Origin: Caulobacteraceae bacterium
GTDB taxonomy: Bacteria > Pseudomonadota > Alphaproteobacteria > Caulobacterales > Caulobacteraceae
Direction of reading: 5' to 3'
NCBI GenBank assembly: GCA_025352085.1
Contig: JANXUA010000141.1
Span: 1 to 43,256 of the forward strand
Length of the DNA stretch: 43,256 nt
Made by a program: the position numbers and the translations under genes. Numbering within the stretch: the stretch's first letter is position 1; every line of letters begins with the position of its first letter. Positions 1 to 43,256 of the stretch are shown here, piece after piece. Below the pieces are notes generated by a model. The model worked only from the letters and a program-made list of their open reading frames with translations. It ran no database searches and was not told where the DNA came from.

Positions 1-109
1 CGCCCGCAGCGAGGCCGACGCCGGCGGCTATTCCGCCGGCCCCCGCGCCGGCTCGTCGGGTCCGCGCGAGACCTTCACCGCCGACCTCGACGACGAGATT
101 CCGTTCTAG
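1..109 (+). CDS. ssb: Single-stranded DNA-binding protein, C-terminal end (partial)
   Basis: The frame starting at base 2 reads 35 codons to a TAG stop at 107-109. It is rich in Gly, Ser, Pro and Ala and ends in DLDDEIPF. An acidic tip ending in D-[DE]-x-[IL]-P-F is the hallmark of bacterial SSB. This tip recruits repair and replication proteins, and the low-complexity stretch before it is the usual flexible linker. The OB-fold lies upstream of the window. Its position just before gyrA on the same strand fits gene orders known in Caulobacter relatives. The 118 bases to gyrA hold only a weak CCCC-AAAAA-GGGG hairpin (about 131-143) and a GCTAGAAG sequence at 173-180 that could be a -10 element for gyrA. 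Confidence 0.85.
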   Translation, partial: ARSEADAGGYSAGPRAGSSGPRETFTADLDDEIPF

Positions 110-227
110 GACGAGCGTGCGCGCCCCCCTCCCCAAAAAGGGGTGCAAAGGTGGCTTATCGGCTATGTGGATGCTAGAAGAGACGCGGACAATTTCGGTC
201 CGATTCTTAGAGCCTTGACCCCCCCAT

Positions 228-2993
228 TTGACTGATCCGACCGACACGCCGCCGGGCGACGCCCTTCGGGGCCATGTGACCCCGATCTCCATCGAGGACG
301 AGGTCAAGAAGTCCTACCTCGACTACGCCATGAGCGTGATCGTCAGCCGGGCCTTGCCCGATCTGCGCGATGGCCTGAAACCCGTCCACCGGCGCATTCT
401 CTTTTCGATGTCCGAGCAGGGCCACACGCCCGACCGCGGCTATGTGAAGTCGGCCCGCGTGGTCGGCGACGTGATGGGCAAGTATCATCCGCACGGCGAT
501 CTGGCGATTTATGACGCTCTGGTGCGCATGGCCCAACCGTTCTCCATGGGCCTCTTGCTGATCGACGGGCAGGGCAATTTCGGTTCGGTGGACAACGATC
601 CGCCCGCGGCCATGCGCTATACCGAGTGCCGCCTGACCCGGGCGTCCATGGCGATCATGGCCGACCTGGACAAGGAAACCGTCGATTTCAAGGAAAACTA
701 CGACGGCAAGGAGCGCGAGCCGACGGTTCTGCCCTCGCGCATCCCCAATCTGCTGGTCAACGGCGCCGGCGGCATCGCTGTGGGTATGGCGACTAATATC
801 CCGCCGCACAATCTGGGCGAGATCGTCGATGCCTGTCTGGCTCTGATCGACAGGCCCGATATTCCGCTCGACGAATTCCTCGACATCGTGCCGGGCCCCG
901 ATTTCCCCACCGGCGGCGAGATCATCGGCCGCACCGGCGCGCGTCAGGCGCTTATGACCGGGCGCGGTTCGGTGATCACGCGCGGCGTCGCCACCATCGA
1001 CACCATTCGCGCCGGTCGCGAAGCGATCATCATCACCGCCATTCCCTATCAGGTGAACAAGGCCTCGATGGTCGAACGGATCGCCGAACTGGTGCGCGAA
1101 AAGCGCATTGAGGGCATCGGCGACATGCGTGACGAAAGCGATCGCGCCGGCATGCGCGTGGTGGTCGAGCTCAAGCGCGACGCCAGCGCCGAGGTGGTGC
1201 TCAACCAGCTCTATCGCTTCACGCCTCTGCAAAGCTCGTTCCCGGTCAACGCCCTGGCGCTGAACCGCGGCCGACCCGAGCAGATGGGCCTGCGCGCCAT
1301 GCTCACCGCCTTCGTCGCCTTCCGCGAAGAGGTGGTGGTGCGCCGCACGCGCTTTGAGCTCAGCAAAGCCCGCGATCGCGCCCACATATTGGTCGGCCTG
1401 GCCATCGCTGTGGCCAATATCGACGAAATGATTCACATCATCCGCTCGTCCAAGGATCCCGCCGAGGCGCGCGAGCGTCTCGTGGCGCGCAGCTGGCCGA
1501 TCGGCGACATGATGCCTCTGATCGTCCTGGTCGCCGACCCCCGCAGCGTGGTGATCGACGGCGATCAGTTGCGCCTCAGCGACGAGCAGACCCGCGCCAT
1601 CCTCGCCCTGACCCTGTCGCGGCTCACCGGCATGGGGCGCGATGAGATCTTGTCCGAAGGCGGGGAATTGGCGGTGGCGATTCGCGGCCATCTGGATCTT
1701 CTGTCCTCGCGCGACGCGATCATGGGCGTGGTGCGCGCCGAACTGGTCGAGGTGCGCGAGGCCTACGCCGTTCCCCGCCGCACCCAGATCGTCGAAGGCG
1801 ACGCCGACGTCGAGGACGAGGATCTGATCGCCCGTGAGGAGATGGTGATCACCGTCACCCACGCCGGTTATGTCAAACGCACGGCGCTCAACACCTATCG
1901 CACCCAGCATCGCGGCGGCAGGGGCCGCTCGGGCATGTCGACCAAGGACGAGGACGCTGTCACCCGGGTGTTCTCGGCCTCCACGCACGCGCCGATGTTG
2001 TTCTTCTCCTCGGGCGGCAAGGCCTACAAGTTGAAGGTGTGGCGCCTGCCGCTCGGCACGCCCACCTCGCGCGGCAAGGCCTTCGTCAATCTCTTCCCCA
2101 TCGAGCCTGGGGAAACCATGACGTCGATCCTGACCCTGCCGGAGGACGAGGCGCAGTGGGACGGGCTGGACGTGATGTTCGCCACCCGCTCGGGCAATGT
2201 GCGGCGCAACAAGCTGTCGGATTTCGTGCAGATCAACCGCAACGGCAAGATCGCCATGAAGCTCGACGAGGGCGATTCGATCATCGGCGTCAGCCTGCTC
2301 ACCAGCGTCGATGACGTATTGCTGACCACGGCGCTCGGCCGCTGCATCCGCTTTGGCGCCGACGACGTGCGCGTGTTCGCCGGCCGCGATTCCACCGGCG
2401 TGCGCGGCATTCGCCTGGCGGCGGGCGACACCATAATCTCCATGGCCGTGCTGCACGGCGTCGACGCCACGCCGGCGGAGCGCGCCGCTTATATCAAACA
2501 CGCCGCCGCCCAGCGCGCGGCTCAGGCCGACGCCGACGCCGACGCGCCCGCCCCCGTCGTCGAGGAAGATGAAGACGCCGGCGCCGATGGCGTCGAAAGT
2601 CTGCCGGAAGACCGCATCGAGGTCCTGCGCGCCGCCGAGGAGTTCGTGCTCACCGTCTCGTCCGAAGGTTTCGGCAAGCGCACCTCAGCCTATGATTATC
2701 GCCGCACCGGCCGGGGCGGTCAGGGCCTGATGGCGCATGACCTGTCGCGGCGCGGCGGGCGCCTGGTGGCCTCCTTCCCGGTCGAGAACGCCGACGAATT
2801 GCTGCTGGTCACCGATCAGGGTCAGCTGATCCGCGTGCCTGTGGGGCAGATCCGCATTGCCGGACGCAACACCCAGGGGGTAACCATATTCCGCACCGCC
2901 CAGGACGAGCATGTGGTGTCGGTGGAACGCCTGGAAGGCGAAGCGGACGAAGTCTCGGACGATAGCGAGGACGTTCCCGACACGGAGGGGTGA
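228..2993 (+). CDS. gyrA: DNA gyrase subunit A
   Basis: This is the breakage-reunion subunit of the type II topoisomerase that introduces negative supercoils with GyrB. The N-terminal part is typical: [17 protein letters not shown] near residue 30, the quinolone region [10 protein letters not shown] at residues 87-96, and the catalytic tyrosine Tyr131 in AAMRYTE. The C-terminal beta-pinwheel begins around residue 530 and carries a GyrA-box-like QHRGGRG. A second motif, RRTGRGGQG, follows late in the protein. An Ala/Asp/Glu-rich insertion of about 45 residues lies near residues 760-805, and the extreme C-terminus is acidic. The start is a TTG at 228; no ATG in frame lies near the conserved N-terminus. 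At 921 residues it is slightly long for the family. The position equivalent to E. coli Ser83 is leucine (Leu92). Confidence 0.97.
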
Positions 2994-2995
2994 AC

Positions 2996-3484
2996 ATGAC
3001 TAGGATCGGCCTTTATCCCGGCACCTTCGATCCCATCCACAACGGCCACGTCGACCTGATCCGGCGGGCGTTGAAGCTGGTCGACCGGCTGGTCATCGGT
3101 GTCGCCATCAACAGCGGCAAGGGCCCGATGTTCACCCTCGAAGAACGGGTGGCGATCCTGCGCGAGGAAACCGCCTGCCTCGCCGGCGGCGCCGACATCG
3201 TGGTCCACCCTTACGAAGGCCTGACGCTGGCGGCGGCCCGCGCCGTCGGCGCCTCCGTGATCGTGCGCGGCCTGCGCGCCGTCGCCGACTTCGAATTCGA
3301 ATTCCAGATGACCGCCATGAACCAGCAACTCGACCGCGAGATCGAGACCGTCTTCCTCATGGCCGACCCGCGTCACCAGGCGATCGCGTCACGTCTGGTC
3401 AAGGAAATCGCCATGTTCGGCGGCGATGTGACGCCCTTCGTGCCGGCGGGGGTGAAGAAGCGGTTGATGGCGAAGGTCGGGTGA
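2996..3484 (+). CDS. coaD: Pantetheine-phosphate adenylyltransferase (coenzyme A synthesis)
   Basis: The enzyme transfers AMP from ATP to 4'-phosphopantetheine, giving dephospho-CoA, the penultimate step of CoA synthesis. The nucleotidyltransferase signature GTFDPIHNGH stands near residues 9-18, and the C-terminal half has the family pattern ending DVTPFVPAGVKKRL. Its 162 residues match the usual length. A GTG at 2990 also opens the frame, but the ATG at 2996 has a strong ribosome site (GGAGGGG, 2984-2990) in front of it and begins at the conserved N-terminus (MTRIGLYPG). It starts 2 bases after the gyrA stop, so the two genes are probably cotranscribed. Confidence 0.96.
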   Translation: MTRIGLYPGTFDPIHNGHVDLIRRALKLVDRLVIGVAINSGKGPMFTLEERVAILREETACLAGGADIVVHPYEGLTLAAARAVGASVIVRGLRAVADFEFEFQMTAMNQQLDREIETVFLMADPRHQAIASRLVKEIAMFGGDVTPFVPAGVKKRLMAKVG

Positions 3485-3563
3485 GCATCGAACCGCCCCT
3501 GTATATCAGATGGGGTCAACGTGACGTCGACGGGGGCGTTCACGCCGAATGGAGGGCGTGCCG

Positions 3564-4442
3564 ATGACGACCTATCGGATCAAGGAAATTTGGCGCTATC
3601 CGGTCAAATCCATGCAGGGCGAAATGCTGAACCGATGCGAGCTCACGTCCGGGGGCGTACCGTTGGATCGTGGTCGGGCCGTGCGGGACGAGAAGACCCA
3701 GACCATTCGCGGCGCCAAATGGATCGCCGGCCTGATGCTCTGCTCGGCGCGCTATATTGAGGGGACCGACGCCGGACTCGTGCCGCATGTGGAGATAACC
3801 TTGCCGGACGGCGGTCGCGTGCGCTCTGACGACCCCGACGGAAACGACCGCCTTTCGCGCGCCCTGGACCATTCCGTCATCCTCTGGCCGCTGCGGCCGA
3901 TGGACGATGACGATCATTACCGGATCAAGGGCCTGATGACGGGTTCGATGGATGAGGAGATGAGCGCTATGTTCGCCCTTTCCCTTATCCCCGGCCAACC
4001 GATCCCCGACCTTTCAAAAATTCCTCCCGCTCTGCTGGCCGAAGTCTCGCAGTTCGCCTCGCCGCGTGGAACCTATTTTGATCTCTATCCGGTGCATGTG
4101 CTCACCGGCGCGTCCCTGCGCCATATCCAATCCCTCGCGCCGGAATCGGTGATCGATGTCCGCCGTTTTCGCCCCAATTTTCTGGTTGACGACGATTCGG
4201 ACGACGCCGCTCTGGTTGAGACCGCTTGGCTGGATCGCGATGCGAAGATCGGTGGCGCGAAGCTGCACATCGATATCAAGGCAATGCGCTGCATCATGAC
4301 CACCCGCGAACAACCGGGCTTGCCGCGCGACGGAGCGGTCATGCGCGCCATGATGCGGCAAACCGAACAATGCCTCGGCGTCTACGCCAATGTCGTCCAA
4401 GGCGGCGCCGTCACGGTTGGGGATGATTTTAGACTGGGCTGA
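3564..4442 (+). CDS. MOSC-domain protein (possible molybdenum-cofactor-dependent sulfur-transfer protein)
   Basis: The N-terminus (YRIKEIWRYPVKSMQGEML) is a typical MOSC N-terminal beta-barrel domain. The second half has the MOSC core: VRRFRPNFLVD, then a conserved cysteine in IKAMRCIMTT, and CLGVYANVVQGGAVTVGDDFRL at the end. MOSC domains occur in molybdenum cofactor sulfurases and in mARC/YcbX-type proteins that reduce N-hydroxylated compounds. The real substrate cannot be read from the sequence. An ATG at 3549 opens the same frame, but GGAGGG (3551-3556) sits 7 bases before the ATG at 3564, so I use 3564. It is 79 bases after coaD, with no clear terminator between. Confidence 0.88.
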   Translation: MTTYRIKEIWRYPVKSMQGEMLNRCELTSGGVPLDRGRAVRDEKTQTIRGAKWIAGLMLCSARYIEGTDAGLVPHVEITLPDGGRVRSDDPDGNDRLSRALDHSVILWPLRPMDDDDHYRIKGLMTGSMDEEMSAMFALSLIPGQPIPDLSKIPPALLAEVSQFASPRGTYFDLYPVHVLTGASLRHIQSLAPESVIDVRRFRPNFLVDDDSDDAALVETAWLDRDAKIGGAKLHIDIKAMRCIMTTREQPGLPRDGAVMRAMMRQTEQCLGVYANVVQGGAVTVGDDFRLG

Positions 4443-4467
4443 ACGGGCGTTGTGAAAAGGGAGACGA

Positions 4468-4498
4468 CGTGAAAAGGGGACACAAACCCCTGGTCACG
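4468..4498. repeat. Hairpin with adjacent direct repeat after the MOSC gene
   Basis: Arms CGTGA..AGGGG and CCCCT..TCACG pair around a 7-base loop with a 2x2 internal loop. Just upstream, GTGAAAAGGG occurs twice (from 4452 and from 4469), 17 bases apart. It may end the MOSC transcript, but no T-run follows. It also resembles the small palindromic repeats scattered through many genomes. Confidence 0.4.
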
Positions 4499-4560
4499 CC
4501 CCCAGTTCCATCGATCGCCCGAGCAACGCCGCCCCGCGAGTCGCGCGAATTCCCGTCGGT

Positions 4561-4595
4561 CAAAAATGAGAATCCCTGCCGGGGCAGGGGTTCTC
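4561..4595 (-). terminator. Intrinsic terminator of the Ala-rich secreted protein gene
   Basis: GAGAATCCCTGCC (4568-4580) faces GGCAGGGGTTCTC (4583-4595), 13 pairs with one G-T wobble; the innermost pairs must open to form a loop. Read on the minus strand, the hairpin is followed by ATTTTTG, a short U-run. It lies 15 bases past the stop codon of the minus-strand gene at 4611. Confidence 0.75.
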
Positions 4596-4610
4596 AAAAA
4601 GGCTATCGAA

Positions 4611-5357
4611 TCAGATGCCGAGCAAAGCGTTCAGCTTGGTGATGATCGTCGGCGTCAGGGTCGTCTTGGTCGAGGTCGCCAACTGCGCCTGGGCGGCGAC
4701 GATCGCCGCCTGGGCGGCCGCCAACGACGCCTGATCGGCCGCGAGCTGGGTATTGGCGGCGGTCAGGCTGCTTTGGGCCGCGGTCAAGCTGGCGTTGGCC
4801 GTGGCCAGGTTGGCGGTGGCCGTGTCGATCGCCGTTTGGTTGGCCGGCGACAGGGCGTTGGCCGCCGTGAGGGCGGCCTGCGCGGCGGTTACGGCGGTTT
4901 GCGCGTTACTGACATTGGTTTGCGCAACGCTGACCGCCGTTTGATCCTGGCCGACCGCGGTCGTGTACTGGGTCACCGCCGCCTGGGCGGTGACGGTCGA
5001 GGACTTGTAGGTGGCGATCGCACCGACGGTCGATTTCGGCGAAGCATGCGCCAGCGCCGTTGGCGAGGCGTGGGCCGCATTGAGCTTGCCGAGCAGGCTG
5101 GCGCCGTTGGCGTTCGCCGAGTCCGGGGCGCCCGCGTGCGCGGCGAAGCCGACGCCATTGGGGACATGCGCGGCGGCGACCGCCGGCGGTCCCGCGGTCA
5201 CACCCGCCGGCGGACCGTGCGTTACGAAAGCCGGAGGGCCTCCCGTCACGAACGCCGGGGGACCATGCGGAACGCCTGCGGGGGGCGTGGCGAATGCAGG
5301 GGCGCCGACAAGCAGCGCGATGCTTGCCGAACCCAAAAGCGCGATATCGTATTTCAT
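4611..5357 (-). CDS. Secreted Pro/Gly-repeat and Ala-rich coiled-coil protein, function unknown
   Basis: I do not recognise a family. The protein of 248 residues starts with a signal peptide (MKYDIALLGSASIALLVG, likely cut after APAFA). Next come about five eight-residue repeats of the form GPPA[FG]VTx. After a linker, residues about 120-235 are almost entirely Ala, Thr, Gln, Asn, Ser, Val and Leu, with regular spacing of A/V/L (TAVSVAQTNVSNAQ, LTAAQSSLTAANTQ). This predicts a long amphipathic helix or coiled coil. The frame runs open further upstream, but the ATG at 5357 has AGGAGA before it and the signal peptide directly after. A terminator follows the stop. The upstream gene on the same strand encodes a likely outer-membrane barrel, so both may act in the envelope; that is inference. 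Confidence 0.75.
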   Translation of the reverse strand: MKYDIALLGSASIALLVGAPAFATPPAGVPHGPPAFVTGGPPAFVTHGPPAGVTAGPPAVAAAHVPNGVGFAAHAGAPDSANANGASLLGKLNAAHASPTALAHASPKSTVGAIATYKSSTVTAQAAVTQYTTAVGQDQTAVSVAQTNVSNAQTAVTAAQAALTAANALSPANQTAIDTATANLATANASLTAAQSSLTAANTQLAADQASLAAAQAAIVAAQAQLATSTKTTLTPTIITKLNALLGI

Positions 5358-5473
5358 CTGTCTCTCCTGCTTGATGTGCGCCGCCGTTTCCGGGCGGCTT
5401 ACTCCCGAAAATACTCTCGATCCGTCAACGCCCGGTCCTAATCCTTGATGCTTAAATCCGGGCGACGTGAACC

Positions 5474-6343
5474 TTACCTGAACAAGCTCAATCTGAGACC
5501 TCCGCCGAGGCGCGGACTGGCGTCGGTGAGTCCGGCCAGACCATAGACGGTGATCCCCCAATTCTTTTGCACTCGATAGGTCAGGTATGGCGACACGACG
5601 ACTTGCGCCTTGACGCCCTGAGTCACTGGCTGGCGATAACCGAGGCTCACGCCGATGTTCTGATTGGGCGTCGGCTTGTAGTTCAAACCACCGGAAGCCA
5701 TGACGCCATTCTTCAATTGATAGGTCGGCAGGCTGCCGAGCCATGAATAGCCCGCCGATCCAAACAGCATAAAGCCGGGCGCGATCGTCTTGTAGGCGCT
5801 GCCGGTGACCGAAAAATCGGCTTTGGTGGTGCCGATGCCCAGCTTTGCGGTCGGGGCTTTGACCCCGACCCCCAGTTCAATCGCGGGCAGGGCGCCCTTT
5901 TCGTGATTGAGCAGATAGGCGGCCGAGAGATTGAGGTCGCCGATGCCCGAACGGGACGTCGTCGGCGCGTTCGGATTTGTGACCGCCACGCCGCCGACTA
6001 ACAGACCGGGGCCCTTGACCCAGTCGTAGGGGAGAGAGGCCTGCAGCCGCAGCGAGCCGAACTGGGCCTTGAGGTCCAGCGGTACGCCCACGACACTCGT
6101 GTCCGACGCCGCGCCATATTTACCGACGGAATAATCAACACCCGTGGCCACTTCGAAACTGGAGTTTCCGAGTAGACCCCAGACCGGACCAGCAGCCGTC
6201 GATCGTGACGGCACCGCGACCGGGGCCTGATCTTGAGAATCGGCCGCCGTTGCAAAGTCGACGCCCATGCCGACAGACATTGCCAGCGCGATGATTGAAC
6301 AGAATGTCACATTTTCGACTGTTTTTAGCTTTGACAAAGACAT
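5474..6343 (-). CDS. Putative outer-membrane beta-barrel protein
   Basis: A signal peptide (hydrophobic FCSIIALAMSVGMG, cut near ATA-ADS) is followed by alternating polar/hydrophobic strands with many Gly, Tyr and aromatic girdle residues. Examples are LRLQASLPYDWV, IGDLNLSAAYLL, FMLFGSAGYSWLG and QNIGVSLGYRQ. The last residues, GGGLRLSLFR, resemble a barrel's closing strand, though Arg rather than Phe is terminal. The layout is like that of MetA-pathway/transporter-type barrels; ligand and role are unknown. A GTG at 6361 in the same frame is an alternative start. I chose the ATG at 6343 because it begins the signal peptide properly; GGGGA lies unusually close to it. Confidence 0.75.
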   Translation of the reverse strand: MSLSKLKTVENVTFCSIIALAMSVGMGVDFATAADSQDQAPVAVPSRSTAAGPVWGLLGNSSFEVATGVDYSVGKYGAASDTSVVGVPLDLKAQFGSLRLQASLPYDWVKGPGLLVGGVAVTNPNAPTTSRSGIGDLNLSAAYLLNHEKGALPAIELGVGVKAPTAKLGIGTTKADFSVTGSAYKTIAPGFMLFGSAGYSWLGSLPTYQLKNGVMASGGLNYKPTPNQNIGVSLGYRQPVTQGVKAQVVVSPYLTYRVQKNWGITVYGLAGLTDASPRLGGGLRLSLFR

Positions 6344-6674
6344 TTCCCCGATTAGCCGCACATTTTATGTATAAGCGTCATAATATGTTCGTCGATAGTT
6401 ATGCAAGCTTTAACACGCATCGCCAAATACAATTCCCCACGCGTCGACTTTGGGTCACGCATAGCATCACGCCTACGCTACTCGCCTATATGTCGATCCC
6501 GAAATCCGCGACTACGGTCTGGACGGGCGGGCACGCCGAAGCAAAAACGTGGGAATAAGAACAATTTTCCCGCGCTAGCGTCGTGGCCCCATCAACAGCG
6601 AACGTGGCGGGTGACGGTCATCGCCGCTCAAATCGGCGCGGGCGCCGACGGGTGGACGGAGAGTGCGCGGCCGA
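6344..6674. other. Intergenic stretch, AT-richer than its surroundings
   Basis: These 331 bases separate the barrel gene start from the 3' end of the ABM-domain gene. Apart from the possible promoter at 6380-6406 I see no gene, repeat or RNA. Base composition between 6360 and 6520 is clearly less GC-rich than in the neighbouring genes, as expected for a regulatory region or a recently acquired segment. Confidence 0.5.
6380..6406 (-). promoter_or_regulatory. Possible promoter of the barrel gene
   Basis: On the minus strand TTGCAT (6406-6401) and TATTAT (6385-6380) are separated by 15 bases. They lie about 37 bases before the start codon, in locally AT-rich DNA. The spacing is short for a standard sigma-70 promoter, so this is tentative. 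Confidence 0.35.
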
Positions 6675-6968
6675 TCACGTCAACGGCGCGGCGTCAAACA
6701 TCTCTATGCCGGTGTTCTCGCTGGAGAGCGCCGCGATCGCCCGCATGAGTCTGGCCGATCCCGGCTGTTTGAAATGCAGGTCGAGGGCAGCCTTGTCGGC
6801 CCAATGTTCAACGAACACCAGCCGCAACGGGTTTTCACAATCAACATGCACCGAATGCAGCAGGCAACCGGGCTCGAGGCGCGACCGCGCCACATGGTCG
6901 AGGCTCTCCTGGCGAAGGGCGTCGAAGCTGTCGGCTCGTGCGGTAACGCTGCCGGTGACGATGATCAT
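6675..6968 (-). CDS. ABM-domain (antibiotic biosynthesis/quinol monooxygenase-like) protein
   Basis: This short protein of 97 residues has the ferredoxin-like ABM fold signature: MIIVTGSVTARADSFDAL at the start, EPGCLLHSVHVD in the middle and FVEHWADKAALDLHFKQP before the last helix. Relatives such as YgiN act on quinols or other small aromatics without cofactor, or are of unknown function. The order EPG-C-x-H followed by E-x-W, with a histidine two turns later, is typical. The length is normal for a one-domain member. No strong ribosome site precedes the ATG at 6968. The gene is divergent from the periplasmic cyclophilin, with 174 bases between them. Confidence 0.85.
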   Translation of the reverse strand: MIIVTGSVTARADSFDALRQESLDHVARSRLEPGCLLHSVHVDCENPLRLVFVEHWADKAALDLHFKQPGSARLMRAIAALSSENTGIEMFDAAPLT

Positions 6969-7142
6969 GGCGTTTTTCTTTATCAGCCATCCCTCGATCG
7001 ATTATGCGAGTTGGGCCGCACGTCGACAATAACGAAATGGTCTGTGGCCGTTGGACGTTGGGTCTCTGGACCAAAAGAAAGGACGGGACGTCCGCCCTCC
7101 CGGGGCTTGCCCCGCGCGCTTGAGCCGTTTAGGCGGGGCGCC

Positions 7143-8012
7143 ATGATCTCTCGCCTTGTACCAGCGCTGTGCGCGTCCCTCACCCTTGCCCTCCTGAACT
7201 CGCCCGCTCTGGCCGCGTCCAAGCCACCCGCCGGGCCCGCCGAAAGCGACTGGCGCACGCCCGATCCGCAGAACGTGCTGGTGATCGACACCACCAAGGG
7301 GCGGATCATTTTCGAGCTTAGCCCCGAGGTGGCGCCGGCGTCAGCGGCCCAAGTGCGCGATCTCGCGCGCACCGGGTTTTACGACGGGCGCGGGTTTTTC
7401 CGGGTGATCGACGGCTTCATGGACCAGACCGGCGATCCCACCGACACCGGGACCGGCGGCTCGACCAAACCGAGCCTGCCCGCGGAGTTCACCTTTCGCC
7501 GGTCCGCCGACACCCCGCTGACCGTCGTGGTCAAGGCCGGCGGCGTGGAGGCGGGGTTCATCGGCGCCCTGCCGGTGATCAGCCAGACTCTGGATCTGGG
7601 CATGTTGACCGCCGACCACAAGGTCCACGCCTATGCCACCTTCTGCGCCGGCGTCGGCGGCCTGGCGCGCACGGCCAACGATCCTAACAGCGGTAACAGT
7701 CAGTTCTACCTGATGCGCGATCCGACGCCGCGCCTGGATCAGAACTACACCCCGTTTGGTCGCGCCATCGCCGGCCTCGATGTCATCCGCGCCATCAAGG
7801 TCGGCGAACCGGTCGAGGCGCCGATGGACAAGATGCTGAAGGTCCGCGTTCTGGCCGATATACCCGCCGCTGAACGCCCGCTCGTGCGTGTGATCGATAC
7901 GCGCGGCGCCTGGTTCACGGCTCAGGTCGCCAAGGTCCGAGCCGACCAGACGATCGATTTCTCTATCTGCAATCTCGACATTCCCAGCCAAATTTCCAAC
8001 CCCGCAAAGTGA
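7143..8012 (+). CDS. Periplasmic cyclophilin-type peptidyl-prolyl isomerase
   Basis: The protein probably catalyses cis-trans isomerisation of X-Pro bonds during folding of exported proteins. An export signal (MISRLVPALCASLTLALLNSPALA) is followed by a cyclophilin domain: FELSPEVAPASAAQVRDLARTG, FFRVIDGFMDQTGDPT and the later NSGNSQFYLM. The catalytic arginine is the R of FFRVI. The domain carries an extra segment of roughly 40 residues (about 115-160) between the FxRVI and SQF motifs, and a C-terminal tail of about 45 residues (about 240-289) that I do not recognise. An upstream in-frame extension is not needed because the signal peptide begins at the ATG at 7143. It is followed after 5 bases by the cytoplasmic paralogue. 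Confidence 0.88.
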   Translation: MISRLVPALCASLTLALLNSPALAASKPPAGPAESDWRTPDPQNVLVIDTTKGRIIFELSPEVAPASAAQVRDLARTGFYDGRGFFRVIDGFMDQTGDPTDTGTGGSTKPSLPAEFTFRRSADTPLTVVVKAGGVEAGFIGALPVISQTLDLGMLTADHKVHAYATFCAGVGGLARTANDPNSGNSQFYLMRDPTPRLDQNYTPFGRAIAGLDVIRAIKVGEPVEAPMDKMLKVRVLADIPAAERPLVRVIDTRGAWFTAQVAKVRADQTIDFSICNLDIPSQISNPAK

Positions 8013-8017
8013 GATCC

Positions 8018-8476
8018 ATGTCCGAACTTGAAAACACCCTGATCATGACCCTGGCCACCGGCCCGGTGACCATCCGTCTGCGCCCCGACCTCGCGCCCGG
8101 CCACGTGGCGCGGATCACCGAATTGGCCAAGGAAGGGTTCTACGACGGCGTGGTGTTCCACCGCGTGATCGACGGCTTCATGGCTCAGGGCGGCGACCCA
8201 ACGGGCACGGGCAGCGGCGGCTCGGACAAGCCCAATCTGAAGGCCGAGTTCTCCGACGCGCCGCACAAGCGCGGCGCCTGCTCCATGGCCCGCACGTCGA
8301 ACCCGCACACAGCCAACAGCCAATTCTTCATCTGCCTGAAAGATTCGAACTTTTTGGATAATCAGTACACGGTATGGGGCGAAGTGATCGACGGCATGGA
8401 CCATATCGACGCCCTGCCCAAAGGCGAGCCGCCGCGCGATCCAGGCAAGATCATTTCGATGACGGTGGGCGACTAG
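8018..8476 (+). CDS. ppiB: Cytoplasmic cyclophilin-type peptidyl-prolyl isomerase
   Basis: This compact cyclophilin of 152 residues has no signal peptide. Motifs are FYDGVVFHRVIDGFMAQGGDPTGTG (start of the active site, with the catalytic Arg), CSMARTSNPHTANSQFFICL and LDNQYTVWGEVIDGMD. It should assist proline isomerisation in the cytosol. The GTG at 8009 opens the frame, but the ATG at 8018 leaves the normal N-terminus. The gene follows the periplasmic cyclophilin by 5 bases. Its TAG stop shares the palindrome CTAG with the stop of lnt on the other strand. Confidence 0.93.
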   Translation: MSELENTLIMTLATGPVTIRLRPDLAPGHVARITELAKEGFYDGVVFHRVIDGFMAQGGDPTGTGSGGSDKPNLKAEFSDAPHKRGACSMARTSNPHTANSQFFICLKDSNFLDNQYTVWGEVIDGMDHIDALPKGEPPRDPGKIISMTVGD

Positions 8477-10029
8477 TTCCTTTGGGCGCGGCGGCGGGCG
8501 TCCGGAGCAAACCCCGCCAGCGACATGAGCAGCATCGCGGCGAACGGCCAATCGCCCCACCGGTCGAATGGCGTCCGTTTCAACGCTGGCGGCAAGGGCG
8601 CGTCGATGACGCCAAAGGCGCCCTCGCCAAGTTGCTCGCCGGGCACGATCCGCCCGTCGGCGTCGATCATGGCCGAGAGGCCCGTCGGCGTGGCGCGCAC
8701 CATCGGCAGGCCCTCCTCGATGGCGCGATAGCTGGCGATGTTGAGGTGTTGCATCGGGCCGCTGCCGGTTCCGAACCACGCGTCGTTGGAGATGTTGACG
8801 ATCCATTCCGCCCGCGCGCCGACCGCGCGCGCGCCGTCGCGGGTGAAGCCGGAGAACAGGCTCTCGTAGCAGATCAGCGGCTGCATCAAGGGCAGACCGG
8901 TCACGCGAAGCGGGCGCGGATGGGGTCCGGCGGTGAAGCCGTCGCCGACGTGCACCATCTGCTTGATCCCAAGGCGCGCGGCCAGGGCGTCGAAGGGGAT
9001 GAATTCACCGAACGGCACCAACCGGAACTTGTCATAGACACCGACCACGCCCAGTCCTTCGATCGTGGGTCGAACGACCGCCAGGCTGTTGAAAATCACA
9101 TCTTTTCCGCCTCGGCCGCTGCCGTAGCGATAGCCGCCGAGGATCAGGGTCTGCCCGGGTTGCAGGGCGCCGGCGATCGCCACCTGCGTCCAGGTTCGCG
9201 GCGCGAGGTAGTCGTCCATGGCCGCCGGGATGGCTCCTTCCGGCCAGATTACAATGTCCGGCCGGCGAGGGGCGGCGCGCGCGGTCAGGCTGACGTAGCG
9301 CCGGACAATGTCGCCGAAGATCTGCTGGTCATATTTGCTCTTTTGATTGACGTCGGCCTGGACGATCCTGATCCACGGCGCGTTGGGGCGCGGCGGCGGG
9401 ACGTCGTTCAGCCGCGCCGCGCCAAACGCGTATAGCCCCGCGACGCTCAAGACCGCGAGCGTGACCGCGATTTTCCCCTCGCGCCCTTCGCGAACAAGCC
9501 AGGGTGCGCAGGCGATGGCCAGGGTGATCCAGGTCAACCCATAGGCGCCCACGACGGCGGCCATCTGCGACGGCGCCGATCCCGCGCGCCAGGTCTCTCC
9601 CGGCAGGTCCCACGGAAATCCGGTCAGGATGTGCCCCCGCAGCCATTCGACGCCCGCCAGCAGGCCGACAAACGGCAGCGCGCGCCAGACGCCCGCGCCC
9701 GCGAACCGTCGGTAGACCGTCGCCGCCGCGCCCCAGAACAAGGCCATGCCGCCCGCCATGACCGCGACGGCGATTGGCGCCATCCAGCCCTGCGCCTGGG
9801 CGTCGACCTGAAACGGTTCGTACAGCCACCACAGCGAGACCACGAAATAGCCGACGCCGGAAATCCAACCGCGAAAAAACGCCGATCGAACAGAGACGGC
9901 ATTGTCGACCAGGGCAAACATCAGGCCATAGCCGAGCAGACCCGGCAGAAACCCCCACGGCGGTTGAGCCAACGCGGCGACAACGCCGGCGAGGAGGGGG
10001 AGGACGGCTTTCGCCCTGCCCGCCTTCAA
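8473..10029 (-). CDS. lnt: Apolipoprotein N-acyltransferase
   Basis: Lnt adds the third acyl chain to the N-terminal cysteine of lipoproteins in the inner membrane. The N-terminal third is hydrophobic, with several membrane spans (LPLLAGVVAALAQPPWGFLPGLLGYG and following). The C-terminal part is a nitrilase-like domain with the expected triad: Glu264 in WPEGAIP, Lys334 in YDKFRLVPFGEF and Cys387 in LICYESLF. The start is TTG at 10029, which overlaps the stop of the CBS-domain gene as TTGA; translation is probably coupled. The length of 518 residues is normal. It is the last gene of a long minus-strand run and ends tail-to-tail against ppiB. Confidence 0.95.
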   Translation of the reverse strand: MKAGRAKAVLPLLAGVVAALAQPPWGFLPGLLGYGLMFALVDNAVSVRSAFFRGWISGVGYFVVSLWWLYEPFQVDAQAQGWMAPIAVAVMAGGMALFWGAAATVYRRFAGAGVWRALPFVGLLAGVEWLRGHILTGFPWDLPGETWRAGSAPSQMAAVVGAYGLTWITLAIACAPWLVREGREGKIAVTLAVLSVAGLYAFGAARLNDVPPPRPNAPWIRIVQADVNQKSKYDQQIFGDIVRRYVSLTARAAPRRPDIVIWPEGAIPAAMDDYLAPRTWTQVAIAGALQPGQTLILGGYRYGSGRGGKDVIFNSLAVVRPTIEGLGVVGVYDKFRLVPFGEFIPFDALAARLGIKQMVHVGDGFTAGPHPRPLRVTGLPLMQPLICYESLFSGFTRDGARAVGARAEWIVNISNDAWFGTGSGPMQHLNIASYRAIEEGLPMVRATPTGLSAMIDADGRIVPGEQLGEGAFGVIDAPLPPALKRTPFDRWGDWPFAAMLLMSLAGFAPDARRRAQRN

Positions 10030-10889
10030 CGTCCAACCGTCTCCGCGCCGGCGGTCGGGCGCACGCGCAGGCGTTTGACCCGTCGGGGATCGGCGTCGGT
10101 AATTTCGAAGTCGAGACCGGCGGGGTGGGCGATCACCTCGCCCCTTTGCGGCACGCGTCCGGCCAGAGCGGTGACCAGGCCGGCGGCGGTGTCGATGTCC
10201 TCATCTTCCAGATCTTCGGTGACGAGGCTCTGATCCAGCGCCGCTTCCAGATCCTCCAGCGCGACGCGCGCGTCGATCTCGAACACGCCACCGGCCCGCC
10301 CGACGATCTGATTGGCGACCGCCTCGTCATGTTCGTCGTCGATCTCGCCCACCACCGCCTCGATAACGTCCTCAAGCGTGACGATCCCATCGACGCCGCC
10401 GAATTCGTCGATCACCATGGCCATGTGGATGCGGCTCGCCTGCATGCGCACCAACAGGTCGGCGGCGCGCATGGACGGCGGCACAAACAGGGCGTCGCGC
10501 TTGAGGCGGCTGAGGATCTGGGCGCCGGCGTCGTTGCGGCGCGCCGGATCGGCCAACCATTTGAACACGTCCTTGAGGTGCGCCACGCCGACCGGATCGT
10601 CCAGCGTTTCGCGGTAGACGGGCAAGCGCGAGTGCTCGCTTTCGGCGAAGGCGGCGACCACGGCCTCGAATGGGGTGGAAAGTTCGACGGCGGTGATATC
10701 GGCGCGCGGCGTCATGACGTCGCCGACGGTCATGGTCTGAAAGGCTTCGGCCTGATCACGCAGGTCGGCGGCGGCGGCGTCGTGCTGGGTCTCGCCCGGC
10801 GCGCCGTCGGGCTTTTTCCGCCAAAGACCGCCGAACAGGCCGCGCCCGCCGCGCGCCTTCGCGTCGTCGCTATCGGTGGGGTTCGACAT
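10026..10889 (-). CDS. corC: CBS-domain protein of the CorC/TlyC (hemolysin-like) family
   Basis: Motifs in order are TVGDVMTPRADITAVE (first CBS unit), SEHSRLPVYRETLDDPVGVAHLKDV, FVPPSMRAADLLVRMQASRIHMAMVIDEFGGVDGIVTLEDVIEAVVGEI (second CBS unit), and a C-terminal CorC/HlyC-associated domain. There is no N-terminal DUF21 membrane domain, so this is the soluble CorC type of 287 residues. CorC is linked to magnesium/cobalt efflux in enterobacteria; the job here is unproven. Its ATG at 10889 lies 20 bases inside the 3' end of ybeY. The ybeY-corC-lnt order is widespread in proteobacteria. Confidence 0.93.
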   Translation of the reverse strand: MSNPTDSDDAKARGGRGLFGGLWRKKPDGAPGETQHDAAAADLRDQAEAFQTMTVGDVMTPRADITAVELSTPFEAVVAAFAESEHSRLPVYRETLDDPVGVAHLKDVFKWLADPARRNDAGAQILSRLKRDALFVPPSMRAADLLVRMQASRIHMAMVIDEFGGVDGIVTLEDVIEAVVGEIDDEHDEAVANQIVGRAGGVFEIDARVALEDLEAALDQSLVTEDLEDEDIDTAAGLVTALAGRVPQRGEVIAHPAGLDFEITDADPRRVKRLRVRPTAGAETVGR

Positions 10890-11334
10890 GATCGTCTCCC
10901 GCATAGGGATTGGCGATGCCCAGCTCAGCCAAGATGTCGCGCTCCAAGGCCTCCATGCGTTCAGCGTCCGCATCGATCTGGTGATCATAGCCCAGAAGAT
11001 GCAGCACGCCATGGACGACAAGATGCGAGAGGTGATCGCCGAGGGATTTCCTCTGCGCGAGAGCCTCGGCGGCGCAGACGCCAAACGCCAAGGCGATATC
11101 GCCGAGGTGTCCCACCGGGTTGGGCGCGGCGGGGAATGAGAGGACGTTGGTGGCGTGATCCTGGTCGCGGAAACGAGTGTTGAGGTCGCGCACGGCCTCG
11201 TCGTCGGTCAGAAGAATGGTCACATCGCCCAATGCGTGCGAGCGACCGACGGCCTCCGCCGCGTGGCGGGCCAGGGCCTCGGCGCCGGGCAGCGCCTCGG
11301 TCCAGGCCGGCGCCTCTGCGTCGACATCGATCAT
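10870..11334 (-). CDS. ybeY: Endoribonuclease YbeY (16S rRNA 3'-end maturation)
   Basis: The metal-binding motif H-x3-H-x5-H is intact as His108, His112 and His118 in HGVLHLLGYDH. It is preceded by LSFPAAPNPVGHLGDIALAF, also conserved. YbeY is a zinc-dependent RNase for rRNA processing and ribosome quality control. At 154 residues it has the usual length. Its ATG at 11334 overlaps the TGA of phoH as ATGA, and its own 3' end overlaps corC by 20 bases. Confidence 0.96.
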   Translation of the reverse strand: MIDVDAEAPAWTEALPGAEALARHAAEAVGRSHALGDVTILLTDDEAVRDLNTRFRDQDHATNVLSFPAAPNPVGHLGDIALAFGVCAAEALAQRKSLGDHLSHLVVHGVLHLLGYDHQIDADAERMEALERDILAELGIANPYAGDDHVEPHR

Positions 11335-12271
11335 GGACGGCGTTTGGCGGTGTCGGCGTCATAGGCCGTGACGATGCGGCCGACGAGCGGATGGCGGACA
11401 ATATCCACCCCGGTGAACCGGGCGATCGCCACGCCCTCGACGCCCTCAAGGATCGAGACGGCGTGAGCAAGGCCGGAGTCGTTCGGATTGATCAGATCAA
11501 CCTGGCTTGGGTCGCCGGTCACGGCCATGCGCGAGCCTTCACCCAGGCGGGTCAGCACCATCTTCATCTGCAGGCGCGAGGTGTTCTGCGCCTCGTCGAC
11601 AATGACGAAGGCGTGGCTGAGGGTTCGCCCGCGCATGAAGGCGATCGGCGCCACCTCGATCTCGCCGCGCTCGCGGCGGCGTCGCAAGGCCTCGGCGCCG
11701 AGAATATTGGTCATCGCCTCCCATACGGGCGCCATATAGGGGTCGACCTTCTCATTGAGGTCGCCGGGCAGAAAGCCAAGCCGCTCGCCCGCCTCAACCG
11801 CCGGACGCGTGACGACCAGGCGCTCCACCTCGCCGGCGCGCAACAGGGCCGCGCCGTGCGCCACGGCGAGAAAGGTCTTGCCGGTGCCGGCCGGCCCCAG
11901 GCCAAACACCAGATCGTGATTGGAGAGCGCGTCGAGATACCAGGCTTGCGCCGCGGTCTTGGCCGCGACCGATCCGCGCCGCGCGCCGTGAGCGGCGGGC
12001 GCGCCGGCGCCCGTGCGAGCCTGATCGATCGCCACGCGCACGTCCGCCGGCGAAACCTCCAGGCGCGAGGCGACCCGGGCGGCCAGCGATTCGTTCACCT
12101 GCTTGGCGCCGCGGCGCGCGCCTGCGTCGCCGTTCAGCGACACCCCGCCGCCGGGGGTTTCCATCAAAACGTGGAAGGCGTCTTCGATCAGGGCGGCGTG
12201 CCGACCGCCCGGTCCGGCCACCGCGCGCACGGCCGCGTCGGCGAGAGGGAGAAACTCGGATGGACCCCGGC

Positions 12272-12275
<4 letters not shown>
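11331..12275 (-). CDS. phoH: PhoH-like ATPase
   Basis: A P-loop ATPase of the PhoH/PhoL family, usually coupled to ybeY in RNA metabolism. Walker A is [13 protein letters not shown], Walker B is [10 protein letters not shown], and [12 protein letters not shown] follows. The KH-like N-terminal part ([24 protein letters not shown]) is present. The frame is open to 12374, but the TTG at 12275 overlaps the miaB stop as TTGA and gives the normal N-terminus [12 protein letters not shown] therefore prefer 12275, giving 314 residues. It is followed by ybeY with a 4-base overlap. Confidence 0.93.
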
Positions 12276-13618
<1,343 letters not shown>

Positions 13619-13624
13619 GGACGT

Positions 13625-14068
13625 CTAGTCATCCGACGGCACCCCGTAGAGTTCCAGGCGGTGGTCCACCAGACGATAGCCGAGGCGCCGCGCGATCGCC
13701 TTTTGCAGCGCCTCGATCTCGTCGTCGACGAACTCCAGCACCTTGCCGCTTTTCATGTCGATCAGGTGATCGTGGTGCGTCTCGCTGGCCTCTTCATACC
13801 GCGAGCGACCGTCACGGAAATCGTGGCGGGTGAGGATACCGGACTCTTCGAAGAGCCGCACCGTCCGATAGACCGTGGCGATGGAGATGTGCGGGTCCAC
13901 CGCGTGGGCGCGACGGTGCAGTTCCTCGACATCGGGATGGTCGCCGGCCATCGACAACACCCGCGCGATGACGCGGCGCTGCTCTGTCATGCGCATGCCT
14001 TTTTCGATACACAGTTTTTCCAACCGGTCCAGGTCGTCGCTCCACGTCAGTTCGAAGGGCGACATCAT
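13625..14068 (-). CDS. fur: Fur-family metalloregulator (Fur/Mur type)
   Basis: The N-terminal winged helix is clear: GMRMTEQRRVIARVLS and the recognition part ISIATVYRTVRLFEE. The metal site HHDHLIDMKSGKVLEF follows, with the late histidine in LVDHRLELYG. The CxxC pair of classical Fur proteins is absent (the position reads IDMKSG), as known for the Fur/Mur proteins of Alphaproteobacteria, which answer to iron or manganese. The ATG at 14068 (next ATG 14065) is preferred; the open frame extends further but without homology. The gene sits 13 bases after rimI, inside the trpS-lnt run. Confidence 0.93.
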   Translation of the reverse strand: MMSPFELTWSDDLDRLEKLCIEKGMRMTEQRRVIARVLSMAGDHPDVEELHRRAHAVDPHISIATVYRTVRLFEESGILTRHDFRDGRSRYEEASETHHDHLIDMKSGKVLEFVDDEIEALQKAIARRLGYRLVDHRLELYGVPSDD

Positions 14069-14081
14069 AGAGAGCCGCGCG

Positions 14082-14528
14082 TCAGATGTTAAGGTCGCGC
14101 CGCATGACGCGCGCCGCCACGGCTCCGGCGGGACGGGCGTAATAGGCCGTTCGGCGACCGACATCGACGAACCCCGCGCCGGCGTAGAGCGCAAGGGCGG
14201 CGAGATTGTCCTCCGCGACTTCCAGAAACATCGCTTGCGCGCCAGCAAAGGCGGCGAGCGCCATGGCCTTGTTCAACAACAGGTCGGCCAGCCCCCGACG
14301 ACGATCGGCGGGCCGCACCGCGAGGGTCAGAATTTCCGCCTCGTCGGCGATCCGTCGGCACAAAACAAAACCGACCACCGGCCCGGGCTCGCCCACCGCC
14401 AAGGCGAAGGCGCCTGGGCCGGCCAGGACTTCGGCAAAGGCGTCGGCGCTCCACGGCGTCTCGAACGCCTGGGCGTGCACCGCGGCCAGACGCGGCGCGT
14501 CTCGCGAAAAGACCGGCGTGGGGGTCAC
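14082..14528 (-). CDS. rimI: Ribosomal-protein-alanine N-acetyltransferase (GNAT family)
   Basis: The GNAT acetyl-CoA site is ILTLAVRPADRRRGLADLLL. It is followed by MFLEVAEDNLAALALYAGAGFVDVGRR, the typical RimI end, including EVAEDN and YxxxGF. RimI acetylates the N-terminus of ribosomal protein S18 in E. coli. Context with tsaB upstream is the standard tsaB-rimI pair. The start is GTG at 14528, overlapping the tsaB TGA as GTGA. The length is 148 residues. Confidence 0.93.
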   Translation of the reverse strand: MTPTPVFSRDAPRLAAVHAQAFETPWSADAFAEVLAGPGAFALAVGEPGPVVGFVLCRRIADEAEILTLAVRPADRRRGLADLLLNKAMALAAFAGAQAMFLEVAEDNLAALALYAGAGFVDVGRRTAYYARPAGAVAARVMRRDLNI

Positions 14529-15163
14529 GTTGCCTTCGGCTTGGCGTCGGGCGGGCGAAGATAGAGTGGGCGCGGCGGCGTAATCGGCGCTCGGGCGGCC
14601 AGGGCGGCCACCGTCGCCGGATCGGGCGAAACCAGCGCGATCCGACGCGCCACCCCGCTGATCGACGTCAGCAGCGACGCGATCGGGCCGACCAAGGTCA
14701 CCTCGCCCAGATTGTGCGCCTTAAGCATCAGGGCGGCGGCGATCTCCAGCGCCATCACGTCCGGGCCGCTGGCCGCCCGCCTGTCGTCGAACTGCTGCAG
14801 ATAGACATTGCCGCGCCCCGCATCGATTACGGCGACCATTGCGCCCATCTCGTCGGCGCTTTCCGCCAATGCTTCGAGGCTGCCGACGCCGATGCAGGGA
14901 CGATCCAGGGCCAGCGCCAGGCCCTTGGCGAAGGCGAGGCCGATGCGCAGACCCGTGAAGGAGCCGGGTCCGATGGTGACGCCGATCCGGTCCAGATCAC
15001 TGAAGGCGAGACCGGCCGCCGTCATCGCCTCCCGCGCCATCGGCGCCAGCCGTTCCTGGTGGCCGCGCGTCATCGGCTCGGACATCGACGCCAGGACGCG
15101 CTCGCCGTCGATCACGGCGACCGAACAGGCGCCCAGACAGGTGTCGAGGGCGAGCGTGATCAC
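14525..15163 (-). CDS. tsaB: tRNA threonylcarbamoyladenosine synthesis protein TsaB
   Basis: TsaB is the non-catalytic partner of TsaD in making t6A37 of ANN-decoding tRNAs. The ASKHA-type N-terminus is MITLALDTCLGACSVAVID, and the family signature GVTIGPGSFTGLRIGLAFAKGLALAL is intact. At 212 residues the length fits. The start is GTG at 15163, directly behind the TAG of the preceding nitroreductase gene, with no spacer. Confidence 0.95.
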   Translation of the reverse strand: MITLALDTCLGACSVAVIDGERVLASMSEPMTRGHQERLAPMAREAMTAAGLAFSDLDRIGVTIGPGSFTGLRIGLAFAKGLALALDRPCIGVGSLEALAESADEMGAMVAVIDAGRGNVYLQQFDDRRAASGPDVMALEIAAALMLKAHNLGEVTLVGPIASLLTSISGVARRIALVSPDPATVAALAARAPITPPRPLYLRPPDAKPKAT

Positions 15164-15754
15164 CTAGATGATCTTGCACGCCTCATCGAAGCTGAACCGG
15201 GGTAGGCGGGGGAACAGGTTTTCTTCTGTTCCATAGCCGACCGAGCACAGGAAATTCGACTTGATGCGCGTGCCGGCAAAAAAAAGGGCGTCGACCTTGC
15301 CGTTGTCGAACCCGGACATCGGCCCGCAGTCGAGACCAAGCGCGCGCGCCGCGATGATGAAATAGGCACCCTGCAGGCTGGCGTTACGGAAGGCGACCGT
15401 TTCGGTCATGACCGGGTCGGTAAACGTGTCTTTCATGCCCGGCGCCGGAGGGAACAGCCTGGGTAGAGTCTCGGGGAAGTCGAGGGCATAGCCGATGATC
15501 GCGGTCGCCGGCGCCTGTTTGATCTTCGCCTGATTGGCGCCCATCGACACCGAGGCGAGCTTCTCCTTGGCCTCGGCGCTTGTGACGAAGACGATGCGCG
15601 CGGGATTGGAATTGGCCGCCGTCGGGGCCCATTTGGCCAGATCATAGAGTTCGTGGAGAAGGCTGTCGGGCACCGGCGTCGCCGACCAGCCGTTGCGGGT
15701 GCGGGCTGTGCGGAACACCTGGTCGAGGGCGATATCATCCAGGCGAGCCGACAT
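15164..15754 (-). CDS. Nitroreductase-family protein, RutE/HadB-like (malonic semialdehyde reductase type)
   Basis: The 196-residue protein is the same length as E. coli RutE and shares its marks: RTRNGW near the start, [72 protein letters not shown] and [12 protein letters not shown]. RutE reduces malonic semialdehyde to 3-hydroxypropionate in uracil breakdown. No other rut gene is visible here, so the substrate is open; an FMN-dependent oxidoreductase is secure. The ATG at 15754 is clear. It sits between nfu (50 bases) and tsaB (0 bases) and is an unusual member of this conserved run. Confidence 0.85.
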
Positions 15755-15804
15755 GCTATGAATCCTTTGAAGTTCGAGTTGAAGGGATGATCGCGGCGAC
15801 GCTT

Positions 15805-16371
15805 TTAGAGCGCTTGTTCGACCCGGGTGACCTCGGGCACATAGTGCTTGAGCATGTTCTCCACGCCGGCCTTTAGCGTGGCCGCCGAAGAGGGGCAGCC
15901 GGCGCAGGCCCCGCGCATGTGCAGCCAGACCACGCCGGTGTCGGGCTCGAAGCGTGAAAACAGGATGTCGCCGCCGTCCTGAGCGACGGCGGGACGAATC
16001 TTCGCGTCGAGCAGGTCCTTGATCTCAAGGACGATCTGCGCCGCTTCGCCTTCGTAGACCACATCGTCGTGACCACCCGCGTCGCCTTCGGTCAGCAAAG
16101 GTCCGCCGTCGGTGAAATGGTCCATGATCGCCGCCAGGATCGGCGCCTTGATGTGCGCCCAGTCGTGGTCCTCATCCTTGCGGACGGTGAGAAACTCGGC
16201 CCCGTAAAACACCCGCTCCACGCCGCCGATGCCAAACAGGCTGGTCGCCAGGGGAGACGCCTTGGCTTCTTCGGCGTCATGGAATTCCCGGGTCCCCGCG
16301 CCCAGCACTTCGCGGCCGGGCAGGAATTTCAGCACCGCGGGATTGGGCGTGGTTTCGGTCTGGATGAACAT
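15805..16371 (-). CDS. NFU-type iron-sulfur cluster scaffold/carrier protein
   Basis: The N-terminal Nfu domain ([20 protein letters not shown], with [19 protein letters not shown]) is followed by the C-terminal NifU-like domain ([17 protein letters not shown]). The cluster-binding CxxC lies in [18 protein letters not shown]. Such proteins pass [4Fe-4S] clusters to client enzymes. At 188 residues it matches mitochondrial NFU1-like alphaproteobacterial proteins rather than E. coli NfuA, whose first domain differs. It follows trpS by 65 bases. Confidence 0.93.
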
Positions 16372-16436
16372 GGCTCTTACGATCTCCGTCCTGCGTTAGA
16401 TGGCGCGGCCCGTTGGCGAGCGCAACCTTCCAAGGC

Positions 16437-17474
16437 TCAGGAACCCGGCCAGTAGCCGACGATCTTGCGGGTTTCCGCCAGGATCGGCGCCGCGATCGCG
16501 CGCGCGCGCTCGCTGCCGTCGGCGAGAATGCGATCGATCTCGGCCGGATCGGCCATCAGCCGGCGCATGTTTTGCGTCACCGGGGCCAGGGTCTCGACCA
16601 TCAGATCGGCGAGGGCCGGTTTGAACGCGCCAAAGCCCTGACCGCCGCGGGTTTCCAGCACCCGCGCCTTGGTCTGGCCCGACAGGGCCGCAAAGAGACC
16701 GACCAGGTTATCCGCCTCGGGGCGATCCTTTAGACCCTCGACTGTTTCGGGCAGCGGCGCGGGATCGGTTTTGGCGCGGCGGATCTTGCCGGCGATGGCG
16801 TCGGCGTCGTCGGTGAGGTTGATCCGCGACTGGTCCGACGGGTCGGACTTGGACATTTTGGCCAGGCCGTCGCGCAGAGACATCACCCGCGCGCCCGGCC
16901 CCTCGATCAGGGGTTCGGTAAGGGGGAAGAAGCCCGGTGCGCCAAAGTCATGATTGAACTTGGCGGCGATGTCGCGGGTCAACTCCAGATGCTGTTTCTG
17001 GTCCTCGCCGACCGGCACGTGCGTGGCTTTGTAGAGCAGGATGTCGGCCGCCTGCAGCACCGGATAGGTGTAGAGGCCGACGCTGGCGCGCTCCTTGTGC
17101 TTGCCGCTTTTTTCCTTGAACTGGGTCATCCGGTCGAGCCAGCCGAGGCGGGCGACGCAGTTGAGAATCCACGCCAGATCGGCGTGTTCGCGCACTGCGG
17201 ACTGGGGAAAGATGATCGCTTTTTTCGGATCCACCCCGGCGGCGACATAGGCCGCCGCGATCTCGCGCGTCTGAGCGGCCAGGGCGGCGGGGTCTTGCCA
17301 AGCGGTGATGGCGTGCAGATCGACGACGCAGAACAAACATTCCATCTGGTCCTGCAAGGCGACGAACTTCACCAGAGCGCCCAGATAATTGCCAAGGTGA
17401 AGCGCGCCGGAGGGCTGAACGCCGGAAAATACGCGCGGCGGACCCGCGTAGGGTGAGGGGGGGTGGTCAGTCAT
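16437..17474 (-). CDS. trpS: Tryptophanyl-tRNA synthetase
   Basis: Class I synthetase charging tRNA-Trp. The HIGH-like motif is in [16 protein letters not shown] (near residue 20) and the KMSKS loop is in [11 protein letters not shown]. The Trp-specific segment [15 protein letters not shown] is present. The length of 345 residues is normal. The ATG at 17474 starts directly at the family N-terminus. It is the first gene of the eleven-gene minus-strand run; the 490 bases upstream are unusual (see the repeat array and dyads). Confidence 0.96.
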
Positions 17475-17650
17475 GGCTTTGGCTTTTCAAAAACGGGATC
17501 ACATGTCCAGCGCGCACAACGCGCCGGCGGTTCAAAGGGCGTCGGTCGCGACGCGCCATCGACGCCATGAGGTCCGTTCAAAAGCCATGGCGGCGATGTA
17601 CAGGCACGCGTCGGCGCCGTCCAGCGTCAGCCGCAAAGCCTCGCGCTCCG
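17475..17650. other. Intergenic DNA upstream of trpS, no gene recognised
   Basis: This is the first part of a 492-base gene-free interval between trpS and the dodecin gene. On the minus strand about 40 codons read without a stop up to a TGA near 17535-17537 (for example LRLTLDGADACLYIAAMAFE), but there is no good start. It may be a decayed coding fragment. Nothing else is visible before the repeat array. Confidence 0.35.
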
Positions 17651-17736
17651 GGCGGTCGGCGGGCGGTCAAATGGCGGTGTTTTGGCGGTTTTTGGCGGTC
17701 GGATGGCGGTCAATTGGCGGCTTATGGCGGTCGTGC
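17651..17736 (+). repeat. Eight-copy array of 10-11-base units GGCGGTCnnnT
   Basis: GGCGG begins at 17651, 17662, 17673, 17684, 17694, 17705, 17716 and 17726. The steps are 11, 11, 11, 10, 11, 11 and 10 bases, averaging close to one helical turn. In seven of eight units the next base is T; units 1, 2, 5, 6 and 8 read GGCGGTC. The other bases vary (GGCG, AAAT, GTTTT, TTTT, GGAT, AATT). The boxes therefore lie on one face of the DNA. The array is 177 bases upstream of the trpS start and directly precedes an AT-rich island. Its role is unknown: protein-binding array, centromere- or iteron-like element, or decayed microsatellite. Confidence 0.8.
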
Positions 17737-17744
17737 AGCGCGGG

Positions 17745-17907
17745 AGATATTCCATATCATATTGATATTTCATAATATTAATTCAAAGCTCAATCGAAAC
17801 GGTCGTTTCGCGCCCGCCTCTGCGGGTCCTCGGACCGATTGGTCCGGCGATAAGTTGCATATTGCAACAAATTTCAACCGGTTTCAAGCCGCGCGGAAGC
17901 GCGCGGC
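17745..17907. other. AT-rich island followed by a cluster of perfect dyads
   Basis: Bases 17745-17789 are about four-fifths A/T, against strongly GC-rich surroundings. Five perfect inverted repeats lie in or after it: ATATCA-TAT-TGATAT (17754-17768), CGAAAC-GGTC-GTTTCG (17795-17810), CGGACC-GATT-GGTCCG (17831-17846), GTTGCA-TAT-TGCAAC (17854-17868) and GCCGCGC-n6-GCGCGGC (17888-17907). The first and fourth share the same TAT centre. No DnaA box (TTATnCACA) was seen. It lies upstream of trpS and downstream of the dodecin stop. Confidence 0.7.
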
Positions 17908-17966
17908 GGCGAGCGTTGCCGCCCCGCTTGTTTCGCCGCGCCGGCGGCGGAAGAACCGTGCGTCGG

Positions 17967-18173
17967 CTATTTTTCGTACTTGAAACTGACCCGCAGGCGG
18001 CTGCGATAGTGCTCGATCTGGCCTTTGGGCCCGAGGGTTATATCCAGCTCGACCACCTCGGCGACGCGCAGGTCGCGCAGGGATTTGGCGGCCGTAGCCA
18101 GGGCCTCGGCCGAGGCCGCCTCCCAGCTGGTCTTGCTCGTGCCGATGATTTCGGTGACGCGATAGACGCTCAT
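17967..18173 (-). CDS. Dodecin (flavin-storage protein)
   Basis: This 68-residue protein has the dodecin pattern: VYRVTEIIGTSKTSWEAASAEALATAAKSLRDLRVAEVVELDI and a closing strand HYRSRLRVSFKYE. The Trp in TSWEAA is the residue that stacks on the flavin in characterised dodecins. Twelve copies form a hollow shell that binds riboflavin or FMN in the cytosol. The ATG at 18173 has AGGGAGA about 5 bases before it. The gene is alone on its strand, between the structured interval and the ParE remnant. Confidence 0.93.
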   Translation of the reverse strand: MSVYRVTEIIGTSKTSWEAASAEALATAAKSLRDLRVAEVVELDITLGPKGQIEHYRSRLRVSFKYEK

Positions 18174-18243
18174 GGGTTTCTCCCTTTTTCCGTGTTTCCC
18201 GGATTCAGGAATAGGGCGCCCTAAACTGACCCCGCGTCAAGAC

Positions 18244-18441
18244 ATGCCGGCGTCGCCGCGCGACGGCGCCCGTCTTTTGGCCGCGCACCCCGAAGCCGGG
18301 CGCCCCGCCGAGGATATGGAGCCTGAATTTCGGGAATGGCCGATCAGCTTTGGCGCGGGCGGCTATGCCGCGCTTTATCGTTACGAGGGCGGCGAGGTGG
18401 CGATCCTGGCGGTCCGGCATGGGCGGGAGGAGGGTTTTTAG
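18244..18441 (+). pseudogene. Remnant of a ParE/RelE-family toxin, N-terminal half missing
   Basis: The frame ends in AAHPEAGRPAEDMEPEFREWPIS, then FGAGGYAALYRYEGGEVAIL and AVRHGREEGF-stop. This is the C-terminal half of a ParE-type toxin, covering the central strands and the AVRHxRE[AE]G[FY] end. Family members have about 95-100 residues. Here homology starts around their residue 40, preceded by unrelated sequence; the first in-frame ATG of this part is at 18244. No antitoxin gene is next to it. The upstream bases hold the ribosome site and probable promoter of the dodecin gene on the other strand. It is most likely a dead relic, although a 65-residue peptide could still be made. Confidence 0.7.
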
Positions 18442-18501
18442 AGGGGACGAACCCGAGCGTGGTTCCGAGGAATCACCATACTCGATGCCCGCTCCAAATA
18501 T

Positions 18502-18915
18502 TCAGAGACACGCATCCGAAGGTCCCTCGCCGTTTATCGCCGATATCCGGCCATCCGCGGTCGCGCGCCAACGGACGCTGAATGTGATGCTACACACCAG
18601 GTGGTGTTCGTGACGAACGGCCTGATGCTCCGTCCCCGTGGCGCCGCCCCAATCAACCTGGGAGAACCCCTCGGTTTTGAGAACGCCGGTCATCGATTGC
18701 TCGGAAGAACCGACCGGAAATTCACGACGAACGCGATCAGGGAAGACGGCTCTTTGAGCTTCAGCGTTGGCGCCGGGGACGGCGACCGTCAGTTCGACGG
18801 GGGTTTTGTCGAAGCTTTTCGACCAGGCCCAAATCAATGTGCCGGCCACGCTGAGCGCGACAACCACCGCGAAAAGCGCGATTCTTTTGGCCCATCGTAT
18901 CAACACCGCTTTCAT
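18502..18915 (-). CDS. Small membrane-anchored or secreted protein, function unknown
   Basis: I do not recognise the family. The 137 residues start with a basic stretch and one hydrophobic segment (MKAVLIRWAKRIALFAVVVA, continuing LSVAGTLIWAW), which may be a signal anchor. A hydrophilic part follows that should face the periplasm. Two cysteines (SITFSV preceded by C, and DACL at the end) could form a disulfide. The ATG at 18915 has a strong ribosome site (GGAGG, about 7 bases upstream) and starts 11 bases after the glnD stop. It is therefore probably read on the glnD transcript. Confidence 0.65.
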   Translation of the reverse strand: MKAVLIRWAKRIALFAVVVALSVAGTLIWAWSKSFDKTPVELTVAVPGANAEAQRAVFPDRVRREFPVGSSEQSMTGVLKTEGFSQVDWGGATGTEHQAVRHEHHLVCSITFSVRWRATADGRISAINGEGPSDACL

Positions 18916-18926
18916 TTCCTAGCCTC

Positions 18927-21752
18927 CTACCGCCCCGCGCTGGCCCGCGCTTTCAGCAGCCGTCCGGCGCGCGGGTCGTCGGGGGCATCCAGCACTTCGG
19001 CCAGGCGCGCGTGCACGGCGGCGGCGCGGGCCGGGTCGGTGAGTTTCTTGCCGTTGGCGGTCACCACATAGAAGGCGTCCACCGCCCGTTCGCCATAGCC
19101 GTCGATGTGGGCCGACTGGATCGAGAGTTCGGATTCCGAAAGCGCCCGGGCCAGGGCCTCCAGCAGACCGGGCCGGTCGCGGCCGGAGGCTTCGATCACC
19201 GTGGCGTCGTGCGAGGCGTCATTGTCCAAGGCCACGGTCGGGGCAATGGTGAACGGCGATGGGCGGCTGAGGGTGGCGTCGCCGTGGGTCGCGATCTCGG
19301 GCGGCTCGCCGCGTCCGGCCGCTTCGAGCGCGGCCGTCAGGCGGCTCAAGGAACGGGGGTTGTCGGCGCCGAACGGGCGTCCGGAGGTCTCCTGCACGAA
19401 AAACACGTCCAGCGCTTCGCCGAGCGCCGAAGTGAAGATGCGCGCGCCGACCACATTACCGTCGAGATTGGAGATGGCCAGGGCGAGGTCGGCGAACAGG
19501 GCCCGGCGGTCCTTGGCGGCGACGACGATTTCGGCGGCGTTGCGGTCGGCGCGGATCACGGCCTGGGCCGCCGCGCCACCTTCGGCGCGGGCGCGGGCCG
19601 CCAGGGCGGCGTGGGCGCGGTGTTCGTCGGGCGAGAAGGCGGCGAAATAGGCGTCCTCCATGGCGCTGGCCCAGGCCTTGGCGTCCGGATCGGCGGCGAC
19701 CAGGGCGGTGCGGGCGTCATAGGCCAGGGCTTCCTGCCGTCGGCGCGCGACGCCGGCGATGTCGGACGCCCGGCCGCCGCGGAAGATCGCTTCGGTGGCG
19801 GCGTAGAGTTCGCGCAGGAGCTGGCCCTTCCAACCGTTCCATACGCCGGGGCCCACCGCGCGGATGTCGGCCACCGTCAGCACCAGCAAGAGGCGCATGC
19901 GTTCGGGGTTTTGTACGATCGCGGCGAAGGCGGCGACGGTGGCGGGGTCGGCGACATCGCGCTTTTGGGCGAAATCGCTCATCACCAGATGGTGTTCGAC
20001 GAGCCAGGCGATGAGCTCGATCCGCCGCCGCTCCAGGCCCATCCGCTCACAAGCCTGCCGCGCCGCCCGAGCGCCGGCTATTTCCTGGCCGCCGACGCCG
20101 CCCTTGCCGGTATCATGCAGCAGCATGGCCAGATACAGCGCCTCGCGGTCCTCAATCAGGGGTGTGATCAGGGTGGCCAGCGGGTGATCTTCGACGAACC
20201 TACCGGTGGCGATATCGTTGATGATGCCCACGGCGCGCAGGGTGTGCTCGTCAACCGTGTAGGAGTGGTACATGTTGAACTGCATCTGCGCGACGATATG
20301 GCCGAACTCGGGGATATAGCGCCCCAGCACGCCGGCCTCGTTCATCAATTCCAGGGTTCGCTGGGCCTTCCGGCCGCGTGCGATGATGTCCAGAAACACG
20401 GCGGTGGCCTTGGGGTCGCGCCGCACCTTAGACGTGATCAGCCCGAGACTGCGCGTGGCGGCTGTGAAGGCGTCGGGGTGCAGATCCAGGTCGCGCGCAT
20501 CGGCGATCTGGAACAGGCGCAGCAGATTGATCGGGTCCGCCTCAAACGTTTCCGGACCAGCGACGCTCAACCGGCTGCCTTCCAGGATGAAGCCGGCGTC
20601 GATCTTGGTGCGGTGCGGCGCCCGGCCTGGGAACATGCGCAAAAGGCCGCGCGGTTCGGATTTCATATGCTCGGCTTCGAGCTTGGCCGCGAAAGCCCGG
20701 GTGAGGGTGCCGACGGTCTTGGCGATCAGGAAATAACGCCGCATGAAGCGCTCGACTGCCGGGGTGTTGTCGCCATCCTTGCGCGGGCGGTCGTGATAGC
20801 CCATCCGCCGAGCGACCTCCGGCTGGACGTCGAAGGTGAGGCGCTCTTCGGGACGGCCGGTGGTGAAGTGCAGGTGGGCGCGCACCGCCTCCAGAAAATC
20901 AAAGGCGCCGATGAAGGCGCGCACCTCGCGGCCCTCGAACATGTCCAGGCGCATGACCGCTTCAAGGCTGTCTGCGGGATGCAGATATTGGGCGATCCAG
21001 AACAGGGTGTGCAAATCCCGCAGGCCGCCCTTGCCCTCTTTGACATTGGGTTCGACCATGAACCGGCTGGCGCCGGCCCGCGCGTGCCGCTCGTCGCGCT
21101 CCCTGAGCTTGGCGGCGACGAACTCGGCGCCGCTGCCCTTGACCACCTCGTCGCGGAATCGTTTCATAAGATTGGCCGCCAGATCGGGGTCGCCGGTCAG
21201 GCGGCGGGCCTCGAGGATCGAGGTGCGGATGGTCATGTCGGCGCGGGCGAGCTTGATGCACTCATTGACCGTCCGCGAGGCGTGGCCGACCTTGAAACTC
21301 AGGTCCCACAGGGCATAGAGCATGAACTCGATCACGCTCTCGGTGTGCGCGGTTTCCTTGTACGGACGCACGAACAAAAGATCGATATCCGAGAAGGGCG
21401 CCAAGGCCCCCCGGCCATAGCCGCCGACCGCCATCAGGGCGATGCGTTCACCCTCGGTCGGATTGCGGGCGCGGAAGACATGCACGGTGGTGAAATCATA
21501 GAGCGCGCTGATGACCTCGTCGGTGACGCCGCAGATCAGGCGCGCGGTCTCGACCCCGCCGGCGCCGTTCTCCAGCCGCTCCTTGGCGATCATCCGGCCG
21601 CGAAACAGGGCCGCCTTGAGGATCTCGATCGCCCGGCGTCGCTGCTCTTGCTCATCGCCGATGGCGTCGAGGGCGGCGGTGGAGAGTTGCGAGCGCAACC
21701 GATGGCCGTCGACGACATGTTCCAGGCGGGTAGGGCGCAGGCGAGGGGGCAT
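18927..21752 (-). CDS. glnD: Bifunctional PII uridylyltransferase / uridylyl-removing enzyme
   Basis: GlnD is the nitrogen sensor that uridylylates PII proteins when glutamine is low and removes UMP when it is high. Domains in order: nucleotidyltransferase with GGYGRGALAPFSDIDLLF (residues about 108-125), GlnE-like middle part (FMVEPNVKEGKGGLRDLHTLFW), HD hydrolase domain (MLLHDTGKGG near residue 545) and two C-terminal ACT domains (the second beginning ATVIEASGRDRPGLLEALARAL). The length of 941 is normal for alphaproteobacteria. No ribosome site precedes the ATG at 21752; a -10 element ends 7 bases before it, so the mRNA may be leaderless. Confidence 0.96.
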   Translation of the reverse strand: MPPRLRPTRLEHVVDGHRLRSQLSTAALDAIGDEQEQRRRAIEILKAALFRGRMIAKERLENGAGGVETARLICGVTDEVISALYDFTTVHVFRARNPTEGERIALMAVGGYGRGALAPFSDIDLLFVRPYKETAHTESVIEFMLYALWDLSFKVGHASRTVNECIKLARADMTIRTSILEARRLTGDPDLAANLMKRFRDEVVKGSGAEFVAAKLRERDERHARAGASRFMVEPNVKEGKGGLRDLHTLFWIAQYLHPADSLEAVMRLDMFEGREVRAFIGAFDFLEAVRAHLHFTTGRPEERLTFDVQPEVARRMGYHDRPRKDGDNTPAVERFMRRYFLIAKTVGTLTRAFAAKLEAEHMKSEPRGLLRMFPGRAPHRTKIDAGFILEGSRLSVAGPETFEADPINLLRLFQIADARDLDLHPDAFTAATRSLGLITSKVRRDPKATAVFLDIIARGRKAQRTLELMNEAGVLGRYIPEFGHIVAQMQFNMYHSYTVDEHTLRAVGIINDIATGRFVEDHPLATLITPLIEDREALYLAMLLHDTGKGGVGGQEIAGARAARQACERMGLERRRIELIAWLVEHHLVMSDFAQKRDVADPATVAAFAAIVQNPERMRLLLVLTVADIRAVGPGVWNGWKGQLLRELYAATEAIFRGGRASDIAGVARRRQEALAYDARTALVAADPDAKAWASAMEDAYFAAFSPDEHRAHAALAARARAEGGAAAQAVIRADRNAAEIVVAAKDRRALFADLALAISNLDGNVVGARIFTSALGEALDVFFVQETSGRPFGADNPRSLSRLTAALEAAGRGEPPEIATHGDATLSRPSPFTIAPTVALDNDASHDATVIEASGRDRPGLLEALARALSESELSIQSAHIDGYGERAVDAFYVVTANGKKLTDPARAAAVHARLAEVLDAPDDPRAGRLLKARASAGR

Positions 21753-21759
21753 GGGGGAA

Positions 21760-21767
21760 GATATAGC
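21760..21767 (-). promoter_or_regulatory. Probable -10 element of glnD
   Basis: On the minus strand GCTATATC matches the Caulobacter housekeeping -10 consensus GCTANAWC at every defined position. It ends 7 bases before the ATG. Transcription would then begin at or within a base or two of the start codon. No TTGACA-like -35 is evident at the usual 10-14-base spacing. Confidence 0.5.
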
Positions 21768-21926
21768 GCGCGTCGACGCCGTTGGCTTGCCTGATCTCGA
21801 GCGCGCGGAAGCGACCGCCGATTGGGCCGCCGCCGTTCGCCCGGTGCGCCGATGTGACGCTTTGACAGCACCCCGCGATTATGCCCTGCTTCGCGTCAGG
21901 TCCAGGGTTCGAAGGGAGTGTTTCCG

Positions 21927-22502
21927 ATGGGTTCGATCGCATGTTGGCTGATACCGTTTCTGATCGGCGTGTTGGTCGGTTGGCTGCTGAACTGGCTGCT
22001 CATCCGGATGATGCACAAGGATCAACCCGCTCCAGCGACCGTTGTCGCACCCATCCCGACACCCACATCCGCCCCGGTTGCTGCCGCAACGCCCGCTGCC
22101 ACCACGTCCGCTCCGGCGCCGAAGCCGCCATCCCCGGCGGCAAAGCCGGCCGCTCCGGTCGCGACCGCCGCCGCCGCCACGGCGGCGGTGGTCGATCTTG
22201 CCGCCGCGCGCGCCGCCGGTTTCACCATGAAAGGCGCCGATGATCTGACGATCATCGAAGGCGTTGGTCCGAAGATCAATGAACTGATGAAAACCCACGG
22301 CGTGAACACCTTCGCCGACCTCGCCAAGTCGAGCCTGCCCAATCTGCAAAAGGTTCTCGACGCCGGCGGACCGCATTTCCGCCTGGCCAATCCGGAAACC
22401 TGGCCGCGCCAAGCGCGGTTTGTCGTCGACAACCGCTGGTCCGCCCTCAAGGCGTTCCAGGACCAGATGGGCCGCAGGCCGCCTGGTCCGGCGAAGTCTT
22501 GA
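21927..22502 (+). CDS. Membrane-anchored helix-hairpin-helix protein
   Basis: A membrane span at residues about 5-27 (CWLIPFLIGVLVGWLLNWLLI) is followed by about 60 residues of Pro/Ala/Thr linker. A C-terminal domain then has the helix-hairpin-helix pattern ADDLTIIEGVGPKINELMKT and HGVNTFADLAK. Such domains are often annotated as flap-endonuclease-like, but no nuclease residues are visible. The HHH may bind DNA or serve as an interaction module. GTG at 21918 opens the frame; the ATG at 21927 has AAGGGA in front and starts the membrane segment. It is followed after 22 bases by an OmpA-domain gene with the same anchor-linker-domain plan. Confidence 0.8.
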   Translation: MGSIACWLIPFLIGVLVGWLLNWLLIRMMHKDQPAPATVVAPIPTPTSAPVAAATPAATTSAPAPKPPSPAAKPAAPVATAAAATAAVVDLAAARAAGFTMKGADDLTIIEGVGPKINELMKTHGVNTFADLAKSSLPNLQKVLDAGGPHFRLANPETWPRQARFVVDNRWSALKAFQDQMGRRPPGPAKS

Positions 22503-22524
22503 GCGCGGCATAGGGATTTAGATC

Positions 22525-23079
22525 ATGACCAAGGTCATCGATTGGTCGCGGTTCACCCCGTGGACCTGGATCATCGCTTCGGGGCTGGCGATCATCGTGC
22601 TGGTGATGTGGATGTTTGGACTGCGCGGCGGCTGTTGCAACGCTGTCGCGCCGGCGGCCGCGCCCGCCGTCGTCGCCGTCGCTTCGGCGCCGCCCGCGCC
22701 CGTGGCCGCCCCGCCGGTCGCCGTCGCCAAACCGGGGGACGTCAAGTGCGGCGGCTCCATCACCGCTTCGGTGACCTTCGCCAGCGGGGCGGCGACGCTG
22801 GATGACGCCGGCAAAAAGCTCGTCGACGCCATCGGTCCGTGCCTGAAGGACGGTCACTATGAGATCGGCGGTTACACCGACTCGAGTGGCAATGCCGCGT
22901 CCAATACGACGCTCTCGCAACAGCGGGCCGATGCGGTGAAGGCCTTGATCGTGGCCGACGCCGGCGTTCCAGTCGCCAACCTGACGGCGAAGGGCTTTGG
23001 ATCGGCCAATCCCTTGGTGGACAACGCCACACCGGAAGGCCGCGCCAAAAACCGGCGGATCGAGTTCATCAAGAAGTAG
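22525..23079 (+). CDS. Membrane-anchored OmpA-domain (peptidoglycan-binding) protein
   Basis: A single span (WTWIIASGLAIIVLVMWMFGL, residues about 13-33) and a Pro/Ala/Val linker lead to an OmpA-like domain: VTFASGAATLDDAGKKLVDAIG, EIGGYTDSSGNAASNTTLSQQRADAVKALI, and KGFGSANPLVDNATPEGRAKNRRIEF. The Asp of GYTDSSG and the Arg of NRRIEF are the usual contacts to meso-diaminopimelate. It should tie the inner membrane to peptidoglycan. With 184 residues it is a short member. It probably forms an operon with the HHH-domain gene. Confidence 0.88.
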   Translation: MTKVIDWSRFTPWTWIIASGLAIIVLVMWMFGLRGGCCNAVAPAAAPAVVAVASAPPAPVAAPPVAVAKPGDVKCGGSITASVTFASGAATLDDAGKKLVDAIGPCLKDGHYEIGGYTDSSGNAASNTTLSQQRADAVKALIVADAGVPVANLTAKGFGSANPLVDNATPEGRAKNRRIEFIKK

Positions 23080-23121
23080 GCTCCGGGTTTGCCATGACGC
23101 GCGTCCCGCCGCCGCTGTTGG

Positions 23122-23901
23122 TCAGCCGGTAATCCGATAGCGGTCGTCGCGATCGGGACAGACGCGGACGTAGCGGTCCTCATCGCGATCCCCAAAGCGG
23201 GTAGGGGCGATCGCCAGGCGGCAGCCGCGCCCGGTATAGTAGTCCCTGTCGTAACGGCCGCTGGCGCCGTGCTCCCAGTCGCCCTCGCGGTAGGAGGAGG
23301 TCTGGTAGTAGTAGAAATAGTAGCCGCGATCATCGCAACTGGCCGCGCTTCGGCCGATATCGGCGCCCACGACGCCGCCCAGGACCGCGCCGACGAAGAC
23401 CCCGCCGGGGCCGCTTCCATCGATACGGACGCCCGTACCTATGGCGCCGCCCGCCAGCGCCCCGATCACCCCGCCCGCGATGGCATGGTCGTTCGCGCGC
23501 TGTTCGCACGCGCTGTCGCGGTAGGCCTGATAGGGATCGTCACCGCGGTAGGCGACCGGCCGGCCGAAGTCGCGATCGTAGGCGCCCGGGCCATAGAGTC
23601 GCACATACTCATCTGGACGGTCCCGATAGTAGGCCAAAAAAGCGCCGGCTCCGTGCTCGGCGTCATAGTCAGCGCGGGCGCGTTCATAGGCGTCATGCTG
23701 CCGCGCGTAGACGTCACGCCTGGCGGCGAAGTCGCTGGACTGGTCCCGGTAGCGGGCCTGGGCGTCCTGGTACTGGCGCTGCAGACGCTGATAGTCCTGT
23801 TGTTGTTGGTCATAGGTCGGGCCGGCGGCCTGGGCCATCGACGCGCCCGCGCCGACCGCCAGAAGGACGGCCAGGGACGCGCATGGGTGCAACGATTTCA
23901 T
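23122..23901 (-). CDS. Secreted glycine-zipper protein with charged coiled-coil N-terminus
   Basis: A signal peptide (MKSLHPCASLAVLLAVGAGA, cut near AQA-AGP) leads into a Gln/Tyr/Arg-rich helical part (YDQQQQDYQRLQRQYQDAQA) of about 70 residues. After a Tyr/Asp/Arg-rich stretch comes a glycine zipper, GGVIGALAGGAIGTGVRI and VFVGAVLGGVVGADIGRSA, like the 17-kDa surface antigen/2TM family. The C-terminus is again rich in Tyr, Arg and Asp. It is probably an outer-membrane or periplasmic protein; its role is unknown. The frame extends upstream of 23901, but the ATG there has GGAG nearby and begins the signal peptide. Confidence 0.78.
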   Translation of the reverse strand: MKSLHPCASLAVLLAVGAGASMAQAAGPTYDQQQQDYQRLQRQYQDAQARYRDQSSDFAARRDVYARQHDAYERARADYDAEHGAGAFLAYYRDRPDEYVRLYGPGAYDRDFGRPVAYRGDDPYQAYRDSACEQRANDHAIAGGVIGALAGGAIGTGVRIDGSGPGGVFVGAVLGGVVGADIGRSAASCDDRGYYFYYYQTSSYREGDWEHGASGRYDRDYYTGRGCRLAIAPTRFGDRDEDRYVRVCPDRDDRYRITG

Positions 23902-24107
23902 GTGAGTGCTCCGTTTTCGGGATCGCCGCGCGGGCGACCCCTCCCACCCCAACGCCACGTTCGGACTTAGGTTGCGGGCCGATGGTGGGAACCCGATCGC
24001 CGAATGGATCCGTGGCTGTTGGCGCCGATCCCGTGAGGTCATGGGCGCCTGTACCAGAACGCTCGTTCATCAAGACATAAGTCCCGATCCGGGCGCGTCC
24101 GGCCTGC

Positions 24108-26804
24108 TCAATTGCCGAGGCCTTTCAGTCGATAAAGCGCGTCCATCGCCTCGCGCGGGCTCATGCCGTCCAGATCGAGGGCGGCCAGGGCGGTTTCCAC
24201 GGGTGAGGGGCCGGGGCGCGCGACGCCGGCCGACTCACTCACCGCAAACAAGGGTAGTTCGGCCAGGCCCGCGTGCGATGTCGCCTCGCGTTCCAGCCGG
24301 TCGAGCACCTGCCGCGCGCGGGCGACCACCGGGCCCGGCACTCCGGCCAGCTTGGCCACTTGCACGCCGTAGGATCGATCGGCGCAGCCGGGGCCCGCTT
24401 CGTGCAGGAACACCAGATCGCCGTTCCACTCCTTGGCCCTGAGGGACAGGTTGGAGACGTGCGCCAGGCGGTCTTCGAGCACGGCCAGCTCATGATAGTG
24501 GGTGGCGAAGAGCGCGCGGCAGCGATTGGCGTCGTGCAGGGCCTCGGCGCAGGCCCAGGCGATCGCCAGGCCGTCATAGGTCGCCGTGCCGCGGCCGATT
24601 TCGTCCAAAATCACCAGGGAGCGCGGTGTCGCCTGGGTCAGGATGGCGGCCGTCTCGATCATTTCGGCCATGAAGGTCGAGCGTCCGCGCGCCAGATCAT
24701 CACCGGCGCCGACCCGGCTGAACAGGCGGTCGACCACGCCAAGGCTCAGGGATTTGGCCGGGACGAAACAGCCCGCCTGAGCGAGCACGGCGAGGAGGGC
24801 GTTCTGGCGCAGAAAGGTCGACTTGCCGGCCATGTTCGGTCCGGTGACGATGGCAAGCCGCGCGCCCGAGTGGCCGGCGCCGTCGAGCGCGCAATCGTTG
24901 GGCGTGAAGACCTGACCGGCGCGACGCACTGCGGCCTCCACCACCGGATGGCGCCCGCCCCGGGCGTCGAAATCGAGGGACTGGTCGATGACCGGACGGG
25001 TCGCGCCCACGTCGGCGGCCCATTCGGCCAGAGCGGCGGCGACGTCAAGGCGCGCCACGCCCTCGGCGGCGGCGAAGATCGCGGCGCTAACATCGCAGGC
25101 CGCCGCGCGCCAGGTCTCGAAGATCGCCGTTTCCAGGCCGAGGGCCTGCTCGCCGGCGCGGGCGATGCGCGCATCAAGATCGGCCAGCTCGACAGTGGTG
25201 AAGCGCACCTGATTGGCCAGGGTCTGGCGATGGATAAAGACGCCCGACAACGGCGGTTGCATCAGAGGCTCGGCCTGACGCGCCGTCGCCTCGACAAAAT
25301 AGCCGAGGACCGCGTTGTGGCGGATTTTCAGAGGCACGCCGCTCTCACCCGCCAGGCGCGTTTCCAGGGCGACAATCACCCGGCGGCTGTCGTCGCGCAG
25401 AGCCCGGGCGCCGTCCAGCTCGGCCGAAACGCCGGCGGCGACGAACCCGCCGTCCCGCGCCAGGCCCGGCAGCTCAGGGCCAAGACCCGCCGCCAAAATC
25501 CGGCAAAACGCCGCGAGGGCGGGCTTGTCGCCCAAGGTCAAGGCGTGGGCGGCATCGGCGATCTCCGGCGGCCACGGCGACAGGGCGTCGACGTCGGCGT
25601 TCAAAGCGTCGGCGATGGTGTCGGCGATGGTCAGAGCGTCGCGCAGGCAGCCCAGGTCCCGCGGTCCGCCACGCCCCAGAGCAAGTCTCGAGAGGGCGCG
25701 GGCCATGTCGCCGGCGCCCCCCAACCGCTCACGCATCGCCTCGCGCAGACCGCGCCGCTCTAGAAACCAGGCGACGGCGTCCAGCCGCGCATCGATCGCC
25801 GCGGGCGAGAGCAGGGGGCGCGACAGCCGCGCGGCGAGGAGACGCGCCCCCGACGCGCTCACCGTACGGTCGATCGCGGCCAGGAGCGAGCCGTCGCGGG
25901 CGCCTGACTGGCTGCGTTCGATTTCCAGGCTGGCGCGCGTGGCCGGATCGATGCTCATGACGTCCGCCTCGCCGGCGCGCCGGGGCGGACGCAAGGCGGG
26001 CAGGCGGCCGGCCTGAGTGGTTTCCAGGTGAGCGGCGATCAGGCCAAGGGCGGAAACCTCCGCGCCGGTCAGGGCGCCGAAGCCATCGAGCGTGTCGACC
26101 CCGTACAACCGCTTCAGGCGCGCCTCGGACGCCGCCGGCTCGGCCAGGGCGCTCGGCATGGGCTGTACCGCCCCGCCCGCCGCCTCGACGGCGCCGCGCA
26201 CGCTTGCGTCGGCGAACAGGCGATCGGGGACGAGGATTTCGGACGGTCGTAGAGCCGCCAACGCCGCGGCGAGGCCTTCGGGCGCGAGGTGCAGACACTC
26301 GACCTCGCCGGTGGAGATCTCCACGCTCGCCACCGCCGCCTGGCCGCCGCGCAGGGCCACCGCCGCCAGACGATTGGCGCCGCGCGCATCCAGCAGACCG
26401 TCTTCGGTCAGGGTGCCGGGGGTCACCACCCGCACCAGATCGCGCCGCACCACCGCCTTGGCGCCGCGTTTGCGCGCTTCGGCGGGATCCTCCATCTGCT
26501 CGCACACCGCGACCTTGAAGCCGGCGCGGATCAGCTTGGCGAGATAGGCCTCGTGGGCGTGCGCCGGCACGCCGGCCATCGGGATCGGCCGGCCGGCGTG
26601 GGTCCCGCGATGGGTGAGAGTGATGCCGATGGCGGCGGCGGCCTTTTGCGCGTCATCGAAGAAAAGTTCGTAAAAATCGCCCATGCGGAAAAAGATCAGA
26701 GCGTCGGGCTGACGCGCCTTGGCGTCGAAATACTGCGCCATTACCGGCGTGGCGCCATCGGCGGTCGTGGCGTGAGCGGGAATCGGGGGAGCCGGCGCGT
26801 TCAT
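24108..26804 (-). CDS. mutS: DNA mismatch repair protein MutS
   Basis: MutS recognises mismatches and starts repair with MutL. The mismatch-contacting Phe-x-Glu is in FFRMGDFYELF (near residue 45). Further parts are the GVPAHAHEAYLAKLIRAGFKVAVCEQ connector, the clamp, and the ATPase core with TGPNMAGKSTFLRQNALLA (Walker A), LVILDEIGRGTATYDGLAIAWA (Walker B) and ATHYHEL. The length from the ATG at 26804 is 898 residues. An ATG further upstream adds 12 residues without homology. A good promoter ends 9 bases before 26804 and no ribosome site is seen, so I prefer this start. Confidence 0.96.
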   Translation of the reverse strand: MNAPAPPIPAHATTADGATPVMAQYFDAKARQPDALIFFRMGDFYELFFDDAQKAAAAIGITLTHRGTHAGRPIPMAGVPAHAHEAYLAKLIRAGFKVAVCEQMEDPAEARKRGAKAVVRRDLVRVVTPGTLTEDGLLDARGANRLAAVALRGGQAAVASVEISTGEVECLHLAPEGLAAALAALRPSEILVPDRLFADASVRGAVEAAGGAVQPMPSALAEPAASEARLKRLYGVDTLDGFGALTGAEVSALGLIAAHLETTQAGRLPALRPPRRAGEADVMSIDPATRASLEIERSQSGARDGSLLAAIDRTVSASGARLLAARLSRPLLSPAAIDARLDAVAWFLERRGLREAMRERLGGAGDMARALSRLALGRGGPRDLGCLRDALTIADTIADALNADVDALSPWPPEIADAAHALTLGDKPALAAFCRILAAGLGPELPGLARDGGFVAAGVSAELDGARALRDDSRRVIVALETRLAGESGVPLKIRHNAVLGYFVEATARQAEPLMQPPLSGVFIHRQTLANQVRFTTVELADLDARIARAGEQALGLETAIFETWRAAACDVSAAIFAAAEGVARLDVAAALAEWAADVGATRPVIDQSLDFDARGGRHPVVEAAVRRAGQVFTPNDCALDGAGHSGARLAIVTGPNMAGKSTFLRQNALLAVLAQAGCFVPAKSLSLGVVDRLFSRVGAGDDLARGRSTFMAEMIETAAILTQATPRSLVILDEIGRGTATYDGLAIAWACAEALHDANRCRALFATHYHELAVLEDRLAHVSNLSLRAKEWNGDLVFLHEAGPGCADRSYGVQVAKLAGVPGPVVARARQVLDRLEREATSHAGLAELPLFAVSESAGVARPGPSPVETALAALDLDGMSPREAMDALYRLKGLGN

Positions 26805-26813
26805 CGTGGGCAC

Positions 26814-26840
26814 GCTATAGCGTGGGCGGCGGGCGCCCAA
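26814..26840 (-). promoter_or_regulatory. Probable mutS promoter
   Basis: On the minus strand TTGGGC (26840-26835), a 13-base spacer and GCTATAGC (26821-26814) fit the Caulobacter housekeeping pattern TTGaca-N10-14-GCTANAWC. The -10 ends 9 bases before the ATG at 26804, so the 5' leader would be at most a few bases. Confidence 0.55.
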
Positions 26841-26968
26841 GGGGTAGTGGCGCCACGATTTTTGCGAAACGTCCGTTCGCGGGGTGGTGGAACGAACGTC
26901 ATGATCTGCCGTTCACGGGTCATGCCAATGCAACGGTCGGCGATTCGCGCTGGCTCAGGCGACATTTC

Positions 26969-27286
26969 ATGAGACGCACGCGCGGCAATCCATGGTTTGC
27001 AATCGGGCTCGACGCCTGGCGGCTGGGCATGGAAGCCTCGACCGTCATCGGTCTTCGAACCTTGAAGATCGCCCAGGGCGGCGCGAACGCGCGCGCCGAG
27101 ACCGAGCGGATGATCAACGAGAAGATTGAAGCGGGCGTGGCGTTGCAGACTTTAGCGATGACCGGCGCCCTTGGGTCCACGCCGGCCAGCGCACTCCCGA
27201 TCATGCCCGGCGTTCAGGGTCCGGTGCGAACTTTTTTCCAACGTCGCGAAACGCACTTCGTTCCGTCCCTTGCGCCGGCGCCGTGA
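26969..27286 (+). CDS. Phasin-like small alphaproteobacterial protein, function unknown
   Basis: The 105-residue protein opens with NPWFAIGLDAWRLGMEASTVIGLRTLKIAQGGANARAETERMINEKIEAGVALQTLAMTG shortened here to its key parts: the NPW, the LDAW and GLRTLKIA motifs, and the MINEKIEAG helix. This resembles small phasin-like or conserved hypothetical proteins of Alphaproteobacteria that often occur as single genes. It is predicted to be mainly helical with no signal peptide. The frame is open further upstream, but the ATG at 26969 starts the conserved part. It is divergent from mutS. Function is not known to me. Confidence 0.7.
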   Translation: MRRTRGNPWFAIGLDAWRLGMEASTVIGLRTLKIAQGGANARAETERMINEKIEAGVALQTLAMTGALGSTPASALPIMPGVQGPVRTFFQRRETHFVPSLAPAP

Positions 27287-27377
27287 CGGACATCAAGTCC
27301 ATGCGGGGCGCCCGACGAACGGACCTTGAGTAGTTTCCGAATCTTTCGCAATTTAGACTTCGCGCTAGTGTGGGTCA

Positions 27378-27509
27378 CCAACGCTTGAAACCAACCTGCG
27401 CTTCCCCCCCGGCGCGGCATTTGGGGCGCGGCGGATTAAGTTCCGCTTAGCGGCGTACAAGACGGCGTTGGTTATGGGCCGGCCGCCCCCCCCGGCGGCC
27501 GGCCCATTT
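27378..27509 (+). ncRNA. Candidate small RNA with C-rich hairpin loop
   Basis: The region between the phasin-like and PLD genes can fold: CCAACGC (from 27378) pairs with GCGTTGG (about 27465-27471). Inside this, CTGCGC (27396-27401) pairs with GCGCGG (27412-27417) and presents a loop with seven consecutive C. TTAAG-n5-CTTAG forms a further small stem. The strong terminator-like hairpin at 27474-27507 follows. C-rich exposed loops that can bind ribosome sites are a known feature of several alphaproteobacterial trans-acting small RNAs. No convincing promoter was found, so this is only a candidate. Confidence 0.25.
27474..27509 (+). terminator. Perfect 14-base-pair hairpin, likely terminator
   Basis: ATGGGCCGGCCGCC (27474-27487) and GGCGGCCGGCCCAT (27494-27507) are exact reverse complements around a loop of six C. 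Only TTT follows before C, so the U-run is short. The stem is very stable. It could end a small RNA or the phasin-like gene transcript, or shield the PLD gene 75 bases downstream. Confidence 0.6.
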
Positions 27510-27582
27510 CATCGGGCGATATGCCGGCTGCACTAAAGGCGTATCGGGCGGCTCTCGATGACCGCCCCGAAGGGATTTTCTG

Positions 27583-29085
27583 GTGTTGCTGACTCAAGAC
27601 GGCGTCTGCTGGAAAGTGACGACGGCCAGTCGCGCGGCGATCCTCGTTGACACGAAAGCCTATTTCGACGCCGCCAAGCAGGCGATGCTCAAGGCGCGGC
27701 GATCCATTCATTTCCTGAATTGGGCGTTTGAACCGGAGACACCGCTAAACCCTCTTCCCGGCGGCGGAAAAGACGATGAATGTATCGCCGATTTCCTCAA
27801 AAACCTGGCCGAAGAGCGGCGCGACCTGGATATCCGCATACTGTGCTGGAAATCCGCGATGCCCGTGGCCGCGACCCAGAATTTCTTTCCCTTGGCGGAT
27901 CGCAGCGCGTTCGCGGGCAGCCGGGTGAAATTCGTCCTCGACGGCAAATTGCCGGTTGGCGCGAGTCACCATCAAAAAATGATCATTGTTGATGACGCGG
28001 TCGCCCTTTGCGGCGGCGCCGACTTCGGACCGGATCGCTGGGATACGCCAAAGCATCTGGACGATGATCCGCGCCGGAAGAAAGCGAAGGGCGGCAAAAA
28101 AGGTTTCGACAGTCGCCATGAGGTCATGAGCATCGTCGACGGCCCCGCCGCCGCCGCGCTCGGCGACCTGTTCCGCCAGCGCTGGGAGCGATGCCGCGGC
28201 GAAACGCTGGAATTACCGACGGAGTCCGCTGCCGACGTCTGGCCAGACGGTGTTGAGCCCGCCTTCACCAATATCACCATCGGTCTTTCCCGGACGCAGG
28301 GCGCCTGGCGCAAGGATCCGGAAGTGCGCGAGTGCGAGGCCCTGCATCTGGCCAGCATCAACGCCGCCCGGCGCTGCATTTATATGGAAAATCAATATTT
28401 TACCTCCGAACTGATTGCCAAGGCCCTGGCGCGCCGTTTGGCGGAGCCGAATGGACCGGAAATCGTGCTGATCTCGACCGAACACTCGCCGAGCTATTTT
28501 GATCGGCTCACGATGGACCGCACCCGATGGCGCTTCATCGATACGCTGCAGGCCGCCGATCGGTATCAGCGGTTCAGAATATACAGCCCCGTGACGACGC
28601 TCGGGCGCAGGATCATCGTCCATGCCAAGATAGCCATCATCGATGACGGGCTGATCCGGATCGGGTCGGCCAATATCAACAATCGATCCATGGGCTTCGA
28701 CACCGAATGCGATCTGTCGTTGGAATGCGGGGAAGCGGCCATGGCCACCGTGGCCGCATTGCGCACCCGCTTGCTGGCTCATTGGCTGGGCTGCGCAGAC
28801 GACGTTGTGGACGCCGCGATCGCGCGCCAGGGCAGCATCACGGGGGGCCTCGAAGTCTTGCGAAATGCCGGCTACAGCCGACTTCGGCCCATCACGCCGC
28901 AAAAACTTGGGCCGGTAGCCGCCGTGATCGCCGGCCTGCACCTGGGCGACCCGGTGAGCTCGTGGGACGGCACGCGGCCTTGGCGGCGAAAACGCGCCCT
29001 TAAGCGGAGGCTGGACGCCGCGGGATTGGCTGCGCCCGCAGCCATTCCGCCGGGTCATGCCGCGCTTCAACCCGTCGCAAGGTGA
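27583..29085 (+). CDS. Phospholipase D-family protein (two HKD motifs)
   Basis: Two HKD half-sites are intact: SHHQKMIIVDDAVALCGGADF (residues about 128-147; H-x-K-x4-D) and VHAKIAIIDDGLIRIGSANINNRS (about 347-370). MENQYF before the second is also typical. Enzymes of this kind hydrolyse or transfer phosphodiester bonds of phospholipids. There is no signal peptide or membrane span, so it acts from the cytoplasm unless exported otherwise. The start is GTG at 27583 with AGGGA 7 bases before. Its last 19 bases overlap the end of the opposite endonuclease/phosphatase-family gene. Confidence 0.9.
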   Translation: MLLTQDGVCWKVTTASRAAILVDTKAYFDAAKQAMLKARRSIHFLNWAFEPETPLNPLPGGGKDDECIADFLKNLAEERRDLDIRILCWKSAMPVAATQNFFPLADRSAFAGSRVKFVLDGKLPVGASHHQKMIIVDDAVALCGGADFGPDRWDTPKHLDDDPRRKKAKGGKKGFDSRHEVMSIVDGPAAAALGDLFRQRWERCRGETLELPTESAADVWPDGVEPAFTNITIGLSRTQGAWRKDPEVRECEALHLASINAARRCIYMENQYFTSELIAKALARRLAEPNGPEIVLISTEHSPSYFDRLTMDRTRWRFIDTLQAADRYQRFRIYSPVTTLGRRIIVHAKIAIIDDGLIRIGSANINNRSMGFDTECDLSLECGEAAMATVAALRTRLLAHWLGCADDVVDAAIARQGSITGGLEVLRNAGYSRLRPITPQKLGPVAAVIAGLHLGDPVSSWDGTRPWRRKRALKRRLDAAGLAAPAAIPPGHAALQPVAR

Positions 29086-29804
29086 AAATCCACAATGAGG
29101 GGCAGGTGGTCCGAGGCCAGGCGTGAGATCGAATCCAGCGGTGTTCGCACCGCCTCGATGACAATGCCTGAGCCGACGAAAGCGTGGTCGATCGCCAGCA
29201 CCGGCATTGTGGATGGGAACGTCGGCGTGCGCGTCGGGCGTGGGGCCGCTCTGCGCGCTTCCTTGAGTTGGGCGGTGAGCGTCCGATAAGCACGTGTGCG
29301 TGGCGTGGCGTTGAAGTCGCCGATCAGGATCACCGCCTTGGCTCCGACCGCCGCCCCCAACCAGTCAGGACCGGCTAGGGCTTCGCTCTGGCGCCACTGC
29401 TCGCGCGGAACGAGGCCCAAATGCGTATTGATCACCTGGAGTTCCACGCCCGCTATCGTCACCGCGACCCACAAAGCCCCGCGCGGTTCAAGCCGCGAAA
29501 GGCGCGGATGGCCGGGCAGGGCGCCGGCCTTGATCAGGCGTTCGGGCAGGGCTGTGAGGATGGCGTCGCCATATTGCTCCTGCTCGATCCGCAGCGCGGC
29601 GTTGAAATGGAAGGCCATTCCCAGTCGCTGCGCCAACTGATGGGCCTGATCGATGCCGCCGGTTCGCGCCCGACCGACATCAATCTCCTGCAGGGCGACA
29701 ATATCGGGCGCCTGGGCGGCGATCACGTCGGCGATGCGGCCCACATCCAAAATGCGGTCGACGCCCACGCATCGGTGGACATTATAGCTCAAGATGCGGG
29801 GCAC
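29067..29804 (-). CDS. Endonuclease/exonuclease/phosphatase (EEP)-family protein
   Basis: EEP marks are in order: ILSYNVHRCVG, IVALQEIDVGRARTGG, VINTHLGLVPREQW, ILIGDFNATPRTRAY, and IDHAFVG then SDHLPLIVDF. The metal-binding Glu (LQE), the GDFN and the SDH catalytic residues are all present. Substrate could be a phospholipid, a nucleic acid or a phosphorylated small molecule. An ATG at 29843 is in frame, but the GTG at 29804 has AGGA about 9 bases upstream and gives the normal N-terminus MPRILSYNVH. The tail-to-tail overlap with the PLD gene suggests the two are kept together. Confidence 0.88.
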   Translation of the reverse strand: MPRILSYNVHRCVGVDRILDVGRIADVIAAQAPDIVALQEIDVGRARTGGIDQAHQLAQRLGMAFHFNAALRIEQEQYGDAILTALPERLIKAGALPGHPRLSRLEPRGALWVAVTIAGVELQVINTHLGLVPREQWRQSEALAGPDWLGAAVGAKAVILIGDFNATPRTRAYRTLTAQLKEARRAAPRPTRTPTFPSTMPVLAIDHAFVGSGIVIEAVRTPLDSISRLASDHLPLIVDFHLATG

Positions 29805-29871
29805 TTCGGAGCTTCCTTTGCGGCGGCTCGCACTGGACGCCATTTCCAACCGTTTGAAAACGTGGAAATTA

Positions 29872-29946
<75 letters not shown>

Positions 29947-30042
29947 CTCCCGCGAGGGAATGCGCGGCTTTAGCGAAAGCGCGGCGCGCTGGAAAGTAAA
30001 ATCGGCGCTTGACCGGTGGGCGCCGGCGTTTAGGGCAGGCGA

Positions 30043-30180
30043 ATGACCGAACCGGCCAAACCCGCGCCCGCGCCGAAACCCCAGGCGCTAAAGGAAAGCG
30101 TCGCGCGCGAGGCGCGCCTGGCGGCCGCCCTGAGGGCGAATCTCAAACGCCGCAAGCTTGTCCCGAAGACGGACGGTTAA
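30043..30180 (+). CDS. Small basic conserved protein upstream of murA, function unknown
   Basis: A 45-residue frame reads MTEPAKPAPAPKPQALKES and continues REARLAAALRANLKRRKLV to a TAA. The Pro-rich start and the basic helix LAAALRANLKRRK recur in small unannotated proteins near murA in other Alphaproteobacteria, as far as I recall. GGGCAGGCGA lies just before the ATG. Coding here is supported by strongly GC-biased third positions and by being in a different frame from the longer but unlikely frame at 30009-30245. Function unknown. Confidence 0.6.
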   Translation: MTEPAKPAPAPKPQALKESVAREARLAAALRANLKRRKLVPKTDG

Positions 30181-30270
30181 CCCCTCTGGCGCATGGTCCG
30201 GACGCCGGATATGAGCGGAGGATTCATCTATCTGAGCGCGCCTGATTTTTGGCGGCAACGAAGGGCCTCA

Positions 30271-31560
30271 ATGGACCAAATCGCCATCATCGGCGGCACG
30301 CCTTTGCAGGGAGAGATCCCCATCGGCGGCGCCAAGAATTCGGCCCTCAAATTGATGGCGGCCGGACTGCTCACCGACGAGCCGCTCATCCTCACCAACA
30401 TGCCCCGCCTGGCCGACACGCGCTTTTTGGGCGAACTGTTGCGCCGTCTGGGCGCCGAGGTCGTCGAATCGGCCGGTCCTGCCGGGGCGCAGACGCGGCT
30501 GCACACGCCGGAGATCACCAGCGCCTACGCCCCATATGACAAGGTTCGGCAGATGCGCGCGTCGTTCAATGTGTTGGGCCCGCTGATCGCGCGCACCGGG
30601 CACGCCAAGGTCAGCCTGCCGGGCGGCTGCGCCATCGGCGCGCGACCGGTGGACCTGCATTTATCGTCGCTGCAGGCGCTCGGCGCGCACATCGATCTGC
30701 ATGAGGGTTATGTCTACGCCCAGGCCCCGCGCGGCCTCAAAGGCGGGCGGATCGAATTTCCGTTCAGCTCCGTCGGGGCTACCGAGCACGCCATGCTGGC
30801 CGCCGTCCTGGCGCGCGGCGACACCGAGCTCATCGGCGCGGCTTGCGAGCCGGAAATGGTGGATCTGGCCGACTGTCTCAACGCCATGGGCGCCAAGGTG
30901 ACCGGCGCAGGGACACCGACCATTCAAATCAGCGGCGTGGCGCGCCTGACCGGCGCCACGCACGCGGTCATTCCCGACCGGATCGAAATGGGCACCTACG
31001 CCATGGCCGTCGCCATGGCCGGCGGTGCGGTGCGGCTGACCAACGCCCGCGCCGATCTGATCGGCGCCCTCCTGACCAAGCTTGAAGAGGCCGGCGTCGC
31101 GGTCGAACGCCATGGCGACGGCGCCACCATCAGGCGGGACGGCAGACGATTGACGGCCGTGGAGATCAGCACCGATCCCTATCCCGGCTTTCCGACCGAT
31201 TTGCAGGCTCAGTTCATGGCCTTGATGACCCTGGCCGATGGTGTCAGCGTGGTGCGCGAGACAATCTTTGAGAACCGCTTCATGCACGTGCCCGAACTGG
31301 CGCGCCTCGGCGCCGACATCACCGTTTCCGGCGGCGAGGCGCAGGTGCGCGGCGTCGATCAGCTCGAAGGGGCGCAGGTGATGGCCACCGATCTGCGCGC
31401 CTCGGTCAGCCTGGTGATCGCCGCCCTGGCCGCGCGCGGCGAGACGCTCGTCAACCGGGTCTATCATCTGGATCGCGGCTTCGAGCGGTTGGAGGAAAAA
31501 CTTTCGGCGTGCGGCGCGCAGGTGCGCCGGATCAAGGGCGGAGGGGAGGGCGAGGAATGA
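30271..31560 (+). CDS. murA: UDP-N-acetylglucosamine 1-carboxyvinyltransferase
   Basis: First committed step of peptidoglycan synthesis: transfer of enolpyruvate from PEP to UDP-GlcNAc. The N-terminus [24 protein letters not shown] holds the catalytic lysine (GAKN). The active-site cysteine is in [16 protein letters not shown], so fosfomycin sensitivity at this residue is expected. [11 protein letters not shown] and NRFMHVPEL follow. The length of 429 fits. The frame runs from 30193, but the ATG at 30271 with AAGGG before it starts the family N-terminus. Its stop overlaps the next start as ATGA. Confidence 0.96.
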
Positions 31561-32009
31561 TCCGCGCCAATTCGCCCGGCGCCCTGCGACTGTTGGCCGA
31601 GGACGCCGACGATCTGGAGGTGATTTCGGCGGCCCTGCAGGACGCCGTCACCCGCATCGGCGACATCCAGTGGGAGCCGAAGGGCCGGCGCCTGACCATC
31701 GCCTTCAACCGCTATCGCTGGGAAGCCGACGACGGCGCCTGCATGCGCGTGCGCGCCGCGGTGCAATTGGGCGGCGTGATGGGGGTCAAGGCGCGCAATC
31801 TGCGTCCCGACGCCAAGGAGGCGGTGCTGGAGCTGCTCGCCCTGACCTTCGAAGCCGCCGAAGCGCCGGCCCAAGCGCCGGGGGGCGTCATCACCTTCGC
31901 CTTCGCCGACGGCGGCGATCTGGCGGCGACGGTGGAATGCATCGATGCGGCCCTGGCCGATCTATCGGCCCCCTGGCCGGCGCCGCACAAGCCGGGGCAC
32001 GAGGGCTAG
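31557..32009 (+). CDS. DUF2948-family protein
   Basis: The 150-residue protein matches the small DUF2948 family that lies directly after murA in many Alphaproteobacteria: [43 protein letters not shown], and a late [25 protein letters not shown]. It is predicted soluble, with no signal or membrane segment. The ATG at 31557 overlaps the murA stop by 4 bases, so translation is probably coupled. No function is known to me; it ends 3 bases from the opposite purM stop. Confidence 0.9.
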
Positions 32010-32012
32010 GGA

Positions 32013-33053
<1,041 letters not shown>

Positions 33054-33135
33054 CTTGGGCGGGTCTCGTGCGTCGGCGGAGGTGAAAATGACCGTGTGCG
33101 GCGCCTTGCATCTTGCGCATCCGCCCAGTCACAGC

Positions 33136-33143
33136 GCTATAGC
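33136..33143 (+). promoter_or_regulatory. Probable -10 element of rnd
   Basis: GCTATAGC fits GCTANAWC except for G at the W position and ends 6 bases before the ATG at 33150. TTGCGC at 33113-33118 is a possible -35 but at a 17-base spacing, longer than the Caulobacter norm. No ribosome site separates it from the start, which suggests a leaderless mRNA. Confidence 0.4.
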
Positions 33144-33149
33144 TAGCCC

Positions 33150-34322
33150 ATGACGCCGATTACCACCACCGCCCAGCTCATCGAATTTTGCGACCGCGTG
33201 CGCGGTGCGCCGTTTTTGGCGGTCGATACCGAGTTCATGCGCGAAACCACTTATTGGCCCAGGCTGTGCCTGATCCAGGCCGCGACGCCGGATGCCGAGG
33301 CGGTGATCGACCCGCTGTCGCCGGATCTGGATCTGGAGCCGTTCCTCATCATCCTGCGCGATCCGACAATCGAGAAGGTGCTGCATGCGGCGCGCCAGGA
33401 CGTGGAGATCTTCTACAATCTCAAAGCCATCCCGGTTCCCTTGTTCGACACCCAGATCGCCGGCATGGCGGCGGGGTTCGGCGAGCAGATCGCCTATGAT
33501 GCATTGGTGCGGCAGATGCTGAAGATCGATCTGGACAAGTCCAGCCGATTCACCGACTGGGCGCGCCGGCCCTTAAGCGACGCCCAGCTCAGCTACGCCC
33601 TGGCCGACGTGACCCACTTGGCGACCCTCTATCCGATCCTGCGCGCGCGGCTCGAGGAGGCCGGTCGGATGGCCTGGGTGGCCGAGGAAATGCGGGCCAT
33701 GACCGACCCGGCCCTCTATGATGTCGAGCCGGAGAATGCCTGGAGACGCCTCAAGCCGCGCAAACACACGGCCAAATACCTGGCCGTATTCCGCGCCGTG
33801 GCCGCTTGGCGCGAACGCACCGCCCAGACCCGCGACCAGCCGCGCGGGCGCATTCTGAAAGATGATGCGATCGATGAACTGGCCAGCCAGGCGCCGATCG
33901 ACGCCGCCGGGCTTGAGCGTTTGCGCGGGGTGCAAAAGGGGTTTTCGGGATCGAAGTTCGGGCCGGAGCTGCTGGAAGCGATCCGCGAGGCGTTGAAGGA
34001 CCCCGAAGCTTATGCCCCGGTGGTCCAGCGCGATCGCCCGCCGCCGTCGCCCGCCGCCGGCGCGGTGGTGGAGTTGCTCAAGGTGTTGCTGAAGGCGCGC
34101 GCGGAGGACGCCAATGTCGCGTCCAAGCTGATCGCCACGGTATCGGACCTGGAAAAGATCGCCAACGACGACGATGCCGATGTTCAGGCTCTGCAGGGCT
34201 GGCGGCTGGATGCGTTCGGCGCCGACGCCCTGAAACTCAAGCGTGGCGAACTGGCCCTGGTGCTGGACGGAACGCGGGTTCGTGTGGTTGAGGTCCGGCG
34301 CGGACCCAAGCCGGCGGGCTGA
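33150..34322 (+). CDS. rnd: Ribonuclease D
   Basis: A 3'-to-5' exoribonuclease for tRNA 3'-end trimming. The DEDDy residues are visible: FLAVDTEFMRE (D and E), VLHAARQDVEIFYN (D), and LSYALADVTHLATLY (Y and D). HRDC-like helices follow (ARRPLSD earlier; RGRILKDDAIDELASQAPID). The length of 390 fits RNase D. It runs into the 3' end of ppx on the other strand, with 20 bases between the stops. Confidence 0.95.
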   Translation: MTPITTTAQLIEFCDRVRGAPFLAVDTEFMRETTYWPRLCLIQAATPDAEAVIDPLSPDLDLEPFLIILRDPTIEKVLHAARQDVEIFYNLKAIPVPLFDTQIAGMAAGFGEQIAYDALVRQMLKIDLDKSSRFTDWARRPLSDAQLSYALADVTHLATLYPILRARLEEAGRMAWVAEEMRAMTDPALYDVEPENAWRRLKPRKHTAKYLAVFRAVAAWRERTAQTRDQPRGRILKDDAIDELASQAPIDAAGLERLRGVQKGFSGSKFGPELLEAIREALKDPEAYAPVVQRDRPPPSPAAGAVVELLKVLLKARAEDANVASKLIATVSDLEKIANDDDADVQALQGWRLDAFGADALKLKRGELALVLDGTRVRVVEVRRGPKPAG

Positions 34323-34342
34323 CGATCAATCCGCCGGCGATG

Positions 34343-35893
34343 TCAAAAGGTCTCGGCGAATTCGGTCTCGTCTTCGGCTTGAGACGCACGACCGCGTCGG
34401 CCGCGCAATTTCGCGCTGCGTCCGAGCAGTCCGGCGAGGGTCGATGCGCGCTTGGCGGTCTGTTCGCCCAGCAGCGTCGCAGCCCAGCCCTCATCGGCCT
34501 TGAGAACCACGCTATTGGGTCGAAATTCCAGGGTGGTGTGAGCCAAAAGTTCGGGGCTGCGGCCCGAGAGGTCGCAGCCAAGCCGCAGCGCAGCGCCGAG
34601 CGCGCGCGCCCTTAACAGCCGCTCGGGGCTCAGCAGCCGGGCCAGAATGAACGGCTCGGGCAGGGCCGCGTTGGCCGTATGCCGCGCATAGGACGCGCAG
34701 GCGAGGAAGGCCCGTTCAGGGTGCGTCATGCCCGAGATGGGCGCGCGCAGCACTTGTTCGAAGATCAGCTCTGCGCGGTGATCGGGATGCAGCTGCGCGC
34801 CCAGTTCCGCCAGACGCGCCGCCGCCGCCAGCAGGGCGCCGTCGCGGTTACCGAACACCGGCTCCAGCGTAGCGAAGGCGCCGCCGAGCCAGGCCTCCAG
34901 GGCGCCGCCGAGAGCGTCGGCGACGCCATAGCGCGAGCCGAGAGCCGCGCAGCCTTCAATCAGCGGATCGCGCCGCCGATCCGCCGGCCGCATGGCCTCG
35001 AGCAACAGGCCTTCGCGCAGACCGTAGGCGGACATGACCACGCGCTGGACGCCGAGGTGTTCGATCAGGCCCTCGAGCACCACGGCGGCGTGGGGCAGGG
35101 CGTCGACCCGCCGCCGCGAAATCCCCTCGATCCGCTCCAGGGACGCGCGCGATTGCTGGCGCACAAATCTGAGGGCGTCCAGGGCGTCGCCGCGACCGAT
35201 TTCGTATTGATGAACAATCTCCAGTGGATAGTGAGATAGCTGCATGTGCAGGAACGCCAGATTGCGCCAGGCGCCGCCGACGGCGTTGAGGGTGTGGGTC
35301 TGAAAGCGTGCACCCAGGGGGCGCAGTTGCGTGGCCACGGCGGCTTCGATCCGCGCGCCGTCAAACCGTCCGTATTCGGCAAAACTGAACGGGCCGAGCG
35401 GCAGGGTGACGCCGTCGCCGACCTTGTCGGATTCGAGCGGTGTGAGCTCAAGGCTGGCGCCGCCGAGGTCGCCGACCAGGCCCGTGCTGGCGGGCGCGCC
35501 GGCCAGAACGCCCAGCGCGGCGTAACGCGCTTCTTCCGCGCCGCTCAGCACCCGCAAGGTCAGGCCGGTTTCGGCCTCGACCCGCTGTTTGAAAGCAGGG
35601 CCGTCTACGGCGTCGCGTACGGCGGCGGTGGCGACGGCGAACACCTGGCTGGGCCGGCTGGCGTCGATCAGGGCCTTGAACCGTCCCAGCGCGACCATGG
35701 CGGTTTCAACCCCGGCCGGGGCGAGACAGCCGGTTGCCGCAAGGTCACGACCCAGCCCCGCCAGCACCTTTTCGTTATAGACCGTCCACAGAGCCCGTCC
35801 GTCCAGCCGATACAGGACCAGGCGGACGGAATTGCTGCCGACGTCGATGACGGCGGCGTCGCTGTGGCTGGGTTTAGGGTCGGAGGCCGACAT
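34343..35893 (-). CDS. ppx: Exopolyphosphatase / Ppx-GppA family phosphatase
   Basis: ASKHA-fold phosphatase: [20 protein letters not shown] (phosphate-1 loop), [27 protein letters not shown] and [13 protein letters not shown] (phosphate-2 loop). A long C-terminal helical part follows, to 516 residues. It hydrolyses polyphosphate or possibly pppGpp. The ATG at 35893 lies 20 bases inside the end of ppk, and a TTG at 35899 is an alternative. The ppk-ppx overlap shows synthesis and breakdown of polyphosphate in one operon. Confidence 0.93.
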
Positions 35894-38108
35894 GATCAAA
35901 CGCGCGCGGCAGGTCTTTGACCTTATGTCCCCGGCCCGACAAGGAGGGATTGGTCATGAAATATTCGTGGGCGGAAAAGGCGCCCTTGCGGTTCCAGCCC
36001 GGGCTGCGGCGATAGGTTCCGTCGCCGCTGAGCAGCCAACTCTGCGCCTCGTCATTGAGGTTGGCGACCATGATCTGCTGCAAAATTTGCTGGTGCACCG
36101 TGGGATTCTCGATCGGAACCATCGCTTCGACCCGGCGGTCCAGATTGCGCGGCATCCAGTCCGCCGAGGAGATGAATAGCCGCGCTTCGGTGGACGGCAT
36201 GGGCTTGCCGTTGGCGAAGGCCACGATCCGCGAATGTTCGAGAAAGCGGCCGATGATGCTCTTGACGCGAATGTTGTCCGACAGGCCCGGCAGCCCCGGA
36301 CGCAGGCAGCAGATGCCGCGCACGATCAGATCGATGCTCACGCCCGCCTGGCTGGCGCCGTAGAGCGCATCAATGATCTCCGGGTCGACCAGGGCGTTCA
36401 TCTTGGCCCAGATGGCGGCGGGCTTGCCGTCGCGGGCGTTGGTCGCCTCCGCCGCGATCAGGCGCAGCAGGTCGTTCTTCAGCGTGATCGGCGAATACGA
36501 CAGCTTGGCCAGGCGCTCAGGCTGAGCATATCCTGTTATATAATTGAAAAGTTTTCCAGAATCCTGACCCAGTATCGGGTCGGTGGTGAACAGGGAAAGG
36601 TCTGTATAGGTCTTGGCCGTGACCGGGTGATAATTTCCGGTGCCATAGTGGCAATAGGTGCGCAGGGAGTCGCCCTCGCGACGAACCACCAGCGATAGCT
36701 TGGCGTGAGTTTTGTACTCCACGAAGCCGTAAACGACATAGACGCCGGCGCGTTCCATATCGCGCGCCCACTTCAGATTAGCTTCCTCGTCAAAGCGGGC
36801 CTTGATTTCCACCAGGGCGGTGACGTTCTTGCCGTTCTCGGCCGCCTCGATCAGCGCCGCGACGATCGGGCTGTTTTTCGAGGTGCGATAGAGCGTCTGC
36901 TTGATCGCCAGCACGTTGGGATCGCGCGCGGCCTGCAGCAGAAACTGCACCACCACGTCGAAGCTCTCGAACGGGTGGTGGACCAGAATGTCTTTCTCGC
37001 GGATAGCCGCGAAACAGTCGCCGCCGTGGTCGCGGATGCGTTCGGGAAAGCGGGCGGTGAAGGACTTGAATTTCAGGTCGGCCGAATCGGCGGGAATCAA
37101 TTGCCCCATCTGGGCCAGGCCAAGTTTGCCGTCGACGCGCACGACATCCTGCGGTTCGGCGCCCATGCCGTCGAGGATGAACTCGCGCAGGTCCTCGGGC
37201 ATGGAGGCGTGGATCTTGACCCGCACCACCTCTCCGAGCCGCCGCCGCTTCAATCTGGCCTCGAACTCGCGCACGAGATCCTCGGCTTCCTCCTCGATCT
37301 CGACATCGGAGTCGCGGATCAGGCGGAACAGGCCGCTGGCGTGCACCTTGCAGCCGGGGAACAGTTTGTCGAGGAACAGCAGAAGGAAGCTCTCCAGGGC
37401 GATGAACCGCCGCTGGCTCTTGCGTCGTCCCGTCTTAAGCGCCGGCAGCTCCCAGAACCGGGCGACCTGATTGGGCACCGGAACGAGGGCGTAGAACACT
37501 TTGTTGTCGGTGCGCCGTTGCAGCTTCAGCGCCAGGGAAAATCCGAGATTGGGGATGAACGGAAACGGGTGGGCCGGATCGATGGCCAGGGGGGTGAGCA
37601 CCGGAAATATGTGGCTCTGAAAGATCACCTCGGCCGCCGCGCGGTCAACGGCGGTGACATCCTTGGCGTCCAGCAGGCGCAGGCCGACGTCGGCCATTTC
37701 CGCGCGCAATTCGGCCCAGATGCGTTGCTGGTCGGTCATCAGGCGATTGGTCTGGGCGTCGACCTTGCGCAATTGCTGGGTCGGCGAGAGACCGTCCTGG
37801 CTGGTGACCCGAACGCCCTCGCGCACCTGGCCTTTGAGGCCGGCGACGCGGACCATGTAGAATTCATCCAGATTGTTCGCGGAAATCGACAAGAACCGCA
37901 GGCGCTCAAGCAGGGGGTGGCGCGGGTTGTCGGCTTCCTCAAGCACCAGACGGTTGAAGGCCAGCCACGACAATTCCCGATTGATAAAGCGCTCCGGCGA
38001 CTGGGCAAGGCCGTTCGGCGCGGCAGCGATCACCGGTTGCGCCGGCACAGCCGGGGCGACGGCGACGGTTTTGATATCCAGAGCGATGGCGGCGGAATCT
38101 TGGGTCAT
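35874..38108 (-). CDS. ppk: Polyphosphate kinase 1
   Basis: Makes polyphosphate from ATP through a phosphohistidine. The N-domain starts [19 protein letters not shown]. The catalytic part has [17 protein letters not shown], the active-site histidine in [31 protein letters not shown], and the second conserved histidine in [31 protein letters not shown] follows. The length of 744 includes an Ala/Pro/Val-rich N-terminal addition of about 35 residues. It lies 71 bases after hdaA and overlaps ppx. Confidence 0.97.
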
Positions 38109-38179
38109 GCGTCTAGGCAGGGTCGTCCGAACAAGGTCGCGGGTTGGTCTTGGCCCAGCAATCTATACCCCGCAAGGCC

Positions 38180-38872
38180 TCACTCGAACAGGTCGATGGT
38201 TTGGTCGCACTCGCCCAGAACCTCGCGGGCCAGGGCGCGGTTCACCTCGCGTTTGGCGTTTGCGGCGGCCTCATCAATGCGCGCAACTACATCATGGGCC
38301 GCCGGAACGGACCGTTCGATTCGCCGCGCCAGATAGGCGGGGACGTCTTCCTCCGGTCTTATATTCCGTTCACGGAAGAATTTACGCAGCACGCCTTCCA
38401 GCACAATGTCGTCCGGCGCCGCCAGGTGGGCGATCCTCAAGGCGTTGAGGCGCGAGCGCAGATCGGCGACATCGGTCGGCCAAAGGCGCGGCGCGACGCG
38501 GGCGGTGACAAGCAGGCGGGCCCCCGTCTCGGCTAGGTTGATGAGGTGAAACAAGGTCGCGTCCGCCGGTCGGCGATCGGCGTCCTCCACCAGGATCGCG
38601 CGACCGTGCAGGGCCGCGAGGTCCGTCACACCCGCTTCAAAGGTCACCGCGTCGGCGTCGCGCGCCCAGACGCGCGCCAAGTGAGTCTTGCCCGCGCCTT
38701 CCGGTCCGATCAGAGCGAGCCGCCCGTCGGTCCACGACCGCCAACCGTCCAGGGCGGCGACCGTCGCGGCGTTGGCCGGCGAAATCACGAAATCCTCACG
38801 CCGATCCGACGGCGCGCGACCAAGCGGCAGGCGCAGTTGCGGCGCGGGGCGACGGGCGCGGTTCGGGTTCAC
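38180..38872 (-). CDS. hdaA: HdaA, DnaA-inactivating replication regulator
   Basis: A DnaA-related AAA+ protein that, in Caulobacter, turns off DnaA together with the beta clamp. The clamp-binding motif QLRLPLG stands at the N-terminus (residues about 12-18). LIGPEGAGKTHLARVWA is Walker A, ILVEDADRRPADATLFHLINLAETGARLLVTAR spans Walker B and sensor 1, and the lid follows (NALRIAHLAAPDDIVLEGVLRKFFRERNI). There is no DNA-binding domain IV, which separates it from DnaA. The start is GTG at 38872. The hdaA-ppk-ppx order fits Caulobacterales, as far as I recall. Confidence 0.92.
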   Translation of the reverse strand: MNPNRARRPAPQLRLPLGRAPSDRREDFVISPANAATVAALDGWRSWTDGRLALIGPEGAGKTHLARVWARDADAVTFEAGVTDLAALHGRAILVEDADRRPADATLFHLINLAETGARLLVTARVAPRLWPTDVADLRSRLNALRIAHLAAPDDIVLEGVLRKFFRERNIRPEEDVPAYLARRIERSVPAAHDVVARIDEAAANAKREVNRALAREVLGECDQTIDLFE

Positions 38873-38910
38873 GCTGCGGGTCTATCGCGAACCGGGCCCC
38901 GGGTGAACAC

Positions 38911-39380
38911 CTACCGCGTCAACACGGCGTTGATCGGCAAATGATCCGACCCCAGTTTCGGGCCGGTGGTTACGCTCACCGTCTTCCACGCCGCACCGGC
39001 GTATACATGATCGATCGGCATGAGGGGGGACGGGGATCCAGAACTTACTAGCGGCTGTAGGGCCGCACCGACGAGCTAAACAGAGCGTGGCTGCACCGCA
39101 TCAGACCGAACAGCGCGTCCTGTCGGCGCAGGGAGAATTACCAGGGCGTTGAGTTGAAATCGCCCGCGAGAATGAGGTTGTCGCGGTTGAAGGCCTGCAG
39201 CCGGGACGCCAAAAAGGCCGTCTGGATCTGTTGGCGGCCCGCCGGCGCCGGCCACTGGGCGTGGGCCCCGACCAAGGTATAGCCTTGTCGCTGTATCGCT
39301 AAAACTGGCCCACGCGCCGCTGTCGCGCGGGGCTATCCTCGAGAGAAGGACGGTCATGACGTCGAACGACGCCGGCTGAA
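38911..39380 (-). pseudogene. Decayed endonuclease/exonuclease/phosphatase-family gene
   Basis: Pieces of one EEP protein can be read on the minus strand in different frames. Near the 5' end [16 protein letters not shown] is followed after a frame change by [20 protein letters not shown] and NLILAGDFNSTPW. An in-frame TAA follows directly, then FSLRRQDALFGL and SSVRPYSR, then two stops. After a further frame shift come LMPIDHVYAGAAWKT and GPKLGSDHLPINAVLTR with its TAG at 38911-38913. GDFN and SDH motifs identify the family. With two frame shifts and three internal stops it cannot make the protein. It fills most of the 608 bases between hdaA and queA. Confidence 0.8.
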
Positions 39381-39480
39381 CGGGGTTTGCTTTAGCGGCG
39401 TTGCCCTGACGCAAAAGCCGGGCGCTAAAGATGGCGTCGCGGCTTCAAATTCGCCGCCAAACAGTCCACAGGCACGCACG

Positions 39481-40557
39481 ATGCAGGTTTCAGACTTTGA
39501 ATTTGAGCTTCCCGAGGCCCTGATCGCCTTGCGCCCCGCCTCGCCGCGCGACGCGGCGCGATTGCTGGTGGTGGGGATGGATGGGACGCTCGACCACCAT
39601 AATGTGCGCGACTTGCCCGATTTTCTGCGCGCCGGCGACGCCCTGGTGTTCAATGATACGCGGGTGATCGCGGCGCGCCTGACCGGGACCCGCGACCGCG
39701 ACGGCGCGCTTTGTGTGGTCGAGGCGACCTTGCACAAACGCCTGACGTCGTCGCGCTGGAGCGCCTTCATGCGGCCCGGTAAGCGGCTCAAAGCCGGCGA
39801 CCGTGTCATCTTCGGCGAGAGCGCCGACCGGGCCTGTTTCCTGGGCGCGCTTGACGCCACCATCGTGGGCAAAGGCGACGGCGGCGAGGTCACCCTGGCC
39901 TTTGATCTGGCCGGCCCCGATCTCGACCTCGCCATCGCCGAGCGCGGCGTCATGCCCCTGCCGCCGTATATCGCCTCGCGCCGCGCCGAGGATGACCGCG
40001 ACCGGGCGGACTATCAGACCATCTACGCGCGCGACGCGGCGTCGGTGGCCGCGCCGACAGCGGGCCTGCACTTCACCGACGAACTGATGGCGAGATTGGC
40101 CGCGCGCGGTGTGTCGTCGCATTTCGTGACCCTGCACGTCGGCGCTGGCACCTTTCTGCCGGTTAAGAGCGAGACCGTAGCCGATCATGTCATGCACGCC
40201 GAATACGGCGAGGTCTCCGCCGAAGTCGCCGCCGCGCTCAACGCCGTGCGCGCGGCCGGCGGGCGGATCGTGTGCGTCGGCACCACCAGCCTGCGCCTTA
40301 TCGAAAGCGCGACGACGGCGGACGGGGTCATCGAGGCCTTCGCCGGCGAGACGGCGATCTTCATCACGCCCGGCTATCGCTTTCGCGCCGCCGACGGCCT
40401 GATGACCAATTTCCACCTGCCCCGGTCGACCCTGTTCATGCTGGTGTGCGCGTTCAGCGGCGCTCCGGTGATGCGCGACGCCTACGCCCAGGCCATCGCG
40501 GCCGGTTACCGGTTCTATTCGTACGGCGACGCCTCGCTGCTGTGGCGGGCGGCCTGA
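39481..40557 (+). CDS. queA: S-adenosylmethionine:tRNA ribosyltransferase-isomerase
   Basis: QueA moves the ribose of SAM onto preQ1 in tRNA, giving epoxyqueuosine. Conserved parts are [95 protein letters not shown] and [17 protein letters not shown]. The length of 358 is normal. Its TGA overlaps the tgt ATG by one base (TGATG), so translation is probably coupled. Confidence 0.97.
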
Positions 40558-41678
40558 TGGCGGCGTTCCCGTTCATCGTCGAGGCGACCGACGGCGCGGC
40601 GCGCGTCGGGACCTTGCGCACGACCCGCGGCGACATCGCCACCCCGGCCTTCATGCCCGTGGGCACCGCCGGCACGGTCAAGACTCTGACCATGGATCAG
40701 GTGAAGCAGACCGGCGCCGACATTATTCTGGGTAACACCTTCCACCTGATGCTGCGGCCGGGCGCCGAGCGGGTGCAACGATTGGGCGGCCTGCATAAAT
40801 TCTGTCGCTGGGACGGGCCGATGCTGACCGACTCCGGCGGGTTCCAGGTCATGTCCCTGGCCAAGATCGCCAAGGTGACCGAGGAGGCGGCGACCTTCGC
40901 CAGCCCCATCGACGGTTCGCGGCATGTGCTGACCCCCGAACGCTCCATCGCCATCCAGGCCGATCTTCTGGGCGCCGATATCGTCATGCAGCTGGACGAA
41001 TGCATCGCCTGGCCGGCGAGCGAGGCGCGCGCGGCCGACGCCTTGCGCCGGTCCGCCCGCTGGGGGGAACGGTGCAAAACGGCGTTTGGAACCCGTGACG
41101 ATCAGGCCCTGTTCGGCATCCAGCAGGGTTCGACCATCAAGGCCCTGCGCCGCGAATCGTCCGATCGCCTGCTGCAGACCGGCTTCGACGGCTACGCCAT
41201 TGGCGGCCTGGCGGTCGGCGAAGGGCACGAGGCGATGTGCGAGGTGCTCGACTATGCCTCCGGGCTGCTGCCCGCCGACCGACCGCGCTATCTGATGGGC
41301 GTCGGCAAGCCGCGCGACATGGTCGACGCGGTGGCGTGCGGCGTGGACATGTTCGACTGCGTCCTGCCGACCCGCGCCGGCCGCCACGGCCAGGCGTGGA
41401 CGTGGGAAGGCGCGATCAACCTGAAAGCCGCCCGCTTCGCCGACGACGATACGCCGCTGGACGAAACCATCGCCTGCCCTGCCAGCGCCGACTACTCCAA
41501 AGCTTACCTTCACCATCTGGTGAAAGCCCATGAAATCCTCGGCCAGGTTCTGCTCTCCTGGCACAATCTGGCGTTTTACCAGACGCTTATGTTGGGCCTG
41601 CGCGCCGCCATTCGCGACGGCCGGTTGGACGCCTTCCGCGCCGGCTGCGCGGCGGGGCGGCGACCGGAGCTGGACTGA
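40557..41678 (+). CDS. tgt: Queuine/preQ1 tRNA-guanine transglycosylase, zinc site altered
   Basis: Tgt swaps guanine 34 for preQ1 in tRNAs for Asp, Asn, His and Tyr. The catalytic parts are intact: Asp92 in [16 protein letters not shown], the substrate loop [15 protein letters not shown], and the nucleophile Asp267 in [21 protein letters not shown]. In the C-terminal zinc site, known as CxCxxC plus a histidine (Cys318, Cys320, Cys323, His349 in the Zymomonas enzyme), this protein has Ile305, Cys307, Ser310 and His336 ([19 protein letters not shown]). Two of three cysteines are therefore lost. The length of 373 is normal and the rest looks conserved, so the gene is probably active. Confidence 0.96.
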
Positions 41679-41807
41679 GCGATCGAATGCCGCTCAAGCG
41701 CCAGATGCCGCGCTAAATATTGGCCACCCTAGTTTTCACCTTTCGCGAAGTCGTGACATAATGCAGCGGTTCATGATTACAGTTCTCCAAGACGCGGGAG
41801 AGACAGC

Positions 41808-42308
41808 ATGGCCCATCCGTTAAGTCAGAAATCGCTCGACTATTGCGCCCATGTCGATCCTCGCCTGATCGCGGTCGTGCAACACGCGCTGACGCTCTCC
41901 ACCCAGGACGCGGGATTTACAACCGAACAATCGCGCACTCAGGCCGAGGAAGACGCCCTTGTGGCCAAGGGAGTCAGCCATACGCATCACAGCCACCATA
42001 TTATCGGATGTCCCGGCGCGGCGCCGGGTTGCAGCGGCGCCGTCGACCTGGTGCCATGGAATGGCGCCGCTTTCGTGTGGGAATGGCCGCGTGTCGATGT
42101 GCTCGCCGCCGCCATGCGTCAGGCTTCGATCGACCTGGCGACGCCGATCACCTGGGGTGGGGTTTGGGATCGACTCATGAGCGAAATCCCCGGTGGGGAT
42201 GCCGCCGCGATGTCGTCCGCGTCAAATGCCTACGCCGCCCGCGAACGCGCGGCGGGTGTTTTCCATCCCCTCCTCGACGGGCCCCACTACGAACTGGGCC
42301 GCAATTGA
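41808..42308 (+). CDS. M15-family peptidase, endolysin-like (VanY/T5 endopeptidase type)
   Basis: The N-terminus LSQKSLDYCAHVDPRLIAVVQHALTLSTQDAGFT and the end (TPITWGGVWDR, then LLDGPHYEL) match M15C peptidoglycan peptidases of phage endolysins. Probable zinc ligands are His64, Asp80 and His160. In the family the first two stand in SxHxxGxAxD, six residues apart. Here fifteen residues separate them because CPGAAPGCS is inserted. There is no signal peptide, so release from the cell needs a holin, another exporter or lysis. GGGAGAGA precedes the ATG by a few bases. It may be a prophage or gene-transfer-agent relic; no phage genes flank it here. Confidence 0.82.
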   Translation: MAHPLSQKSLDYCAHVDPRLIAVVQHALTLSTQDAGFTTEQSRTQAEEDALVAKGVSHTHHSHHIIGCPGAAPGCSGAVDLVPWNGAAFVWEWPRVDVLAAAMRQASIDLATPITWGGVWDRLMSEIPGGDAAAMSSASNAYAARERAAGVFHPLLDGPHYELGRN

Positions 42309-42315
42309 ACCCGCC

Positions 42316-43256
42316 CTAGTCCAACCCCCGTTCCCGTTCCAGCGCCTTGACGCTGGGGTCACGACCGCGGAAATCGCGGTAGAGGACCATGGGGTCGGCG
42401 ATGTAGCCGGGGCCGAGCATTTTGTCGCGAAAACGCTGGCCGTTGGCGCGGGTCAGGCCGCCGTTTTCGGTGAACCATTCAAAGGCGTCGTCATCGAGGA
42501 TCTCGCCCCAGGTGTATGAGTAATAGTTAGACTCATAGCCGTTGGCCCAGATGTGCAGGAAATACGGGCTGCGATAGCGCGGGGGCACCTGCACGAGGTC
42601 GACGCCGTCCTTCTTCAGGGCCGCCGCCTCGAACACGTCGGGATCCTGTTTGGGCGCATTGGCGGGCAGGGCGTGCCATTCCAGATCAAGCAGGGCCGCG
42701 GAAATCAGTTCGGTGGTCGCGTAGCCCTGGCCATAGGTGCGCGCGGCCTTGATCTTGTCGACCAGCGCCGACGGCATGGCCGCGCTGGTCTTGTAGTGGT
42801 GGGCGTAATTGGCGAACACGATCGGATTGAGGGCCCAGTGCTCGTTGAATTGCGAGGGGAATTCGATCACGTCGGTGGGCAGGTTGAAGCCGTTCTGCGA
42901 GGGATAGTACTGCACGGACATCATCGCGTGCAGGGCGTGACCGAATTCGTGGAACATGGTGGTCACGTCTTCAAAGCTGATCAGGGCCGGTTCGCCCGCC
43001 GCCGGTTTGGTGAAGTTGGCGACATTGACGACGATCGGCTTGGTCTTATCGAGTCCGCTCGGTTGGTTGACGAAATTGCACCACGCCCCGCCACTCTTGT
43101 TGGGACGGGCGAAATAGTCGGCGTAGAACAGGGCCAGATGCTTGCCGTCGGCGTCGAACACCTCGAACACCCGCACGTCCGGCTGATAAACCGGGATATC
43201 GTGGCGCTCCTTGAAGGTCAGGCCATAGAGCCGGTGCGCGGCGAAAAAGACGCCGT
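42316..43256 (-). CDS. dcp: M3-family peptidyl-dipeptidase, 3' part (partial)
   Basis: The frame runs off the right edge of the window, so the N-terminal part is missing. The zinc motif HEFGH is in DVTTMFHEFGHALHAMMSVQYYPS, followed by the third ligand region DVIEFPSQFNEHWALNP, as in Dcp/oligopeptidase A. GKHLALFYADYFARPNKSGGAWCNF and NGYESNYYSYTWGEILDDDAFEWF are further family marks, and the end is RERGLD-stop. It degrades short peptides; location depends on an N-terminus not seen here. Its stop lies 7 bases past the M15 gene stop, convergently. Confidence 0.9.
   Translation of the reverse strand, partial: GVFFAAHRLYGLTFKERHDIPVYQPDVRVFEVFDADGKHLALFYADYFARPNKSGGAWCNFVNQPSGLDKTKPIVVNVANFTKPAAGEPALISFEDVTTMFHEFGHALHAMMSVQYYPSQNGFNLPTDVIEFPSQFNEHWALNPIVFANYAHHYKTSAAMPSALVDKIKAARTYGQGYATTELISAALLDLEWHALPANAPKQDPDVFEAAALKKDGVDLVQVPPRYRSPYFLHIWANGYESNYYSYTWGEILDDDAFEWFTENGGLTRANGQRFRDKMLGPGYIADPMVLYRDFRGRDPSVKALERERGLD

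Follow-up and report, generated by a model that had tools for sequence, protein, structure and literature searches.

A stretch of 43,256 nucleotides from a Caulobacteraceae bacterium (called the window below; it is C152 of genome G000, which comprises 3.0 Mb in 187 contigs) carries an array of eight GGCGG boxes in helical phase between trpS and a dodecin gene. The features of this locus, in the order in which they are met on the minus strand, are as follows:

17967-18173, minus strand: dodecin gene, upstream of the element (Pfam Dodecin, E 3.7e-21)
17859-17887, minus strand: putative promoter of presumed activity (TTGAAA 17887-17882, 17-bp spacer, CAATAT 17864-17859)
17855-17867, minus strand: palindrome TTGCAATATGCAA (as read on the minus strand), an operator-like promoter core and one of seven exact sites in G000
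17788-17854, minus strand: leader, with no terS recognised (partly by inspection)
17747-17787, minus strand: AT-rich stretch directly before the array (base composition)
17651-17736, plus strand: phased array of eight GGCGG boxes (box counts and steps, TRF, simulations)
16437-17474, minus strand: trpS, the next gene downstream, with 176 bp from its start codon to the array

The boxes start at 17651, 17662, 17673, 17684, 17694, 17705, 17716 and 17726, giving steps of 11, 11, 11, 10, 11, 11 and 10 with a mean of 10.71. This is the longest chain of any 5-mer at 10- or 11-base steps in the window, and when the array is removed the maximum falls to 3. First-order Markov simulations of the window likewise reached chains of at most 3, both for GGCGG (200 simulations, against 8 in the real sequence) and for any 5-mer (30 simulations), and TRF detects the array with a score of up to 118. 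The first-pass annotation had described these eight boxes with their 10- to 11-base steps, and both the description and the limits 17651-17736 are confirmed for the boxes themselves, while the unit probably extends beyond them to about 17887. On the minus strand, which is that of the putative promoter and of trpS, the boxes read CCGCC. The −10-like CAATAT sits inside the palindrome, with the −35-like TTGAAA upstream of it, and AT content is 64% over the 70 bp that precede the array, in a window that is 34% AT as a whole. Neither a terS gene nor a remnant of one was recognised in the leader. A short imperfect inverted repeat, CGGACCGATTGGTCCG (17831-17846), lies between the palindrome and the AT-rich stretch and possibly forms a leader hairpin. 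A short peptide from the AT-rich stretch was weighed by eye and dropped.

The first-pass annotation had also named absence of the array in close relatives as a result that would refute its reading, and at this locus that result was obtained. No GGCGG array was found at trpS in 11 other genomes of the genus (in four, the window orientation alone was covered), G002 offering only 182 bases upstream in this comparison. A gene end resembling the window glnD (by eye) lies 84 to 171 bp from trpS in 6 of the 11 genomes, and G003 carries an orphan terS with a GCGGCC array at trpS instead. Conserved regulation of trpS was rejected because no such array was found at this gene in the relatives, an absence explained by the array belonging to a dispersed element.

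A dispersed element with gene-bearing and gene-less copies

The genome search proposed in the first-pass annotation retrieved further arrays with similar phasing in G000, with CCGCC/GGCGG boxes on C23, C35, C65, C143, C156 and C164. With a strict pattern, the array family is present in 4 of the 16 genomes of one Caulobacteraceae genus, and a second strict pattern found the same four among 149 genomes of the family. The loci are patchy and non-orthologous between genomes, the array length varies, and no recurrent target gene was seen among the inspected neighbours across genomes. Loose GGCGG matches inside genes, L074 (G000:C74) and L134 (G002:C112), are excluded from the counts. A regulon operator acting on fixed targets was rejected since the inspected neighbouring genes differ between genomes. 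Plasmid origin was also rejected: positions 17400-18200 match only the dodecin genes of two Caballeronia plasmids in the plasmid collection. Nor is the pattern that of a plasmid centromere or iteron, as several arrays occur in one genome, beside trpS, ABC-F, acyl-CoA dehydrogenase and other genes (by eye). From the first-pass reading, the selected protein-binding boxes are retained, being phased and not a young microsatellite, and the suggested ties to centromeres, iterons or trpS give way to a dispersed element.

On the CCGCC strand, the element is composed of a promoter with the TTGCAnnnTGCAA palindrome, an AT-rich stretch and the phased array, and in full copies an open reading frame for an orphan TerS-like protein lies between the promoter with its palindrome and the array. 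The unit measures about 0.24 to 0.7 kb, and the fitted arrays contain 4 to 16 boxes, or 12 to 21 in a class with the array inside the coding sequence. Among 20 arrays examined, 4 follow a TerS gene (L069, L072, L089 and L128) and 16 are gene-less, and the gene-less copies have ends in common with the gene-bearing ones, as in MITEs. Palindrome and array stand together in both full copies of G000 and in 11 of the 16 gene-less copies, where at least 9 of the 10 palindrome letters are found within 300 bp upstream, at 104 to 191 bp (seven perfect). A score of 9/10 was reached in 1.6% of 800 shuffles and 10/10 in none. The score of 9 is not reached upstream of the other five gene-less arrays (L071, L084, L085, L088 and L130), to which the array at C143 of G000 belongs. 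In the 11 palindrome copies, a suitably spaced hexamer that agrees with the −35 in 4 or more of its 6 letters points toward the array in 7 and away from it in 4, and three more copies (L086, L087 and L132) show by eye TTGACA/T with a spacing of 16 bp. Averaged over the 16 gene-less copies, AT content in the 70 bp preceding the array is 55.5%, with only 30 to 47% in L085, L086, L129 and L132.

The exact palindrome occurs seven times in G000, on C23, C35, C43, C65, C152 (the window), C156 and C164. All seven sites are in elements and none was found outside them in this genome; the C43 element has a weak array with three boxes in chain. The reversed control pattern of the palindrome has one site in G000.

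The right-hand boundary of the element is revealed by two copies in G023, on C81 and C22, which match at 92.6% over 699 columns. Between the start codon and the last box they are near-identical, and immediately beyond that box they diverge, indicating that the array ends where the element ends on its right-hand side. Similarity is distinctly lower upstream of the start codon, where the −35 and the palindrome halves are kept, and no target duplication was recognised by eye in this pair, the left side of which is blurred. In L222 (G002:C24), a TerS-like open reading frame behind the palindrome has an internal deletion that fuses MPILENPRHEAFAQA to GEASENPTLVNAARLAILDAS, and this copy is perhaps an intermediate toward the gene-less form. 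Putative toxin-antitoxin genes (by eye) adjoin three elements, resembling BrnT/BrnA, HigB and RelE/HigA (L071 252-882, L073 4198-4476 and L128 2344-2960).

The palindrome also precedes other genes of the genus, namely phage terS, terL and portal genes and the gene of an XRE-family regulator, where the G000 copy reads TTGCGTATTGCAA. This regulator is present in 13 of the 16 genus genomes. Twelve of these have a single match and G023 has two adjacent ones, which count as two of the 14 loci, and 13 of 14 loci have a located gene and a palindrome of 9 to 10 letters out of 10 within about 350 bp upstream (L276-L287 and L289; in G000, C9:15598-15897). The XRE-family regulator is a candidate for binding the palindrome and regulating the element. 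The Caulobacter GTA repressor RogA was rejected for this role, as the repeat GGAA-N4-TTCC given for it in the cited part of the literature is different (PMC9632790). Among 40 of the palindrome regions listed, 7 reach a chain score of 4 or more, with boxes of other types, and the other 33 stay below it. Proteins resembling one multicopy orphan family (by eye) also begin near the TTGCAnnnTGCAA promoter, as in L208 (MSAAE...LEELSDIGMEIAR...AFARISKAIRLTI); their loci are L208, L210, L211, L212, L216, L219 and L220 in G020, L224 and L226 in G002, and L233, L234 and L238 in G011, and the L208 copy has no match in Pfam or PHROGs.

Orphan and phage-type TerS proteins

The protein of the full copies has 116 to 250 amino acids and typically starts with MPxLxNPRxEAFAQARA. 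A profile of 15 proteins (A2) retrieved a single match in the PDB, the small terminase of Pam5 (21di), with an E value of 3.3e-18 over positions 1 to 84. For three proteins the best PHROGs matches were to the terminase small subunit (7e-8 to 3e-7); with Pfam Terminase_2, two of the three matched under its cutoff and the third had no match. A protein search of the phage collection gave 17 matching records, nearly all over the HTH part only. By sequence homology, the orphan protein is assigned to the phage small terminase family. The AF2 monomer model has predicted helices at 7-17, 22-28, 37-43, 45-81 and 86-119 and a mean pLDDT of 87, with helix 37-43 as the third helix of the predicted HTH; the top Foldseek matches of the model are Sf6, NV1, PaP3 and SPP1-like TerS, all of them short of significance (E 0.94 or worse).

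The family comprises 43 matches in 12 of the 16 genus genomes, and at E 1e-12 it extends to 15 of 199 family genomes, three of them outside the genus. Relatives retrieved by protein search, at 12 loci, are from Caulobacteraceae (11, uncultured or bacterium) and one Proteobacteria bacterium. The TerS family itself is already known; no description of an orphan terS with such arrays was found in titles and abstract openings of the open-licence literature.

Thirty of the 43 matches were tested for arrays (23 orphan and 7 phage-type; of the 13 left out, 9 are partial or at contig ends), and a phased array accompanies 21 of the 23 orphans and none of the 7 phage-type proteins. In a fixed-window test, z exceeded 3 in 17 of the 23 orphans and ranged from −1.1 to 1.3 in all 7 phage-type cases; the remaining orphan arrays came from refits starting at the stop codon, which were chosen after that test. 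The chosen-window fits, mostly from the stop codon, were equalled by 0 of 100 shuffles in 20 of 20 orphans. This was also true of the stop-codon fit at G005:C25, with nine GCGGCC boxes. The same fit gave no array at G023:C202 and G023:C293 (56 and 13 of 100 shuffles as good), nor at the four other matches outside the set of 30, G003:C152, G010:C178 (two genes) and G011:C104. The pair at G010:C178 (L147 and L156) consists of two divergent TerS-like genes on one palindrome promoter, neither with an array. Around the phage-type TerS genes no array was seen on either side: out of 100 shuffles, 6 to 96 did as well on the 3' side and 7 to 97 on the 5' side. As a control for the fit, 80 regions 3' of other genes were used; in 5 of them no shuffle out of 60 did as well, and judging by coordinates three of these 5 contain a real array or a piece of one. 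The array scores of the orphans (18.3 to 71.3) lie above the control 95th percentile of 15.4.

The two groups also differ in gene context and in the C terminus. Six of the 7 phage-type genes have TerL adjacent (in L173 on the basis of Pfam and PHROGs), with no large terminase found after G023:C251b, and no large terminase was seen beside the orphans. The C-terminal motif [TSP]xx[EDA]W[LMVI], defined post hoc from phage-type sequences already inspected, is present in 7 of 7 phage-type proteins and in 0 of 23 orphans; that it serves in docking is a guess.

These data bear on the possibility that the array is a minimal, pac-like packaging signal, with the orphan TerS and the TerL of a prophage or GTA packaging the flanking chromosome, so that the element would be a tiny satellite. 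Homology to TerS is in line with this, as is the palindrome promoter shared with phage terS, terL and portal genes of the same genus, and in the parts of the literature cited the pac sites of P22 and SPP1 are placed within or at the start of terS (PMC9611059, PMC4737164). The missing C-terminal motif and the missing neighbouring TerL nevertheless argue against packaging, and so does the confinement of exact palindromes in G000 to elements. Moreover, 13 TerS relatives on viral contigs have no phased array, with chains of at most 3, and together with the 7 array-less phage-type genes they led to the rejection of the idea that real phages use phased arrays as their pac sites. A packaging role is considered unlikely.

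Boxes and the DNA-recognition region

The box differs between classes of the orphan protein that are defined by residues around the HTH recognition helix, as follows:

GHGH[AS]SRL, NGHSSRV and AQRHASRL: ACCGCC (nCCGCC in G002:C114)
PDRSHACRL: GCGGCC
PDRGHACRL: GCTGCC
L[NA]KGH[PS]SRL: CCTGCC
HGHRHGARM: CGCGCC
GQGHASRL: loose nACGCC/nnCGCC
SSVAHACRL: CTTGCC, four boxes
RHRGHPSRL: loose nnCGCC, AGCGCC or nGCGCC, array in coding sequence

Proteins of one class have like boxes across different genomes, and classes with differing boxes coexist within single genomes (G003, G020, G011 and G023). The protein of G005:C25 (PDRAHACRL), which lies outside all Mantel sets, fits GCGGCC as do two PDRSHACRL proteins. 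Four TerS have the array in the coding sequence, with a loose box; in the RHRGHPSRL class (L152, L166, L167 and L168) the phased repeat lies largely within the coding C terminus of the TerS-like gene.

In Mantel comparisons, where orthologous pairs were dropped from the reduced sets and shared descent is lessened but not removed, distances at residues 31 to 43 correlate with box distances with r of 0.38 (p 0.0017, n 19), 0.30 (p 0.012, n 15) and 0.37 (p 0.0057, n 13); a first run on the set of 19 gave p 0.0004. The corresponding r values are 0.07, 0.08 and 0.16 for residues 44 to 110 (p 0.22, 0.27 and 0.12), and 0.32 in the full set and 0.20 and 0.15 in the reduced sets for residues 1 to 30 (p 0.006, 0.073 and 0.18). 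Among windows of 10 residues, 31-40 gives the highest r in each of the three sets. The box therefore tracks residues 31 to 43, around the recognition helix, and not residues 44 to 110.

Boxes are also conserved where spacers change. The TerS-linked arrays of G008:C32 and G011:C233 precede the same gene and are orthologous, and in their alignment 1 box column out of 55 differs, against 18 spacer columns out of 57 (Fisher p 1.9e-5; box positions were taken from only one sequence of the pair, and the count covers this one array). The alignment of another orthologous pair, G020:C99 with G011:C269, was left out of the column count. The drift of spacers around a kept box, proposed as a check in the first-pass annotation, is seen in this array, and the whole unit does not drift alike as in a simple tandem repeat.

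An 11-bp unit that spread through slippage and copying, without any protein bound to it, would account for the patchy, non-orthologous loci in each genome and for the variable array lengths. This reading does not predict that boxes are kept while spacers change, nor that the box follows the protein class across genomes, and the mixed 10- and 11-base steps maintain the helical phase, unlike simple slippage; such neutral expansion is quite improbable. An operator or insulator acting on trpS or another neighbour through an unrelated host protein has somewhat poorer prospects still. The next gene is co-directional at 11 of 16 array loci, as well as at L129, L130 and L132, and the window array lies 176 bp before trpS, but the downstream gene is convergent at 5 of the 16 loci, no target recurs among the inspected neighbours and no such array was found at trpS in the relatives. 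An RNA element, in which the transcribed C-rich repeat acts as a Rho-loading (rut) site or leader sequence, suits the fixed orientation after a promoter-like stretch and the CCGCC reading in that sense, but is very improbable given that other classes have GCGGCC or GCTGCC boxes, which are not C-rich and G-poor, and that the boxes covary with the DNA-recognition region.

A proposed multivalent binding site and its relation to known systems

The window array is best explained, with reasonable though not high confidence, as the cis component of a dispersed element with two parts, serving as a multivalent binding site of the orphan TerS-like protein. In full copies the element consists of a promoter with its −10 inside the TTGCAnnnTGCAA palindrome, the orphan TerS-like HTH gene, the AT-rich stretch and the array of boxes at 10- to 11-bp steps. 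At every helical turn the protein would contact one box of its own class. The outward HTH domains of a presumed ring would probably meet the boxes on one face of DNA wrapped around it. The window copy, which may have arisen by gene loss, is gene-less, retains promoter and array, and has the same box class as the elements of C35 and C156 in G000, so that the TerS-like proteins of these two loci would bind it in trans. They are now the candidates for the binding protein, which the first-pass annotation had left unnamed. Control of the element may be exerted through the palindrome, and binding may have some effect on trpS. The element could serve the cell, stop read-through from itself into neighbours, or only maintain itself.

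A more specific version, tentative and rather less probable than the binding site as such, is that of a small terminase cut off from packaging, with the phased array wrapping its ring in a nucleosome-like manner, a readable code linking residues 31 to 43 with the three bases that vary in the nnnGCC box, and gene-less copies bound in trans. In the parts of the literature cited, most phage TerS rings have nine subunits, within a known range of octamers to dodecamers (PMC9611059), and the TerS DNA-binding domains studied so far are described as binding weakly or without clear sequence specificity (PMC4737164, PMC9611059), which counts against the proposed binding site. Wrapping versus threading in DNA recognition by small terminases is called a major debate (PMC11331095), and a nucleosome-like TerS model is described as unable to explain specificity (PMC9611059). 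The 21 natural protein-array pairs with differing boxes are ready material on how ring proteins recognise DNA. They belong to a lineage-restricted chromosomal element made from phage packaging parts, with a promoter palindrome in common with phage genes.

The element shares properties with several known systems. MITEs and REP-type repeats are dispersed and lineage-restricted and occur in gene-bearing and gene-less copies, which the element resembles also in the common ends of its copies, whereas its terminal part is a phased direct-repeat array, and no transposase, terminal inverted repeats or target duplication were recognised in it. Plasmid centromeres such as parC of R1 carry helically phased direct repeats with a unit of about 11 bp, and like iterons they resemble the element in having such repeats beside the gene of a DNA-binding protein. 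The element differs in its several chromosomal copies and its candidate binder of TerS type, and no partition or replication gene was recognised among its inspected neighbours. Phage-inducible chromosomal islands redirect packaging with their own TerS, and in both cases a chromosomal TerS is found apart from a phage genome; the element is a unit of only about 0.24 to 0.7 kb, with no integrase, replication or capsid-interference genes among its immediate neighbours (by eye).

A further relation is to phage TerS with pac or cos sites (SPP1/SF6, P22, HK97 and Pam5), where the protein is of the same family as the orphan (Pam5 TerS, PDB 21di) and the terS gene likewise lies next to the presumed recognition site. 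The pac region of SPP1, as described in the part of the source cited, contains direct repeats like the element (PMC4737164). In contrast to these systems, the orphan elements have no TerL seen alongside and no C-terminal motif, and while the phage-type TerS tested are without an array, the elements combine many chromosomal copies, phased cognate boxes and gene-less copies.
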